Of a stretch of DNA of 64,000 nucleotides, positions 1-64,000 are shown one piece after another. Location: the NCBI RefSeq assembly GCF_014191255.1, contig NZ_JACHWH010000002.1, forward strand, positions 496,001-560,000, given 5' to 3'. The translations under genes and the position numbers were made by a program. The DNA is from Amycolatopsis bartoniae (GTDB lineage: Bacteria > Actinomycetota > Actinomycetes > Mycobacteriales > Pseudonocardiaceae). Below the pieces are notes generated by a model. The model searched no databases. It was not told the DNA's origin and saw only the letters and a list, made by a program, of their open reading frames with translations. Within the stretch, counting starts at the first letter, position 1. Each line of letters begins with the position of its first letter.

Positions 1-1
1 G

Positions 2-259
2 ACCGCCGCGGAGCTGGAACTTTCCAGCGGCAAGGCCGTGATCGCGATCGGCGGCTGGAGCGGAACCGACGACTCTCCGACGCTCGCGCAGTTCCAGTCC
101 TACGTCGCCGACGGGGAGATCACGTACTACATCTCCGGCGGCCAGGGCGGCGGAACGGGTGGGAGCGACTCGTCCGCGAGCGAGATCCAGTCGTGGGTCG
201 AGGCGCACTTCACAGCGACGACGGTAGGAAACACCACCGTCTACGTGTTGAACGGGTGA
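2..259 (+). CDS. C-terminal fragment of a GT39/ArnT-like membrane glycosyltransferase (partial)
   Basis: Only the last 85 codons are inside the window; the frame is open from base 2 and ends in TGA at 257-259. The fragment has the shape of the extracytoplasmic tail of actinobacterial ArnT/PMT-type (GT39) glycosyltransferases: a GGWSGTDDSPTL stretch, a segment YVADGEITYYISGG, a Gly-rich linker, then a short helix (EIQSWVEAHF) and a T-rich end. Family members are polytopic membrane enzymes using lipid-linked sugars; no catalytic part is visible here. Family assignment is from the tail alone, so it is moderate. A complete member of the same broad family lies at 14443-15855. Confidence 0.6.
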   Translation, partial: TAAELELSSGKAVIAIGGWSGTDDSPTLAQFQSYVADGEITYYISGGQGGGTGGSDSSASEIQSWVEAHFTATTVGNTTVYVLNG

Positions 260-342
260 AGCACAGGATCACTTCACCCGTTCCTCAGGCGGAGCACAGC
301 CCGGCGGGTGAGACTGGGCACCACAGGCCGAAGGAGGGCCGC

Positions 343-1044
343 ATGAACCGCACTTCCGCCCCCGGCTGGCACGCGGCCAGCGTCCAGGGACCGCGCGGCG
401 TGAACGTCGACGCCGTCGCCGTCTCGCCCGGCCGGGCTGTGTTCGCCTTGGCCGACGGCGTGGGCGACTCTCCCGGCGCCGCCCACGCCGCCCGGATCGC
501 CGTCGCGGCGGCGACCCGTTCCCCTTATCCGGATGGTCCCGAAGCCGCGTTGCTCGCCGCGCAGGAGGCCGTCCGCGCCGACGCGTCGGCGGGTGACTGC
601 GTGCTCGTCGTCGCGGTGGCCGGCGAGCACGGCTACGGCGTCGCGTGGGTCGGGGACGTCCGGGCGTACGCGTGGGACGGGACGTGCCTGCGCCAGGTGA
701 CCCGTGACCACACGGTGGCGCAGTACTTCCGCGACCACGGGCAGGCGCCCAGCCCGCGCATGGAGCACCTCGTGACGACGAGCGTCCGCACGGCGGACGC
801 GGCCGAGTTCGGCTCGGCGGAGGTGCCCGGCCCGGCGGGACTGCTGCTGACCAGTGACGGCGTGCACAAGACGCTGGGCCTCTCGGCGATGGCGGAACTG
901 CTGCGGCGCCCGGCCAACTCGGCGGACGCCCTCACCGCGGCGGCCCTCGCCGAGGGCGGCTCGGACAACGCGACGGCGTTGTTCGTCGAGTGCCCGCCGG
1001 TGGCGGCGGACGTGGCGACGGTGCCCTTCCACGTGGCGGCCTGA
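343..1044 (+). CDS. PP2C-family protein phosphatase-like protein
   Basis: A 233-residue cytoplasmic protein with PP2C-type signatures in order: an ADGVGDSPGAA motif (the DGxxG metal-site motif) near residue 45, a central GDCVLVVAVAG / VAWVGDVRAY segment, LLTSDGVH near residue 170, and a terminal GGSDNATALF motif carrying the last metal-binding Asp. Such proteins are Mn/Mg-dependent Ser/Thr phosphatases. ATG 343 was chosen over an earlier open start because AAGGAGG sits at 331-337 with good spacing and homology begins there. No signal peptide or membrane helix is seen. It converges on the beta-glucosidase gene and shares a bidirectional terminator with it. The partner kinase is not in the window. 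Confidence 0.85.
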   Translation: MNRTSAPGWHAASVQGPRGVNVDAVAVSPGRAVFALADGVGDSPGAAHAARIAVAAATRSPYPDGPEAALLAAQEAVRADASAGDCVLVVAVAGEHGYGVAWVGDVRAYAWDGTCLRQVTRDHTVAQYFRDHGQAPSPRMEHLVTTSVRTADAAEFGSAEVPGPAGLLLTSDGVHKTLGLSAMAELLRRPANSADALTAAALAEGGSDNATALFVECPPVAADVATVPFHVAA

Positions 1045-1071
1045 GCGGCGCGGGTCTCCGGCCCGCGCCGC
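1045..1071. terminator. Bidirectional hairpin terminator between convergent genes
   Basis: A perfect 10-bp GC stem (1045-1054 against 1062-1071) with a 7-nt loop fills the 37-bp gap between the phosphatase and beta-glucosidase stop codons. There is no U-tract, as is usual in actinomycetes. Confidence 0.8.
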
Positions 1072-1081
1072 CCCGGCCCGC

Positions 1082-2455
1082 TCAGCCCAGTCCGTTCGCC
1101 GCGATGACCTGGGCGTACCAGGCGGCGGAGCGCTTCGGCGTCCGCCGCTGGGATTCGTAGTCCACGTGCACCAGTCCGAAGCGTTTCGCATAGCCCTCGG
1201 CCCATTCGAAGTTGTCCAGCAACGACCAGTAGAAGAACCCTCGCAGGTCCACGCCCTGCGCGAGCGCCGCGTGGGCCGCGCGCAGGTGGCTCTCCAGGAA
1301 CGCGATCCGGCCGGTGTCCGCGATCTCGCCGTCCGGGCCCACCGCGTCCGGGTAGGCCGCCCCGTTTTCGGTGATGTACAAGGGAACCGCCGGATAGTCG
1401 CGGTGCACGCGCAGCAGCGTGTCCGTCAGTTTCGCCGGCTCCACCTGCCACCCGGAGTCCGTGCGTTCGGCGTGCGGGTCGGGGATGAACCGCACGTCCC
1501 GCGCGCCGATCCACTCCGGGCCCGCGGGTTCGCCCAGCGCCGGGTCGCGCGTCACCTCGTAACCGCGGTAGTAGTTGACGCCCAGCACGTCGATCGGGGC
1601 GCCGATCAGCTCCACATCCCCGTCGCGCACCGGAAAACCGAACGGCGCCAGGTCCGCCAGCAGGTCGTCCGGATACCGGCCCAGCAGCACGGGGTCGAGG
1701 AACAGCCGGTTCTGCAGGCCGTCGATCCGCCGCACCGCTTCCTCGTCCGCCCCCGACACCGGGTACAGGTTCAGCGTGATGCCCGACTGCGCCGACGGCG
1801 CGTACCGGCGCAGCTCCGGCATCGCGAGCCCGTGCGCCAGCAGCAGGTGGTGCGCGGCCGCCGCGGCCGCGGCCGGTTCCCGGCGTCCCGGCGCGTGCAC
1901 CCCCGACCCGTAGCCGAGGAACGCCGAGCACCACGGTTCGTTCAAAGTGGACCAGAACGGGATGCGGTCGCCGAGCCGTTCCACCGTCGTGGCCGCGAAT
2001 TCGGCGAACCGGTACGCCGTGTCCCGGTTCGCCCAGCCGCCGGTCTCCTCCAGCGCCTGCGGCAGGTCGAAGTGGTACAGCGTCGCCCACGGCTCGATGC
2101 CGTTGGCGAGCAGCTCGTCGGTCAGCCGGTCGTAGAAGTCCAAGCCCCGCGGGTTGGCCGCGCCGCCGTCGGGACGGACGCGCGACCACGCGACGGAGAA
2201 CCGGTAGGCGCCGAACCCGAGCTCCCGCATCAGCGCGACGTCCTCGGTGGGGCGGTGGTAGTGGTCGGCCGCGGGTTCGCCGGTGTCGCCGCCCGCGACC
2301 GCGCCGGGACGGCGGCAGAAGGCGTCCCAGATCGAGTCGGTGCGCCCGTCCTCCGCGGTCGCGCCTTCGATCTGGAACGCGGCGGTGCTGGCGCCCCACC
2401 GGAACCCCGGCGGGAACTCCAGCGCCGCCGCCACCTGTGCACCGAGTACGGACAT
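1082..2455 (-). CDS. bglC: GH1 beta-glucosidase (BglC-like)
   Basis: A 457-residue family 1 glycoside hydrolase without signal peptide, so intracellular. N-terminal FRWGASTAAFQIEGA is the GH1 N-terminal signature. The acid/base Glu is about E173 in TLNEPW and the nucleophile about E363 in ITENGAAYPD; NYYRGY and FYWSLLDNFEWAEGY complete the glucose-binding site. It would split imported cellobiose to glucose. ATG 2455 follows the permease stop by 2 bp, so it is the last gene of the cebEFG-bglC operon reading leftwards. The neighbourhood and the CebR-type operator argue for cellobiose rather than another beta-glucoside. Confidence 0.9.
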   Translation of the reverse strand: MSVLGAQVAAALEFPPGFRWGASTAAFQIEGATAEDGRTDSIWDAFCRRPGAVAGGDTGEPAADHYHRPTEDVALMRELGFGAYRFSVAWSRVRPDGGAANPRGLDFYDRLTDELLANGIEPWATLYHFDLPQALEETGGWANRDTAYRFAEFAATTVERLGDRIPFWSTLNEPWCSAFLGYGSGVHAPGRREPAAAAAAAHHLLLAHGLAMPELRRYAPSAQSGITLNLYPVSGADEEAVRRIDGLQNRLFLDPVLLGRYPDDLLADLAPFGFPVRDGDVELIGAPIDVLGVNYYRGYEVTRDPALGEPAGPEWIGARDVRFIPDPHAERTDSGWQVEPAKLTDTLLRVHRDYPAVPLYITENGAAYPDAVGPDGEIADTGRIAFLESHLRAAHAALAQGVDLRGFFYWSLLDNFEWAEGYAKRFGLVHVDYESQRRTPKRSAAWYAQVIAANGLG

Positions 2456-2457
2456 GC

Positions 2458-3281
<824 letters not shown>

Positions 3282-3285
<4 letters not shown>

Positions 3286-4250
3286 CGGATCCGTCCCATC
3301 CGCCGGGTGAGCAGGAAGTTCAGCAACGCGATGACGATGATGAGCAGGAACAGCACCCACGCGATCGCCGACGCGTAGCCGAGGTCGAAGCTCTCGAACC
3401 CGGACTGGTACAGGTAGAGCGTCACGGTCTGGAACTGGTGCGAGGAGCCGCCGTTGTTCGAGCCCGGCATCGCGTCGAACAGCTTCGGCTCGGTGAAGAT
3501 CTGCAGCCCGCCGATGGTCGAGGTGATCACCACGAACACCAGCGTGGGCCGCAGCATGGGCAGCGTGACGCTGACGAACCGGCGGATCGCGCCGGCGCCG
3601 TCGACCACCGCCGCCTCCATCACTTCCTTCGGCAGCGCCTGCATGGCGGCGAGCACGATCAGCGCGTTGTAGCCCGTCCACCGCCAGTTGACCATCGTCG
3701 CGATCGCGACGTGGCTGGCGAACCGGTTGGCCTGCCAGTCGACCCGGTCCAGCCCGAATGCTTCGAGGATCGAGTTGACCAGCCCGTAGTTCGGCCCGAA
3801 CAGGTTGGCGAAGATGATGCCCAGCGCCACGAGGCTCGCCGCGTACGGCAGCAGGACCCCGATGCGCCAGCCGGTGGGCCAGCGCAGCCGGGTGTTCAGC
3901 AGGGCGGCCAGCAGCACGGCGATCACCACCTGCGGGCCGCTGGAGAGCACGAAGATGGACAACGTGTTGCCCAGCGCGTGCCAGAACTGCCCGTCGCCCA
4001 TCAGGTCGACGTAGTTGCCGAGGCCGAGGAACTTCGGGTGGTCGTCGCCGACCTCCCAGTCGAACAGCGACACGTACGCCGTGTAGAGCAGGGGGAACAG
4101 GCCGGCGATCCCGAACACCACGAAGAACGGCGCGATGTAGAGGTACGGCGAAACCTTCACGTCCCACCGCGCGAGCCGTTCCCGCAGCGTCGGCTTGACC
4201 GGCCCCGGCCGCGACGCCCGCTGCCGCGGTTCGAGCACGGTACTCGTCAT
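3282..4250 (-). CDS. cebF: Sugar ABC transporter permease (CebF-like)
   Basis: A 322-residue MalF-type permease. The hydrophobic core starts near residue 35 (YLYIAPFFVVFGIAGLFPL), and the coupling loop EAAVVDGAGAIRRFVSVTLP is present. The cytoplasmic N-terminus is Arg/Pro-rich. It pairs with the overlapping downstream permease to form the membrane channel of a cello-oligosaccharide importer. A purine-rich stretch (GGGGGGGA on the coding strand) lies just upstream of ATG 4250. It sits 17 bp after the binding-protein gene, in the same operon. Confidence 0.88.
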
Positions 4251-4267
4251 CCTGTCCCCCCCGATCC

Positions 4268-5563
4268 CTACTTCGCGATCTTCTTCGCGCCGTCGACGAC
4301 CTGTTGCCAGGCTTCGGCGGGTGACTTGCCCTGTTCGACGCCCTGCAGCGCCGGGCTCGTGACGTTCTCCTGGATCTGGCCGTCACCGGGGCCCTTGTAC
4401 TGCGCCTTCGTGACCTTGCGCGCCTGCTCGGCGTACAGCTCGCCGACCTTGACGCCGCCGAAGTAGTCGTCCGTGGCGTTCAGCAGCTCCGGTGAGGTGA
4501 GCGCCTGCGTCTGGCTCGGGAAGTTTCCCTTGGCCTGGAACGCCTTCAGCTGCTGCTCGGGCGCGGTGAGCCAGGCCGCGAGCTCGGCGGCCTCCTTCGG
4601 GTGCTTGCTCTGCTTCGGCACCGTCAGGTACGAGCCGCCCCAGTTGCCGCCGCCGTTGGGGAACGCGTCGGTGACCGCCCACTTGCCCGCGTTCGCCGGG
4701 CCTGCGTCCTCCTTGACCACGCCGAGCATCCACGACGGGCACACGGTGGTGGCGAAGGCGCCCTGCGCGAAGCCGGTCTTCCACTCGTTGCCGAACGCGA
4801 TCAGCTTGGCCGACTGCCCCTGCTGGATCGCGGTGGTCACGCGGTCCCACGCCTGCTTGATGCCCGGGTTGCTGTCGATCGTCAGGTTGTCGTTGCGGTC
4901 GAAGTAGCCGACGTCGAGCTGGTTGACCATCGAGTTGTACAGCTGCGAGGAGGCGTCGAACCACGGCTTCCCGGTTTTGGCCACATAGGACTGTCCGGCC
5001 GCGAAGTACGTGTCCCAGCTCGCGAAGAGCGCTTTCACGCCCTCGGGGTCCGACGGCAGGTTCGCCGCGGCCAGCAGGTCCTTGCGGTAGCACAGGGCGA
5101 GCGGGCCGATGTCCGTGCCGTAGCCGATGAGACGGCCGTCCTTGTCCTTGCCGCCGTCGTACTTCCAGGGGAGCCACCGGTCCGCGCTCGCGTCCTTGGG
5201 GCCGATCTCGGTGAGGTCGTTGAACTTGCTGCCCTTGTCGACGATGTCGGAGAAGTGGCCCTCCTCCACGGCGACGACGTCCTCCAGCCCGGAACCCGCC
5301 GCCAGCTTGGTGATCAGGTTCTGGTGGTAGGGACCGCCCTCGCCGGTCTTGTGGTGGGTGATCTTGATGTTCGGGTGCAGCCGCTCGTACTCGGGCAGCA
5401 GGCTCTCGTAGCCGAACTCGGTGAACGTGCCGATGGTCAGTTCGATCTGCCCACCGGCGTCCCCCGCTCCGGCCGAGCCGCCACCGCCACCGCAGGCGGT
5501 CAGGCTCGCGCCGAGCACCGCCAGTCCGATCGCGAAGCTCACGCCCTTGTGAAGGTGTCGCAC
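4268..5563 (-). CDS. cebE: Extracellular sugar-binding lipoprotein (CebE-like)
   Basis: A 431-residue family 1 solute-binding protein. It has a lipoprotein signal peptide with lipobox LTAC (Cys about residue 24) followed by a Gly/Ser/Ala linker. The mature part shows the usual TIGTFTEFGYESLLPEYERLHPNIK start and a conserved YHQNLITKLAAGSG segment. It would capture cello-oligosaccharides outside the cell and deliver them to the CebFG permeases. The start is GTG at 5561-5563 with AAGGGG upstream. A perfect 16-bp CebR-type palindrome lies 31 bp upstream of the start, so repression of the whole operon by the adjacent LacI-family protein is likely. The cellobiose assignment rests on operator and gene order; a related beta-glucan oligosaccharide is possible. 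Confidence 0.85.
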   Translation of the reverse strand: MRHLHKGVSFAIGLAVLGASLTACGGGGGSAGAGDAGGQIELTIGTFTEFGYESLLPEYERLHPNIKITHHKTGEGGPYHQNLITKLAAGSGLEDVVAVEEGHFSDIVDKGSKFNDLTEIGPKDASADRWLPWKYDGGKDKDGRLIGYGTDIGPLALCYRKDLLAAANLPSDPEGVKALFASWDTYFAAGQSYVAKTGKPWFDASSQLYNSMVNQLDVGYFDRNDNLTIDSNPGIKQAWDRVTTAIQQGQSAKLIAFGNEWKTGFAQGAFATTVCPSWMLGVVKEDAGPANAGKWAVTDAFPNGGGNWGGSYLTVPKQSKHPKEAAELAAWLTAPEQQLKAFQAKGNFPSQTQALTSPELLNATDDYFGGVKVGELYAEQARKVTKAQYKGPGDGQIQENVTSPALQGVEQGKSPAEAWQQVVDGAKKIAK

Positions 5564-5594
5564 GTCAACCCCTTGCTCTGGAGGTCTGAGAAAA

Positions 5595-5610
5595 CTGGGA
5601 GCGCTCCCAG
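5595..5610. promoter_or_regulatory. CebR-type operator, perfect palindrome
   Basis: CTGGGAGCGCTCCCAG is a perfect 16-bp palindrome containing the 14-bp CebR box TGGGAGCGCTCCCA (5596-5609) known from Streptomyces. It lies between the divergent binding-protein gene and the LacI-family regulator, close to the binding-protein start. Confidence 0.9.
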
Positions 5611-5662
5611 AACGCGGCCCAGTGTGTTCGTTGTCACCGTTGGTGTCAAGGTGCGATAGGGT

Positions 5663-5676
5663 TGGAAGCGCTCCCA
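5663..5676. promoter_or_regulatory. Second CebR-type operator (13/14)
   Basis: TGGAAGCGCTCCCA matches the CebR box at 13 of 14 positions. It ends 15 bp before the proposed GTG start of the regulator gene, a good place for autoregulation. Its centre is 67 bp from the first operator. Confidence 0.82.
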
Positions 5677-5691
5677 GCGAAAGGACGCACA

Positions 5692-6711
5692 GTGACGAGC
5701 AGCCAGGACGAGAGGCCGACGCTGGAGGACGTGGCGGCCTTCGCCGGGGTCTCCCGTTCCACCGCTTCGCGGGCCCTGAACGGCGACGCGAACGTCAGCT
5801 CCCGCGCCCGGGACGCCGTGCTGGCGGCCGCGCGCGATCTCGGCTACTCCCCGAACCAGGCGGCCCGTTCGCTGGTGACGCGGCGGACCGGCGCGGTCGC
5901 GGTGGTGCTGTCCGAGCCGGAGGAGGTCGTGCTGAGCGACCCGTACCGTACCGCCGTCATGCGCGCGGGCTACCGGGAGCTGGCCGCGTCGGGCAGCCAG
6001 ATGGTGTTGATGTTCAACGACGGTCGCGACGACCACGCCCGCACGCTGCGCTTCCTGGAGGGCGGGCACGTGGACGGCGCGCTCGTGTTCGCCCCGCACA
6101 AGGCGGATCCCCTCCCCCGCGCGCTGCGGCTGTTGCGGATCCCCATCGTGTACGGCGGACAGCCCGGCAACATCACGCGCGGGGTGCACGTGGTCGACTT
6201 CGACAACTGCGACGGCGCGCGACTGGCTGTGGAGCACCTGATGGACAGTGGAAGACTCCAGATCGCGACGGTCGCGGGCCCGCAGGACCAGACAGCCGCG
6301 GTGCACCGGCTGGAGGGCTGGCGCAAGACCCTCATCCGCGCGGGTATGTCAGGTCTGTCCGAGGAAGCGGACTTCACCTTCGAGGGCGGACGCGCCGCGA
6401 TGACCCGGCTGCTGAAGCGAGACCCGTTCCTGAACGGGGTGTTCGTGGCCAGCGACCTCATGGCCGCCGGTGCGTTGCGCGCGCTGCACGAAGCAGGCCG
6501 CCGCGTGCCGGACGACGTCGCGGTGATCGGTTTCGACGACCACCCCGCACTCGCCACCGCGATGCACCCGCCGCTGACGACGGTGCACCAGGACCCGGCC
6601 GCGCAGGTGCAGCACATGGTCGCCACGCTGATGGCGCTGCTGGCCGGCGAGACGGTCCGCCCGCAGCGGCACGTGCTTCCGGTCTCGTTGCGGCTGCGGG
6701 AATCGGCTTGA
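5692..6711 (+). CDS. cebR: LacI-family cellobiose-responsive repressor (CebR-like)
   Basis: A 339-residue LacI/GalR regulator: N-terminal helix-turn-helix (TLEDVAAFAGVSRSTASRAL) and a periplasmic-binding-protein-like sensor domain with the family features DGALVF, VIGFDDHPALAT and PPLTTVHQD. GTG 5692 is preferred to an upstream in-frame ATG at 5662 because GAAAGGA lies just ahead of it and the ATG would overlap the operator at 5663-5676. It is divergent from cebEFG-bglC with CebR boxes beside both starts. In Streptomyces, CebR is released by cellobiose; the same effector is inferred here. Confidence 0.87.
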   Translation: MTSSQDERPTLEDVAAFAGVSRSTASRALNGDANVSSRARDAVLAAARDLGYSPNQAARSLVTRRTGAVAVVLSEPEEVVLSDPYRTAVMRAGYRELAASGSQMVLMFNDGRDDHARTLRFLEGGHVDGALVFAPHKADPLPRALRLLRIPIVYGGQPGNITRGVHVVDFDNCDGARLAVEHLMDSGRLQIATVAGPQDQTAAVHRLEGWRKTLIRAGMSGLSEEADFTFEGGRAAMTRLLKRDPFLNGVFVASDLMAAGALRALHEAGRRVPDDVAVIGFDDHPALATAMHPPLTTVHQDPAAQVQHMVATLMALLAGETVRPQRHVLPVSLRLRESA

Positions 6712-6744
6712 CCTTCGGGTTCCCCGAGACTTCATGATGGGCGG

Positions 6745-7656
6745 GTGCTGATCACCATCGGAGCGCTCGCCCGGGCCAGTGGCCTCACCCCGGGCGCACT
6801 GCGCTTCTACGCCGACTGCGGCCTGCTCGTGCCCGCCCGGGTCGACCCGGCCACCGGTTACCGCTACTACCGCCGGGAGCAGAGCGCCCGCGCCCGGCTC
6901 GTCCGGCAGCTGCGCGAGATCGACGTGCCGCTGGACGCGGTGGCCCGCATCCTGGACGGCGAACACGAGCTGCTCGACGAGCACGTGCGTGAGCTGTCCG
7001 CGCGGGCCACGCGCGCGGCCGAGGCCGCCGACGCGATCAAACGGCAGCTGGCCCCTGTCGTCGACGGCAGGGCGCTGGCCGCCGCGTTCGCGCAGGTCCT
7101 GCCCGCGGCAGGGGATTCCGGCGGACTGGCCGGGGTCTTCGTGGAACTGGCTCCGGACGAGCTCACCCTGACCGCCACCGACCGGTACCGGCTGGCCACC
7201 CGCACGCTGGCGATCCGGCAGGGCGAGCGTGGCTCCGCCGTGGTGGCGCGATCCGGCCTCGCCGCGGTCCTCCCCTGGCTCGCCGGGCAACCGTCGGTGA
7301 CGCCGGTACTGACCCCCGGCGCGCTCACGCTGTCGGCCGACCCGGAACGGCGCCGCTGCGCCACGATCGACCCCGCGTTCCCGGACTACCGCCTGATGCT
7401 GTCGGCGTTGCCGCCGGCCTCCCGGAGGGTCGTGCTCCGCCGTGACGAGCTGCCGGAGGCAGCCGGAGGGCGGGTCCACGTCGCCGCGCTGGGACTGACC
7501 TTCGAAGCCGCGACCCTGCGGAACGCGGTCGCCACCGCGGTCGGCCCGGAGCTGCTGTGTGAGGTCGCCGCGCCGGACCTGCCCGTCGTGATCCGCTCCG
7601 CCACCGATGGCACCGCCACCACGCTGGCCATGCCACTGGAGCCGTGCCGTGGCTGA
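6745..7656 (+). CDS. MerR-type regulator fused to a DNA polymerase beta-clamp-like domain
   Basis: A 303-residue protein with two parts. Residues 1-110 are a MerR helix-turn-helix (ITIGALARASGLTPGALRFY, then YRYY and a dimerisation helix). Residues about 125-300 resemble domains II and III of the sliding clamp DnaN: LTATDRYRLATRTL corresponds to the clamp's ATDRYRLA segment, AFPDYRLMLSAL to its FPDYRRVLP segment, and the end (VVIRS..DGTATTLAMPL) to the clamp C-terminus. The DnaN-like match is my own reading of motifs. The start is GTG 6745; the two nearby ATGs are out of frame. The next gene overlaps it by 8 bp. How the clamp fold is used (dimerisation, DNA encirclement, ligand sensing) is unknown. 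Confidence 0.8.
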   Translation: MLITIGALARASGLTPGALRFYADCGLLVPARVDPATGYRYYRREQSARARLVRQLREIDVPLDAVARILDGEHELLDEHVRELSARATRAAEAADAIKRQLAPVVDGRALAAAFAQVLPAAGDSGGLAGVFVELAPDELTLTATDRYRLATRTLAIRQGERGSAVVARSGLAAVLPWLAGQPSVTPVLTPGALTLSADPERRRCATIDPAFPDYRLMLSALPPASRRVVLRRDELPEAAGGRVHVAALGLTFEAATLRNAVATAVGPELLCEVAAPDLPVVIRSATDGTATTLAMPLEPCRG

Positions 7657-8068
7657 CGAAACGATGCTCGCGATCACCGAAGCGGTCCGGGCGGGCGACC
7701 GGGAGCGGTTGACGGCGCTGTGGACACCCGACGGCGACCCGCTGCACCGCTGCACGGTGGCCCACCACCTCGCCGACCTGTGCGAGCACCCCGCCGAGTC
7801 ACTGGCGTGGAACGTGCGTGCCCTCGACGCCGCCGGCCGGCTGACCGACGAACGCCTGCGAGCCCACCACGACGGGCTGCGGGTGCGCGGTTTCTACCCC
7901 TCGCTGCACCTGAACCTGGCGGAGGACTACCGCAGGCTCGGCGCGATCGACGCGGCCCGACGGCATCTGGAGGAGGCCCGCGCGCGGCTGGACGCACTCG
8001 CCGACGACGCGTACGGCACCACAGTCCGCACCGGAATCGAGAACGTGGAACGAGCGATTCGCGAGTAG
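7649..8068 (+). CDS. Small TPR-like protein coupled to the MerR-clamp gene
   Basis: A 139-residue soluble, helical protein with a TPR-like segment near its end (LHLNLAEDYRRLGAIDAARRHLEEAR) and an N-terminal half carrying HRCTVAHHLADLCEHP. It probably acts as a protein-protein interaction scaffold; no catalytic motif is visible. GTG 7649 overlaps the 3' end of the MerR-clamp gene by 8 bp, implying translational coupling and a shared role. An earlier ATG exists at 7607 but would lie well inside the upstream gene and add a low-complexity extension. Function unknown. Confidence 0.75.
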   Translation: MADETMLAITEAVRAGDRERLTALWTPDGDPLHRCTVAHHLADLCEHPAESLAWNVRALDAAGRLTDERLRAHHDGLRVRGFYPSLHLNLAEDYRRLGAIDAARRHLEEARARLDALADDAYGTTVRTGIENVERAIRE

Positions 8069-8077
8069 CATTTCCCG

Positions 8078-9223
8078 ATGAGGCTGCGAGCGGCGAAACT
8101 CTTCGACGGGACGGCGCTGCGGGAAAATCCCGTGCTGACGCTGGACGGCGAACGGATCACCGCCGTCGAGTTCGGGGTGCCCGCGCCGGACGCGGTCGAC
8201 CTCGGTGCCGCGACGCTGTTGCCGGGGCTGGTCGACGCGCACGTCCACCTCGCCTTCGACGCCGGCGCGAACCCCGTCGCGGCGCTCGCCGACCGCGACG
8301 ACGAGCAGGCGCTCGAAGCGATGCGCACGGCGGCCCGGACCGCGTTGCGCGCGGGCATCACGACGGTGCGCGACCTCGGCGACCGCGGTTACCTGGCGCT
8401 GCGCCTGCGCGGCGAGCCCGGGCTGCCCACGATCCTCGCCGCCGGGCCGCCGCTCACCACGCCGCGCGGGCACTGCCACTACCTCGGCGGCGCGGTCGAC
8501 CCCACTCCGGACGCGGTGCGCGCCGCCGTGCGGGAACGCGCCGAGCGGGGCGTGGACGTCGTGAAGATCATGGCCAGCGGCGGCACCCTCACCCCGGGCA
8601 CCCGGCAGGAGGACACCCAGTTCGACGTGCCCGAGCTGCGGGCGGCCGTCGAGGAGGCGCACCGGCTCGGCCTGCCCGTGACGGCGCACGTCCATGCCAC
8701 GCAAGCGATCCGCAACGCCGTCGAGGCGCATGTGGACGGTCTGGAGCACGTCTCGTTCTGGGCCGCGGACGGGGTGGACGATCCCCCGCCGGACCTGGTG
8801 CGGGACATCGTCGAGCGGCGGATCGTCGTCGGGGCCACGATGGGTACCGTGCCCGGAGGGGGCGTGGTGGCCCCCGCGGTCCGCTCGCGCCTGGCCAAGA
8901 TCGTCGAGAACGTCCGGCTGCTGCACCGGTCCGGCGTGCGGATGGTGCTCAGCAGTGACGCGGGAATCGCCCCGCCCAAACCCCACGACGTGCTGCGGCA
9001 CAGCATCGTTCTCGCGGGCGAGGCCGGGCTGGCGCCCGACGAGGTGCTGCGGCTGGTCACGCGGTACGCGGCGGAGGCGTGCGGGCTCGGCGACCGCAAG
9101 GGCAGGCTGGCGCCCGGCTTCGACGCCGACATCCTCGCCGTGGACGGTGATCCGCTCGCCGACCTGACGGCGGTCCACCGCGTCCGTGCGGTGTTCGCGC
9201 GTGGGCGGATCGTGCCGGGTTAG
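8078..9223 (+). CDS. Amidohydrolase-superfamily metal-dependent hydrolase
   Basis: A 381-residue TIM-barrel amidohydrolase. It has the first metal motif DAHVHLAF (His 55 and 57), the likely bridging Lys in VVKIMASGG, the metal His in VTAHVHATQAI and GLEHVSFW, and the final Asp in LSSDAGI. The C-terminus returns to the small beta-sandwich (DADILAVDGDPLADL). This layout matches the imidazolonepropionase / cyclic-amide or prolidase-like branch. The substrate cannot be read from sequence. No signal peptide is seen. It starts 9 bp after the TPR gene and may be cotranscribed; a LysR gene follows 9 bp downstream. Confidence 0.85.
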   Translation: MRLRAAKLFDGTALRENPVLTLDGERITAVEFGVPAPDAVDLGAATLLPGLVDAHVHLAFDAGANPVAALADRDDEQALEAMRTAARTALRAGITTVRDLGDRGYLALRLRGEPGLPTILAAGPPLTTPRGHCHYLGGAVDPTPDAVRAAVRERAERGVDVVKIMASGGTLTPGTRQEDTQFDVPELRAAVEEAHRLGLPVTAHVHATQAIRNAVEAHVDGLEHVSFWAADGVDDPPPDLVRDIVERRIVVGATMGTVPGGGVVAPAVRSRLAKIVENVRLLHRSGVRMVLSSDAGIAPPKPHDVLRHSIVLAGEAGLAPDEVLRLVTRYAAEACGLGDRKGRLAPGFDADILAVDGDPLADLTAVHRVRAVFARGRIVPG

Positions 9224-9232
9224 GGTGCCGGG

Positions 9233-10141
9233 GTGGAGTTGTTTCACCTGCGTTACTTCGTGGCGGTGGCCGAAGAGCTGAACTACTCCCAGGCGGCGCG
9301 GAAGCTGCACATGGCGACGTCCCCGTTGAGCCGCCGCGTCAAGGACCTCGAACGCGAGCTGGGGCAGGAACTGTTCAAGCGCAGCACGCACGCGGTCGAG
9401 CTGACCCCGGCGGGGCAGGCGCTGCTGCCGTTGGCGCGGGACGTGCTGGAGCGGGTGGGAGCGATCCCATGGCGCCTGCGGGAGGCGGCGCACGGCGAGC
9501 GGAGCACGGTGTTCGTCGGGGTGCCCGCCGGGTTGCACCCGAGCCTGCGCGCGAAGCTGCAGGTGCTGGCGGAGCAGGCGCGGGGTTCGGTCGACCTCAA
9601 GCGGTGGCCGGGGCCGAGCGCGGGACTGGTCGAGGCTGTGCACGACGGGAGGCTCGCGCTCGCGCTGGTCCGGCTCCCGGTGGCGGATCCGGCGCTGGAG
9701 GTGGCGGAGGTGCTGGCGGAACGGCTCGGCGCGGTGGTGCCGGCGGACCGGTTCGCGGGGCACGAGTCGGTGCGGCTGGCGGAGCTGACGGAACTGTCCT
9801 ATGTGCCCGCGCCGAGTGACAACATGCCCGCCTACTTCGAGGAACTCGACGCGGCGCTCAACGCGGCCGGCGTGCGCAAGCGGCTGTGGCTGCCGCAGGG
9901 CGACTACTCGGGCATCGCGGAGCTGGTGTCGAGCGGGATCGCGTTCTCGATCTCGATGCTGGACCCGCAGAGCCCGATGCAGCTGTACCGCCTGGAGAAC
10001 ACGGTGACCCTGCCGTTCGCCGACCTCGACCCGCACCTCACGACGGCACTGGCCTGGCATGCCGACCGAGCCCGGCCGGGCTCGGAACTGGCCCCGCTCA
10101 TCCAGGCGGCGAAGGAGATTTTCGGGGTCGGCGGGAAGTGA
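9233..10141 (+). CDS. LysR-family transcriptional regulator
   Basis: A 302-residue LysR regulator. The winged helix-turn-helix occupies residues 1-60 (FHLRYFVAVAEELNYSQAAR ... LSRRVKDLERELG), followed by a linker helix and a co-inducer-binding domain starting near residue 90 (VFVGVPAGLHPSLRAKL). The GTG start at 9233 is 9 bp after the amidohydrolase stop, so the two are probably one transcript, and the regulator may respond to the amidohydrolase substrate. A near-perfect CebR box (TGGGAGCGATCCCA, 9456-9469) lies within the coding sequence. Confidence 0.88.
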   Translation: MELFHLRYFVAVAEELNYSQAARKLHMATSPLSRRVKDLERELGQELFKRSTHAVELTPAGQALLPLARDVLERVGAIPWRLREAAHGERSTVFVGVPAGLHPSLRAKLQVLAEQARGSVDLKRWPGPSAGLVEAVHDGRLALALVRLPVADPALEVAEVLAERLGAVVPADRFAGHESVRLAELTELSYVPAPSDNMPAYFEELDAALNAAGVRKRLWLPQGDYSGIAELVSSGIAFSISMLDPQSPMQLYRLENTVTLPFADLDPHLTTALAWHADRARPGSELAPLIQAAKEIFGVGGK

Positions 10142-10146
10142 GGGTG

Positions 10147-10460
10147 GCAACCCGCACGCTTATCGACGTGGCGCGCAACCCGGGCCACCGGGTAGCCGGG
10201 CCGCTTCGCGGTGCGGCCCGCGGGCGCGAACGCTGCCCAGCCAGTAGCCGGGGGCGCGAGCCAAGCCAGTGACGGCGGCCGGGCGTGTGACCGCAGCAAC
10301 CCGCACGCTTATCGAGATGGCGCCGCAACCAGGGCCGCCAGGTGGCCGGGCCGCTTCGCGATGCAACTCGCGGGTGCGAACATGCCCAGCCAGTAGCCGG
10401 GGCGCGACCCAAGCCAGCGCCCCTGACGGCGGCGGCCCCCGCGCGGGGGCCGGGCGTGTG
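10147..10460. repeat. Imperfect 149-bp tandem repeat in a 381-bp intergenic region
   Basis: The non-coding gap 10142-10522 holds two head-to-tail copies of about 149 bp. Copy 1 begins GCAACCCGCACGCTTATCGA at 10147 and copy 2 begins with the same 20 bases at 10296. Both continue with shared blocks (GGCCGGGCCGCTTCGCG, GCCCAGCCAGTAGCCGGGG, GACGGCGGC, GGGCGTGTG). The second copy is slightly longer, and fragments of the unit recur up to about 10480. No convincing gene runs through it. Confidence 0.8.
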
Positions 10461-10485
10461 GCCGGGGCGCGACCCAACCGGCGCC

Positions 10486-10517
10486 GCGGTGGCCGGGGCC
10501 TCGACCCCGGCCACCGC
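10486..10517. terminator. Strong hairpin terminator between convergent LysR and aldehyde dehydrogenase genes
   Basis: A perfect 13-bp inverted repeat, GCGGTGGCCGGGG (10486-10498) and CCCCGGCCACCGC (10505-10517), with a 6-nt loop. It ends 5 bp before the aldehyde dehydrogenase stop codon. Confidence 0.85.
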
Positions 10518-10522
10518 GAAGC

Positions 10523-11845
10523 TCACCGGGGCGCGGGTTCCAGGTGTACGACCTTCATGCGCGTCATCTCGTCCAGCAGCTCCGGGCCGTAACCGAAGCC
10601 CTCGCCGCTCGCGCCGTGCGGCTGGGCCGCGCCGCCGGGGGCGCCGCCGAACACGGCGTTCACCTTGACCGTCCCCACGGGCAGCTCACGCCACGCCCGC
10701 TGCGCGTGCTCCATCGAGCTCGTCAGCACTGTCGCCGCCAACCCGTACCTGTCGTCGCACGCTTCCCGCAGCGCCTGGTCGAAGTCGTCGACCACGCGGA
10801 CCGGCGCGACGGGGCCGAAGGTCTCCTCCCGCAGGATCCGCATCGTCGGCTCGCAGTCCGTCAGCACTGTCGCCGGGTAGAACGAACCCTCCCCCGGCTC
10901 GCCTCCGGTCAGCAGCCGGGCGCCGTCGGCGACCGCCTCCGTCACCTGGGCGTGCACCTCGTCCCGCAGCCGCTCGTCGACCAGCCGCGCGAGCGGCACC
11001 TCGTCCGGGCGCTTGCGGGCCTCGGCGACCAGTGCGTCCAGGAACTCGTCCGCGATCGCGCGCGGCACGTAGATCCGTTCCACCGACACGCAGATCTGCC
11101 CGGCGTTCGCGAACGAGCCCAGCGCCGCCTGCTCCGCCGCCCACCGCGGGTCGACGTCGTCGTCCACGATCAACGGGTCGTTGCCGCCGTTCTCCAGCAG
11201 CACCTTGGCCCCCGTCGTCGCCGCGGCCGCCGCGATCGAGCGGCCGGTCGCGGTGCTGCCGACGTGCGCGATCAGGTCGGCGTCCGGGTGCGCGGCCAGC
11301 TGCGCGCCGACCCGCCCGTCACCGGACACGCACCGCAGCACGCCCTCGGGCAGCTCCTCGGCCAGGATCTCCGTCAGGAGCGCTCCCACCCGCGGGCAGC
11401 GCTCGCTCGGCTTGTGCACCACCGTGTTCCCCGTCGCCAACGCCGCGCCGAGCAGTCCGCACGCCACCGCGACCGGGTCGTTCCATGGCGTCAGCGCGAC
11501 CACCACGCCCCGCGCCTCGGGCACCATCACGTCCGTCGCGCCCCAGCCGCCCTGCAGGCTGCGGCCGCGGTGCGTCGGCCCGAGCTCCGCGTACTGCTCC
11601 AGCGTGCCCGCCCCGGCCTCGATCCCGCCCTTGGCCTCGTCGAGCAGCTTGCCGGTCTCCTGGAAGTTCAGCTCGGCCAGCTCGTCGATCCGCGCCCGCA
11701 GCCGCGCCGCCGCGGCCTTCAGCACCGCGGCGCGCTCGGCGGCGGGAGTGCGCGACCACACGGCGAAAGCCCGCCGCGCGGACACGATCGCCTCGTCCGC
11801 CTCACCGAAAGTCGCCGTGGTCCCGCGCTCGATCACGTCGGTCAT
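10523..11845 (-). CDS. NAD(P)-dependent aldehyde dehydrogenase
   Basis: A 440-residue ALDH-superfamily enzyme. It shows the cofactor segment ALTPWNDPVAVACG, the Lys of VVHKPSE, the general-base Glu about 218 in LLENGGNDP, and the catalytic Cys about 252 in FANAGQICVSVERIYV. A late EETFGPVAPV motif is typical. It is shorter than the usual 480-500 residues at the N-terminus but has all catalytic parts. ATG 11845 is favoured over upstream starts because those lie inside the DUF1360 gene; the two genes are separated by 2 bp and form an operon. The substrate is unknown. A weaker (12/14) CebR-like box occurs at 11375-11388 inside the gene. Confidence 0.88.
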   Translation of the reverse strand: MTDVIERGTTATFGEADEAIVSARRAFAVWSRTPAAERAAVLKAAAARLRARIDELAELNFQETGKLLDEAKGGIEAGAGTLEQYAELGPTHRGRSLQGGWGATDVMVPEARGVVVALTPWNDPVAVACGLLGAALATGNTVVHKPSERCPRVGALLTEILAEELPEGVLRCVSGDGRVGAQLAAHPDADLIAHVGSTATGRSIAAAAATTGAKVLLENGGNDPLIVDDDVDPRWAAEQAALGSFANAGQICVSVERIYVPRAIADEFLDALVAEARKRPDEVPLARLVDERLRDEVHAQVTEAVADGARLLTGGEPGEGSFYPATVLTDCEPTMRILREETFGPVAPVRVVDDFDQALREACDDRYGLAATVLTSSMEHAQRAWRELPVGTVKVNAVFGGAPGGAAQPHGASGEGFGYGPELLDEMTRMKVVHLEPAPR

Positions 11846-11847
11846 CG

Positions 11848-12363
11848 TCACCCCTTCTCCGCGAGCTGCTGTGCCTTCGCGTACGCCAACTGCAGGAAGT
11901 CCGCCCCGGTCAGCGCCGCGAACGCGCCGGCCACCAGCCGGGTCACGCGTGGCGCGAACAGCAGGCCGAACGTGAACGCCGTCACGACCCACATGTCGAG
12001 GCAGAACGGACACGACAACAGCTCCCCCAGGCTGTGCCGCACCCCGCTGGGTTTACGGACCTCCTCCATCACCTCCGCGGGGCCGCCCGCTCCGGAGTAC
12101 CGGGTGAACGGGGCCCGCAACGGGCTGGTGACGGCGTCCTTGGTCAGTGTCCTGGACAACTTGTGCGTGCCCAGTGCGACCACCACCAGGTCTTCCTTGG
12201 CCACCTTCGCCGGCAGCTTCCTGCCGGTCAGCGCGGCGACCGCCGACGCGATGGCGACGAGCACCCCGTACACCGACATCACCGCGACATAGCCACCGAG
12301 CGGCCGGTCCTCGCCGTCGCGGTAGGCCCGGGCCTGGTCCTTCAGCTCGTGCAGAGCAGACAT
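11848..12363 (-). CDS. DUF1360 family membrane protein
   Basis: A 171-residue protein with a hydrophobic segment near residues 25-45 and further segments around LDMWVVTAFTFGLLF and VAGAFAALTGADFLQL. The Cys motif LLSCPFCLDMW is the hallmark of DUF1360, a family with members in sporulating bacilli and actinomycetes and no assigned biochemistry. It is cotranscribed with the aldehyde dehydrogenase 2 bp downstream and divergent from the DUF2630 gene. Start ATG 12363. Confidence 0.78.
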   Translation of the reverse strand: MSALHELKDQARAYRDGEDRPLGGYVAVMSVYGVLVAIASAVAALTGRKLPAKVAKEDLVVVALGTHKLSRTLTKDAVTSPLRAPFTRYSGAGGPAEVMEEVRKPSGVRHSLGELLSCPFCLDMWVVTAFTFGLLFAPRVTRLVAGAFAALTGADFLQLAYAKAQQLAEKG

Positions 12364-12438
12364 GCGCCCTCCTTCCGCCCGCAGGACTACCCGCGCAGGT
12401 CGCGCGCAACCCCCGCGCGCCCGGGGTACGGTGAGCGC

Positions 12439-12681
12439 GTGACGGAGAAGGACATCATCGGCAACATCGACGCGCTGATCGCCGAGGAGCACGAGCTCCG
12501 CGAGAAGGCGACCGGCAGCGGCCTGGAGGACGCCGACCGCGCGCGTGTCCGGCAGATCGAGGAGCAGCTGGACCAGTGCTGGGACCTGCTGCGCCAGCGC
12601 CGCGCCCGCCGCGAGTTCGGCGAGAACGAGAACGACGCCGAGGTGCGCCCCGTCAACGAGGTCGAGCACTACCAGCAGTAG
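12439..12681 (+). CDS. DUF2630 family small coiled-coil protein
   Basis: An 80-residue charged, helical protein (EKDIIGNIDALIAEEHELRE, then RVRQIEEQLDQCWDLLRQRR) ending in EVEHYQQ. This matches DUF2630, a small actinobacterial family of unknown function with predicted coiled-coil character. The start is GTG 12439. It ends 5 bp before the histidine kinase gene and is probably in the same transcript. Confidence 0.8.
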   Translation: MTEKDIIGNIDALIAEEHELREKATGSGLEDADRARVRQIEEQLDQCWDLLRQRRARREFGENENDAEVRPVNEVEHYQQ

Positions 12682-12686
12682 CCGCG

Positions 12687-13805
12687 ATGCGGCGCCGGGA
12701 GGTGCTCAGCCTCGTCGCGGCGGGCGGGCTGTTCGCGCTGCTCGACGTCGCGCTGGCGGGGCGTCCCGGTCCGGACCTCCCGCTGCTGCTGCTCGTCGAC
12801 TGCTCGCTGCCCCTGCTCGGCCGCTTCCCCCGCGCGGTCGCCGCGCTGACGGTGGCGGTGTCCGTGGCGCTGCTCGGGATCGACCAGCACTCGCTCAGCC
12901 CGGTCACCGTGCCACGCGCGACGCCGGTCGTGATCATCGTGCTGGTTCTGCGCGCCGACCGGCGGTTCGCGCTGGCCGTGGTGGCGGTGCTCGCCGTCGT
13001 CGCCGGGCAGTGGTGGCGGCCGAGCTGGCTGGTCACGCCGGTGGGGCTGCTGAGCACCGCCGGTCCCGCGCTCGCGACGCTGTACTTCGACGCCCGGCGG
13101 CAGCTGCTGCGTTCGTTGCGGGAGCGGGCCGAACGCGCCGAACGCGAACGGCACCTGCTGGCCGAGCAGGCCCGTGCGGAGGAACGCCGCCGGCTCGCCG
13201 CGGAGATGCACGACGTGGTCACGCACAGGCTGAGCCTGATCGTGTTGCAGGCGGGCGCGCTGCGGCTGACCTCCGGTGAGCAGTCGGTGCGGGCGGCGGC
13301 GGAGGACATCCGCGAGTCCGGCGCGCACGCCCTGCGGGAGCTGCGTGACCTCGTGGGTGTGTTGCGCAGCGACGGGCAGGTCACCAGGCAGGACCGGCCG
13401 GTGTCCGTGCCGGACGTCGCGACGCTCGTGGCCGAGTCGGAGTCGGTGGGCGTGCCGGTGGAGCTGATCACCGAGGGCGACCCGGCTGGGATCGCTCCCA
13501 CCGTCGCGCGGACGGTGTTCCGGGTGGTGCAGGAGGCGCTCACCAACGTCCGCAAGCACGCGCCGGGCGCGCGGGCGAAGGTCGAACTGCGTTACACCGC
13601 AACAGGTGTGGAGGTCCGCGTGACCAACACCGCGGCCACGGCAGCGCCCGACCCGGCGCTGACCGGCGGCGGCAGCGGGCTCGACGGGCTCGGGCAGCGG
13701 GTGGAGCTGGTCGGCGGCACCCTACACAGCGGTCCGACCGGCGAGGGCGGCTTCGCCGTCAGTGCGATACTTCCGGCGTACGTGACCACCACGGAAAGCC
13801 GGTGA
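12687..13805 (+). CDS. NarL-type sensor histidine kinase
   Basis: A 372-residue two-component kinase. It has an N-terminal membrane domain of about four or five helices (residues 8-130) with almost no extracytoplasmic sensor. A HisKA_3 dimerisation domain follows, with the phospho-acceptor His about 175 in AAEMHDVVTHRLSLI, then a HATPase_c domain with the N box in VQEALTNVRKHA and the G box GGGSGLDGLGQRV. ATG 12687 lies in a short gap after DUF2630. The response regulator starts 1 bp after its stop. A CebR-like palindrome TGGGATCGCTCCCA (13487-13500) lies in the coding region. The stimulus is unknown; intramembrane sensing is likely. Confidence 0.88.
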   Translation: MRRREVLSLVAAGGLFALLDVALAGRPGPDLPLLLLVDCSLPLLGRFPRAVAALTVAVSVALLGIDQHSLSPVTVPRATPVVIIVLVLRADRRFALAVVAVLAVVAGQWWRPSWLVTPVGLLSTAGPALATLYFDARRQLLRSLRERAERAERERHLLAEQARAEERRRLAAEMHDVVTHRLSLIVLQAGALRLTSGEQSVRAAAEDIRESGAHALRELRDLVGVLRSDGQVTRQDRPVSVPDVATLVAESESVGVPVELITEGDPAGIAPTVARTVFRVVQEALTNVRKHAPGARAKVELRYTATGVEVRVTNTAATAAPDPALTGGGSGLDGLGQRVELVGGTLHSGPTGEGGFAVSAILPAYVTTTESR

Positions 13806-13806
13806 G

Positions 13807-14457
13807 ATGATCCGCCTCGTCCTCGTCGACGACGAGCCGATGGTGCTCGCGCACCTGCGCACGATCCTGGAGTCCGCCGAGGACATCACGGTCGCGGGGC
13901 AGGCACAGGACGGGGCCGAGGCGGTCGAGGCCGTGGTGCGCCACCGGCCGCACGTGGTGCTGATGGACCTGCGGATGCCCGGAGTCGACGGACTGACGGC
14001 GATCGAGTGGATCACGAAGCTGCCCGAGCCGCCGGCCGTCGTCGCGCTGACCACGTTCGACGCCGACTCCTACGTGCTGCGGGCGTTGCAGGCGGGGGCG
14101 TCGGGATTCCTGGTGAAGTCCACGCCACCGGAGGACCTGATCGGGCTCGTCCGGGTGGCGGCGGACGGGCACACCGTGCTGTCCCCCGAAGCGGCGCGGC
14201 GGCTGGTGGCTGCTTCCGGAGACGTCCGCAGACGCACCGAGGAGGCGCGACGACGCCTCGTCGGTCTCACCGAGCGCGAGGTGGACGTACTGGCCTGCCT
14301 GGGTTACGGACTGTCCAATGCGGACATAGCGGCGAAGCTGCACCTGTCCGAGGCGACGGTGAAGAGCTACGTCTCGCGCATGCTGGTCAAGCTGGGTTGC
14401 GCGAACCGCACGCAGGCGGGGTTGCTGGCGCACGAGGCGGACCTACTGCGTCCGTAA
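13807..14457 (+). CDS. NarL/LuxR-type response regulator
   Basis: A 216-residue response regulator. The receiver domain has acidic residues in LVLVDDEP, phospho-acceptor Asp about 54 in VLMDLRMPG, a Thr in ALTTFD, and Lys in FLVKSTPPEDL. The C-terminal LuxR helix-turn-helix is LTEREVDVLACLGYGLSNADIAAKLHLSEATVKSYVSRML in two halves around the turn. It is coupled to the kinase upstream. Its last 15 bp overlap the 3' end of the convergent glycosyltransferase gene. Confidence 0.92.
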   Translation: MIRLVLVDDEPMVLAHLRTILESAEDITVAGQAQDGAEAVEAVVRHRPHVVLMDLRMPGVDGLTAIEWITKLPEPPAVVALTTFDADSYVLRALQAGASGFLVKSTPPEDLIGLVRVAADGHTVLSPEAARRLVAASGDVRRRTEEARRRLVGLTEREVDVLACLGYGLSNADIAAKLHLSEATVKSYVSRMLVKLGCANRTQAGLLAHEADLLRP

Positions 14458-15855
14458 CCGGGGCCACAGCTGTTCCCACGACACTGTCCGTCCTGTGTAG
14501 AGGGTCGCGAAGTCGGGCACGATCGGTTGTGCACTGGTGAAAGCCTTCTGCAGTGCGGGGTTCTGGGTGCCGAAGAACAACACGGTGTCGTCCTGTTCCG
14601 GTGGCTTCCCGAAGTAGTAGTAGCCGCGGTGGCCGCTGTAGGCACGTGGCACCGCGGCGCCGAACATGTCCACTCCCGCGGCGAACACGTACGAGTCGGT
14701 GAGCACCGCTGTGTGTGCACGGAGTTCGGGCGGCAACGCAAGGTAGGTCTGGTCGATCTGCTGGGCCAGCGGCACCAGCAGGCCATCGGCCTCGACGTAG
14801 GTCTTCGCCGTCACGGTGAACGGGACGTCCGGCAGCCGCTGCGCGACCGCCTTGGGGTAGACGGGAATGCTCAACAGCGCGTTCACCACCGAGGCGGCGA
14901 GCACCAGCGCCCCACTCCATTTCAGCACGCGCGGCCACCGGATCTCCTGCAGTCCCACCGCGGCCGCCGCGAACGGCACCGAGTAGAGGCTGAACAGGTA
15001 GTAGGACCGGCCGGACGTCACGGCGAACGCGACGACCAGCCCGAGCACGGTGACGCCGAGGAAGCGATATTCGCGGGAGCGCAGCAGCCAGCCGAGCCCG
15101 AACAACAGCAGTGGCAACCCCGCGAGCAGCCCCGCGCCCGCCAGCCCGTCCCACAGGTAGCCGCCCAGCCCGGGAAACTCCGCGGCGACCACCTGCTGCA
15201 TGTGTGTGTAGGGCCAGCCGTGCGTCGCCTGCCAGACGAGCGTCGGCACGGTGGCGAGCACGGCGATCAGCCCGCCCACCCACAGCAGGGGCCTGCGCAG
15301 CAGCTCGCGGGGACCGAACAGCAGCGACGTGACGGCCAGCGCGGCCCACAGTGCGGGCACGAGGAACTTCGTCTCCAGGGAGAACGCGGTCACCACGCCC
15401 GCGGCGAGCAACAGGCGGTCGTCCCGCCGCCGGGTCCACCGCACGACCAGCCACAGGATGAGCGTCCAGAAGAACGGGTCGAGCGAGTAGGTTGCGAGCC
15501 AGTGCGCGACCCGGACCGCGCCGGAAAGCGCGTACGCGGTGGCGGCGAGAACCTGCGCGGGCACGCGGCCGCCCAGCTCCTTCGCCGTCATCCCGGCCAG
15601 CCACACCCCCGCGGCGCCGGCGAGCGTGACGGGCAGCCGCAGCGCGACCAGCGAACCGGGGAACAGCTGCTGCGCGAGCCCGGCGAGCGCCGGAACCAGT
15701 GGTGGCTGGTCGAAGTAGCCCCACGCGAGGTGGTCGTGGCCCGCGACGACGAAGTACGCCTCGTCGAAGAAGTAGCCGTAGTTGCGGCTCGCGACCAGCA
15801 GCAGCACCCCGGTGAGGAGCGCGATACCGGGCACGGCGAGGCGGGCTGGTTGCAT
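14443..15855 (-). CDS. GT39/ArnT-like membrane glycosyltransferase
   Basis: A 470-residue polytopic membrane protein of the PMT_2/ArnT type. The N-terminal helix is followed by the conserved first loop NYGYFFDEAYFVVAGHDHLAWGY (shown only in part here), whose FDE acidic pair is the catalytic/metal site of GT-C enzymes, and then QPPLVPAL. About ten further hydrophobic segments follow, then a short extracytoplasmic tail (GYYYFGKPPEQDDTVLFFG). It probably moves a sugar from a polyprenyl-phosphate carrier to a cell-wall or protein acceptor. ATG 15855 (MQPARLAVPG) is chosen because the transmembrane segment follows at once; upstream starts add a poor extension. Confidence 0.82.
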   Translation of the reverse strand: MQPARLAVPGIALLTGVLLLVASRNYGYFFDEAYFVVAGHDHLAWGYFDQPPLVPALAGLAQQLFPGSLVALRLPVTLAGAAGVWLAGMTAKELGGRVPAQVLAATAYALSGAVRVAHWLATYSLDPFFWTLILWLVVRWTRRRDDRLLLAAGVVTAFSLETKFLVPALWAALAVTSLLFGPRELLRRPLLWVGGLIAVLATVPTLVWQATHGWPYTHMQQVVAAEFPGLGGYLWDGLAGAGLLAGLPLLLFGLGWLLRSREYRFLGVTVLGLVVAFAVTSGRSYYLFSLYSVPFAAAAVGLQEIRWPRVLKWSGALVLAASVVNALLSIPVYPKAVAQRLPDVPFTVTAKTYVEADGLLVPLAQQIDQTYLALPPELRAHTAVLTDSYVFAAGVDMFGAAVPRAYSGHRGYYYFGKPPEQDDTVLFFGTQNPALQKAFTSAQPIVPDFATLYTGRTVSWEQLWPRLRTQ

Positions 15856-16020
15856 GGTCCGAACCAACCATGCACGTCCCGCTCCCCGACAGCCCGGCAA
15901 GTGGGTTGTGGCAGCAACGAAAGTTGCACTCGCTCACAACGTTTCCCCGCAGCGGAGTGCGAAAGCGGTCGCTACCGTCGAGGCGTTCCGGTTTCCCTGC
16001 TGGGGGTAGGGAAAGCGGCT

Positions 16021-16063
16021 GGGCCCGGCGTGGCCCGGAAGGGACTTGCCGCACGCCGGGCCC
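16021..16063 (-). terminator. Hairpin terminator downstream of the xylanase
   Basis: GGGCCCGGCGTG (16021-16032) and CACGCCGGGCCC (16052-16063) form a perfect 12-bp stem with a 19-nt loop. It lies 18 bp beyond the xylanase stop. The rest of the gap 15856-16081 shows no gene. Confidence 0.75.
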
Positions 16064-16081
16064 GCCCCGGTGCGGAGGGGG

Positions 16082-17125
16082 TCAGGCGGCTTCTCGTGCC
16101 ACCGACCTCGCCGCCAGCTCCGCCCGCACCGCGTCATAGGCCGGTTTCGGCCGGAAGTTCTCGTCCAGCAGGTTCGCCGCGCCCTCGCCGGTGAAGGTGC
16201 CCGGCACCCACGAGTACTTGTCGGTGAAACCCCAGACGGTGAACGAGATGCAGTGCCTCGTGGCGAGGCAGTCGCCGAGGACGCCGCGGTAGACGTCCGC
16301 CTGCGCCTGGAGTTTCGCGGCGTCGGGGGGCATCACCATGCGTACGTCGGCTTCCGTGATCGCCGTGTCGAGGCCGAGCCGGTCGAACCGCCACAGGTTC
16401 TGGCGCAGTGTCGTGGGTGCCGCGTCGACCGTGAGGTGTGCCTGGACGCCGACGCCGTCGATCGGCACGCCCTGCCTGCGCAGGTCCCGCACCAGTGCGT
16501 ACACGGCGTCGCTCTTCGCGTTGACGTCCTCGATGTTGTAGTCGTTGTAGAACAGTTTCGCGTTCGGGTCGGCCTGGTGCGCCCAGCGGAACGCGTCCGC
16601 GATGTAGCCGGGGCCCAGTGTGCGCAGCCAGATCGTGTCGCGCAGCGTGCCGTCCTCGTTGAACGCCTCGTTCACCACGTCCCACTGCCAGATCCGGCCG
16701 CGGAAGTGACCGACGGTGTCGAAGATGTGCTGCCGCAGGATCGCGCGCAGCTCGTCGGCGGAGAAGTCGGTGGCCGTCAGCCACGCGGGCAGCTGGTTGT
16801 GCCACACCAGCACGTGCCCGCGCACCGCCTGCCCGTGCTGCCGGGCGAAGCCCACCAGCCGGTCGGCCGCGCTCCAGTCGTACTGGCCGCGCTGCGGTTC
16901 GAGCACCTCCCACTTCATCACGTTCTCCGGGGTCACGGTGGAGAACTCGCTGCCGACCCGCTGCCGGTAGACCGCGTCGTCCGCGAGCGCCGACATGTCG
17001 ACCGCGGTGCCGATGCGGAGGTCGTGCCGGGCGGCCAGCGTCCGCAGCGTCGGTGGCGACGCGGCGGCGGCCGGTGCGGTGAGTAGTACGAGTATCCCGA
17101 CGACAATGGCGAGGATTCTACGCAT
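16082..17125 (-). CDS. Secreted GH10 endo-1,4-beta-xylanase
   Basis: A 347-residue single-domain GH10 enzyme. The Sec signal peptide (MRRILAIVVGILVLLTAPAAA, cleavage near residue 22) shows it is exported. The barrel carries TPENVMKWE, HVLVWHNQLPAW, the acid/base Glu about 153 in WDVVNEAF, YNDYNIE, and the nucleophile Glu about 258 in AITEADVRM, then CISFTVWGFTDKYSW near the end. It cuts the xylan backbone. There is no carbohydrate-binding module. It is divergent from the GH115 alpha-glucuronidase across a 149-bp region with paired TCGAAA-N2-TTTCGR palindromes, so the two are probably co-induced by xylan. Confidence 0.93.
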   Translation of the reverse strand: MRRILAIVVGILVLLTAPAAAASPPTLRTLAARHDLRIGTAVDMSALADDAVYRQRVGSEFSTVTPENVMKWEVLEPQRGQYDWSAADRLVGFARQHGQAVRGHVLVWHNQLPAWLTATDFSADELRAILRQHIFDTVGHFRGRIWQWDVVNEAFNEDGTLRDTIWLRTLGPGYIADAFRWAHQADPNAKLFYNDYNIEDVNAKSDAVYALVRDLRRQGVPIDGVGVQAHLTVDAAPTTLRQNLWRFDRLGLDTAITEADVRMVMPPDAAKLQAQADVYRGVLGDCLATRHCISFTVWGFTDKYSWVPGTFTGEGAANLLDENFRPKPAYDAVRAELAARSVAREAA

Positions 17126-17142
17126 GAGGGCTCCGGAAATTG

Positions 17143-17156
17143 TCGAAACATTTCGA
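17143..17156. promoter_or_regulatory. Inverted-repeat operator 1, xylanase side
   Basis: TCGAAA-CA-TTTCGA is a perfect 6-2-6 inverted repeat 17 bp upstream of the xylanase start in the divergent GH10/GH115 promoter region. CGAAA/TTTCG-type repeats are reported, to my recollection, upstream of actinomycete xylan genes; the regulator here is not known. Confidence 0.65.
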
Positions 17157-17243
17157 ACGGAATCAGGCTGCCCGGTGACAGTAGAACGGGTTTACTTTTC
17201 GCGTCAAGAACAGCACACTGGGAGACCGCTCGGGAAACGATTA

Positions 17244-17257
17244 TCGAAAAGTTTCGG
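17244..17257. promoter_or_regulatory. Inverted-repeat operator 2, GH115 side
   Basis: TCGAAA-AG-TTTCGG repeats the first motif with one arm mismatch. It lies 17 bp upstream of the GH115 start, mirroring the placement of operator 1 at the xylanase gene. The centres of the two sites are about 101 bp apart. Confidence 0.65.
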
Positions 17258-17274
17258 ATCAACGGAGATCGCCG

Positions 17275-20200
17275 ATGCGCAGAATCCTCGCCGTGCTGGC
17301 TTCGCTCGCTTTCGCGCTCACCGCGGTCAGCGCTCCTGCCCCCGCCACTGCCGGGAGCGCTCCCACCGAGGAGTTTGTCGTCTCCGCGCCGGGACCGAGC
17401 CGGTTTCCCCTGGCAGCCCGCGGGTCGGTCGCGCCGCTGGTCGTGAGCGGCAGCGACTGGCCGGGCGTCACGCGCGTCGCCGGCGACCTGCAGGCGGATC
17501 TGCAGCGAGTCACCGGCACGCGGCCCGTGTTGTCGGTGGACACGGTGCCCGCCGCGCCGGAGGTCGTGCTGATCGGCACGCTCGGCCGCAGCCCGCTCAT
17601 CGACGGCCTGGTGGCGTCGGGGAAGCTCGACGTGTCGGGCATCGCCGGGAAGTGGGAGACGTCGCTGCAGCAGGTCGTCGAGCATCCGCTGCCCGGCGTG
17701 CGGCGTGCACTCGTCCTCGTGGGCAGCGACCAGCGCGGCACGATCTACGGCAGCTACGAGGTGTCGCGGCAGATCGGCGTCTCCCCCTGGTACTGGTGGG
17801 ACGACGTGCCCGCGCCGCACCGCGACGCGCTGTACGTCCTGCCCGGAGCGCACAGCCAGGGCACGCCCGCGGTGAAGTACCGCGGTTTCTTCATCAACGA
17901 CGAGAACCCGGCGCTCGGCCGCTGGGAGCCGGGTCAGTTCGGCCCCGGTCTCGCACCCGGTTACCCGAACGGCTTCAACTCGGCGTTCTACGCGCGCGTC
18001 TTCGAAACGATGTTGCGGCTCAAGGCGAACTACCTCTGGCCCGCGGTGTGGGGCCGCGCCTTCGCCGAAGACGACCCACGCAACCACGCGACCGCCAAGG
18101 CGTACGGGGTGATCATGGGAACCTCGCACGAAGCGCCGATGATGCGCGGGATCGAGGAGTGGAACCGCCATCCGTACGCGTATGGCGGCAACGGCGAGTG
18201 GAGCTTCGTCCGCAACCGCGACGCGATCGAGCGGTACTGGGCCGACGGCATCCGGCGGATGACCGACGAGGACTTCGAGGGCGTGGTCACGCTCGGCATG
18301 CGCGGCAACGGCGACACGAGCCTGCCGGACGGCGCCGGCATCGACCTGATGCAGCAGATCCTGGACGACCAAAGGAAGATCCTCGGCGAAGTGTCCGGAA
18401 AGGACGTCACCACCATCCCGCAGGTGATGACGATGTACAAGGAGGTGCAGCGGTACTGGGACGAGGGCCTGCGCCCGCCCGACGACGTCACCGTCGTGTT
18501 CTCCGACGACAACTGGGGCAACCTCCGCAAGCTGCCCGATCCGGCGCTGCCACCCCGAAGCGGCGGTTACGGGCTGTACTACCACTTCGACTACGTGGGT
18601 GGCGGCCGCAACTACAAATGGGTGGACGCGAACCAGCTGGCGAACATCTGGGACCAGCTGAACCAGGCGTACCGCTACGGCGTGAACCGGCTGTGGACGG
18701 TCAACGTGGGCGACCTCAAGAACGACGAGCTGCCCACGCAGTTCTTCCTGGACTACGCGTGGAACCCGGACCGCTGGCCGGTGTCCCGGCTCGGCGAGTG
18801 GGAACGCCGGTACGCCGCGGAGAACTTCGGCACGCAGCAGGCGGGCGCGATCGCCGAGGTGCTGCACACGTACGGGATCCTGCAGTCGCGCCGCAAGCCG
18901 GAGCTGCTGAACCGGCGCATCACCACAAACGCGAACGGTGACGTGGTCTACGACGACCAGGCGACCCCGTTCAGCCTGACCGACTACGACGAACTGGACC
19001 GGGTCACCGCCGAGTGGCAGCGCCTCGCGACACAGGCGGAGCGGATCAAGCTGCCGCCGGAGTACCAGGACGCGTACTACGAACTCGTCTACTACGAGGT
19101 GAAGGCGACCGCGAACCTGTACGCGCTGCGGCGGGCCGAGTTCACGAACCTGCTGTACGCCGGGCAAGGCCGCGCGGCGACGAACCGCCTCGCCGACGAG
19201 ACCGACGCCCGTTTCGCCGAGGACCAGGCGATGTCGGACTACTACAACAACGTCCTCGCGGGCGGGAAGTGGCGTGGTTTCCAGACGCAGCCGAAGATCG
19301 GCTACGGCGACGTCGCACGATACGGCCCGAACGCGGGCTGGCAGCAGCCGGAGAAGGACAACGAAGCCCTGCCGGACGAGGTTTTCCCGGCCGTGCAACG
19401 GATCCAGCTACCCGATCGACCCGAGCTGGGGGTGGCGATCGACGGGTCGGACAAGTGGTGGCCCGCCGAGCCGTCGGCCGCCGTGTTGCCCACGTTCAGC
19501 CCCTACCAGAGCCAGCCGCCGCAGTACATCGACGTGTTCAACCGCGGCTCGGTCCCGTTCGCGTACACCGTGCGGACCGGCGTGCCCTGGCTGCGGGTGG
19601 ACCGGCCCGCCGGAGTGATCACCGACCAGACGCGCGTCACGGTCTCGGTCGACTGGACGCGGGCGCCGCGGGGCCGGACGACGGTGCCGATCACGGTCAC
19701 GGGCAACGGCAACAGCGTCACGGTGCAGGCCGTGCTCGACAACCCGGTGGGCGAGCCGAAGGGCTTCGTCGAGGCCAACGGCTACGTGTCGATGCAGGCC
19801 GACCAGTACACCCGCGCGGTCGCGGCGAACGGCGTGCGGTGGGAGCGGATTCCCGGCCTCGGCCGCGAGGGTGCGGGCATGGAACCGTTCCCAGTGACCG
19901 CGCCCAGGCAGGCGCTGGGACCGCGGCTGGAGTACACCATGACGCTGTCGACCGCGGGCCCGGTGGACGTGCTGGCCTACCTGTCCCCGCGCAACGACAC
20001 CCTGCCCGGCGCGGGCCTGTGCTATGCGATCTCGATCGACGACGAGACTCCCCAGGTGGTGGACATCATCGGCGCGGCGAACGACACGACGATGAACCGC
20101 CAGTGGGAACGCAACACCTCCGACAACGTCAACGTCACCACCACCCGCCACGTCGTCGGCGCCGGGACGCACACGCTCAAGGTCTGGATGGTCGATCCGA

Positions 20201-20283
20201 CCGTGGTCGTGCAGAAACTCGTCGTGAACACCGGCGGCCTGCGGCCGAGCTACTTCGGCCCACCGCAGAGCATCCGCCGCTGA
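17275..20283 (+). CDS. Secreted GH115 xylan alpha-glucuronidase
   Basis: A 1002-residue exported enzyme with a signal peptide (residues 1-27, ending ATAG). The body follows GH115: an N-terminal domain (VVLIGTLGRSPLID, GTIYGSYEVSRQIGVSPWYWW), a catalytic TIM barrel (KYRGFFINDENPAL, LKANYLWPAVWGRAF, GTSHEAPMMRG, VVTLGMRGNGD, TVVFSDDNWGN) and a C-terminal beta-sandwich (EANGYVSMQADQY ... LEYTMTL). GH115 enzymes remove (4-O-methyl)glucuronic acid side chains from xylan, complementing the divergent GH10 xylanase. The start is ATG 17275 with ACGGAGA upstream. A CebR-like palindrome (CGGGAGCGCTCCCA, 17352-17365) lies in the signal-peptide region. Confidence 0.9.
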   Translation: MRRILAVLASLAFALTAVSAPAPATAGSAPTEEFVVSAPGPSRFPLAARGSVAPLVVSGSDWPGVTRVAGDLQADLQRVTGTRPVLSVDTVPAAPEVVLIGTLGRSPLIDGLVASGKLDVSGIAGKWETSLQQVVEHPLPGVRRALVLVGSDQRGTIYGSYEVSRQIGVSPWYWWDDVPAPHRDALYVLPGAHSQGTPAVKYRGFFINDENPALGRWEPGQFGPGLAPGYPNGFNSAFYARVFETMLRLKANYLWPAVWGRAFAEDDPRNHATAKAYGVIMGTSHEAPMMRGIEEWNRHPYAYGGNGEWSFVRNRDAIERYWADGIRRMTDEDFEGVVTLGMRGNGDTSLPDGAGIDLMQQILDDQRKILGEVSGKDVTTIPQVMTMYKEVQRYWDEGLRPPDDVTVVFSDDNWGNLRKLPDPALPPRSGGYGLYYHFDYVGGGRNYKWVDANQLANIWDQLNQAYRYGVNRLWTVNVGDLKNDELPTQFFLDYAWNPDRWPVSRLGEWERRYAAENFGTQQAGAIAEVLHTYGILQSRRKPELLNRRITTNANGDVVYDDQATPFSLTDYDELDRVTAEWQRLATQAERIKLPPEYQDAYYELVYYEVKATANLYALRRAEFTNLLYAGQGRAATNRLADETDARFAEDQAMSDYYNNVLAGGKWRGFQTQPKIGYGDVARYGPNAGWQQPEKDNEALPDEVFPAVQRIQLPDRPELGVAIDGSDKWWPAEPSAAVLPTFSPYQSQPPQYIDVFNRGSVPFAYTVRTGVPWLRVDRPAGVITDQTRVTVSVDWTRAPRGRTTVPITVTGNGNSVTVQAVLDNPVGEPKGFVEANGYVSMQADQYTRAVAANGVRWERIPGLGREGAGMEPFPVTAPRQALGPRLEYTMTLSTAGPVDVLAYLSPRNDTLPGAGLCYAISIDDETPQVVDIIGAANDTTMNRQWERNTSDNVNVTTTRHVVGAGTHTLKVWMVDPTVVVQKLVVNTGGLRPSYFGPPQSIRR

Positions 20284-20376
20284 GCACTTTCACAGCGCAC
20301 GCTCAGCTCGCACCCAAGCCCCTGCCAACTTCGCCCGGCACGCTGCGGGAACGGGGCGCGGAAGGGAGTGCGGGGA

Positions 20377-21069
20377 GTGCGACGGCAGGCACGGCTACTG
20401 GTGGTCGACGACGAACCGAACATGGTGGAGCTGCTCGCGGGCAGCCTGCGGTTCGCCGGGTTCGAGGTGACCACCGCCGACGACGGCCCGTCCGCACTCA
20501 CGCAGGCCCGCCGCCACCGGCCGGACCTGCTGGTGCTCGACGTGATGCTGCCCGGGCTCGACGGGTTCGGTGTGGTGCGGCGGCTGCGTGCCGAGGGGAT
20601 GCGCGCGCCCGTGCTGTTCCTCAGCGCCCGCGACGCGCCCGAGGACAAGGTCACCGGCCTGTCGCTGGGCGGGGACGACTACGTCACCAAGCCTTTCAGT
20701 CTGGACGAACTGGTCGCGCGCATCGAGGCGGTGCTGCGCCGGACCGATCCCCGCGACACCCGCCCACCGCGGCTGGCCGTCGCCGACATCGAGCTCGACG
20801 AGGGCTCGCACGAAGTGTTCAAGGCCGGGCAGCCGGTGGAGCTGTCGCCGACGGAGTTCCGCCTGCTGCGGTACTTCATGCTGAACGCCGGGCGCGTGCT
20901 GTCGAAGCAGCAGATCCTCGAAGGCGTGTGGCAGTTCGACTTCAGCGGAAACAACAGCGTCATCGAGTCGTACGTGTCGTACCTGCGCCGCAAGATCGAC
21001 ACGACCGAGCCCCGGCTGCTGCGCACCGTGCGCGGCGTCGGCTACCAGCTTCGGCCGCCGCGGACATGA
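20377..21069 (+). CDS. OmpR-type response regulator
   Basis: A 230-residue response regulator. The receiver domain has phospho-acceptor Asp about 55 in LLVLDVMLPG and Lys in YVTKPFSLDEL. The OmpR winged-helix domain carries VELSPTEFRLLRYFMLNAGR, SYVSYLRRKID and TVRGVGYQLR. GTG 20377 is preferred to GTG 20368 because AAGGGA (20362-20367) abuts the latter but is well spaced for the former. The kinase overlaps by ATGA. As the first gene of a same-strand run leading into the GH18/synthase genes, it is a candidate regulator of that cluster. Confidence 0.88.
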   Translation: MRRQARLLVVDDEPNMVELLAGSLRFAGFEVTTADDGPSALTQARRHRPDLLVLDVMLPGLDGFGVVRRLRAEGMRAPVLFLSARDAPEDKVTGLSLGGDDYVTKPFSLDELVARIEAVLRRTDPRDTRPPRLAVADIELDEGSHEVFKAGQPVELSPTEFRLLRYFMLNAGRVLSKQQILEGVWQFDFSGNNSVIESYVSYLRRKIDTTEPRLLRTVRGVGYQLRPPRT

Positions 21070-22544
21070 CGCGCCTCCGCATCCGGCTGCGCGCGGTCAC
21101 CGCGCGCCTGCCGCTGCGGACCACGCTCGTGCTCCTGCTGCTCGCGTTGATCCTGCTCGCGCTGGTGGCAGTCGCCTTCACGTCGTCCGCCGCCCTGCGT
21201 TCGTACCTGCTGGACGGCGTCGACGACCGGCTGCGGCAGCTGGCGCGTGCCGCGAGCGACCTCGCGGGCAAGCCACCCGACGCGGGACCGCACCTGCCGA
21301 GTGACTTCGTCGTCGTGGTGACCGACGCGTCCGGGCACGTCACGAACGTGATCTCCGCGCCGTTCCAGCACGCGATCACCCCCGCGCTGCCGTCGCTGAC
21401 CGTCGACCAGGTGCGGGGGTTGGCCGATCCGCTGTTCACCGTGGACTCGGCGGGCGGGGCGGACGGGCAGTGGCGGGTGCTCGCCACGGTCTCCCCCGAC
21501 GGCGGTTCCTCGGTGTTCGTCGCCAGCAGCCTGGATCAGGTCGACTCCACGCTGAGCCGGTTGTCGTGGCTGTACCTGTTCGTCGGCGGGTTCGTGCTGC
21601 TGCTGTTCGCGGTCCTCGCCTGGTGGCTGGTGCGGCGCAGCCTCCGCCCACTGTCGGAGGTCGAGCAGACCGCGGCGGCCGTCGTGGCGGGCGACCTGTC
21701 CCACCGCGTGCCGGAGCGGGACAGCCGCACGGAGGTCGGGAAACTCGGCCTCGCGTTCAACAGCATGCTCGACCGCATCGAGACGTCGTTCCGCGCGCAG
21801 CGCGAGTCGGAGGCCGATGCCCGCCGCTCCGAGGAACGCATGCGCCGCTTCATCGCCGACGCCAGCCACGAGCTGCGCACGCCGCTGGCGTCGATCCGCG
21901 GGTTCGCCGAGCTGTACCGGCGCGGCGCGGCCGGTGAGGTGCCCCGGATCATGAACCGCATCGAGTCGGAGTCGATCCGGCTCGGCCGGCTGGTGGAGGA
22001 CCTGCTGCTGCTCGCGCGGCTCGACGCCGAGCCCGAGCTGCGCCTCGCCCCGGTGGACCTGGTCGACCTCGCCGTGGACGCCGTGCAGGACGCCAGGGCG
22101 CTCGCCCCGGACCGCACGGTGTCGCTCGACGTCGACTGCGCCGGCGGTCCCGCCGTGGTGCGTGGTGACGAGCACCGCCTCCGGCAGATCTTCACGAACC
22201 TGGTCGGCAACGCGTTCGCCCACACCCCGCCGGGAACCTCGGTCACCCTGCGCGTGCGCACGGACGGGAGCGGTTTCGCCGTGCTGGAGGTCGCCGACGA
22301 CGGTCCTGGACTGTCCGAACAGGACGCCGCCCGGCTGTTCGAGCGGTTCTACCGGGCGGACGTCTCCCGTGCTCGCAGCAGCGGCGGCTCGGGACTGGGC
22401 CTCGCGATCGTGGCCGCACTGGCCGCGGCCCACGGCGGGCGGGCCGAAGTGGACACCGCGCCGGGCAAGGGCGCGACGTTCCGGATCCTCCTTCCCCTTC
22501 ACGCGGAAGTGCGCGGGATCACGGGCCTGTTACCGGTGGACTGA
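21066..22544 (+). CDS. OmpR/EnvZ-class sensor histidine kinase
   Basis: A 492-residue membrane kinase. It has TM1 at about residues 20-42, an extracytoplasmic sensor of about 120 residues, TM2 at about 165-190 (YLFVGGFVLLLFAVLAWWL), and a HAMP domain. HisKA carries the phospho-acceptor His about 268 in ADASHELRTPLASI. HATPase_c shows the N box NLVGNAFAHTPPG, the G1 box EVADDGPGL and G2 GGSGLGLAIVAAL. It is translationally coupled to the response regulator by an ATGA overlap. The GH18 lipoprotein gene follows 56 bp downstream. Confidence 0.92.
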   Translation: MTRLRIRLRAVTARLPLRTTLVLLLLALILLALVAVAFTSSAALRSYLLDGVDDRLRQLARAASDLAGKPPDAGPHLPSDFVVVVTDASGHVTNVISAPFQHAITPALPSLTVDQVRGLADPLFTVDSAGGADGQWRVLATVSPDGGSSVFVASSLDQVDSTLSRLSWLYLFVGGFVLLLFAVLAWWLVRRSLRPLSEVEQTAAAVVAGDLSHRVPERDSRTEVGKLGLAFNSMLDRIETSFRAQRESEADARRSEERMRRFIADASHELRTPLASIRGFAELYRRGAAGEVPRIMNRIESESIRLGRLVEDLLLLARLDAEPELRLAPVDLVDLAVDAVQDARALAPDRTVSLDVDCAGGPAVVRGDEHRLRQIFTNLVGNAFAHTPPGTSVTLRVRTDGSGFAVLEVADDGPGLSEQDAARLFERFYRADVSRARSSGGSGLGLAIVAALAAAHGGRAEVDTAPGKGATFRILLPLHAEVRGITGLLPVD

Positions 22545-22600
22545 CGTTATTCCTCGGTGACGTACAGGGTCCTCCCAGTTTTCGCGTCTTGACTGTCCTC

Positions 22601-23530
22601 ATGAGACGACGCCTGGCCCTCGTGCTGCTCGCGGCACTGCTGCTGGTCACCGCCTGCTCCGGCTCGAACTCCAAGCAGGGCACCACCTTCGCGCCGTACG
22701 TCGACGTCACGGGGACGCATCCCGCGCTCGACGAGGTCGCCGCCAGCACGGGCCAGAAGGACTTCGTGCTCGCGTTCGTGCTGGCGAGCGGCACCACGTG
22801 CACCCCGACGTGGGGCGGCACGAAGGCCCTCACCGATCCCGAGTTGCTGCAGCAGATCAAAGCCGCGAGCGGGAACGTGACCGTCGCCACCGGCGGCGCG
22901 AACGGAACCTACCTGGAAAACGCCTGCACGGACGCCACCGCGTTGAAGGCCGCGTACGAGTCCACTCTGGACACTCTCGGCACGAACTCGCTCGATCTGG
23001 ACATCGAGCAGGACATTCCCGTGAACACCGTCGTGCAGGCGCTCAAGCAGCTGCAGGACGAGCGGGGCACCAAAATCATGCTCACGCTCAAGGTCGAGTC
23101 CAGCGGGCTCACCGACTCCGGTGTGCAGCTGTTGCAGGCCGCGCAGGCAGCGGACCTCGACGTGACGGTCAACGCGATGCTGATGAACTTCGCCACCACC
23201 GGCGACTGGGCCACCTCGCTCGTCCAGAGTCTGGACACCGTGACCGCGCAAATCCGTCGCGTGTGGACGGACCTCGACGACGAGGGCGCCCACCGGATGC
23301 TCGGCGCCACCCTGATGATCGGGCAGAACGACACCGGCGAGGTCACCACCACGAGCGTCGCCCAGACCGTGCTCGACGCCGTCGCCGACCGCGACCTCGC
23401 GTTCGCCGGGTTCTGGTCCCTCAACCGCGACAACGGCGACTGCGCCGGCACCACGACCACCAGCGGCACCTGCAGCGGCGTCTCGCAGACCGCCTACGAG
23501 TTCACCTCCCTGTTCCAGAAGATCGCCTGA
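22601..23530 (+). CDS. GH18 chitinase-like lipoprotein
   Basis: A 309-residue exported lipoprotein: a hydrophobic signal with lipobox VTAC (Cys about 19), then a Ser-rich spacer. The GH18 barrel shows FVLAFVLASG near residue 55, NVTVATGGANG, and the catalytic DxDxE motif as SLDLDIEQD (D132, D134, E136). Later strands include VNAMLMNFAT and FAGFWSLNRDNGDC. GH18 enzymes hydrolyse beta-1,4-GlcNAc polymers; surface anchoring would suit trimming a nascent polymer. ATG 22601 is taken as start because it gives a clean signal peptide; a TTG at 22589 is in frame, and neither has a clear ribosome site. It is the first structural gene of the deacetylase/synthase cluster. Confidence 0.83.
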   Translation: MRRRLALVLLAALLLVTACSGSNSKQGTTFAPYVDVTGTHPALDEVAASTGQKDFVLAFVLASGTTCTPTWGGTKALTDPELLQQIKAASGNVTVATGGANGTYLENACTDATALKAAYESTLDTLGTNSLDLDIEQDIPVNTVVQALKQLQDERGTKIMLTLKVESSGLTDSGVQLLQAAQAADLDVTVNAMLMNFATTGDWATSLVQSLDTVTAQIRRVWTDLDDEGAHRMLGATLMIGQNDTGEVTTTSVAQTVLDAVADRDLAFAGFWSLNRDNGDCAGTTTTSGTCSGVSQTAYEFTSLFQKIA

Positions 23531-23541
23531 AAGGACCTGAC

Positions 23542-23778
23542 GTGCTCCGAACGCGCACCGAGGTGTGGGAACCGCACCAGGGCACCCTGCCCGTCGCCGC
23601 CGACGACCCGGTTTTCGTCGACAGCAGCGGCCGCCGCCTGCTGTGGCTGCGCCTGGCCCTGTGCGGGGTGGCGCTGGCGTCCGTGGTGTTCGTCCTCGCG
23701 CTCGTGCTCAGTGTGACCGCCGGAGGGGTTTCGCCGAGCGTCAGCGCTTCCAGCCCTACCACCACCACGTCGGCGTGA
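23542..23778 (+). CDS. Small single-pass membrane protein
   Basis: A 78-residue protein: a polar N-terminus (about 30 residues), one strong transmembrane helix (LWLRLALCGVALASVVFVLALVL is its region) and a short Ser/Thr-rich outside tail. GTG 23542 is preceded by AAGGACC. Its stop overlaps the GTG start of the deacetylase/synthase gene (GTGA), so it is translationally coupled. It may be a small accessory subunit of the synthase, comparable in position to PgaD-like proteins, though no sequence similarity is claimed. Confidence 0.78.
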   Translation: MLRTRTEVWEPHQGTLPVAADDPVFVDSSGRRLLWLRLALCGVALASVVFVLALVLSVTAGGVSPSVSASSPTTTTSA

Positions 23779-25949
23779 AGGGCCGTGCGCTGACGGGACT
23801 GCGCCGCGCGCCGCGTTGGGTCCTCGCCGGGATCGTGACCGTGCTGCTGGCGTGCCTGCTCGCCGTGGCGGGCATCGCGAACGCGGACATCGGCAACGAC
23901 GCGGACGCCGACGCCAGTGGGAGCGCTTCCAACGTCCCGTCGTCCATCCTCAACGGCGGCTCGATCATCGACGCCACCGGCGATTCCGTGGTGTCCTACG
24001 AGATCCCGGACAAGACGGTGGTGCTGACCTTCGACGACGGGCCAAGCTCCGAGTGGACCGAGCAGATCCTGTCGGTGCTCAAGGAAAACGGTGTCGTCGG
24101 CACGTTCTTCGAGGTCGGCACGCAGGTCGCGAAGTACTCCGGCATCATGCAGGACGTGGTCGACAGCGGTTCCGAGGTCGGCGTCCACACGTTCACCCAC
24201 CCGGACCTGACGAAGGTGTCCGACGAACGCGTGCAGCTGGAGCTGTCCGAGTCCCAGCTGGCGCTGGCGGGCGCCGCGGACATCACCTCGAACATCGTGC
24301 GCCCGCCGTACTCGGCGACGCCGAAGGCGCTGGACAACCAGGACTACGCGGAGATCCAGAAGCTCGGCGACCTCGGTTACGTCACCGTGCTGACCGACCT
24401 CGACAGCGAGGACTGGCAGACCGACCTGTCGGTGGACCAGATGCTGGCCAACGCCACGCCCGAGAACGGTGACGGCGCGGTGATCCTCATGCACGACGCC
24501 GGCGGCGATCGCAGCAAAACCGTGCAGCTGCTGGAAAGGCTGATCCCGCTGCTGAAGTCCGAGGGCTACACGTTCACCACCGCGACCGACGCCGTGAACC
24601 TGGCGAAGGCCAACGGCACGGCGACGACGGCCGACCAGGCCCGTGGTTCCGTGCTGGTGGGCGCGATCCACGTGTCGACCGGGTTCCTCACCGCGCTCGG
24701 CTGGGGGCTCGTCGGCGTCGGCGCGCTCAGCGTCGGGCGGCTGGGGCTGATGCTGGTGTTCGCCCGGCGGCACAAGAAGCGCCGGCGTGCCTTCGCGTGG
24801 GGTGCGCCGGTGCGCGCGCCGGTCTCGGTGATCGTGCCCGCGTACAACGAAAAGGAGTGCATCGAGGACACGATCCGATCCCTCCAGGCGAGCGATCATC
24901 CGATCGAGATCATCGTGGTCGACGACGGATCCACCGACAACACGGCCGAACTGGCGGAGGCGCTCGGGGTGCGCGTCATCCGGCAGGAGAACGCGGGCAA
25001 GGCCACCGCGCTCAACACCGGGATCGCCGCCGCGCGGCACGACCTCATCGTGATGATGGACGGCGACACGGTGTTCGAGCCGACGACGGTGGGCAGGCTG
25101 GTGCAGCCGTTCGCGGATCCGGAGGTCGGTGCCGTGGCGGGCAACGCGAAGATCGCGAACCGCCGGGGACTTTTGGCTCAATGGCAGCACATCGAGTACG
25201 TGATGGGCTTCAACATCGACCGTCGCGTGTACGACCAGCTGCGCTGCATGCTGACCGTGCCGGGCGCGGTGGGCGCGTTCCGGCGCTCGGCGCTCGTACA
25301 GGTGGGTGGCGTGAGCGACGCGACGCTGGCCGAGGACACGGATCTGACGATCGCGCTCAGCCGCGCGGGGTGGCGCGTGGTGTACGAGGAGCGGGCGCGG
25401 GCGTGGACGGAGGCGCCGTCGAAGCTGCGGCAGCTGTGGATGCAGCGATACCGTTGGTGCTACGGGACGATGCAGTCGATGTGGAAGCACCGTCGCGCGG
25501 TGTTCGAGAAGGGCGCATCGGGCCGCATCGGGCGGTGGGGGTTGTTGCACCTGGCGTTGTTCCAGGTGGTGCTGCCCACGATGGCGCCGCTGATCGACAT
25601 CCTCGCGGTGTACGGAATGTTCTTCCTGAACCCCGTCTACACGGCCGCGGCGTGGCTCGGGATGCTGCTGGTGCAGCTCCTCGGGGCGGTGTACGCGTTC
25701 CGCCTGGACGGCGAAAAACTGCGGCCGCTGTGGCTGCTTCCGTTGCAACAGCTCGTGTACCGCCAGCTGATGTACGGCGTGCTGATCCAGTCGGTGCTGA
25801 CGGCGCTGGGCGGCACCCGGTTGCGGTGGCAGAAGCTGCGCCGCTCCGGCGGGCTCGGGGCCGCGCTGCCCGCACCGGGCTCCGGCGCGGGGACGAAAAG
25901 GGACTTTCCGGCGGTGTCCGTGACGGAGCAAGACAGGAGGAACCCATGA
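23775..25949 (+). CDS. Bifunctional NodB polysaccharide deacetylase / GT2 processive glycosyltransferase
   Basis: A 724-residue fusion. TM1 lies at about residues 15-35, then an outside NodB deacetylase domain (about 80-270) with TFDDGPSS (D87, D88), HTFTHPDL (metal His), RPPYSAT and LMHDAGGDRS. A second TM hairpin (about 298-330) leads to a cytoplasmic GT2 domain (about 350-570) with DDGS (383-386), DGD (429-431), ED (520-521) and the processive-synthase motif QRYRW (557-561), and then C-terminal helices (about 575-660). This matches poly-GlcNAc/chitin-type synthases that polymerise on the inside and deacetylate outside. The start is GTG 23775, overlapping the upstream stop. A 13/14 CebR-like box lies at 23918-23931. 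The polymer identity is inferred. Confidence 0.88.
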   Translation: MKGRALTGLRRAPRWVLAGIVTVLLACLLAVAGIANADIGNDADADASGSASNVPSSILNGGSIIDATGDSVVSYEIPDKTVVLTFDDGPSSEWTEQILSVLKENGVVGTFFEVGTQVAKYSGIMQDVVDSGSEVGVHTFTHPDLTKVSDERVQLELSESQLALAGAADITSNIVRPPYSATPKALDNQDYAEIQKLGDLGYVTVLTDLDSEDWQTDLSVDQMLANATPENGDGAVILMHDAGGDRSKTVQLLERLIPLLKSEGYTFTTATDAVNLAKANGTATTADQARGSVLVGAIHVSTGFLTALGWGLVGVGALSVGRLGLMLVFARRHKKRRRAFAWGAPVRAPVSVIVPAYNEKECIEDTIRSLQASDHPIEIIVVDDGSTDNTAELAEALGVRVIRQENAGKATALNTGIAAARHDLIVMMDGDTVFEPTTVGRLVQPFADPEVGAVAGNAKIANRRGLLAQWQHIEYVMGFNIDRRVYDQLRCMLTVPGAVGAFRRSALVQVGGVSDATLAEDTDLTIALSRAGWRVVYEERARAWTEAPSKLRQLWMQRYRWCYGTMQSMWKHRRAVFEKGASGRIGRWGLLHLALFQVVLPTMAPLIDILAVYGMFFLNPVYTAAAWLGMLLVQLLGAVYAFRLDGEKLRPLWLLPLQQLVYRQLMYGVLIQSVLTALGGTRLRWQKLRRSGGLGAALPAPGSGAGTKRDFPAVSVTEQDRRNP

Positions 25950-26347
25950 CTCGAACGTCCGAAGTGGAGCCACGCTCAGCTGTGCTGGTCGTCGACGACA
26001 ATCCGATGTTCCGCGAGCTGCTGGCCCGCGGCCTGGCACTGGAGGGCTTCGAGGTCGCGACGGCCCCGTCCGGCCCGGAGGCCCTGGTGCGGCTGTCGGA
26101 ACGGCGCCCGGACCTGGTGCTCACGGATGTCGACATGCCCGGCATGACGGGCCTGGAGCTGGTCCGCACCCTGCGCGAGTGGGACGCGGACACCCCGGTG
26201 CTGTTCGTGACCGGCCGAGCCACCGACGCCGACGAGGCAGCGGGTTTCGCCGCCGGTGGCAACGGCTACCTCGTGAAACCGTTCGGCTGGTCGGAACTGC
26301 TGGAGCGGGTGCAGGCCCTGCTGGGTTCGCGGTCAGGTGCGCTGTGA
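25946..26347 (+). CDS. Stand-alone response-regulator receiver protein
   Basis: A 133-residue protein consisting only of a receiver domain: VLVVDDNP, phospho-acceptor Asp about 61 in VLTDVDMPGMTGLEL, Thr in LFVTGRA and Lys in YLVKPFGWSEL. There is no output domain. A strong AGGAGGA (25936-25942) precedes ATG 25946, which overlaps the synthase stop (ATGA). Its coupling to the synthase suggests post-translational control of polymer synthesis or secretion by phospho-relay; which kinase feeds it is unknown. Confidence 0.88.
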   Translation: MTRTSEVEPRSAVLVVDDNPMFRELLARGLALEGFEVATAPSGPEALVRLSERRPDLVLTDVDMPGMTGLELVRTLREWDADTPVLFVTGRATDADEAAGFAAGGNGYLVKPFGWSELLERVQALLGSRSGAL

Positions 26348-26611
26348 CACCAGACAGGTCACGAGGACACGCAGACGTCGTCCGTCGCTGACGTGCAGGT
26401 CGAATGCGAATCAGCCAGAAACGCCCCACGGGATAAGTCGGTACGAAATTCCGGAAACCTCTTCTGCTCATCGCCGCACACGCTCCTCTCGCGATCTTCG
26501 CCCTGCTCCGTCGCCCGTTCGGCCCTGTCGCACCTCCGGCCGAAATGCCCTCCCGGTTTCCGACGACTCCCGACGGGGTAACGCCGAAAACCGTCACACG
26601 GAGGGGGACCT

Positions 26612-27568
26612 GTGCTCTACGCGTACCTGGCCGCGGCCTCGCTGCTGTTGTTCGCCATCGGGGTCGGGCGCGAGCCGCGGCGAGTGAGCAACGCTGTGTG
26701 GCTCGGCGCGGCCGCGGTGTTCGGCGCCCTGTGGCTCCTGGTGCCCGCCGGCGCGGTGCCCTGGCTCGCCCGCCTGCTCGGGTTCGCCTTCGTGGTCGTC
26801 GCCATGATCCTGCCGCTCGTGCTGATCCTCAACGGGCTCGTCATGCTGCGCCGCGAAGGACGGTCCCTCGCGAACCTGCTGTCCCTGCTCGCCGGGCTCG
26901 CCCTCGCCGCCACCGCGGTGCTCGCCGTCGCCACCGGGCCGAGCACCAACCCGTGGGTCAACGCGCCTGTCGGCTCGATCGTGTTCGTCGTCGCCTACGC
27001 GGCGTTCCTCTTCGGTTGCTTCCTGCTCTACTCGCTCGTCTACGGCCGGGTCCGCCGCCACCGCGGCTTCACCGCGATCATCGTGCTCGGCGCCGGTCTC
27101 GCGAACGACAAGGTCACTCCCCTGCTCGCGAGCCGCCTCGACCGCGCCGTCCGGATCTACCGCCGCGAAGGCGGTCCCGTCATCGTCGTCTCCGGCGGTC
27201 AAGGTCCCGGGGAAACCATCACCGAAGCCGCCGCGATGCGCGACTACCTGATCAGCCGAGGCATTCCCACCGACCGCATCGTCGAAGAGGACAAGGCGAC
27301 CACCACCGAGGAGAACCTCCGCTTCTCCGCCGCACTGCTCGGAAACGGCCCGAAGATCGCCGTCACCAGCAATTACCACGTGTTCCGCACGGCCGTCACC
27401 GCCCGCCGCCTCGGGCTGCGGCTCGACGTCGCCGGCGCCCCGACCGCCGCGTACTTCCTGCCGAGCGCGTTCCTCCGCGAGTTCGCCGCGCTCGTCGTCC
27501 ACTACCGCCTCACGAACCTCGCCGCCGCGGGCGTCCTCGCGCTCATTCCGTGGGCGATGCTGCTGTGA
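26612..27568 (+). CDS. YdcF/DUF218-family membrane protein
   Basis: A 318-residue protein with about five N-terminal transmembrane helices (residues 1-145) followed by a DUF218 (YdcF-like) domain: AIIVLGAGL, PLLASRLDRAVRIYR, VIVVSGGQGPGE, ITEAAAMRDYL, TTTEENLRFS and VTSNYHVFRTA. DUF218 members include SanA- and ElyC-type envelope proteins; the reaction is not settled. GTG 26612 has GGAGGGGG upstream. The 264-bp gap before it (26348-26611) contains no gene I can support. Confidence 0.87.
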   Translation: MLYAYLAAASLLLFAIGVGREPRRVSNAVWLGAAAVFGALWLLVPAGAVPWLARLLGFAFVVVAMILPLVLILNGLVMLRREGRSLANLLSLLAGLALAATAVLAVATGPSTNPWVNAPVGSIVFVVAYAAFLFGCFLLYSLVYGRVRRHRGFTAIIVLGAGLANDKVTPLLASRLDRAVRIYRREGGPVIVVSGGQGPGETITEAAAMRDYLISRGIPTDRIVEEDKATTTEENLRFSAALLGNGPKIAVTSNYHVFRTAVTARRLGLRLDVAGAPTAAYFLPSAFLREFAALVVHYRLTNLAAAGVLALIPWAMLL

Positions 27569-27623
27569 AGAACGCCTCACGCCATGTATGGCTTTTGTAC
27601 GCCCACCCCCGAAACTCCGCGCC

Positions 27624-28286
27624 ATGACGAACCTTTCCCGGCGCGTGTTCCTGGCCACGAGCGCGGTCGTGACCACCGGTCTGCTGCTGCCCGCCACCGC
27701 GGCCGCGGCCGAACCCCGCATCTACAGCTGCGACGAGTGGGGTGCCCGGCCGCCGCAGGACGCGCTGGTCACGATCGACTCCCGGCCCGAGCGCATCCTC
27801 GTCCACCACATCGCGAGCGCCAACAGCACGGACTACTCGCTGGCGCACGCGTTCCAGGTCGCCCGTGACGACCAGCACGACCACATGGACAACAACGGCT
27901 GGTCCGACACGGGCCAGCACTTCACCATCAGCCGCGGCGGCTATCGATTGGAGGGCCGCCACGGCAGTCTCGACGCGCTGCGCGCGGGCGACCACATGAT
28001 CCGCGGCGCGCACTGCCCGGGCCAGAACGACACGGCGATCGGGATCGAGAACGAGGGCACCTACATTTCGGAGCTGCCGCCGCAGGCGCAGTGGGACGCG
28101 CTGGTCGCCCTGTGCGGTTACGTCTGCGTGCAGTACGGCATCCCGCCGACCGAGATCAAGGGCCACCGGGACTACTACAACACCCAATGCCCCGGCGACG
28201 CGCTCTACGCACAGCTCCCCCGACTCCGCGAGGAGGTCGCGACGAGCCTCAGCGGGTCACAGCAGGATCCCCGACAGCGGCGGTGA
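27624..28286 (+). CDS. Exported N-acetylmuramoyl-L-alanine amidase (amidase_2/PGRP fold)
   Basis: A 220-residue amidase. The N-terminus carries a twin-arginine-like signal (SRRVFLATSAVVTTG, cleavage near AAAAEP), suggesting Tat export. The catalytic domain shows EWGARPPQ, ILVHHIAS (zinc His), GQHFTISRGG, GAHCPGQNDTAIGIENEG and IKGHRDYYNTQCPGD with the second zinc His and Cys. It cleaves the amide between MurNAc and L-Ala in peptidoglycan. ATG 27624 gives the signal directly; an upstream ATG (27588) is in frame but extends it needlessly. It follows the YdcF-like gene by 55 bp. Confidence 0.9.
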   Translation: MTNLSRRVFLATSAVVTTGLLLPATAAAAEPRIYSCDEWGARPPQDALVTIDSRPERILVHHIASANSTDYSLAHAFQVARDDQHDHMDNNGWSDTGQHFTISRGGYRLEGRHGSLDALRAGDHMIRGAHCPGQNDTAIGIENEGTYISELPPQAQWDALVALCGYVCVQYGIPPTEIKGHRDYYNTQCPGDALYAQLPRLREEVATSLSGSQQDPRQRR

Positions 28287-28408
28287 GCGCGGCGGCGACC
28301 TGGCACACATCGCACAGGAAACGTGCGCTGGTGGCAAAGCCGACCGCCGGGTTTCAGGCGAGCATTCGAGAAGAGCGGCAACATCCCAAAGACAGTGGGT
28401 GATTCTCG

Positions 28409-29257
28409 ATGACACAGATCGATTCGAAGCGGCGCCGGGTGTGGTTCATCACGGGAACGTCGTCAGGCATGGGCTACGCCATCGCGAAAGCAGCTCTGGA
28501 GCACGGGGACCTCGTGGCGGCAACCGCGAGGAACACCCGCGCGCTCGAAGAGCTGGTTACCGATTTTCCGGGGCAGGCGCTCACCATCGACCTCGACGTA
28601 CGCGACGAAGAGGCCGTCAAAATGGCTGTCAGCAGGACGATCGGGGAGTTCCGTCGCATTGATGTCGTCGTCAACAATGCCGGCTTCGCGTTGGTGGGTC
28701 CGGTCGAAGGCACCAGCGACAAGCAGGCGCGGGACCTTTTCGACACGGGCTTCTTCGGTGCCCTGAACGTTCTGCGGGCCGCATTGCCCGTCCTGCGAAG
28801 CCAGCGTTCCGGCCACGTGCTTCACATGTCGTCCATCTTCGGCGAAATGTCCTTCCCGGGGACAGGCATGCTGGCCGCCGTCAAACAAGCTCTCGGAGGT
28901 GCTACCCAGGCGATGGGCGCGGAGCTCGCTCCGCTGGGCATCAAGTTCACCCAGATCGAACCGGGCGCGCTCCATACCCGGTTCTTGGCCAAATGGATTG
29001 TCGCCGAGCACGCCATCGCGGACTACGACGACACGGCAGGCGCTACCCTCGAAGGGCTGAAGGATCTTCCGCCAGAGGCGATCGCCGACGTTTCCCGCGT
29101 AGCCGCGGCAATTCTGGAGCTCGTCGACGCCGAACAGCCTCCCCTGCGTCTTGCACTGGGCAGCTGGGCCGGAGAAATCATCCGCAAGGAGATCGCCGGT
29201 CGATCGACCGATTTCGAAAACTGGTCCCACCTGACCAAGTCGGTCGACAATTCCTGA
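28409..29257 (+). CDS. Short-chain dehydrogenase/reductase-like protein lacking the catalytic Tyr
   Basis: A 282-residue SDR protein. The cofactor motif TGTSSGMGYAIAK (TGxxxGxG, residues 15-22), ARNTRALEEL (NADP-type Arg), LDVRDEEAV and VVNNAGFALVGPVE are intact, and the active-site Ser is in LHMSSIFG. At the YxxxK site the sequence reads GMLAAVKQAL: Leu155 (CTG at 28871-28873) replaces the Tyr, while Lys159 is kept and the spacing to Ser142 is normal. It may therefore be a non-catalytic or altered SDR. It is followed 25 bp downstream by an acyl-CoA dehydrogenase on the same strand. Confidence 0.85.
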   Translation: MTQIDSKRRRVWFITGTSSGMGYAIAKAALEHGDLVAATARNTRALEELVTDFPGQALTIDLDVRDEEAVKMAVSRTIGEFRRIDVVVNNAGFALVGPVEGTSDKQARDLFDTGFFGALNVLRAALPVLRSQRSGHVLHMSSIFGEMSFPGTGMLAAVKQALGGATQAMGAELAPLGIKFTQIEPGALHTRFLAKWIVAEHAIADYDDTAGATLEGLKDLPPEAIADVSRVAAAILELVDAEQPPLRLALGSWAGEIIRKEIAGRSTDFENWSHLTKSVDNS

Positions 29258-29282
29258 GGCCACACGGACAATGGGAGCCCAC

Positions 29283-30518
29283 ATGACCGTCTCGTTTCAG
29301 CTCAGCCCGGAGCAGGAGCAACTGAAACTCGGTGCTCGTCGGTTCGCCGAAGAGCACCTGCGTCCGCTCGCCGCCGACGTCCGCAAGGAGCCCGACCCGT
29401 TCAGCCGGGCCCTGCTGGCCCGCCCGGCGTTCGAGGAGGCGGTCGCGGCGGGGTTCCTCAAGGGGCTCATCCCGGCGCCGTTCGGCGGGACCGCCGGCGG
29501 CGGCGTCGAGGCCTGCATCCTCATCGAGGAGTGGGCCTGCCACAGCCCGGACTTCGTGATCTCGCTGGCGGGACCGCTCATCGCGCTCGCGCCTGTCTAC
29601 GAGGCCGGCACGCCGGAGCAGATCGAGCGCTTCGTCGCCCCGTTCCTGGCCGACCACGGCGCTCCGGTCGCCGCCATGGCGTTCAGCGAACCGGAGGGCA
29701 CCGCGAACTTCGCCGCGCCCCCGCCGGCCGAGGGCCTGCGCACGACCGCGGTGCCCGACGGGGAGTGGTGGGTCCTCAACGGGCGCAAGGCGTGGGCCTC
29801 CCATCTGCCCGGCTGGGATGGCAACGGGCCCGACGTGATGACCATCGTCTGCCGCACCCCCGGCGGGGTGTCCCTCATCGTTGCCGAACGCGAGCACCTG
29901 GCCGGCCACATCGAGGTGGAGGAGCACTACGACCTGCCCGGCCTGCGAGGCTGCCTGACGTCGCGGATCGGCCTGCACGATGTGCGCGTCCCACGGTCGA
30001 ACCTCGTGGGCGCCGAGGGGCACGGTGTCCGGCTCACCTACGACGCGTTCTGGGCCACCGGCGCGTCGATCGGCATCTTCGCCGTCGCGGCGATGCGGCA
30101 GGCGTTCGAGGTGGCCTATCACTACGCGTCGACCAACACGCGAGGCGGCGCGGTGCCGATCATCGAGCACCAGTCCGTGGCCGATGTCCTGGCGGACGCC
30201 AAGAGCAGGATCGAGGCGGTCAGACTTCTGGCCTGGCGCGCGCTCGATGCCGTGATCGCGCAGGACGCGGCAGGTCCCGAACTGGCACTGCACGCCAAGA
30301 TCTTCGGCTCCGAGATGGGGGTCGAGGTCATCACCCGGCTCATGAACGTCGTCGGCGTCCAGGCCTACGACACCAGCTTCCCGCTGATGACTTACCTGTC
30401 CCAGGCCCAGGCCTACCCGGTCATCGAGGGCAGCAACACCGGCATCCGCCGCCGCCAGCTCCAGGATCTGTTCCGCACACCCGGATACAACCCGCTCAGC
30501 GCGTCCGGAATGGCCTGA
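29283..30518 (+). CDS. Acyl-CoA dehydrogenase family protein
   Basis: A 411-residue flavoenzyme with the three-part ACAD layout: an N-terminal helical domain (FQLSPEQEQLKLGARRFAEE), a beta domain with MAFSEPEGTANF and WVLNGRKAWASHLPG (FAD loop), and a C-terminal helical domain with QSVADVLADAKSRIEAVRLL, RLMNVVGVQAYDTSFPL and the catalytic-region motif VIEGSNTGIRRRQL. Substrate not readable. ATG 29283 is used because GGGAG precedes it; ATG 29271 is possible. It is probably cotranscribed with the SDR gene. The 3' end overlaps the convergent AraC gene by 23 bp. Confidence 0.9.
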   Translation: MTVSFQLSPEQEQLKLGARRFAEEHLRPLAADVRKEPDPFSRALLARPAFEEAVAAGFLKGLIPAPFGGTAGGGVEACILIEEWACHSPDFVISLAGPLIALAPVYEAGTPEQIERFVAPFLADHGAPVAAMAFSEPEGTANFAAPPPAEGLRTTAVPDGEWWVLNGRKAWASHLPGWDGNGPDVMTIVCRTPGGVSLIVAEREHLAGHIEVEEHYDLPGLRGCLTSRIGLHDVRVPRSNLVGAEGHGVRLTYDAFWATGASIGIFAVAAMRQAFEVAYHYASTNTRGGAVPIIEHQSVADVLADAKSRIEAVRLLAWRALDAVIAQDAAGPELALHAKIFGSEMGVEVITRLMNVVGVQAYDTSFPLMTYLSQAQAYPVIEGSNTGIRRRQLQDLFRTPGYNPLSASGMA

Positions 30519-31464
30519 CCGATGGGTCCCGCGCGTGCTTCCCTGCACGCACCTCACGTGGAGCGATTCCGAATTCGCGGCGGAATGCGCGGCTGAAGGA
30601 AGCCGGGTCAGTGAATCCGTGCCGCAGGGCGATGTCGGTGATCGTGGACCGGTTCAGGGGATCGGCCAGGAGCCGGGCACACTGATTCAGCCGCATCGTG
30701 CGCACGGTTTCCGCGAACGTGTGCTCCTGCCCTTCGAACAGCCTGTGCAGCAATCGCGGTGAAATCGCGAACCGGCGGCAGACCGCGACCACGGAAAGCC
30801 CGGGATCGCCCAGATTGGCCGCGATGAACCGCAGCACGTCGGCGCGAAGGGCGTCTTGTGCCGGCGCACCCCGATCTCGCGCGCCCAGTGCTGCCGAAAC
30901 AACTGCGGCAAAGGACTGCTCCAGTTCGACTCGCACCTGCACCGATTCCGGTTCTTCCAGCTTCCACATCGACCGCATCATCGCGGCGGCGAGGCCCCCT
31001 ACTCCGGAGCCGCCGTCGACCGGCATCGCGGTACCCTGCGTCGGATGGGACAACCGCGAGCCGAGCAGCTCGTGTGGTAGGCGGAAAGTGAACATGCGCC
31101 ACTGCGACTCGAAATCGAGGAAGTACGGCAGCGTGGTGTCCACGACCCACAGCTGGCCCGGTGACATTACTGATTCCCGATCGCACTGCTGGCCCCGGCA
31201 CCGGCCGGTGACCATCAGATTCACGAAGTAGAACTCCCCTCCGGACAGTTCCACCTCGCGCGGGCCATGCAATGTGCGCTGCGCCTGAGACCAGACATCG
31301 GCCCGGCTTATCTCACCAAGCGCCCGGCCTTCGACGCCACCGGCGAATCCGGCACCGGGAAACGACCTCTTCGGTGTCATGGGTATGAAGACATCGCAGA
31401 TGACGTCATGCCAGTAGTCGAACTGATCCTGAACCGGCTGCTGTGCGATGTTCCAGACTGGCAA
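30496..31464 (-). CDS. AraC-family transcriptional regulator
   Basis: A 322-residue regulator. The N-terminal part (about 1-200) looks like the AraC-binding-like domain of the FeaR type (QFDYWHDVICDVFIP, GEFYFVNLMVTGR, GQLWVVDTTLPYFLDF). The C-terminal double helix-turn-helix is clear (LSVVAVCRRFAISPRLLHRL; ITDIALRHGFTDPASFSRAF; FGIAPREVR). The start is TTG 31462-31464, supported by a strong GAGGAGG six bases upstream on the coding strand. It converges on the acyl-CoA dehydrogenase and may control the SDR/ACAD pair. Confidence 0.87.
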   Translation of the reverse strand: MPVWNIAQQPVQDQFDYWHDVICDVFIPMTPKRSFPGAGFAGGVEGRALGEISRADVWSQAQRTLHGPREVELSGGEFYFVNLMVTGRCRGQQCDRESVMSPGQLWVVDTTLPYFLDFESQWRMFTFRLPHELLGSRLSHPTQGTAMPVDGGSGVGGLAAAMMRSMWKLEEPESVQVRVELEQSFAAVVSAALGARDRGAPAQDALRADVLRFIAANLGDPGLSVVAVCRRFAISPRLLHRLFEGQEHTFAETVRTMRLNQCARLLADPLNRSTITDIALRHGFTDPASFSRAFRREFGIAPREVRAGKHARDPSVRPFRTR

Positions 31465-31848
<384 letters not shown>

Positions 31849-31926
31849 ATCACGCCCGGCGGGGCGCTGCGATCACTCTAGCCTCACCCGCTAGACTGGT
31901 CGCGCACCCCGGGCACCAGGGTGCAT

Positions 31927-32000
31927 GCGGGCGTAGCTCAATGGTAGAGCCCCAGTCTTCCAAACTGGCTACGCGGGTTCGATTCCCGTCGCCCGCTCCA
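31927..32000 (+). tRNA. tRNA-Gly (anticodon TCC), CCA encoded
   Basis: The cloverleaf spans 31927-31997: acceptor GCGGGCG/CGCCCGC, discriminator T, D-arm GCTCAATGGTAGAGC, anticodon arm CCAGT-CTTCCAA-ACTGG (TCC) and T-arm GGGTTCGATTCCC. CCA follows at 31998-32000. Its 3' end faces an integrase remnant, marking it as a former integration site. Confidence 0.95.
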
Positions 32001-32030
32001 GCATATAGCCGCAGGTCAGCGGCAACAAAA

Positions 32031-32065
32031 CGAGCGGCGGCCCCGATCCTGGGAACCGCCGCTCG
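32031..32065. terminator. Hairpin terminator after tRNA-Gly (copy 1)
   Basis: CGAGCGGCGG (32031-32040) and CCGCCGCTCG (32056-32065) form a 10-bp stem with a 15-nt loop. It serves the tRNA and, from the other side, the integrase remnant. A near copy lies exactly 710 bp away. Confidence 0.78.
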
Positions 32066-32090
32066 TGTCGTTCGTGCCATTAGCGGGCCA

Positions 32091-32692
32091 TTAGCCGACC
32101 GGAGCCAGGACGCCGAACGGCCCCTCTTCGTCGTCCGGTCGCTCCTGGGCCTTCCGGTACTGCTCCACCCGGGCGTTCAACTCCTCCGCGATCTGCCGAT
32201 CCCGAACGCTCGTCGCGTGCTGATAGATCAACGCCGCTCGCACGGTGCTCTGCCCCATCCGCTGCATCAGCTCACGCGTGGTCGCCCCGGCCTCGGCCGC
32301 CATCTGGTTGCCCGTGTGACGCAGGTCATGGAAGTGGAAGCCCTTCGGCAACCCTGCCTTGACCACGGTCCGCGCCCAGTCCGTCTCCCGGTAGAAGTTC
32401 CCCCGCCGGAGCACCCCCTGCTGCTTCCCGACGAAGACCAGCCCATCACGACCAGCCTCGCTGTACTCCCTGAGGTGGGTCGCCAACTCGTCCGCCAGGA
32501 ACCGGGGCAGCGCCACGACCCGGACCCCAGCCGCGGACTTCGGCGGGCCGATGTCCATCCGACCATCCTTCATCTGGGCCACCCGTCATGAAACCCGGAG
32601 GGCGATCAGTTCACCCCAGCGCAGTTCCGAGAAGGCCGCCAGCAGCACGAGGAACCGATACCGCCCCGGCACCAGCTCGGCCAAGCAGTAGA
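32091..32692 (-). pseudogene. Truncated tyrosine-recombinase (phage/ICE-type integrase) remnant
   Basis: The C-terminal catalytic half of a tyrosine integrase is preserved. A broken upstream piece encodes YRFLVLLAAFSELRWGEL, the region of the first catalytic Arg. An in-frame TGA follows at 32586-32588, and the remaining open frame (from 32582) has GPPKSAAGVRVVALP, HFHDLRHTGNQMAAEAG (HxxR), MGQSTVRAALIYQHAT (box II with the catalytic Tyr in IYQH). The 20-30 residues expected between the two pieces are largely missing, and the N-terminal arm- and core-binding domains are absent. Integrases of this kind come from actinomycete integrative elements that insert in tRNA genes, and this one abuts tRNA-Gly. 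It is non-functional as it stands. Confidence 0.85.
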
Positions 32693-32740
32693 CCGTTCAG
32701 GGGTCCGATGCTGGTCAGCGCCCTTGATCCGGCACCAAAC

Positions 32741-32775
32741 CGAGCGGCGGTCCCACTCCAGGGAACCGCCGCTCG
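32741..32775. terminator. Hairpin terminator copy 2, beyond the integrase remnant
   Basis: CGAGCGGCGG (32741-32750) and CCGCCGCTCG (32766-32775), with the same 15-nt loop length as copy 1 and a similar loop and flank (GGCACCAAAC versus GGCAACAAAA). It may be the original terminator of tRNA-Gly displaced by the element. Confidence 0.7.
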
Positions 32776-32852
32776 CTGCATCTGGCAAGAGCACCGATGA
32801 GTTTTCCCCTCCTCCCAAGTCAGTACGGGCACCAGACCCCCAAGGAGGAGCC

Positions 32853-33332
32853 ATGACCGACAACCGCCTCACGACGTGTCTCTGGTTCGACGGCCGGGCT
32901 GAGGATGCGGCCAACTTCTACGTCACCGTGTTCGACAACGCGAGCATCGGGCAGGTCGCGCGCTATCCCGGGACCGGCGGCGGGCCCGCCGGGTCCGTCA
33001 TGACCGTCGAGTTCGAGATCAACGGGCAGAAGTTCGTGGGGCTGAACGGCGGGCCGCAGTTCAAGTTCACCGAGGCCGTGTCGTTCCAGATCCCCTGCGA
33101 GACCCAGGAAGAAGTCGACTACTACTGGGACCGCCTCACCGCCGACGGCGGCGAGGAAGGGCCCTGCGGCTGGGTCAAGGACAAGTTCGGCCTCTCCTGG
33201 CAGGTCGTCCCCAACCGGCTGCTGGAACTGACCACCGGGCCCGACGCCGAGCAGGCCGCCCGCGCCTTCGAGGCCATGATGTCCATGCACAAGCTCGACA
33301 TCGCCGCCCTCGAGAAGGCTGCCGCGGGCTGA
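32853..33332 (+). CDS. VOC-superfamily protein (PhnB / 3-demethylubiquinone-methyltransferase-like)
   Basis: A 159-residue protein of the glyoxalase/VOC fold: LTTCLWFDGRAEDAANFYV, VMTVEFEINGQKFVGLNGGP, SFQIPCETQEEVDYYWDRL, GWVKDKFGLSWQVVP. This is the PhnB-like group once annotated as a 3-demethylubiquinone methyltransferase; true function is unassigned. AAGGAGG precedes ATG 32853. The 3' end has been partly duplicated downstream (see the repeat that follows). Confidence 0.85.
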   Translation: MTDNRLTTCLWFDGRAEDAANFYVTVFDNASIGQVARYPGTGGGPAGSVMTVEFEINGQKFVGLNGGPQFKFTEAVSFQIPCETQEEVDYYWDRLTADGGEEGPCGWVKDKFGLSWQVVPNRLLELTTGPDAEQAARAFEAMMSMHKLDIAALEKAAAG

Positions 33333-33506
33333 GCTGCCACAGGCTCACGACAAGGCCACCACGGGCTGAGCCGCGCAGGCCCACAAGAGAGCCGCCGCGG
33401 GCTGGAGTCGCCCGCGGCGCTCGAAAGGCCACCGCGGGCTGAGCCCCTCAGACTGAGTCACCGCCGCCCTCGAAGCTCGCCGCGGACACAACCGCCGCGG
33501 GCAGGA
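33311..33506 (+). repeat. Degenerate tandem copies of the VOC gene's 3' end
   Basis: The end of the VOC gene (GAGAAGGCTGCCGCGGGCTGAGC) is echoed three or four times in the next 170 bp: ACAAGGCCACCACGGGCTGAGC near 33349, GAGCCGCCGCGGGCTGGAG near 33379, GAAAGGCCACCGCGGGCTGAGC near 33422, and CACCGCCGCCCTCGAAGCTCGCCG near 33459, which matches the preceding codons. Spacing is irregular. No gene is supported in 33333-33508. Confidence 0.65.
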
Positions 33507-33508
33507 GC

Positions 33509-33865
33509 CTAAATCGGCTCAAGGGCCAGCATCGTGTGCTGCGTGCTCAGCCCCTCGACGGACACCAGCGTGCACGCCACCACGCGCGCCTCGTACACGC
33601 GGCTCACCGCCAGCCCGGGGCGCGGCGCGAACGGGTAGTGGTTCGGCGTGAAAGCGTTTCCCCCGTTGCCGTCCTCCCGCGCGTGCACGTGGTTCATGTA
33701 CCGGATCCCCGTGTCGAGATCCACGACCACGGGATGCCGGAACGGCAGGGTCATGTCGAACCCCTTCCGCTTCTTCTCCGGCCGCGTGTCCGCGAACTCC
33801 GTGATCTCGACGCGGTGACCGACGGGGATCGGCGCGGGGTAGTTCACCGCCAGTGTCGTCGTCAC
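33509..33865 (-). CDS. Conserved-looking small protein, function unknown
   Basis: A 118-residue protein without signal or membrane segment. It begins MTTTLAVNYPAPIPVGHRVEITEFAD and contains DMTLPFRHPVVVDLDTGIRYMNHVH; the beta-rich pattern suggests a small barrel. The GTG start (33863-33865) lies 4 bp after the zinc-ribbon-like gene, so the two probably form an operon. I do not recognise a family and assign no function. Confidence 0.65.
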   Translation of the reverse strand: MTTTLAVNYPAPIPVGHRVEITEFADTRPEKKRKGFDMTLPFRHPVVVDLDTGIRYMNHVHAREDGNGGNAFTPNHYPFAPRPGLAVSRVYEARVVACTLVSVEGLSTQHTMLALEPI

Positions 33866-33869
33866 AAGA

Positions 33870-34079
33870 TCACTTTAGGCGCAGCGCCGCCCGGCATTCC
33901 ACGCAGCGCGGCAGCTTCCGCCACTGGTGCGTGGGCTCCGAGGGGATGCACCGCTGCCCGCACCGGGACCGCAACCCGGTACGGGGGTGGTACTCCCGCA
34001 CCGGCGGCACCCAGTGCGTCGCCGCCGCGTCCTTGTCCGGCAACCAACCCCAGCACGATCCCAGATCCATGCGCGGCAT
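33870..34079 (-). CDS. Small Cys-rich, putative zinc-ribbon protein
   Basis: A 69-residue protein, basic and aromatic-rich, with paired cysteines RCGQRC and RCVECRAAL near its end, a spacing suited to one zinc ion. An HWVPPVREYHPRTGL segment precedes. The start is ATG 34077-34079, or ATG 34068. It is 4 bp upstream of the preceding small gene. The frame is supported by the Cys pattern and tight spacing only, so this is a tentative gene. Confidence 0.5.
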   Translation of the reverse strand: MPRMDLGSCWGWLPDKDAAATHWVPPVREYHPRTGLRSRCGQRCIPSEPTHQWRKLPRCVECRAALRLK

Positions 34080-34155
34080 GATCGGAACCGCACCCCGGCC
34101 CCGCCCACAGGACGCACCGCCGGTAACACAGCGCTTACCGGCGCACGCGCGATGT

Positions 34156-34599
34156 TTACGACACCTGCCGCGCCGTCGCCATCGCGCGCTCGGTCTCCCA
34201 GAACGCCCGCATCGACGTCACGAGCCCCGAAGCGTTCACGCGGTAGACGAACACGCCGTCGGTGTCCACGCGGTACCCGCCGGGCAGGAACGTCGTGATC
34301 GTGCCGTAGTTGGCCACCTCGTCCCCCGCCGCGAACGAGTCGCGGATGACGAACTCGAAGCGCTCCACCTTCGCGATCGTCAGGTCCCAGAACGCCGCGA
34401 TCCCGTCGTGCCCGTGGTGCCCGCGCCCCTCCTCGTCGAACATCGACGGGCCCACCGGATCCTCCACCACCGCGTCCGGCGCGAACAACGCGAGCCACTC
34501 GTCCTTCGCGCCACGCACGACCGCGTTCATCGACCGCCATGCGGCCGAACGCGCGGCAGGCTGCTCCACTGACGTGTCCCAGCAGACTTCGACACCCAT
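34156..34599 (-). CDS. NTF2-like / SnoaL-type (ketosteroid-isomerase-fold) protein
   Basis: A 147-residue protein of the NTF2-like fold: WRSMNAVVRGAKDEWLALFAPDAVVEDPVGPS is the typical start (shown in part), then FWDLTIAKVERFEF, YGTITTFLPGGYRVDTDGVFVYRVN and MRAFWETERAMAT. Members act as isomerases, hydrolases or dehydratases on small hydrophobic rings. ATG 34599 is 2 bp after the F420-type oxidoreductase stop, so they share an operon. The link with a KstR-like palindrome upstream hints at sterol or fatty-acid metabolism. Confidence 0.82.
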   Translation of the reverse strand: MGVEVCWDTSVEQPAARSAAWRSMNAVVRGAKDEWLALFAPDAVVEDPVGPSMFDEEGRGHHGHDGIAAFWDLTIAKVERFEFVIRDSFAAGDEVANYGTITTFLPGGYRVDTDGVFVYRVNASGLVTSMRAFWETERAMATARQVS

Positions 34600-34601
34600 G
34601 G

Positions 34602-35471
34602 CTACACCTTCGCGATGATCTCGTCGGCGAACTTCCTGATCGCGTCCTTCTTCGGCTCCAGTGCGTCACCGAAGCCGATGCCTTCGAACACCCACGGCTG
34701 CGTGATGATGTCCGTCACGCCGATGTCCGCCTGCTCGCGGTACCCGTCGACGCCGAACCGGTCGATGCACACCGCCTGGATCTCGAACGGCACGTCGCCG
34801 CGGCCGTACTCGGCCCGCAGCGAAGCCAGCCGCTCGATCGTCGAGCGCAGGTCCTCGAACTTCATCATCGCACTCGACCAGCCGTCCCCGACCCGCGCGG
34901 CCCGCCGCAACGCGACCTCCGTGTGGCCGCCGATGTAGAACGGCACGCGCCGGCGCGGGGCGGGGCTCATCTGCAGCTTGTCGAAGTCGAAGAACTTCCC
35001 GTGGTACTCGACCATCCCGCCGTCGAGGATCAGGCGCAGCACCTCGATCGCCTCGTCGACGCGCTTGCCCCGCTGCGCGTACGGCGCCCCGCACCACTCG
35101 AACTCCTCCGGCGACCAGCCGACGCCGAGGCCGAGGCCGAACCGGTCGCCGGTGAGCACCGCGACCGAGCCGACCTGGCGCGCGAGCAGCACCGGATTGC
35201 GCGAGCCGAGCTTCATCACCGAGGTGTAGAACGTGATCTCGCTGGTCACCGCGCCCATCGCCGCGGCCGCGACGAGCGGGTCGGCCCAGGGCGTGTCGGC
35301 GTTCCAGAACCGGCTGCCGTCCGGGGTGTACGGGTACTCCGCGGACACCGATTCGGAGTAGAAGAGCGAGTCGGGCAGGACGACGGAGGAGAAACCGCAC
35401 TCCTCGGCCGTGCGGGCCAGCTCGGCGAACTGCTCGAGGGGGTTCATCGCGACCGAGAGGCTGAACTTCAT
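34602..35471 (-). CDS. LLM-class F420-dependent oxidoreductase
   Basis: A 289-residue luciferase-like monooxygenase-fold protein: FAELARTAEECGFSSVVLPD, ADPLVAAAAMGAVTSEITFYTSVMKLG, RNPVLLARQVGSVAVLTGDRFGLGLGVGW, RVPFYIGGHTEVALRRAARVGDGW. This pattern is the actinobacterial TIGR03619-like F420 class, though use of FMN cannot be excluded. It leads an operon with the NTF2-like protein. The 103-bp upstream gap holds an ACTA-N-AAC-N2-GTT-N-TAGT palindrome 10 bp before the start codon. Confidence 0.87.
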   Translation of the reverse strand: MKFSLSVAMNPLEQFAELARTAEECGFSSVVLPDSLFYSESVSAEYPYTPDGSRFWNADTPWADPLVAAAAMGAVTSEITFYTSVMKLGSRNPVLLARQVGSVAVLTGDRFGLGLGVGWSPEEFEWCGAPYAQRGKRVDEAIEVLRLILDGGMVEYHGKFFDFDKLQMSPAPRRRVPFYIGGHTEVALRRAARVGDGWSSAMMKFEDLRSTIERLASLRAEYGRGDVPFEIQAVCIDRFGVDGYREQADIGVTDIITQPWVFEGIGFGDALEPKKDAIRKFADEIIAKV

Positions 35472-35480
35472 ACCCCCGAG

Positions 35481-35498
35481 ACTATAACGTGTTCTAGT
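35481..35498. promoter_or_regulatory. TetR-type palindrome resembling a KstR box
   Basis: ACTATAACGTGTTCTAGT has arms ACTANAAC and GTTNTAGT that pair perfectly apart from the variable positions. It fits the recalled KstR consensus TNNAACNNGTTNNA (TATAACGTGTTCTA, within the site). It lies 10 bp upstream of the F420-type oxidoreductase start. Confidence 0.6.
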
Positions 35499-35574
35499 TT
35501 TCGTCGAGGGCGGAACTTACCCGCTACTGTCCGCGTTGTCCGGATCAGACAATCCGAAACGCTGGGAGTAACCG

Positions 35575-36381
35575 ATGGGCACCGCGATCGTCGTGATCGT
35601 GCTCCTCCTCGTCATCATCGGCGGCGTGGCGTACTTCGCCCGTTCGCAGGGGCAGAACCGCCAGCGCCAGCTGGACGACGCCAAGGCCGACGCGCGACGG
35701 CTGGTCGAGCGGCTCGGCGGCCAGGTGCTCAACCTGACCGGCACCGACGAGGCCTCCAAACAGGCGCTCGCCGACGCGTCGGAGCGCTACACCGCCGCCG
35801 GCTCGCAGCTGGACCAGGCCCGCACCGTCGAGCAGGCCAGGCTGGTCAAGGAGACCGCGCTCGAAGGGCTCTACTACGTCCGCGCCGCGCGCACGGCGAT
35901 GGGCATGGACCCGGGCCCGCAGCTGCCCGAGGAGCGCGAGCGCGAGCGCGCCGGCAAGGTGAGCGAGCACCGCAGGGTGGACGTCGAGGGCCAGACGTAC
36001 GAGGCGTCGCCGGAGCCGGGCAACAACACGCCGTACTACTACCCCGGCGGCCGCGTCGCGGGGCGGCCCGTGCCGCAGGGCTGGTACAGCGAGCCGTGGT
36101 GGAAGACGGCGCTGGTCGCGGGCGCGTGGGGGCTCGGTTCGGTCCTGCTGTTCGACGCGATGTTCTCCGGCATGAGCGGCGTCTCCAGCGCGGCCGCGTG
36201 GGAGTCCGGTTACGACGCCGGGCAGGAGGACGCCTTCGCCGACCAGGGCGACATGGGCGACGGCGGGGACTTCGACGGCGACGCGGCCGGTGACTTCGAC
36301 GGCGGCGGTTTCGACGGCGGCGGCGACTTCGGTGGCGGCGACTTCAACGACTTCGGCGGCGGGGACTTCGGCGACTTCTGA
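35575..36381 (+). CDS. Membrane protein with acidic Gly/Phe-rich tail
   Basis: A 268-residue protein. It has an N-terminal transmembrane helix (residues 2-22, IVVIVLLLVIIGGVAYF), a charged helical region (about 25-110: QRQLDDAKADARRLVERLGG), a Tyr/Pro segment (NNTPYYYPGGR), a second hydrophobic stretch (about 175-195, LVAGAWGLGSVLLFDAMF), and a C-terminal low-complexity tail of GDF/GGGDF units ending in Phe. It probably sits at the membrane as a scaffold, but function is unknown. The start ATG 35575 lies 103 bp from the divergent oxidoreductase start. Confidence 0.82.
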   Translation: MGTAIVVIVLLLVIIGGVAYFARSQGQNRQRQLDDAKADARRLVERLGGQVLNLTGTDEASKQALADASERYTAAGSQLDQARTVEQARLVKETALEGLYYVRAARTAMGMDPGPQLPEERERERAGKVSEHRRVDVEGQTYEASPEPGNNTPYYYPGGRVAGRPVPQGWYSEPWWKTALVAGAWGLGSVLLFDAMFSGMSGVSSAAAWESGYDAGQEDAFADQGDMGDGGDFDGDAAGDFDGGGFDGGGDFGGGDFNDFGGGDFGDF

Positions 36382-36382
36382 G

Positions 36383-37189
36383 CTATTCCGGCTGGCAGAC
36401 CGGGCACCAGTACAGGTTGCGCCCCGCCAGCTCGCGGTGCGCGATCGGCGTGCCGCACACCAGGCATGGCTGCCCCGTGCGCCGGTAGACGTACACCTCG
36501 CCGCCGTGCCGGTCCTCCCGCGGCGCCCGCCCCGTGACGTGCGGCAGGTGCTCGTCGGCGACGGTGTCGATGCGGCCGACGCGCACGCCGTGCCGCATCA
36601 GCGCCACGAGGTCGGTCCACATCTCCTTCCACGTCACCGGGTCCAGCGACCGGCCCGGCAGCATGGGCGCGACGCCGTGGCGGAACAGCAGCTCCGCGCG
36701 GTAGACGTTGCCGACGCCGGCGAGCACCGACTGGTCCATCAGCAGTGCCGCGATCGACGTCCGGGAGGCGGAGATCTTCTCGTACGCCCGCTCGGGCTTG
36801 GCGTCGCGGCGCAGCGGGTCCGGGCCCAGGCGCGCCTTGATGGCGTCGACCTGGTCGGGAGTCAGGAGCTCACAGCGCGTCGGGCCGCGCAGGTCCGTCC
36901 AATGTGTACCGCCGACCATCCGCATCCGCACCTGCCCGACGGGCGCCAGCACGGGCAGCTTCGCCTCGGTGAAGGTCCCGTACAATCCGAGGTGGACGTG
37001 CACCGAGCCGACGCCGGTGTAGTGGTGGAACAGGTGTTTGCCGTACGCCTCGGCCCGCACGAGCACCCGACCGTCCACTTCGGACGCTTCGGCGAACTTG
37101 CCCTGCGGGCTCGTCACCTCCACCGGCGCACCCGCGAAGCGCCGCTGGTGCAGCCGGGCGAGCCGGTGGAGGGTGTGGCCTTCGGGCAT
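36383..37189 (-). CDS. Fpg/Nei-family DNA glycosylase (endonuclease VIII-like)
   Basis: A 268-residue base-excision repair enzyme. MPEGHTLHRLA carries the Pro2 nucleophile and Glu3. The helix-two-turn-helix is in SVLAGVGNVYRAELLFRHGVAP, and a C-terminal zinc finger uses CLVCG and WCPVC. The His in the N-terminal signature favours the Nei-like branch of actinobacteria over MutM. The ATG overlaps the RpiB stop by 1 bp (TGATG), so the two are cotranscribed. The order Nei-like/RpiB/DsbA-like/PepN matches what I recall for M. tuberculosis Rv2464c-Rv2467. Confidence 0.92.
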   Translation of the reverse strand: MPEGHTLHRLARLHQRRFAGAPVEVTSPQGKFAEASEVDGRVLVRAEAYGKHLFHHYTGVGSVHVHLGLYGTFTEAKLPVLAPVGQVRMRMVGGTHWTDLRGPTRCELLTPDQVDAIKARLGPDPLRRDAKPERAYEKISASRTSIAALLMDQSVLAGVGNVYRAELLFRHGVAPMLPGRSLDPVTWKEMWTDLVALMRHGVRVGRIDTVADEHLPHVTGRAPREDRHGGEVYVYRRTGQPCLVCGTPIAHRELAGRNLYWCPVCQPE

Positions 37190-37659
37190 CAGCTGGGCAG
37201 CGCGGGCGGGGTGCCGGTGCGCTCGTAGTCGAGCAGCTGCTGGATCCGGCGGGCGTGCCGCTCGTCCGGGGAGACCGGGGTGGCGAGGAACGTCTCGACG
37301 ATCGCGGTGGCCTCTTCGACCGTGTGCATCCGCGCGCCGATGCCGATGAGCTGGGCGTGGTTGTGCTCGCGGGCGAGCTGCGCGATCTCCGGCTTCCAGG
37401 CCAGCGCGGCGCGGGCGCCGGGCACCTTGTTGGCGGCGATCTGCTCGCCATTGCCGGAGCCGCCGATGACGATGCCGAGGCTGCCCTCGTCGGCGACCAC
37501 TCGGCGGGCCGTCTCGACGCAGAACGCCGGGTAGTCGTCCGCGGCGTCGTACACGAACGGGCCGATGTCGGTGACCTCGTGCCCCTGGCCCTGCAGGTGG
37601 CTCACCAGGTGGTTCTTCAGCTCGAAACCGGCATGGTCGGATCCCAAGTAGACATGCAC
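37189..37659 (-). CDS. rpiB: Ribose-5-phosphate isomerase B
   Basis: A 156-residue RpiB/LacAB-family isomerase interconverting ribose-5-phosphate and ribulose-5-phosphate in the pentose phosphate pathway. It starts HVYLGSDHAGFELK (Asp/His substrate contacts) and contains VIGGSGNGEQIAANKVPG, in which the Glu about 72 corresponds to the mycobacterial catalytic base used instead of the enterobacterial Cys. LIGIGARMHT is also typical. The start is GTG 37657-37659. It is cotranscribed with the downstream DNA glycosylase and divergent from the MBL gene. Confidence 0.93.
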   Translation of the reverse strand: MHVYLGSDHAGFELKNHLVSHLQGQGHEVTDIGPFVYDAADDYPAFCVETARRVVADEGSLGIVIGGSGNGEQIAANKVPGARAALAWKPEIAQLAREHNHAQLIGIGARMHTVEEATAIVETFLATPVSPDERHARRIQQLLDYERTGTPPALPS

Positions 37660-37703
37660 GTCTGGAGTCTGCCATCCCCATCCGGGCGCGGCATGCTCTG
37701 GGT

Positions 37704-38399
37704 ATGACGCGATGGCTCGAACTGGGCGACGGCGTGTACGCGCGGCGGCACGAGTACCTCGACCTGACACTCGGGCTCGTGGTGGGCGGCGAGCGGTGCC
37801 TGGTGGTGGACACCGGCGGGGACGAGGTGCAGGGCGCGCGGTTCGCTGCCGCGGTCCGGGAGGTCACGGGCGCGCCGTGGCTCGTCGCGCTGACGCACGC
37901 CCACTTCGACCACCACTTCGGCACGCGGCCGTTTCTGCCGTGCCCGGTGTGGGCGCACGAGCGGTGCCGCGCCGCGATGGGCGCCGACCGCGAGGAGTGG
38001 GTCTCGGAGTTCCGCCGCGAGGGCAAGGACGAACTGGCGCAACGCCTGCGGGAAGCGGAACTCGTCGCGCCCACCTCGACGTTCGCCGAGGACGTGACGC
38101 TCGACCTCGGCGGCCGCACGGTGACGCTGCTGCACCCCGGGCGCGGGCACACCGACCACGACGTGGCGGTGCACGTGCCGGACGCGGACGTCCTGTTCGC
38201 CGGCGACCTGGTCGAAGCGCCCCCATCCGTCGGCGCGGACTCCCACGTCGGCGACTGGCCCCACGCCCTGGACCGCCTGCTGGCCCTGCGCCCCGGCACG
38301 ATCGTGCCGGGGCACGGCGACCCCGTTGCCGCCGCCTTCGTACGACGTCAGCGGGAAGAGCTCAGTCGAAGTTCAGCTGACCGCTGCGGGTCCGCTTGA
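37704..38399 (+). CDS. MBL-fold metallohydrolase
   Basis: A 231-residue metallo-beta-lactamase-fold protein with the metal ladder: [12 protein letters not shown] (HxHxDH), [19 protein letters not shown] and IVPGHGDP. A glyoxalase-II or quorum-quenching-like hydrolase is possible; substrate unknown. Start ATG 37704. The 3' end overlaps the convergent DsbA-like gene by 38 bp. In the otherwise conserved block this gene appears as an insertion. Confidence 0.87.
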
Positions 38400-38973
38400 G
38401 TTCGTAGAAGTCCGGGTACGACGCCAGCAACCGGGCGCCGTCGAAGACCTTCAGTGCGTCTTCGCCGCGTGGGATGGACGACAGCACCGGGCCGAAGAAC
38501 GCCACGCCGTCGATGTGGATCGTCGGCGTGCCCACGTCCATGCCGACCGGGTCCATGCCCTCGTGGTGGCTCTTCTGCAGCGCCTCGTCGTACTCCGTCG
38601 ACTCCGCGGCCGCCGCCAGGTCCGCCGACGCCCCGATCGCCTCCAGCGCCTGCTTCAGCACCGACGGGATGTCCTTGTCACCGCCGTTGTGGAAGCGGGT
38701 GCCGAACTCGGTGTAGAACTCGCGCAGCACGCTCTCGTCCTTCGTCTGCGCCAGCGCGGTGGCCACCCGCACCGGGCCCCACGCCTTCCGCATCATCTCC
38801 TGGTAGTCCTCCGGCAGGTCGCGCCCGGAGTTGAGGATCGCCAGGCTCATCACGCGAAAGTGCAGGTCGAGGTCGCGGTGCTGCTCGACCTCCAGGATCC
38901 AGCGCGACGTGATCCAGGCGAACGGGCAGATGGGGTCGAAGTAGAAATCGACACGCGTGCGCTCGGCGGACAT
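38362..38973 (-). CDS. DsbA-family protein (mycothiol-dependent reductase-like, Rv2466c type)
   Basis: A 203-residue thioredoxin-fold protein: [17 protein letters not shown] at residues 9-25, [33 protein letters not shown]. It resembles Rv2466c, a mycothiol-dependent oxidoreductase. The active site reads CPFA: Cys16 is present but the second, resolving Cys is Ala19, so it would work by a one-Cys mechanism. ATG 38973 is chosen over an upstream GTG because AGGGAGA precedes it. It is divergent from pepN, as in mycobacteria. Confidence 0.87.
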
Positions 38974-39107
38974 CGAATCTCCCTGTGGTACGGCCAACGG
39001 TTGGCGGTAACCAGGGCAACAGCGGCCGAGTTCCGCTTGTTCCCCCCGGCATCCGTGATTGGATAGCGAGACAGCCCAATGACCATCGCTAGTGCTACGA
39101 GGTGCCT

Positions 39108-41669
39108 GTGCCCGCCCCTAACCTGACCCGCGACCAAGCCCAGCAGCGTGCGGATCTCCTGGACGTCGAGTCCTACGACATCCTGCTCGACCTGACCGAC
39201 GGCAACGGCGGTCCCGGGGAGAGGACGTTCGACTCGACCACCACGATCCGCTTCGCCGCCCGCGCGGGGGCGAGCTCCTGGGTCGACATCGTCGCCGCGG
39301 GCGTCCGCTCGGCCACGCTCAACGGCCGCGAGCTGGACGTGTCCGGCTACGTCGAGGACGACGGCATCGCGCTGCCGGACCTGGCCGCCGCCAACGAGCT
39401 GGTCGTGCGCGCCGACTGCCGCTACATGAACACCGGCGAGGGGCTGCACCGGTTCGTCGACCCGGTGGACGACGCGGTCTACCTCTACACGCAGTTCGAG
39501 ACGGCCGACGCCAAGCGCATGTTCGCCTGCTTCGACCAGCCCGACCTCAAGTCGGTCTACCGCCTCACCGTGATCGCGCCGAACGACTGGAAGGTCGTGT
39601 CGAACGCGCCCGTGGAGTCCACCGAGAAGACCGCGGAGGGCGCCACGAAGACGGTGTTCGCCGTCTCCGACCGGATCTCCACGTACCTCGTCGCGCTCGT
39701 CGCCGGCCCGTATGCCGAGTGGCACGACCAGTACACCGACGAGCACGGCACCATCCCGCTCGGCATCTACTGCCGCGCGTCGCTGGCCGAGCACATGGAC
39801 GCCGACCGGCTGTTCACCGAGACCAAGCAGGGTTTCGGCTTCTACCACAAGGCGTTCGCCACGCCCTACCCGTTCGCGAAGTACGACCAGCTGTTCGTGC
39901 CGGAGTTCAACGCGGGCGCGATGGAGAACGCGGGCGCGGTCACGTTCCTCGAGGACTACGTGTTCCGCAGCCGCGTCACCCGCTACTCCTACGAGCGCCG
40001 CGCCGAGACGCTGCTGCACGAGATGGCGCACATGTGGTTCGGAGACCTGGTCACCATGCGCTGGTGGGACGACCTGTGGCTGAACGAGTCGTTCGCCACG
40101 TTCGCGAGCGTGCTGGCGCAGGCCGAGGCCACCGAGTACGAGCACGCGTGGACCAGCTTCGCGAACATCGAGAAGTCGTGGGCGTACCGGCAGGACCAGC
40201 TGCCCTCGACGCACCCGATCGCCGCCGACATCGTCGACCTGCAGGCGGTCGAGGTGAACTTCGACGGCATCACCTACGCCAAGGGCGCGAGCGTGCTCAA
40301 GCAGCTCGTGTCGTACGTCGGGCTGGACAACTTCCTCGCCGGGCTGCGGGTGTACTTCGGCAAGCACGCGTGGGGCAACGCGACGCTGGCGGACCTGCTG
40401 GCCGCGCTGGAGCAGGCGTCCGGGCGCGACCTGTCCGGATGGAGCGCACAGTGGCTGGAGACCACGGGCCTCAACTCGCTGCGCCCGCGGTTCGACACCG
40501 ACGGCGAAGGCCGCTTCACGTCGTTCTCGGTCGTGCAGACCGGCGCCAAGCCGGGCGCGGGCGAGCTGCGCACGCACCGCATCGCGGTCGGCGTCTACGA
40601 CGACGACACCGACGGCAACCTTGTGCGCGTCCAGCGGGTGGAGCTGGACGTCGAGGGCGAGGTCACCGAGGTGCCCGAGCTAGTGGGCGCGCCCGCGGGC
40701 AAGCTCGTGCTGGTCAACGACGACGACCTGACCTACTGCACGATGCGCCTCGACGCGGGTTCGCTGACCACGCTGGTCGACCGGATCGCCGACATCACCG
40801 AGCCGCTGCCGCGCACGCTGTGCTGGTCGGCCGCGTGGGAGATGACCCGCGAGGCGGAGCTGAAGGCGCGGGACTTCGTCGCGATCGTCTCGCACGGCAT
40901 CCACGCCGAGACCGAGGTCGGCGTCGTGCAGCGGCTCCTGCTGCAGGCGCAGACGGCGCTGAACTCCTACGCCGAGCAGCGCTGGGCCGCCGAGCAGGGC
41001 TGGCCCGCGTTCACCGCGCGGCTGCTGGAGCTGGCCCGCTCAGCCGAGCCGGGTTCGGACCACCAGCTGGCGTTCGTGAACTCGCTCACCGGCTCGGTGC
41101 TCGACGACGAGAAGCTCGGCGTCCTCGCGGGCTGGCTCGACGGGTCCGCGCCGCTGGACGGGCTCACCGTCGACGCGGACCTGCGGTGGCGGCTGCTCAA
41201 CGCGCTGGTCGCGCACGGCAAGGCGGCGGACGCGGAGATCGACGCCGAGCTGGCCCGCGACGACACCGCCACCGGGCGGCGGCACGCGGAGCACGCCCGC
41301 GCGCTGCGCCCGAGCGTGGACGGCAAGGCCGAGGCGTGGCAGCGCGCGGTGTACGACGACGAGCTGCCCAACGCGCTCAGCAACGCGGTCATCGGCGGCT
41401 TCTCCCACCCCGGGCAGAAGCACCTGCTCGGTGACTACGTGAGCCGGTACTTCGAGGTGATCGACGAGGTGTGGCAGCGCCGTTCCAGCGAGCGTGCCCA
41501 GCCCACCGTGGTCGGCCTGTTCCCGGCATGGGCGGTCGCGCAGTCCACTGTGGAGGCCGCGGATCGCTGGCTCGCGGGCGAGCACCCGGCCGCGCTGCGG
41601 CGGCTGGTGTCGGAGGGCCGCGCCGGCATCGTGCGGGCGCTCGCGGCCCGCGAGTTCGACGAGAGCTGA
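39108..41669 (+). CDS. pepN: Aminopeptidase N (M1 family)
   Basis: An 853-residue zinc aminopeptidase. Domains: N-terminal beta domain (to about 200), catalytic domain with the GAMENAG exopeptidase motif and [10 protein letters not shown] ... NESFA (HExxH-x18-E, His near 304), and the C-terminal helical domain (ERAP1-like) to the end. It removes N-terminal residues from peptides in the cytoplasm. Start: GTG 39108 is used because GAGG (39099-39102) overlaps the alternative GTG 39102. A palindromic terminator follows the stop. Confidence 0.95.
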
Positions 41670-41679
41670 CGGAAAACGA

Positions 41680-41713
41680 GAACGGCCGACCTCCCGCGGG
41701 AGGCCGGCCGTTC
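41680..41713. terminator. Bidirectional terminator between pepN and the DUF5130 gene
   Basis: A 34-bp near-perfect palindrome (GAACGGCCGACCTCCCG against CGGGAGGCCGGCCGTTC, one mismatch) followed by TTCTTCG. It lies between two convergent stop codons. Confidence 0.88.
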
Positions 41714-41727
41714 TTCGCTCAGCAGGG

Positions 41728-42207
41728 TCAGGCCGGGGCGTGCCCCGCCTGGTCGGCGAGCATGCGCAGGCCGGAGACCAGGCCGCCGATGAGGTCGCCC
41801 TCCTTGAACGAGGCGACCATGCTCATCACGGCGAGCTTCGCGGCGCGGTCGGGCAGCCGCGGGAACGCCTCGGCGCCGGTGACGACCTCGACCACGCGCT
41901 CGCCGGGCGACACCGCGATCAGAACCGAGCGGGCCGCGGTCTCGCCGATGGAGGCGTGCAGCTTCTCCGCCGACTCCCGCGTGTCACCGCCCAGGTCACC
42001 CAGGTAGACGCTGAAGTCGATGCCGGTCTCCCGGCTCGCCAGGGTCAGCGCCTCGTCCAGACGGGCCAGCTGGGGCACGGTGAAGGGCACGGACGGCTTG
42101 GCCGGTTCGTACATCCGGGCCACCGAGCGCCGTCCGGTGGAGGTAACCCCTACTCCGAACTCCGCCTCGCCGGACTCGTTCTGCTGGACCAGCTCACCAG
42201 CTGCCAC
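41728..42207 (-). CDS. DUF5130 family protein (TPM-like fold)
   Basis: A 159-residue protein. The core (residues about 40-150: FTVPQLARLDEALTLASRET, IDFSVYLGDLG, RSVLIAVSPGERVVEVVTG, AVMSMVASFKEGDLIGGLVSGLRML) resembles the TPM-type fold, and the family is annotated DUF5130 (Rv2468c-like). GTG 42207 is preferred over GTG 42213 since GGGAGG is properly spaced only for the former. It overlaps the 3' end of the ctaJ-like gene by 14 bp. Adjacency to a cytochrome-oxidase subunit suggests a respiratory-supercomplex link, which is inference. Confidence 0.82.
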   Translation of the reverse strand: MAAGELVQQNESGEAEFGVGVTSTGRRSVARMYEPAKPSVPFTVPQLARLDEALTLASRETGIDFSVYLGDLGGDTRESAEKLHASIGETAARSVLIAVSPGERVVEVVTGAEAFPRLPDRAAKLAVMSMVASFKEGDLIGGLVSGLRMLADQAGHAPA

Positions 42208-42433
42208 GGGCACCTCCCACTGCCGTCCCCGGCGCCTCGCCGGGATTCACCTGCCGATGCGCGCCGATGCCCTCGGGGTTGCCGCTCCACCACATCGGGG
42301 GGTACTCCCAGGGCTGGCCCGGACGGTAACGCGGGGTCCCGGCGAACTTCGAGCGCAGCGTCAGCAACGCGACCACGCCGTAGATGGCCGCCGGGATCAG
42401 CGCGAAGACCAGGATTGTCTCGACGATGCTCAC
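42194..42433 (-). CDS. ctaJ: CtaJ-like small subunit of aa3-type cytochrome oxidase
   Basis: A 79-residue protein: one transmembrane helix (SIVETILVFALIPAAIYGVVALL, shown in part) followed by SKFAGTPRYRPGQPWEYPPMWW and a polar tail. This is the pattern of the small actinobacterial aa3 oxidase subunit CtaJ identified in the mycobacterial CIII-CIV supercomplex, as I recall it. The GTG start is at 42433. It overlaps the DUF5130 gene, indicating coupling. The 277-bp gap upstream (42434-42710) separates it from the divergent GTRVT-repeat gene. Confidence 0.75.
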   Translation of the reverse strand: MSIVETILVFALIPAAIYGVVALLTLRSKFAGTPRYRPGQPWEYPPMWWSGNPEGIGAHRQVNPGEAPGTAVGGARGSW

Positions 42434-42710
42434 GAGGAGGAACCTTAGCCGATCGCCTCTGAACCCACTGGGGAGCGTCAAGACCACTCGTCCCGTCCGG
42501 CCCACCGTCCGCCGTGTGCCGAGTTCCGGTTCACACAATGAGCCGAAAGACCCTTGCGCGAAAGATGGCAGCTCACCGTACGGGCGGCCGCACTCATCGC
42601 AATTCGGGTTGTTCCTGAGGGAAAATCCTCGTAGCTTTTTCACCTGTACGGGCCTTGCGCCTCGGTCCCCTTCCCGCAACGTAACGCACTGGGTCCCCGG
42701 AGGACATGTC

Positions 42711-43025
42711 ATGAACCTCGCCGTTACCCCCGCTCAGCCCAACACCGACTACGCTCCGTCACTTTTCGGCGCCAACGACGGACGCGGCACCCGCGTCACG
42801 CGGGGTACCCGGGTGACCGCAGGCACTCGCGTGACGCGCGGTACCCGTGTCACCAGGGGCACCCGCGTCACGCGTGGCACGCGAGTCACCGCCGGCACGC
42901 GCGTCACCCGCGGTACCCGGGTCACCCGCGGCACCCGCGTGACCGCCGGTACCCGCGTCACCCGCGGCACCAGGGTGACGCGCGGCACCCGCGTCACCGC
43001 CGGCACGCGCGTCACCGCTTCCTGA
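42711..43025 (+). CDS. Tandem GTRVT(R/A) hexapeptide-repeat protein, function unknown
   Basis: A 104-residue protein: a 25-residue N-terminus (MNLAVTPAQPNTDYAPSLFG then ANDGR), 13 uninterrupted hexapeptides GTRVT(R/A) in residues 26-103, and a final Ser. The sixth residues read R A R R R A R R A R R A A, giving mostly an RRA triplet, i.e. an 18-residue period. No Cys, signal peptide or membrane helix is present, and the protein is extremely basic. The strand is clear: CGGAGGA (42698-42704) precedes ATG 42711, and the repeats differ almost only at synonymous third bases (Arg as CGC, CGG, CGT, CGA and AGG), so the amino-acid sequence is under selection. I do not recognise a family; a left-handed beta-helix or similar solenoid is plausible. 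Confidence 0.85.
   Translation: MNLAVTPAQPNTDYAPSLFGANDGRGTRVTRGTRVTAGTRVTRGTRVTRGTRVTRGTRVTAGTRVTRGTRVTRGTRVTAGTRVTRGTRVTRGTRVTAGTRVTAS
42786..43019 (+). repeat. 13 x 18-bp coding repeat (hexapeptide GTRVTR/A)
   Basis: Thirteen in-phase 18-bp units encode GTRVT(R/A). Units differ from each other mainly at third codon positions. A 54-bp higher-order unit (R, R, A at position six) is repeated about three times. Confidence 0.92.
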
Positions 43026-43053
43026 CGAAGCCTCCGGACTCCGGGCACCAGAA

Positions 43054-43084
43054 CGCCCCGGCCGTCATTCCGACGACCGGGGCG
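43054..43084. terminator. Terminator between the repeat protein and the HNH gene
   Basis: CGCCCCGG (43054-43061) and CCGGGGCG (43077-43084) form an 8-bp stem with a 15-nt loop between two convergent genes. Confidence 0.75.
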
Positions 43085-43102
43085 AAGGTGTGTGCCGAGG
43101 AA

Positions 43103-43861
43103 CTACGCGGCGACCCCGAGGTACGGGCGCCACAGGGGGTCGGCTTCCCCGCTGTGCACGAGCAGCCGCCAGTGCGGGCCGTGCGGCGCCGTCGGCACCA
43201 CGCGCAGGTGCCAGCCCAGCTCGGACAGCAGCCGGTCGGCCTTGCGGTGGTTGCACTTGGCGCAGCAGGCCACGCAGTTCGTCCACGAGTGGGGGCCGCC
43301 CCTGCTGCGCGGGATGACGTGGTCGATGGTTTCGGCCCGGCCGCCGCAGTAGGCGCAGCGGTACCGGTCGCGGTGCATGAGCCCGGCCCGGGTGAGCGGG
43401 ACCTGGGCCCGGTAGGGCACGCGGACGTAGGTGGACAGCCGGATCACGGACGGCACCGGCAGCGACACCGTGGCCGCGTGCAGCGTCAGCCCGGCGGGAT
43501 CGCCGTGCACCACCTCCGCCTTGCCGCACATCACCAGCACCACGGCCCGCCGCAGCGGCAGCGCCGTCAGCGGCTCGAACGTGGCGTTGAGCAGAAGCAC
43601 CCGCCGCCGTCCCCACCCGGGGGCCGTGCCGGCCGCCGGATCCCGGCCTCTACGCTGTCCCGGCGGACGGGCTCCGCGCCCTCCGCCACGCGCAGGTGGC
43701 CCACTCGGGTGGTGACCGCCGGCTGCGGCTCCACCCGGATAGGCACACAGGGCTACCTCCGGCGCCTGTCCCGCCACGAACTCGTGGTCGGCGGCGCCGA
43801 GGGGGATCGGTTGTCGGTCTGGCACTCGACCACCTCCACCGGTGCGGTCATAGTCGACCAC
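43103..43861 (-). CDS. HNH endonuclease-family protein (Rv2469c-like)
   Basis: A 252-residue reading frame whose conserved part is residues about 85-252: RRVLLLNATFEPLTALPLRRA, then RYRCAYCGGRAETIDHVIPR (first CxxC plus the DH of the HNH motif), NCVACCAKCNHRKADRLL (second Cys pair, N and H), and a C-terminal HWRLLVHSG. The Cys residues bind structural zinc. It may cut DNA, but no target is evident. The start is uncertain: GTG 43861 gives a low-complexity Gly/Pro/Arg N-terminus that may not all be translated. The position beside ctaJ and the truncated haemoglobin matches mycobacterial order. Confidence 0.85.
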   Translation of the reverse strand: MVDYDRTGGGGRVPDRQPIPLGAADHEFVAGQAPEVALCAYPGGAAAGGHHPSGPPARGGGRGARPPGQRRGRDPAAGTAPGWGRRRVLLLNATFEPLTALPLRRAVVLVMCGKAEVVHGDPAGLTLHAATVSLPVPSVIRLSTYVRVPYRAQVPLTRAGLMHRDRYRCAYCGGRAETIDHVIPRSRGGPHSWTNCVACCAKCNHRKADRLLSELGWHLRVVPTAPHGPHWRLLVHSGEADPLWRPYLGVAA

Positions 43862-43970
43862 AGATCACCCCGGAAATGCACCTGTGTTAGAAGACGTGTC
43901 CTGTGAGATCCGTCCGAAGTTCACGTGAACGAGGACGGACGAAGAGGCGAGGAAGGGACGACCCGCCCCC

Positions 43971-44951
43971 GTGAACCCGCTGCTGACCGAGACCCCCCAG
44001 TGCGTGACCGAGGAAGGCACCTGGTGCTACCAGGTCTACCGGGTGACCCACAACGAGTGGCTGGCCGCGTCGGCGAACTGGCTGGTGGCCAAGCCGATCA
44101 CGATCCTGCTGATCCTCCTGGTCGCGGTGCTGATCCGGCTGGTGCTGCGCAAGGTCATCGACCGCGTCACGGAGATCCCGCGCAACAACGGGCGGCGGCT
44201 GCCCGCGCTGCTGCGCCCGCTGCGCGAGCGCGCGCCGGACCTGCTCGGCCCGATGGTCATCGAGCGCAGGCGCCAGCGGGCGAAGACGATCGGCTCGGTG
44301 CTCAAGTCGCTGACGTCGTTCCTCGTCTTCGGGCTCGCGTTCATCCAGATCCTCGGCGAGCTGGGGATCAACCTCGGGCCGATCATCGCCTCGGCCGGGA
44401 TCGTCGGCGTCGCGCTGGGCTTCGGCGCGCAGAACCTGGTCAAGGACTTCATCTCCGGCATGTTCATGATGCTGGAGGACCAGTACGGCGTCGGCGACGT
44501 GATCGACATCGGCCCGGCCAGCGGCACCGTCGAGTCGGTGGGCCTGCGGATCACGACGCTGCGGGACGTGAAGGGCACCGTCTGGTACGTCCGCAACGGC
44601 GAGGTGCTGCGGGTGGGCAACTCCAGCCAGGGCTACGCGAACGCCGTGGTGGACGTGCCGCTGAGCTACACCGCGGACGTCGAGCGCGCGGTCGAGGTGC
44701 TCACCACCACGGTCACCGCGGCCGTCGCCGAGGCGCCGCTGTCGGACGAGGTGCTGGAGCCGCCGGAGGTGCTGGGCGTGGAAACCGTGACGCCGGAGGG
44801 CATCACGATCCGCGTGACGGCCAAGGTCCGGCCCGGGAAGCAGTGGTCGGTGCAGCGCGCGTTGCGGGCCCGGGTGATCGCCGGGCTGGAGGAGGCCGGG
44901 TTCGAACCGCCCATGGGCCGCTACCTGGGTCCGGCGAGCGCTGCACAATAG
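43971..44951 (+). CDS. MscS-family mechanosensitive channel
   Basis: A 326-residue membrane protein: TM1 near residues 40-60 ([18 protein letters not shown]), a charged loop, TM2 (about 115-135), and the pore-lining TM3 with [30 protein letters not shown], the MscS signature. The beta domain ([39 protein letters not shown]) and the C-terminal alpha/beta domain follow. It would vent solutes on osmotic downshock. GTG 43971 has GGAAGGGA upstream. The haemoglobin gene starts 4 bp after its stop, so they share a transcript. Confidence 0.92.
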
Positions 44952-44955
44952 AGGC

Positions 44956-45348
44956 GTGCCCGAGACGAGCGAACCCCAGTCCTTCTACGATGCCGTCGGC
45001 GGCGAGCCGACGTTCCGCAAGATCGTCGCCCGGTTCTACGCCGAGGTGGCGGACGACGAAGTGCTGCGGCCGCTCTACCCCGAGGAGGACCTCGGGCCCG
45101 CGGAGGAGCGCCTGCGCCTGTTCCTGATGCAGTACTGGGGCGGCCCGCACACGTACTCCGACCAGCGCGGTCACCCGCGGCTGCGGATGCGGCACGCGCC
45201 CTACAAGGTGGGTCCCATCGAGCGGGACGCGTGGCTGCGCGCGATGCGGATCGCGGTGGACGAGGCGGACCTGCCGCCGGCGCTCGAACAACAGCTGTGG
45301 CAGTACCTGGAGATGGCCGCGCACAGCATGATGAACAGCTGGGACTGA
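44956..45348 (+). CDS. glbO: Group II truncated haemoglobin (GlbO type)
   Basis: A 130-residue 2-on-2 globin: [49 protein letters not shown], the proximal His in [10 protein letters not shown], then [18 protein letters not shown] and W in QLWQYLEM. Trp at G8 and Tyr at CD1 positions are typical of trHbO, which binds O2/CO and is thought to act with lipids or in redox protection. The start is GTG 44956. Its stop overlaps the esterase ATG (TGATG). Confidence 0.93.
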
Positions 45349-46646
45349 TGCCGCGCGTCGTGCGCGGGATCCGGTACGCCGCCCCGCCGGTCGGGGAGCT
45401 GCGGTTCGCGCCGCCGCAGCCGGTGACCGGCCTCCGCGAAGGCCCGGCGCACCCGTCCCTGCAGCCCGATCTCCTCGGCCGCGGCCTCACCGGGAGCGAG
45501 GACTGCCTGCACCTCACGGTGTACGCACCGGATTCGCCCGGCCCGCACCCGGTGCTGGTGTGGATCCACGGCGGTGGCGGTGTCACCGGCTCCCCGAACG
45601 ACTACGACGGCACCCGCTTCGCCGAGCACGGCGTGGTCGTCGTGACGCTCGCGTACCGGCTGGGCGCGCTCGGCCTGCTCTACCTGCCGGAGGCGTTCGG
45701 CGGCGGCAACTTCGCGCTGCTGGACCAGCTCGCGGCCCTGCGCTGGGTGCGGGACCACATCGCGGAGTTCGGCGGGGACCCGGAGCGCGTGACGCTCGCG
45801 GGCGAGTCCAACGGCGGCCGCACGGTGGGCACGCTGCTCGCGGTCCCGGCCGCCCGCGGTCTCTTCCAGCAGGCCGTCGTGCAGAGCGGCACCGGGGTGG
45901 GCGAGCTCGTCGACACGCCGGAGGCGGCGCGGCGCACGGCCGACGCGTTGCTGGCCGAACTGGGCGTCGACGACCCCGTGAAGCTGCGGGAGCTGCCCGC
46001 CGAGCAGATCGTCGAGGCCCAGGTGCGGCTCGGCGGTGCCCGCGTTCCCTACCGGGTGGTGGTGGACGGTGCGGAGCTGATGCGGCGCCCGCTCGACGCC
46101 GTCGCCGCGGGCAGCGCGGCCGGGGTGCGGCTGCTGATCGGGACCAACCGCGACGAGGAGGACCTGTTCCGCGCGCTCGGACAGTCCCAGGGCCCGATGA
46201 TGCTGCCCGATCCCGAGCCCGTGCTGGCGCGTTACCGCGAGCGCTTCCCCGGCGAGCCGGACCTGCCCGGCAGGGTCACGACGGCGAGTGACTGGTGGCT
46301 GCCCGCGATCCGGTTCGCCGAGGCGCAGCACGCCGCGGGCGGCGAGGTCTGGATGTACCGGCTGGACTGGCGGACGGAGGTGCGGGGCATGGGTGCCTGC
46401 CACGGCCTCGACGTGCCGCTGGTGTTCGACGACCTGGCCAACCCGTTCTTCCGGCTCCTCCTCGGCCGCGACACCACCCGCGCCCGCGCCGTCGCGGACA
46501 CGATGCACGACGCGTGGGTGCGGTTCGTCCACGGTGAGTCGCCCTGGCCCCGCTACGAACCCGGACGCCGCACCACGATGCTGTTCGACACGGTCAGCGG
46601 CCCTGTCGACGACCCAGGTCGGGACGAGCGGCTGCTCTGGGACTAG
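45348..46646 (+). CDS. Type-B carboxylesterase/lipase family protein
   Basis: A 432-residue alpha/beta-hydrolase of the carboxylesterase B type: GIRYAAPPVGELRF start, SEDCLHLTVYAPD, oxyanion hole WIHGGGGVTG, nucleophile elbow GESNGG, and acid residue region GTNRDEEDLF; the His lies in GACHGLDVPLVF. It is shorter than the usual 480-520 residues. ATG 45348 overlaps the globin stop by one base, supporting this start over an upstream in-frame one. The stop overlaps the convergent gene's stop by 3 bp. Substrate unknown. Confidence 0.9.
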   Translation: MPRVVRGIRYAAPPVGELRFAPPQPVTGLREGPAHPSLQPDLLGRGLTGSEDCLHLTVYAPDSPGPHPVLVWIHGGGGVTGSPNDYDGTRFAEHGVVVVTLAYRLGALGLLYLPEAFGGGNFALLDQLAALRWVRDHIAEFGGDPERVTLAGESNGGRTVGTLLAVPAARGLFQQAVVQSGTGVGELVDTPEAARRTADALLAELGVDDPVKLRELPAEQIVEAQVRLGGARVPYRVVVDGAELMRRPLDAVAAGSAAGVRLLIGTNRDEEDLFRALGQSQGPMMLPDPEPVLARYRERFPGEPDLPGRVTTASDWWLPAIRFAEAQHAAGGEVWMYRLDWRTEVRGMGACHGLDVPLVFDDLANPFFRLLLGRDTTRARAVADTMHDAWVRFVHGESPWPRYEPGRRTTMLFDTVSGPVDDPGRDERLLWD

Positions 46647-48181
46647 CCCACCAGGCCGACGACCGGAGCCGGAGTTCCGCCGTGGGCTTCGCGGGCCACG
46701 ACGATCGCGCCGGGCGCGGGCACGAGGTACAGGTCGGGCAGCGAGCCGGAACCGTCCAGCCGCACCGGGATCTGCGCGGGCGGCTGCCCGTCCCACGACT
46801 GTACGACGACCGTCAGGTCACGCCCGTTGTCGTTGCACGCTCGCAGGTAGGTGTGCGCGGTGGTCGCCTCGGCGGAGCGCACCGGGCACGCGGAGAAGTC
46901 CACCGGATGGGTGGTTCCGGTGGCCGTGTCGACGACCTCCAGCGCGGTGTCCTTCGCGCCGTCCTGCTGCTCGGCCAGCGGCAGCGCACCGGCGTCCGCG
47001 CGCACTAACCAGGGCTCGCGCGGGGTGGGCAGGAGCCTGCCGGTCTCGGTGTCGAACAGGCCGCTGGTCACCGAGCCGGGCGCGACGAGCCTGCCGACGA
47101 TCCGCAGCCACACCGTCGCCCCGCCGGTGGTGGTCGCGGCCATCACGTCGAGGCGTTCGGAGTCCTGGCCGGACAACCGCACCTCGTGCCGCCACCGCTC
47201 GTGCCCGCTCACCTCGTCGAGCGCGACCAAGCCCGCCTTGCCGGCGCACTCCAGCGACGCGAGCACCACCGTCCGGGCCGGTGCCGCCAGGCTGAACGGG
47301 CTGTCACAGCCCTCCGGAGGCGACCACCGCCACAGCTCCTCGCCGTCGTCCACGTCGTAGCCGACGAGCTCGTCGCCCCGGATCGTGAAGGTCTTCGTGC
47401 CGACCGCCACCTGCCGGGTCTCGACGAGCACCGACGGCACCACCCGCTCGAACCGCGCCGCGCCGGACTCGGCGTCCAGCATCACGAGCAGCTTCGAGCT
47501 GCTGTCGTCCTTCGACGCGAACGCGGCCAGCACGGACCGTCCGTCTGCCGACGGGAGCAGCGCGTCCACGCGCGCGCCGAGCCGGGCGTAGTGCCAGTTC
47601 TCGCGACCGTCGCTGCCTTCGAGCGCCGTCACCCGGCCGTCCGCGGTCGCGACCACGACGCCGTAGGACGCCGCCACGACGTCCGTCACGTCCGACGGCG
47701 GCTGCCACGCCCACTGCCGCCCGCCTGGCCGTTCCGTGACGGGATCCGACGGAAGGTCGCGGATGAACCGCGTCTCCGACTCCGTGGCAGCGCTTTCCGC
47801 GCCCCACGGCGCCAGGAGCGCCGCCACTGCGACCACGACCACGCCGAGTACTCCGGCCGGACGCACCCGCCAGCTCGTCGAAGCCGTCAACCCGATCGCC
47901 GCCGCGACCGCACCGATCGCGAGCACGGGGGCGTCCGCGCCGGGCACTCCGCCCTGGACGTCGAGCAGCAGCTGGACAATCGCGGCGACCGCCACGATGG
48001 CGCCGAGCACCGCCGCGGCGATCCGCACCGCCCGGCGCCGGGCGAACCCGAGCGCGACCACCACCACGACGGCGGCGGTGAACCACCCGAGTTCGGCCCC
48101 CTTCGCCCGGGTCGCTCCACTGGACAGGAAGGGCGCCGCCAGCGCGCAGGCGGCACCGGCGATCGTCACGTAACGCAGCAC
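46643..48181 (-). CDS. Membrane-anchored PQQ-like beta-propeller protein
   Basis: A 512-residue protein. Four or five hydrophobic helices occupy about residues 5-135 (TIAGAACALAAPFL; AAVVVVVALGF; VLAIGAVAAAIGL; VLGVVVVAVAALLAPW). The extracytoplasmic remainder has repeated propeller blades with the PQQ-type pattern ALEGSDGRENWHY, LDAESGAARFERV, YDVDDGEELWRW, LDEVSGHERWRHEV and FDTETGRLL. It probably acts as a scaffold or ligand binder rather than a dehydrogenase; no PQQ site is evident. GTG 48181 is the first acceptable start after the upstream stop and has a weak ribosome site, so the start is tentative. Confidence 0.75.
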   Translation of the reverse strand: MLRYVTIAGAACALAAPFLSSGATRAKGAELGWFTAAVVVVVALGFARRRAVRIAAAVLGAIVAVAAIVQLLLDVQGGVPGADAPVLAIGAVAAAIGLTASTSWRVRPAGVLGVVVVAVAALLAPWGAESAATESETRFIRDLPSDPVTERPGGRQWAWQPPSDVTDVVAASYGVVVATADGRVTALEGSDGRENWHYARLGARVDALLPSADGRSVLAAFASKDDSSSKLLVMLDAESGAARFERVVPSVLVETRQVAVGTKTFTIRGDELVGYDVDDGEELWRWSPPEGCDSPFSLAAPARTVVLASLECAGKAGLVALDEVSGHERWRHEVRLSGQDSERLDVMAATTTGGATVWLRIVGRLVAPGSVTSGLFDTETGRLLPTPREPWLVRADAGALPLAEQQDGAKDTALEVVDTATGTTHPVDFSACPVRSAEATTAHTYLRACNDNGRDLTVVVQSWDGQPPAQIPVRLDGSGSLPDLYLVPAPGAIVVAREAHGGTPAPVVGLVG

Positions 48182-48216
48182 ACCTGTGAGACGGCCGCGA
48201 AGCGATCTTCGTTTCC

Positions 48217-48879
48217 TCAGAACAGCAACGGCAGCAGCGCCTGGCGCCGCCGGAGCACCGCGCCGTAGCGGCCGTCGAGCCGCAGCCACGAACTCGTCGC
48301 CGTCACGCGCACGACGTCCTCGGCTATCGACGAATCGACAAACCCCATGCCGGACAGGGCGAACAGGCAGCGCATCGGGATCTTCACCTCGAACCCGGCC
48401 CCGCTCACGGTGAGCACCGTCTGGTCCATCAGCGACGCCGGCGGCGTGCCGTGCGGGCCGACGTGCTCGCGCGCGAGCGCCACGCCCCGGTCGGTCAGCT
48501 CCCCGATCACGTGCACCGGCACGTCGTCCACGTGCTGCCACTGGCCGCCCCCGGGCAGCTCCCCCTGCCACAGCAGGTCCCGCGCCGGGCCCGGGTCCAT
48601 CCGCTCCCCCGGCGCCACGGTGAGCGCGGCGAGCAGCTCGTTGCCGGACACCGTGACGTCACGGGGCGTGCTCTGCCCGGCGACCGCGCGCGTGGCCAGC
48701 ACCTCGAACGGCGTGGCCACCCACGCCTCGACGACCTCCTCGCCCCGGTTGCGCAGCCGCACCGCGCACTGCCCGTCGAGGCGCACCGCGCGGGCGACGA
48801 ACGCGGCGAGCGTCTCCCGCTCCGCGCTGTCGGCGACACGCAGCTCGGTGGCCGTCCCGGAACGGACGCTGTCAGTCAT
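48217..48879 (-). CDS. Conserved hypothetical protein
   Basis: A 220-residue soluble protein: MTDSVRSGTATELRVADSAE start, ELRVADSAERETLAAFVARA, CAVRLRNRGEEVVEAWVATPFEVLATRA, HVIGELTDRGVALAREHV, and a C-terminal FALSGMGFVDS ... LRLDGRYGAVLRR segment. I do not recognise a family. The ATG (48877-48879) overlaps the thioesterase stop by 8 bp, so it belongs to the GDH-thioesterase transcript. Function unknown. Confidence 0.78.
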   Translation of the reverse strand: MTDSVRSGTATELRVADSAERETLAAFVARAVRLDGQCAVRLRNRGEEVVEAWVATPFEVLATRAVAGQSTPRDVTVSGNELLAALTVAPGERMDPGPARDLLWQGELPGGGQWQHVDDVPVHVIGELTDRGVALAREHVGPHGTPPASLMDQTVLTVSGAGFEVKIPMRCLFALSGMGFVDSSIAEDVVRVTATSSWLRLDGRYGAVLRRRQALLPLLF

Positions 48880-49297
48880 CGGTCTCCCCCGCCAGCCTTT
48901 CGCGCAGGAACTCCCGCTCGTCCTCGGTGAACCGGCGCGGACGGCCGGTGGACACGTCGTACGGCGCCAGCACCGTGTCCGCCACCACCGCCACCGGATC
49001 GTCCGCCGAAGGTCCACTGTGGACGGTGTAGTCCAGGGTGGCGGAGGCGAACCTGAGGTCCCGCAGGGAGACCTCGACCCGGATCTCCTGGCCGTCGACG
49101 ACGATCGGTGCGCGGTAGTGCACGGACAGCTTCACCACGACCATACCCTTGGCGAACTCGGCGACCCCGGCACGGGCCGCCTCGCCGAACAACAGCGGCA
49201 CGCGGGCCTCTTCGAGCAGCGTCACCATCCGCGCGTGGTTCACGTGCCCGAACACGTCCATGTCCGACCAGCGCGGCCGGACCATCGCCACGTACAC
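48872..49297 (-). CDS. Hot-dog-fold acyl-CoA thioesterase
   Basis: A 141-residue 4HBT-like thioesterase: RPRWSDMDVFGHVNHARMVTLLEEAR contains the catalytic-region Asp (SDMD) and the conserved HVNH; VVVKLSVHYRAPIVVDGQEI and a C-terminal GRPRRFTEDE follow. It hydrolyses acyl-CoA thioesters; chain preference is unknown. GTG 49297 has GTGAGG six bases upstream and lies 3 bp after the glutamate dehydrogenase stop. Confidence 0.88.
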   Translation of the reverse strand: MYVAMVRPRWSDMDVFGHVNHARMVTLLEEARVPLLFGEAARAGVAEFAKGMVVVKLSVHYRAPIVVDGQEIRVEVSLRDLRFASATLDYTVHSGPSADDPVAVVADTVLAPYDVSTGRPRRFTEDEREFLRERLAGETDD

Positions 49298-49300
49298 CCG

Positions 49301-52300
49301 CTACCTCACCGTGCTGCGCAGCTGCCGCGCCGCCACCGACAGCGTCGCCAGGTCGAGCCTGCCGGACCGGCCGATCTCGTCCAGCGCGACCCGCGCCCGC
49401 GACAGCCGCGACGCGTTCGCCTTCTCCCACTGCGCGATCTTCTCCGCGGCGGAGTCCTCGGGATCGCTGTGCCGCAACGCGTCCAGCGTGATCGCCCGCA
49501 GCGAGGAGTACACGTCGTCGCGCAGCGAGAGCCGCGCGAGCGCGTGCCAGCGGTTGCCGCGTTCCAGCGCGCTGATCGAGGTGAGCAGCTGGTCGACGTT
49601 GAGGTGCGCCGACAGCGCGTAGTACAGCTCGGCGGTCTCCAGCGGGCTGCGCTCGGTCTCGACCCTGGCCTCCCGCTCGGCCAGCTCGGTGACCTCGATG
49701 ACGTCCAGCAGGCCGTAGGAGTCCAGCAGCACCGCGATCCGGTCCGCCAGCTCCGTCGGCACGCCCTCGCCGCAGAACCGCTTGGTGCGCTCGGCGACGT
49801 GCTCTGCCTCGCGGCCGCCCAGCATCCCCCGGACCTTCGGCGCGAGCTTCACCACGGTGTCCTCGAAGCGGCTCATCTCCGCCCCGACCGCGAGCGGCTG
49901 GGGCCGGTTCGCCAGGAACCAGCGGGCGGCGCGGTCGAGCAGCCGCCGCGTCTCCAGCATCATCGCGTCGGTGATGTCGGTGTCCACCACGTTGTCGAGG
50001 GCGTGGATCGCGTTCCACAGCGAGTCCAGCTCGTACACGTGGGTGACCACCGTGTACGCACGCACGGCGTCGGTGGCGGTCGCGTTCATCTCCTCGGCGA
50101 GCCGGAACGCGTACGTGATGCCCGCGCCGTCGACGACCTCGTTCACCAGCATCGTGCTGATGATCTGCCGCCGCAGCGGGTGCTCGCCGATGGTGTCGGC
50201 GAACCGGTCCCGCAGCGGCTTCGGGAAGTACTCCGGCAGCCGCCGCGCGAACACCTCGGCATCGGGCAGCTCGCTGGCCAGCAGCTCGTCCTTCAGGTCC
50301 AGCTTCACGTGCGCGAGCAGCGTCGCCAGCTCCGGCGACGTCAAGCCCTGGCCGGCCTTCTCCAGCTCACGGAAGCGGGCCTTGCTCGGCAGCGACTCCA
50401 GCTGCCGGTCCAGCGCGCCCGCGGCCTCCAGCGCCGCGATCTGCCGCTCGTGCACGCTGACCATCCCTGGCGCGTGCGCGCGGCTCACGCCGAGCACCGA
50501 GTTCTGGTGGTAGTTGTCCGCCAGCACCAGGTCCCCGACCTCGTCGGTCATCTCGTGCAGCAGGGTGTTGCGCTGCTCGCGGTCGAGCTGCCCGCCCGCG
50601 ACCAGGTGGTCGAGGAAGATCTTGATGTTGACCTCGTGGTCGGAGCAGTCGACGCCCGCCGAGTTGTCCAGCGCGTCGGTGTTGATCTTGCCGCCCGCCC
50701 TGGCGAACTCGATGCGGCCGCGCTGGGTCAGGCCCAGGTTGCCGCCCTCGCCGACGACCTTGACCCGCAGGTCCTTCCCGTTCACCCGGACGGCGTCGTT
50801 GGCCTTGTCGCCGGCGTCGGCGTGCGTCTCGTCCTCGGCCTTGACGTAGGTGCCGATACCGCCGTTCCACAGCAGGTCGACCGGGGCGAGCAGGATCGCC
50901 TTGATCAGCTCGGCGGGCGACAGGTGCGTGACGTCCTCGCCGAGGCCGAGCGCGCGGCGCACCTGCGGGGTGACCGGGATCGTCTTGGCGGTGCGCGGGT
51001 AGATCCCGCCGCCCTCGCTGATCACCGAGCGGTCGTAGTCGTCCCACGACGAGCGCGGCAGCGCGAACAACCGCTTGCGCTCGGCGAACGAGGCCTCCGC
51101 GTCGGGGTCGGGGTCGAGGAAGACGTGCAGGTGGTTGAACGCGGCGACCAACCGGATGTGCTCCGACAGCAGCATCCCGTTGCCGAACACGTCACCCGCC
51201 ATGTCGCCGATGCCGACGACGGTGAAGTCCTGGCTCTGCGTGTCGACGCCCAGCTCGCGGAAGTGCCGCTTCACGCTCTCCCACGCGCCGCGGGCGGTGA
51301 TGCCCATGGCCTTGTGGTCGTAGCCGACGGAACCACCGGAGGCGAAGGCGTCGCCGAGCCAGAAGCCGTAGCTCGCCGAGACCTCGTTGGCGATGTCGGA
51401 GAACGTCGCGGTGCCCTTGTCGGCCGCCACCACCAGGTACGTGTCGTCGGCGTCGTAGCGCACCACGTCCTTCGCCGGGATCGCGCGGCCCTCTACGCGG
51501 TTGTCGGTCAGGTCCAGCAGGCCCGAGATGAACATGCGGTAGCAGGCGATGCCCTCGCTCAGCTGCGCGTCGCGGTCCACGCCCGGGTCGCCCGTCGGCA
51601 CCGGCGGGCGCTTGACGACGAACCCGCCCTTGGCGCCGACCGGCACGATGACGGCGTTCTTCACGGCCTGCGCCTTGACCAGCCCCAGGATCTCGGTGCG
51701 GAAGTCCTCGCGGCGGTCGGACCACCGCAGGCCACCGCGGGCGACGGCGCCGAAGCGCAGGTGCACGCCCTCCACGCGCGGCGAGTACACGAAGATCTCG
51801 AACCGCGGCCGCGGCTCGGGCAGGTCCGGCACGCCCTGCGGGTCCAGCTTGAACGCCAGGAACGGGCGCGGACGGCCTTCGTCGTCGGTCACCCGGTAGT
51901 TGGTGCGCAGGGTCGCGCGGATGACGGCGAGCAGGCGGCGCAGGATGCGGTCCTGGTCCAGGCTCGTGACCTCGTCGATCATCGAGGTGATCTCGTCGAC
52001 GAGGGTTTCGGCCTGCGTGTCGGACTCCGGGTCCGTCGACAGGTCGAAGCGGTGCTCGAACAGCGCCAGCAGCTTGGTGGCGATGTCGGTGTGCGCCAGT
52101 ACCGCGTCCTCGATGTACTCCTGCGAGTACGGCGTGCGGGCCTGACGCAGGTAGCGCGCGTACGCCCGCAGCACCGACGCCTGCCGCCAGGTGAGCCCGG
52201 CGCGCAGGACGAGCGAGTTGTAGCCGTCGATCTCGCAGTCGCCGCGCCAGGCGGCCGCGAACGCGTCCTGGAAGCGCACGCGCAGGTCCTGCTCGGCCTG

Positions 52301-54262
52301 CTCGGTGAGGTCGTCCAGCGCCTGCTGGCCGATCCGCAGGCCGAAGTCGTAGATCCAGGAGCGGGTGCCGTCCTCGCGGCGCAGCTCGTACGGCCGCTCG
52401 TCGACGACCTCCACGCCCATCCGCTGCAGCACCGGCAACACGACCGACAGGGTGACGCCCTCGCCCAGCAGGTACAGCTTGAAGCGCCGCTCCCCCGGCT
52501 CGGCGTCCGCCGGCACGTAGAACGACATCGCCAGGTCCTGCTCGTCGCGCAGTGACTCCAGCCGCCGCAGGTCGGCCAGCGCGTCGACGGCGTTGAAGTC
52601 CTCCTTGTACGCCTCGGGGAACACGCCCGCGTAGCGCTGGCCCAGCTCGGTGGCGGGTTCCTGGCCGACCGTCGCGGCGCTGCGGCCGTCGCGCCGCTCG
52701 GCCAGGATCGCGTCGACCATCAGGTCGTCCCAGCTGCGCACGGCCGCGTTGAGGCGTTCCTGGATGCGCAGGATGTCCGGTTCCAGGCGGCTGCCGGGGT
52801 CGGTGTGGACGATGAAGTGCACCTGGGCGAGCGCCGTCTCGCCGACGCGCGTGCCGTATTCGAGGTGCGTGCCCTCCAGCTCGGCGAGCAGGACCTCCTG
52901 CATCGCCAGGCGGGAGCGGGTGGTGTACCGGTCGCGCGGCAGGAAGACGAGGCACGAGTAGAAGCGCCCGTAGGTGTCGCGGCGCAGGAACAGGCGCAGC
53001 CGCCGCCGGTCGGACAGCGTGATGGCGCCGATGGCGGTGGAGAACAGCGAGTCCCGGTCGGCGGAGAACAGGTCGGCGCGCGGCCAGTTCTGCAGGACCT
53101 CCAGCATCCGCTGGCCGGAGAACGACTCCATCGGGTAGCCCGCGCGATGGATGACGTCGCGGACCTTGCGCGCGACGACCGGGATGTCGAGGACGTCCTC
53201 GTGCAGCGCGCTGGTGGTGAACATGCCGAGGAAGCGGTGCTCGCCGGTGACCTGGCCGCGCTCGTCGAACGTCTTGACGCCCACGTAGTACGGGTAGACG
53301 GGGCGGTGCACCGTGGACGGCGCGCTGGCCTGGGTGAGCACGAGGAGTTCGGGCTTGAGCGCGTTGGCGCCGGTGTCGGGGCCGGCGGTGAGGCTGCGGG
53401 CGGCGAGGTTGTCCTGGCGCAGCACGCCGAGGCCGGAGGCGAGGGAGGCGCGCAGGGCGGGTTCGTCGTCGCCGGGTTCGCCCTCGACGACCTCGAAGCG
53501 GCGGTAGCCGAGGAAGGTGAAGTGCCCGCGGGCGAGCCAGCGCAGCAGGGCACCGCTTTCGGTGACGTCACCGGCCTCCAGCGGGGGCGGGTTGTCGTCC
53601 AGCTCGGCGGCGACGTCGAGCGCGGCTTGGACCATCTTGTCGGTGTCCTCGACGACCTCGCGCACGTCGGCGAGGACGGAGGTCAGCTTGGTGTCCAGCT
53701 CCCGCGCCCGGTTGGGGTCGGTGATGAGGTCGACCTCGACGTACATCCATGATTCGGCGGCCGCGCCCTCGGGCGGCTGGGCGGCGTCGGCGGTCGGGTG
53801 GATCTCGAGGAGCTTGCCGGTGATGTCGCGGGTGACGACGACGATGGGGTGCACGAGGCGCTGGACCTGGAGGCCGTCGCGCGCGAGCTTGGCGGTGACG
53901 GAGTCGACCAGGTAGGGCATGTCGTCGGTGACGATCTGCACCACGGTGGCGTCGCGGGTCCAGCCGTCCTCGCTGGTGGTGGGGTTGAACAGCCGGACGC
54001 CGGGCCGGCCGGGGACGCGCTGCTCGGCGAACTGGCAGTGCGAGCGGACGGCGCCGACGAGGTCGACGGGGTCGTCGCCGAGGACCTCTTCGGCGGGCAG
54101 GTGGCGGTAGTAGAGGCGGATCAGGTCGGCGATGTCGGGCGCGTGCAGGGCGGCGGCTTCGACCAGCTCGTCACGGATTTGCTCCGGGCTGGCCGGGCGT
54201 CGTTGCACGGCCTCCCGCCCGGGGGTGACAGAAGAACGGGACGAAACACCTGTCGAGCTCAT
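49301..54262 (-). CDS. Large NAD-specific glutamate dehydrogenase (GDH-180 class)
   Basis: A 1653-residue enzyme of the L_180 class, first described in Streptomyces and also found in mycobacteria. The long N-terminal regulatory part (ACT-like segments, [18 protein letters not shown] near 115) precedes the Rossmann-type catalytic domain around residues 750-1200: [29 protein letters not shown] includes the substrate-binding Lys residues, [17 protein letters not shown] the NAD site region, and [18 protein letters not shown] a conserved stretch. A helical C-terminal domain follows. It converts glutamate to 2-oxoglutarate and ammonia. ATG 54262 has GGAGAG upstream; the in-frame TTG 54271 is too near it. 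Confidence 0.93.
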   Translation of the reverse strand: [1653 protein letters not shown]

Positions 54263-54942
54263 TTCAGGCAACTCTCCACTGAGCTTTTGATCACGCGATC
54301 ACGCCGAACAGCCTCACCATAGTGCGGCCGTCCGGCGAGGTTCGCCCCACAGCCGCACACGATGCTGGTCCCATAGTGGTACGGAAAGATCGGCCAAGGG
54401 GTGGAGGGCGGGGTTCCTTAAGGCACTGTTGAGGTGCAGGCCGCCGTCCGGTCCCCGCCGGGTGCGGCGGGTACGGCGGGTGCGCCGGGTACGACAGCAG
54501 CGCCGGGTGCGACTGGCGCGGCGGGCACGGCGGGCACACCGGGTACGACCGGCACGCCGGGGCACGCCGGGGCACGCCGGGCACGACCGGCACGACCGGC
54601 ACGCCGGGCACGCCGGGCACGGCGGGTGCAGCGGGCACGGCGGGTGCAGCGGGCACGGCGGGTGCGGCGGGCACGGCGGGTGCGGCGGGCACGCCGGGTG
54701 CGGCGGGCACGCCGGGTGCGGCTGCTGTCTGGATGTCGGCGGGTCGGGCGGGTCGGCGGAACTACCCCGCGCGGGTGGTGTCGGGAGCGGTGGGCGGGCA
54801 AGCCTGGCCTTGTGGCACCAGCACCCAGCCAACCCGCCGCGGCCCCCGCCACGGTCTCCGCCGCACCAAACCCACACAGGTCCCGATAGCTGCCACCCGC
54901 GGCCTCCATCGTGGCGCAGACCCGGGCGTCTCGCCTGTGGCG
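54263..54942. other. 680-bp region without a supported intact gene
   Basis: It contains the glutamate dehydrogenase promoter region (54263-54430), a GC minisatellite with collagen-like coding potential (54440-54730) and about 200 bp up to the 3' end of the TPR-repeat gene in which I see nothing certain. Confidence 0.6.
54440..54730 (+). repeat. GC-rich 9-bp minisatellite with broken collagen-like Gly-X-Y frame
   Basis: About 290 bp is built of 9-bp units such as GGGTGCGGC, GGGCACGGC and GGCACGCCG. Read from about 54434 in one plus frame it gives Gly every third residue (GAAGTAGAPGTTAAPGATG, then GTAGTPGTTGTPG). Near 54560 the phase changes by one base, and a different plus frame continues the pattern (GTTGTPGTPGTAGAAGTAG onward to about 54730). 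The two halves cannot be read as one protein, so this is a decayed or length-variable collagen-like sequence. Confidence 0.75.
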
Positions 54943-57900
54943 TCAGCGGTCTCCACCGCGATGGCGCCCGTTCGGCCGCTCACCGTTGCGGCTGTGGCCG
55001 TTCACCGGGCGGCGCTCGTCCGAGCCCTGGTTGCCCAGGCGCTTCACCAAGGCCGCGGCGCTGGATGTGCCCGCCTGGTGCTCCGCGAGGGCGCGCGCCA
55101 GGAGGTCAGCGAGTCCCGCGTCGGGAGGCAGGTCGTCGTCCAGCGGGGAGGAGCCGTTGTACTCGCTGCGGAACGGCTCGCCCAGCCCCTCGTCCTCGAA
55201 CGCAGGAGTGCTGGTGAAGTGGGTCTCGGACGTGGAAGAGGCAGGCTCCCCGCTGAAGTCCTCGAACGGCTCCAGCGACGGCGGCAGCCGCAACCGCGGC
55301 AACCACGGATCGTTGACGACCAACGGGCGGTCCTCCCTCTCCGCAGCCGCCCCGGATTCCCCAGCCGAACTCTCGTCGGACTCTCGATGCCGCGAGGAGT
55401 CCAGCTCCGAAGGCGAGTCCGGCTCAGCCGCACCGCCGCGCAGAGGCGAGCCGACGGCGGAGAGCTCGGAAGCCTCACCCTGGTGGGTGGACTCGCGCTC
55501 CGCGTCTCCGTCCTGCAGGCCGAAGTCAGCCTCGGAAAACGGCTCTGCGTCCTTGAAATCCGGCCCAGTCCCGACAGCCTCACTGTCCCGACGACCAGCC
55601 CCAGCCTCGGCGAACGAGTCCCCGTCCTGCTGCTTTGGCGCGCTCCCAAGCCCGGCCTGGGCAGACGACCCGTGCCGAGCCCCCTCAGCGCGAGCCGAGC
55701 CGACCCCACCATGCCGACCGGCGGCGGCCGATCCGTCAAGCCCGGCCTGCTCGCCACCGTCCGAGACGGCGCCCGCCGACACCTCCTCCGGCTCGGCCTC
55801 ACCGCCCCGCCGCGACTCAGTTTCCCGAGTAGCCGCCACACCGCCCGCGGTCTCTCGCGACTCGTCCGCCGCCCGGCGACGGCCGCCGCCCGAGCCCGCC
55901 GAAATCCCCAGCCGGTCCAGCACGGATCGTGCCGCGACGGAACCGTGTTCGGAGTCGTGCCGAGTAGTCACCTTCGGCTGCTCGTCGAGCGCCTCGTCAG
56001 CGGAGGAAGCGCTTTCCGCCTTGCGCTCGAACGCCAGCGAGACCCGCGGCGCGGGTTCGTCAGCAGGCGGAGGTGCGAGCGGCAGGTCCGCCACCGCCGG
56101 TTCGTCCACCGGCACGGGCGCCAGCCGGATCTCGGGCTTTGCCGCGGTCGGCTGATCGTCCGCCGCCCCGGCCTCCGCCGAGTTCGCGCTCCGGCCCGAC
56201 TCCGGCTCACCGAGCGAACCCGCACCCCGGACCTTCGGCCCGGACCCCGATGTCTCCGAGGCGCCTTGCCAGTTCTCCGGACCCGACGCCGGCTCTTCCG
56301 CCAAACCGGCACGCCGAGCTCCGCGCCCCAGTTCCGACTCCTCCACCCAATCCGCGCGCCGGACTCCCTGTCCGAGATCCGACTCCACCACCCGATCCGC
56401 GCGCCGGACTCCCTGTCCGAGATCCGACTCCACCACCCGATCCGCGCGCCGGACTCCCTGTCCGAGATCCGACTCCACCGCGCGATCCGCGCGCCGGGGT
56501 GCCCGCCCGAGATCAGCCTCCTCCGCGGCATCGGCCTGCCGGGCTCCCCGCCCGAGTCCGGTTCCCTCCGTTGAAGCCGCGCGCCGGGCCTTCTGTCCCG
56601 GTCCCGTCTCCTCCACGCGATCCGCGCGCCGCGTTCCCTGCCCCAGCCCCAGCTCTTCCGCTCGGCTCGCGCGCCGCGCCCGACCCAGCCCCGGCTCTTC
56701 CTCTTCCGCTCGACCCGCGTGCCGCGTCGCCCGCCCCAGTCCCGGCTCTTCCGCCGAGGCCGCGAACCCCTCATCTCGCCCTGGGCGCGAGTCCTCTGCC
56801 GAAACCGAGCGCCGGTTCTCCTGACCCAGTCCCAGCTCTTCCGCCGAGCGCTGAACCGACTCGGCCTCTGTCCCGACCAGCCGCTCGTCAGCCCGACGGC
56901 GTCCGCCGGCCGACTCCGCGCCCGTCGAGCGCTGCGGCTCCTCCGCTCGCCGTTTCCCGGGGGTTTCGTCCGAGCGCTGGCCGGCGCCCCGCCGAGGCGG
57001 AAGCCATTGCCGCGTCTCGTCGTTCGCGTTGCGGTCCTCCGGCACCACGACGCGCGGGATGATCATGGTGTGCTCGGCGGCATCGGGCTCCGGCTGAACC
57101 GGCCTGCCCGGCGCGGACGGCTGTTCCGCACGCCGCCTGCCCGACTCCGCGGCCGGATGCACCACCACATGCCCGTTCCGCCCCGAACCGGCGCGCTTCG
57201 TCTCGGCAGCAGGGCTCACCTCGACAGCCTCATGCGCAGTCATGCCTTCGGCGGACTTCGCGTCGGCGCCGAGCACCTCGTCGAGGTCCAACGTCGCGTG
57301 CCCGCCGTTGCCGAACTCCCCGGACAGCAAGCCCATCGCCTGCCGACGAGCCCGCATGTGCAGGTGCTCGGCCGCACGACTGTGGTGCAGGCATTCGATC
57401 GCGTCCGGCGTCCGTCCCAGCCGTTCCTCGACGTGCGCCAGCTCCGCCCACAGCCGCGAAGTCAAGGCGTGCAACCCGTGCCGCTCGGTGCTGTGTACCG
57501 CGTCGCGCAACGTCACTGCGGCCGCTTCCACCGATCCTGCGGGCAGCAGGATCCGCGTCGCGATCGCCATCCGGAGCCAGCCCAGCGGTGCGATCGAAGC
57601 CGCTCGCTCGGGCTCCGTCAACGTGGACTCCGCCAGCTCCGTGGCGACCTCCGTGTCGCCGCGGTCCAGCAGCGAGCACACCAAGTGCAGGACCAACCGC
57701 ACGCGCACAACCCCGCCGTCGCAGTCCGGGTCGTCCAGCTGCTCCAGCAGGCCGAGCCCGGTCCGTGCGGCGTCGGCAGCACCCATGACGTCGCCGTGGC
57801 GACGCCGGTGCGCCGACATCGCCACCCGCACGAGCGCTCGGGCCAGCAACCTGTCGTCGCCGTCGAGGTCATCGTCCGAGCCACACAAGCGGTCCGCCTC

Positions 57901-58413
57901 GGCGAGGGTCCGGTCGAGCTCCGGCTTGCGCCCGAACTGCGAAAGACAACCCACCAACTGGCACAACGCCGCGGCCTTGCCCGCTCCAGCGAAATCCGCC
58001 ATACCGAGCGCAGGCCGCAACGCGGCGAGCCCGGTCAGCGGAACACCGACACTGCGCGCACAGATTGCCAAGTCCGTCCGCAGGCCGGCGGCGAGCGCCA
58101 CCTCACCGAGATCCTCCGCGGCGCGAAGCGCGGCGACGGCCCGTCCCACGATCCCGGCCCGCAGTCCGAGGCGGACCCGGGCCGAGACGACCAGGCTCTC
58201 CGCCCGCACCCACAGCTCGTCCGACCCGCCGGCTTCGGCGAGCGACGCGGCTCGCTCCCCGAAGACCACGGTCAGCTCCGGCGCACGCAGACCGAGAACA
58301 GCCGCCTGCTGCAGCAGGTTCTCGATCGCATGGTTCTCACCGGTACCGGCCGCGGCCCACCCGGCTACTCGTGCTCCGGGCGGGCTGGATCGGACGTGCT
58401 TGATGGCTGCCAA
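54943..58413 (-). CDS. Large TPR-type protein with 15-residue repeats and disordered C-terminus
   Basis: A 1156-residue protein. Residues about 1-380 form a helical, TPR-like domain (AVAALRAAEDLGEVALAAGLRTDLAI; LWAELAHVEERLGRTPDAIECLHHSR) as in actinomycete regulatory TPR proteins. Residues about 380-1100 are low-complexity and charged, including about a dozen 15-residue repeats of the type RRADRVVESDLGQGV between about 520 and 720, and a Ser/Glu/Asp-rich stretch. The C-terminus (DLLARALAEHQAGTSSAAALVKRL) returns to a short helix. No membrane segment or signal. The start is TTG 58411-58413 with GGAG seven bases upstream. Function unknown; a scaffold role is likely. Confidence 0.78.
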   Translation of the reverse strand: MAAIKHVRSSPPGARVAGWAAAGTGENHAIENLLQQAAVLGLRAPELTVVFGERAASLAEAGGSDELWVRAESLVVSARVRLGLRAGIVGRAVAALRAAEDLGEVALAAGLRTDLAICARSVGVPLTGLAALRPALGMADFAGAGKAAALCQLVGCLSQFGRKPELDRTLAEADRLCGSDDDLDGDDRLLARALVRVAMSAHRRRHGDVMGAADAARTGLGLLEQLDDPDCDGGVVRVRLVLHLVCSLLDRGDTEVATELAESTLTEPERAASIAPLGWLRMAIATRILLPAGSVEAAAVTLRDAVHSTERHGLHALTSRLWAELAHVEERLGRTPDAIECLHHSRAAEHLHMRARRQAMGLLSGEFGNGGHATLDLDEVLGADAKSAEGMTAHEAVEVSPAAETKRAGSGRNGHVVVHPAAESGRRRAEQPSAPGRPVQPEPDAAEHTMIIPRVVVPEDRNANDETRQWLPPRRGAGQRSDETPGKRRAEEPQRSTGAESAGGRRRADERLVGTEAESVQRSAEELGLGQENRRSVSAEDSRPGRDEGFAASAEEPGLGRATRHAGRAEEEEPGLGRARRASRAEELGLGQGTRRADRVEETGPGQKARRAASTEGTGLGRGARQADAAEEADLGRAPRRADRAVESDLGQGVRRADRVVESDLGQGVRRADRVVESDLGQGVRRADWVEESELGRGARRAGLAEEPASGPENWQGASETSGSGPKVRGAGSLGEPESGRSANSAEAGAADDQPTAAKPEIRLAPVPVDEPAVADLPLAPPPADEPAPRVSLAFERKAESASSADEALDEQPKVTTRHDSEHGSVAARSVLDRLGISAGSGGGRRRAADESRETAGGVAATRETESRRGGEAEPEEVSAGAVSDGGEQAGLDGSAAAGRHGGVGSARAEGARHGSSAQAGLGSAPKQQDGDSFAEAGAGRRDSEAVGTGPDFKDAEPFSEADFGLQDGDAERESTHQGEASELSAVGSPLRGGAAEPDSPSELDSSRHRESDESSAGESGAAAEREDRPLVVNDPWLPRLRLPPSLEPFEDFSGEPASSTSETHFTSTPAFEDEGLGEPFRSEYNGSSPLDDDLPPDAGLADLLARALAEHQAGTSSAAALVKRLGNQGSDERRPVNGHSRNGERPNGRHRGGDR
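56351..56485 (-). repeat. Three 45-bp direct repeats, nearly identical
   Basis: Units at 56351, 56396 and 56441 are each 45 bp (15 codons). The first two are identical; the third differs only in its last few bases. They encode the RRADRVVESDLGQGV units of the large TPR protein. Identity at synonymous sites shows recent expansion. Confidence 0.9.
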
Positions 58414-58460
58414 TGGGGACTCCGCTTCAGTTCCGGCTCAAGCGTGCTCGCGGACGTGCG

Positions 58461-60137
<1,677 letters not shown>

Positions 60138-60256
60138 GACGTCGATCGTAGAGCTGCGCTTCACCAGCCCGAACGGCGGTCACCATCCAGCAACCCAGCG
60201 TCACCCCCTGTTCACGGCGCGAACATCACTCGTCGCGTTGCGCTGACCTCGGCCGT

Positions 60257-60730
60257 TCAGACGACCGGAACCGGTTCAGCCGCTTCGACAACCGGCTTCT
60301 TCCCGACCCCGTCCACCGACTCCCATCCCACCTGCGCCCCGGCCAAGCCGGCTTCCGGCCGCGGAACGCGGTCGATCCACGCCATGTAGTGCGCCAAATT
60401 TGGCCCCACACCCGATGCCTCAACCTCAGGTACAGCGCGAGAGTACGGCTCTTCGCCACTCGGCACGCTGGTGGACAACCGGCCCGTGACCAGGACCGGA
60501 TCTCCCTTCCGCAGTGTCGACCGCACCGCCAGGGCGAGCCGCCGCCAGCACTTCACCCGGACCGAGAGCTGCCGCCCGTCGACCCACTCCTCCTTGATCT
60601 TGTCGAACCGCCGCTCAGTACTCCGCAGCCAGAACACGACCAGTTCGCGCCCGTCCGCGCCGACCTGCTTGCACTCCGGTTCCGTCGCCAGCACACCGGC
60701 AACCGTCACCGTCGTCTCCCCCAGCGCCAT
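60257..60730 (-). CDS. Single-stranded DNA-binding protein paralogue
   Basis: A 157-residue OB-fold protein: ETTVTVAGVLATEPECKQVG, VVFWLRSTERRFDKIKEEWVDG, LSVRVKCWRRLALAVRSTLRKGDPVLVTGRL. It has the core of Ssb but lacks the usual acidic DDDIPF-type tail, ending in EAAEPVPVV, which points to a secondary SSB used in specialised DNA metabolism rather than the essential one. ATG 60730 with GGGAG close upstream; an earlier GTG would add about 15 residues. Confidence 0.85.
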   Translation of the reverse strand: MALGETTVTVAGVLATEPECKQVGADGRELVVFWLRSTERRFDKIKEEWVDGRQLSVRVKCWRRLALAVRSTLRKGDPVLVTGRLSTSVPSGEEPYSRAVPEVEASGVGPNLAHYMAWIDRVPRPEAGLAGAQVGWESVDGVGKKPVVEAAEPVPVV

Positions 60731-60857
60731 TGCTCCCGCATCCCTTCCCGTGTCTCGGTTTTCCTGCCGTGACACCAGCGTGCCGGGACGGGCGGGCCGG
60801 CGGAAGGGGCAGTTGCGCCGCCTGTGGACAACTGGGGGTATGTGGACAACTCGCCGG

Positions 60858-62861
60858 TCAGGCGCGAGGGTTGCCCTGATCCGCGAGCTGTTTGAGCATC
60901 GCGTTGTACGCCTCCAGATCGGCGTCCCCGGTCTGCTCGGCGCGGCGGTCCTTGCGCTTGGCCTCCCGCTCGTCCGCCCGCGCCCACTGCACGAGCAACG
61001 CGATGAGCACCAGCAACACCGGCAGTTCTCCGGAGGCCCACGCGATTCCTCCGCCGAGACGCTGGTCGGCCAGCAGATCCGAGACCCACGGCAGGTTCAG
61101 CGAGCGGTAGAACGTCTCGCCGATGACGGTCTGCTTGGACATCAGGATCACGCCGAAGAAAGCGTGGAACGGCATCGCCGCGAACATCATCCCCAGCCTG
61201 CCCAGGTGCGGCAGGCGGCGCGGTGCCGGGTCGACTCCGATCACCGGCCAGTAGAAGACGTAGCCCGACAGCAGGAAGTGCACATTCATCAGAAGGTGTG
61301 CCCAGTGGTAGTTGAGCGCACTGTCGAACAGTCCAGAAAAGTACAGAACGTAGAAGGAGCCGACGAACAACACCAGAGCCACAACCGGATGGGTGAGAAC
61401 CTTGGCCAGTGGCGAGTGCACGAACGCCAGCAGCCACTCCCGTGGCCCCGGCGGGGAGTCCTTTCCGGACGTCGGCAGGGCACGCAGCGCCAGCGTCACC
61501 GGGCCGCCCAGCACGAACAACACGGGCGCCACCATCGACAGCAGCATGTGCACGCCCATGTGGGTGCTGAACATCGCGGGCGAGTACCGCCCGAGCCCCG
61601 AGGACGTGGCGATCAACAGCACGGCACACCCGGCAAGCCACGCGACGGTGCGGCCCACGGGCCACGCGTCACCGCGACGCCGCAGCCGGCGCACACCGGC
61701 GACGTACAACCCGGCCAGGACGAGCGCAGCCGTGCCGTAGACGAGGTCGAACCGCCAGTCGAACAGCAGCCGCAGCACCGTCGGCGCACCCGGCAGGTCG
61801 TAACCGATGAGCACCTCGGTGGTCGACGGCTGGGTGACCGCGTCCGCCGGCGGTGGAGTGCGCGCGAGCGCGGTCGCGATGCCGATCGTCACGAACATGA
61901 TCAGCAACTCGACCGCGGCGAGCCTCAGCAGCTGCGCGCCGCCGCGCCCGTCCACCAGGTCCTTCACGCCCCGCGCCCGTTGCTGCTGACCGAAGACCCC
62001 GAGCACGAGCAGCGCGACGACCTTCGCCAGCACGAGCAGGCCGTAGTCGGTGGTGACGAGGTCGGCGAGCGAGATCCGGACGAGTGCGTTGATCACGCCC
62101 GAAAGCGCCATCACGATCCAGCAGACGAGCGCGAGCTTCGAGAACCGGCTCGCTGCGAGCGTGAGGTGCTCGCCTCGCCGCCAACCGTGAGCCAGCAACG
62201 CGAACAGGCCGCCGACCCAGAGCGAAGCGGCGACGAGGTGGTAGAGCAGGCTGTTGGTCGCCATGTCGTGCGAGCCGCCGCTTGCGGAGTGCCCCGTGAG
62301 CGCCACTGGCACCAGGCCCGCGACGGACACGAAGAACAGCACGGCTGTCCAGCCCCACGACAACGCGATCCGGCAGCCGACCGCGACCACGAGCGCGATC
62401 GCCGCCGTGAACAACCACGCCTTCGGCTGCTCGATCGCGTCGATCAGGTCGACGAAGACGACCGGCGAGAAGATCTCGGTGACGGGCTTGCCCGCACCGT
62501 CGGCCGCGGTGAAGAACACCGACGCGATCGCCGTCACGAACCAGACCCACGCCGCGATCCCCGCGGTCCGCAGTGCGGCGTACCCGTCCCGCGCGACCGT
62601 GCCGGAGGACTGCGGCGGCACGAGGAACGCCGCGAGGAGCAGCGAACCGACGCACACCACCGATGCCGCGTCCGCCAGGACCCGCACGACCCCGAGGCCG
62701 TAGTGCGTCAGCACCCCCGGATCGGGCAGGCCCGCGATGACGTACGTGGCGTCACCGGAGATCACGAGCAGTGCGACCGCGAGAACCGCGGCGAGGATCA
62801 CGCTCACCGCGAGCAGCGGCAGCACACTGACCTTGCGCCGGGAGGGGGCTTGAGACTCCAC
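60858..62861 (-). CDS. CopD-CtaG fusion: copper transport / cytochrome oxidase assembly membrane protein
   Basis: A 667-residue polytopic membrane protein. The N-terminal half (about 15-330) is CopD-like: VVRVLADAASVVCVGSLLLAAFL, GHSASGGSHDMATNSLLYHLVAASLWVGGLFAL with conserved His residues. The C-terminal half (about 350-620) is Caa3_CtaG-like: MFSTHMGVHMLLSMVAPVLFVLGGP, YYLYFSGLFDSALNYHWAHLLMNVHFLLSGYVFYW region, and MPFHAFFGVILM, with His-rich helices for copper. It probably delivers copper to the CuA/CuB sites of the oxidase. The tail is charged and cytoplasmic. The GTG start is at 62861. Confidence 0.9.
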   Translation of the reverse strand: MESQAPSRRKVSVLPLLAVSVILAAVLAVALLVISGDATYVIAGLPDPGVLTHYGLGVVRVLADAASVVCVGSLLLAAFLVPPQSSGTVARDGYAALRTAGIAAWVWFVTAIASVFFTAADGAGKPVTEIFSPVVFVDLIDAIEQPKAWLFTAAIALVVAVGCRIALSWGWTAVLFFVSVAGLVPVALTGHSASGGSHDMATNSLLYHLVAASLWVGGLFALLAHGWRRGEHLTLAASRFSKLALVCWIVMALSGVINALVRISLADLVTTDYGLLVLAKVVALLVLGVFGQQQRARGVKDLVDGRGGAQLLRLAAVELLIMFVTIGIATALARTPPPADAVTQPSTTEVLIGYDLPGAPTVLRLLFDWRFDLVYGTAALVLAGLYVAGVRRLRRRGDAWPVGRTVAWLAGCAVLLIATSSGLGRYSPAMFSTHMGVHMLLSMVAPVLFVLGGPVTLALRALPTSGKDSPPGPREWLLAFVHSPLAKVLTHPVVALVLFVGSFYVLYFSGLFDSALNYHWAHLLMNVHFLLSGYVFYWPVIGVDPAPRRLPHLGRLGMMFAAMPFHAFFGVILMSKQTVIGETFYRSLNLPWVSDLLADQRLGGGIAWASGELPVLLVLIALLVQWARADEREAKRKDRRAEQTGDADLEAYNAMLKQLADQGNPRA

Positions 62862-62881
62862 GCTACGAGGGTAGGCCCGCC

Positions 62882-64000
62882 TCAGCGAACGTTGCCCGCC
62901 GCGGTGACCTCCCGGTGACGTGCGCGACCTGCGGCGACGGCCGCAGGAGCGATGAGCGCGGCGAGCAGTCCGACGACGACGAACGAAACGGACAACGACG
63001 TCAGCTGCGCCACACCGCCGACGACAGGGGGCCCAGCGAGGAATCCGCTGTACGCGATCGTGGTGACGAACGCGATCTCCCGCTCCCCTCCGCTGTCGTC
63101 GTCCCGCTTGCCCGCCGCTCCGGCCAGGCTCAACGCAATCGGGAAGGACGCGGCGAGGCCGGCTCCGGCCAGTCCGAAACCGGCGTAGGCGAATGCGGCG
63201 ACCGGCACGACCGCCGCGACGACGAGCCCGACACCGGCGAGGATCGCCCCCGCTGCCAGCGTCCTCGCCGGCCCGAACCGGTTCTGGACCCACGCGCCGC
63301 CGAGCCGCGTCACGGCCATGGTCAGCGAGAACCCGGTGAACGCGAGTGCTGCCGCACCCTGGTCGATGTGCTGCACGGTGACCAGCAGCAAGGCCGACCA
63401 GTCCGAGCTCGCGCCTTCCGCGATCGCCGAGCACAGGGCGATCGCGGCGAGCAGCCACAGCACCGGACGCCGGATCGGGGCGACCCGCGACTTCGCGTGT
63501 GTCTCCTCGGTACGCGGCGCCGCCCGCGGCAGGCCGGGCAGCACGACCAGGAGAGCGACCAGGATCACGACCACGGCGACCAGGAAGTGCCGGAACGGGG
63601 ACCAGGAATGGGCCGCCGCCAGTCCCGCGGCGGCCGACGCGATCAGCCCCCCGAAGCTGAATCCGGCGTGGAAGAGGGGCATGAGTGCGCGCCCGGCGCG
63701 CCGTTCCACTCCGACCGCACCGATGTTCATCGAGACGTCCAGCGCTCCGACCGAGAAACCCAGCCCGAACATCACGAACCCGAGCGCGAGCACGGAGCTC
63801 GCAGCGCCCACGAAAGGCAGGACGACGCAGGACAGGAGTGTCGCCGCCACCATCGCGGTGCGCGCGCCGAAGCGCTCGACGAACCGGCCCGACATGGACG
63901 CCGCCAGCACCATCCCGATGCTCGATCCGAGCAGCGCCAACCCCAGCGAGCCGGGCGCGGCGTGCAGCCGCTCGGCCAACGCGGGTACCCGGGGAGCCCA
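62882..64000 (-). CDS. Major facilitator superfamily transporter (5' end cut by window)
   Basis: The last 372 codons of an MFS permease are visible; the frame is open to base 64000, so the N-terminus lies outside. About ten hydrophobic segments remain. The first cytoplasmic loop motif is SGRFVERFGARTAM, and the centre has a charged loop (RAAPRTEETHAKSRVAP). It resembles FucP/YbjJ-type drug or sugar exporters. It ends 20 bp upstream of the CopD-CtaG start and may be cotranscribed. Substrate unknown. Confidence 0.85.
   Translation of the reverse strand, partial: WAPRVPALAERLHAAPGSLGLALLGSSIGMVLAASMSGRFVERFGARTAMVAATLLSCVVLPFVGAASSVLALGFVMFGLGFSVGALDVSMNIGAVGVERRAGRALMPLFHAGFSFGGLIASAAAGLAAAHSWSPFRHFLVAVVVILVALLVVLPGLPRAAPRTEETHAKSRVAPIRRPVLWLLAAIALCSAIAEGASSDWSALLLVTVQHIDQGAAALAFTGFSLTMAVTRLGGAWVQNRFGPARTLAAGAILAGVGLVVAAVVPVAAFAYAGFGLAGAGLAASFPIALSLAGAAGKRDDDSGGEREIAFVTTIAYSGFLAGPPVVGGVAQLTSLSVSFVVVGLLAALIAPAAVAAGRARHREVTAAGNVR

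Follow-up and report, generated by a model that had tools for sequence, protein, structure and literature searches.

The 64,000-nucleotide stretch of Amycolatopsis bartoniae DNA analysed here (the window) encodes, at positions 42711..43025 of the forward strand, a 104-residue protein consisting of a weakly conserved 25-residue leader (42711..42785; conservation judged from pN/pS and a comparison of 43 proteins), 13 tandem GTRVT[R/A] units of 18 bp each (42786..43019, from the sequence and its translation), and a C-terminus reading VTAS. The translation agrees with the first-pass annotation of this locus, which had also assigned the gene a ribosome-binding site, found as GGAGGA at 42699..42704 of the forward strand (a 6/6 match), and had placed it between a cytochrome-oxidase subunit gene and an HNH gene. 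Both neighbours were confirmed and form the edges of the junction in which the repeat gene sits: divergent ctaJ (42194..42433, reverse strand; NF050118, 1.5e-28, with a GTG codon at 42433 taken as its start) and a convergent HNH-domain gene, our anchor in other genomes (43103..43861, reverse strand; PF01844 and PF14279). The gene had further been credited with its own terminator; a strong terminator-like hairpin does appear in the RNA fold at 43054..43084 (forward strand), between the convergent repeat and HNH genes, and the fold of 43026-43110 reaches -40.9 kcal/mol, but a scan for hairpins with T runs did not list it. The product is a predicted cytosolic protein with no apparent signal peptide. 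The HNH region of 43103-43861 weakly resembles the HNH domains of IscB and Cas9, with scores under the cut-offs.

When the 13 window units were compared pairwise over their first five codons, 206 differences were synonymous and none nonsynonymous. Relative to the consensus unit there were 22 changes, every one of them synonymous (approximately 3e-11 if random), and 11 distinct 15-mers occurred among the 13 units, bearing out the earlier claim that the repeats diverge at synonymous sites only. In two ortholog groups of the genus (10 and 9 sequences), pN/pS over unit positions 1-5 was 0.042 and 0.018, position 6 was relaxed, and the leader gave 1.22 and 0.79, all as uncorrected proportions with units paired by position over the first 8 units. 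The unit values are far from one, which favours a real protein, and the gene was matched in all 19 genomes of the genus that were searched, its own included, in keeping with the proposal that it is old and selected at the protein level. Residue preferences in the leader are faint (T3, T6, P7, Q9, T14 and S16 among 43 proteins).

Comparison of orthologous and paralogous units addressed how the arrays are maintained. Between close species, unit i differed from unit i at 0.16, 0.24, 0.20 and 0.31 of third positions (four pairs), whereas units within a single array differed at 0.54-0.56; the arrays are therefore not freshly homogenised and their copies are under selection. Minisatellite homogenisation is disfavoured by this comparison, although the argument is weak for the window protein and three more distant relatives, where the values were 0.35, 0.45 and 0.47 against 0.50. 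A neutral or selfish coding minisatellite, or a DNA or RNA element that matters without its protein, would account for the rapid shifts of copy number and lineage word described below, but the wholly synonymous changes among window units, the low unit pN/pS and the positional stability of the units make it barely credible, and for the protein it is contradicted. Coding on the reverse strand (a VTRVPR frame) was rejected, the forward peptide being invariant and accompanied by a conserved element, ribosome-binding site and start; an RNA gene was rejected as well, with Rfam returning just two miRNA models far under their cut-offs. Collectively, these findings demonstrate that the open reading frame is real and under selection at the protein level, and that in the orthologs tested the pentapeptide is maintained copy by copy through purifying selection, with drift in the spacers, the leader and the number of copies.

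A protein search of the own genome matched at the GTRVT locus alone, no second array was seen in the window together with 15 sampled 20-kb stretches of that genome, and no plasmid carriage was indicated by tblastn at 1e-5. The sole other own-genome site with DNA similarity to the array (L002) holds an HU-like DNA-binding protein (1331-2044, reverse strand) whose C-terminal tail is Thr/Arg-rich and of the TGTR type; judged from its sequence, the match falls in this T/R-rich tail, and the site was rejected as a relative. Other repetitive stretches of the window include about 14.6 tandem copies of an 18-bp repeat at 54459-54722, an array that adjoins a glutamate dehydrogenase gene and has long repetitive open reading frames in several frames; 45-bp and 51-bp tandem arrays at 56333-56764, one frame of which reads as RAPDSLSEIRLHHPI repeats; and a 268-residue open reading frame at 35575-36381 with no Pfam match at 1e-5, whose 3' end carries tandem repeats of 15-33 bp.

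Upstream of the gene lies a near-invariant element, TTTCACCTGTACGGGCCTTGC, at 42638..42658 of the forward strand, identified by its conservation across genomes. It directly follows a -10-like hexamer picked out by eye (TAGCTT, 42632..42637, forward strand; TANNTT in many relatives), which is separated by 17 nt from a putative -35-like hexamer (TTGTTC, 42609..42614, forward strand; CTTGTC there in many relatives) suggested by two T columns conserved in 37/48 and 29/48 aligned upstream regions. A consensus promoter scan reported no promoter at the -35-like site. In the 48 aligned regions TTTCACCTGTAYGGNYCTTGC is almost invariant and follows the inferred TANNTT and CTTGTC motifs, and the element is probably a start-site region/5'UTR, or an operator. 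It lies ahead of most genes of the family, and its distance to the start codon was 49-54 nt in 130 of 131 open reading frames and 32 nt in one. The frames that can be read through this region (FFTCTGLA, FHLYG) were discounted as coding, since the DNA stays constant from locus to locus but the frame does not. The region 5' of the element, 42560-42632, is also similar in many GTRVT-type genomes (GTTGCAA, CGTACGG, CTCGTAG), possibly as the divergent ctaJ promoter.

Allowing up to two mismatches, the 17-mer CTTTTTCACCTGTACGG of the element occurred once per genome in each of five genomes, and the 21-mer was found in 66 of 79 own-family genomes of the order vs 2 of 318 from other families, both of the latter (G303 and G344) far from the HNH gene; with at most one mismatch, a class sample gave 2/3 own-family vs 0/391 other-family genomes. 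Some own-family genomes that have no match to the 21-mer are also without the gene (G053 and G059, for example); the gene is present despite a more diverged element in G050 and G079, and with no recognisable element in G041 (locus L063).

Using HNH as an anchor, we surveyed the junction in 46 genomes, one from each of 45 other genera of the family and a second from one genus. The HNH protein was matched in all 46, and the repeat gene lay at the ctaJ-HNH junction in 39. Such presence in relatives, the check first proposed for this gene, favours a real protein. Filled junctions with both edges found measured 455-1263 bp. Five of the seven empty ones had gaps of 54-133 bp between the ctaJ and HNH matches, and the other two (L069 and L088) had no ctaJ near the HNH match. 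In 2 of 17 loci from other families ctaJ was recognised next to HNH on the side expected; the two genes are 63 bp apart at L239 and 676 bp apart at L251 (family f11), where the gap carries an unrelated open reading frame, and the junction can therefore house other genes. A tree of the HNH protein put three of the empty junctions next to the outgroup and three elsewhere, which suggests that the repeat gene was gained within the lineage and then lost in places, a history that is indicative only because the midpoint root, a weak one, falls on a long row (L069) that is probably not an ortholog.

Among the best 80 of 106 confirmed loci, relatives fall almost wholly within Pseudonocardiaceae, in Amycolatopsis, Prauserella, Saccharomonospora, Kibdelosporangium, Actinokineospora, Actinophytocola, Haloechinothrix, Qaidamihabitans and Actinosynnema, with an unplaced Actinomycetes MAG and one record titled Rhodococcus; matches at large extend to 185 of 297 genomes, a count that includes weak and possibly chance ones. 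The Rhodococcus record (R. rhodnii NRRL B-16535, L193) has a typical GTRVT gene with its element, and is either mislabelled or a transfer.

Family-wide traits were tallied on 131 distinct open reading frames, each beginning with the ATG 20-125 nt below an element that gave the most units and having at least two core matches, a set that is thus selected for carrying units, comprises members with an element (L063 falls outside it) and is non-independent, with many Amycolatopsis. What is invariant across the family is a pentapeptide, [GS][TVI]R[VI][TSHNE]. Among the 39 junction genes the dominant word was GTRVT in 15, GVRIS in 9, SVRIT in 5, and GVRVT, GVRIH and GTRIT in 2 each, with GVRVN, GVRIE, GIRVT and GVRIN each dominant in a single genome. 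Unit spacing in the 131 was often 6, 8 or 9 residues and sometimes above 10, and across the family spacers range between 1 and more than 10 residues, and an array may have as few as 2 or as many as 61 units. At the small end stand a 31-residue protein with four GVRIN units (L089), a 49-residue one with three units (L050) and a 93-residue one with two (L092); the largest arrays have 61 units (L205) and at least 60 (L078, which reaches the end of its locus). Because spacing and unit number vary in this way, the pentapeptide rather than an 18-residue coil is the common feature.

This bears on the proposal, made when the gene was first described, that the hexapeptides wind into a left-handed parallel beta-helix with an exact coil of 18 residues. 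Every window unit is a hexapeptide, the protein has weak matches to left-handed beta-helix proteins, and non-R residues at position 6 recur at lag 3 over 58 distinct arrays (z 7.4). Lag 4 is raised too, though (z 2.5), and the pattern is nearer to runs of one or two R (154 runs of two, 67 of one and 5 of three or more); members of other genera have a spacing of 8-12 residues. The R-R-A rhythm on which the proposal drew is partly present in the window protein, whose sixth residues read RARRRARRARRAA (8 R, 5 A), but is not strict across orthologs. The absence of Cys noted earlier holds for the window protein, whereas position 6 is Cys or Met in many orthologs. As an account of the family the exact coil is weak, given the variable spacing, the members with two to four units and the loose rhythm, and we consider it very improbable.

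Charge offered another candidate explanation, in which the protein binds nucleic acid or another polyanion through bulk positive charge, as a nucleoid protein or polyphosphate binder. The window protein is strongly basic, as are most members (computed pI about 12, net charge up to +80), and the central residue of the word was Arg in 2037 of 2050 counted units, a tally that took units whose other positions fit and so leans to intact ones. Lys never occupied this centre, contrary to what bulk charge would need, and net charge across the 131 members ranged from -10 to +80, with 6 of them, all SVRIT-type, at zero or below. Polyanion binding by charge, which had been suggested for the window protein, therefore explains the family poorly and seems improbable. 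Free spacers, members with two to four units and acidic members speak against a helix of exactly 18 residues per coil as well as against a general polycation.

A third suggestion took the protein for a multi-copy peptide precursor (a RiPP or signal peptide), with a leader and excised, perhaps modified cores. Its architecture would fit, with a leader of 25 residues in 75 of the 131 members, constant cores, variable spacers and variable copy number; but the leader is weakly conserved, as its pN/pS indicates, and the spacer is a single residue in hexapeptide members. Pfam was run on 14 neighbours, a subset of the open reading frames at 33.5-54.3 kb, and revealed no RiPP maturase family, processing protease or peptide exporter; the neighbouring pepN (M1 peptidase) was judged an ordinary neighbour. 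A leader-core precursor is thus weak as a general explanation, and we regard it as decidedly improbable.

Many C-termini of the family resemble the SsrA (tmRNA) tag. Endings in AA occurred in 75 of the 131 open reading frames and in LAA in 50, against 8 and 1 of 161 background open reading frames taken from the window and sampled stretches of the own genome (at least 150 residues and past a GC filter, rather than annotated genes); among the 39 junction genes the counts were 17 and 11. Repeat-protein ends such as SEYALAA, NDFALAA and GDFALAA resemble the tags RDFALAA, REFALAA and GDFALAA, and all ten tmRNA tags examined from the same family end in ALAA. The SsrA tag is added by trans-translation, whereas the repeat-protein tails are encoded in the gene, and the window protein, ending in VTAS, has none. 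One report describes a C-terminal ALAA as recognised by ClpX or ClpA (PMC3985003), and we infer that LAA-tailed members, to which the window protein does not belong, would be degraded by ClpXP; the protein is probably removed quickly in many species.

Two readings accommodate strict words in free surroundings. One takes the protein for a multivalent array of linear motifs, in which each pentapeptide would dock, perhaps through strand addition, onto a single cytosolic partner, with repeats lending avidity, spacers acting as free linkers, and words varying by lineage since the partner changed. Strong constraint confined to the pentapeptide, freedom in spacer length and composition, copy numbers of 2-61, and a 31-residue member with four GVRIN units all suit this possibility, which we nonetheless hold to be unlikely, though only slightly less likely than self-stacking: at least 13 redundant copies should relax selection on each, yet each is near-invariant. 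Redundant binding motifs are expected to drift singly and the copies do not; together with one dominant word per array, this makes self-stacking the simpler account.

We therefore tentatively, and with considerable doubt, prefer a protein of self-stacking beta-strand repeats that bear a ladder of Arg. Each unit would form a single short strand whose two beta-branched residues face inward and whose Arg and polar residue face outward, and the units would stack into a solenoid or cross-beta rod, possibly between chains as well, exposing the Arg ladder. An array would hold to one word because strands must match their stacking neighbours. Such a rod could bind an anionic surface or polymer through its guanidinium groups, or serve as a scaffold; a dedicated promoter would drive its expression, and ClpXP would keep LAA- and AA-tailed members low or transient. 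Members of two to four units count against self-stacking: barring co-assembly of chains, they are better explained by a linear-motif array. A broader proposal, which we advance as speculation and think rather unlikely, is that the whole family is a self-assembling polymer, an Arg-ladder rod with a locus-specific promoter or RNA element, disassembled in many members by ClpXP through an SsrA-mimicking tail, and with array-wide switching of the word between lineages. A word conserved in every copy while its surroundings drift, and switching as a set between genera, offers a natural experiment on tandem-repeat constraint, whether imposed by self-stacking or by a partner, and the element and SsrA-like tails suggest a protein expressed from its own switch and probably short-lived in many species of a major antibiotic-producing family.

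Comparison with known systems gave partial likenesses. Searches of Pfam, NCBIfam, PHROGs and PADLOC gave the window protein no match over cut-off or of known function; as to a defence or phage origin, PADLOC gave no hit and PHROGs one family of unknown function (E 0.0072). In the open-access literature searched, with topic searches covering the best-ranked papers, we found no description of the family; the five papers that contain its short strings carry titles on other subjects. The beta-prism of VgrG (DUF2345) was matched by an SVRIT-type member (L075) at 85.4 bits, over the cut-off of 30.7, and by GVRIS-type (L067) and GTRIT-type (L058) members at 28.1 and 20.8 bits, under it. The L075 match may reflect periodicity alone, since 19 other families were listed for it, some over their own cut-offs; no VgrG head was seen, and DUF2345 was unlisted at E<=1 for the window protein. 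Pentapeptide-repeat proteins (MfpA, Qnr, AlbG) repeat A(D/N)LXX, and those of the MfpA type are acidic DNA mimics. A(D/N)LXX is absent from the repeat protein, whose unit is GTRVTX and which is strongly basic, and the corresponding Pfam family was unlisted at E<=1 for the window protein.

A further likeness is to hexapeptide left-handed beta-helix proteins (DapD, gamma-carbonic-anhydrase-like), which share units of six residues, an aliphatic residue at every sixth position and weak profile matches. NCBIfam models for such enzymes scored 13-21 bits vs cut-offs of 160-441, and Pfam listed no Hexapep model at E<=1 for the window protein. The AF2 model of that protein (pLDDT 64, pTM 0.49) is too weak for a decision on the fold, and in a structure comparison of 112 chains left-handed beta-helix chains lay outside the 50 entries listed, which is not evidence against such a fold. 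Unlike these proteins, the repeat protein has no transferase domain, scores far under the cut-offs and does not hold its spacing at six, uninterrupted six-residue spacing being present in the window protein and absent from many family members; its units are near-identical, whereas theirs are degenerate. The repeat protein could be placed in no known family, while its fold may yet prove to be a variant of a known beta-helix.
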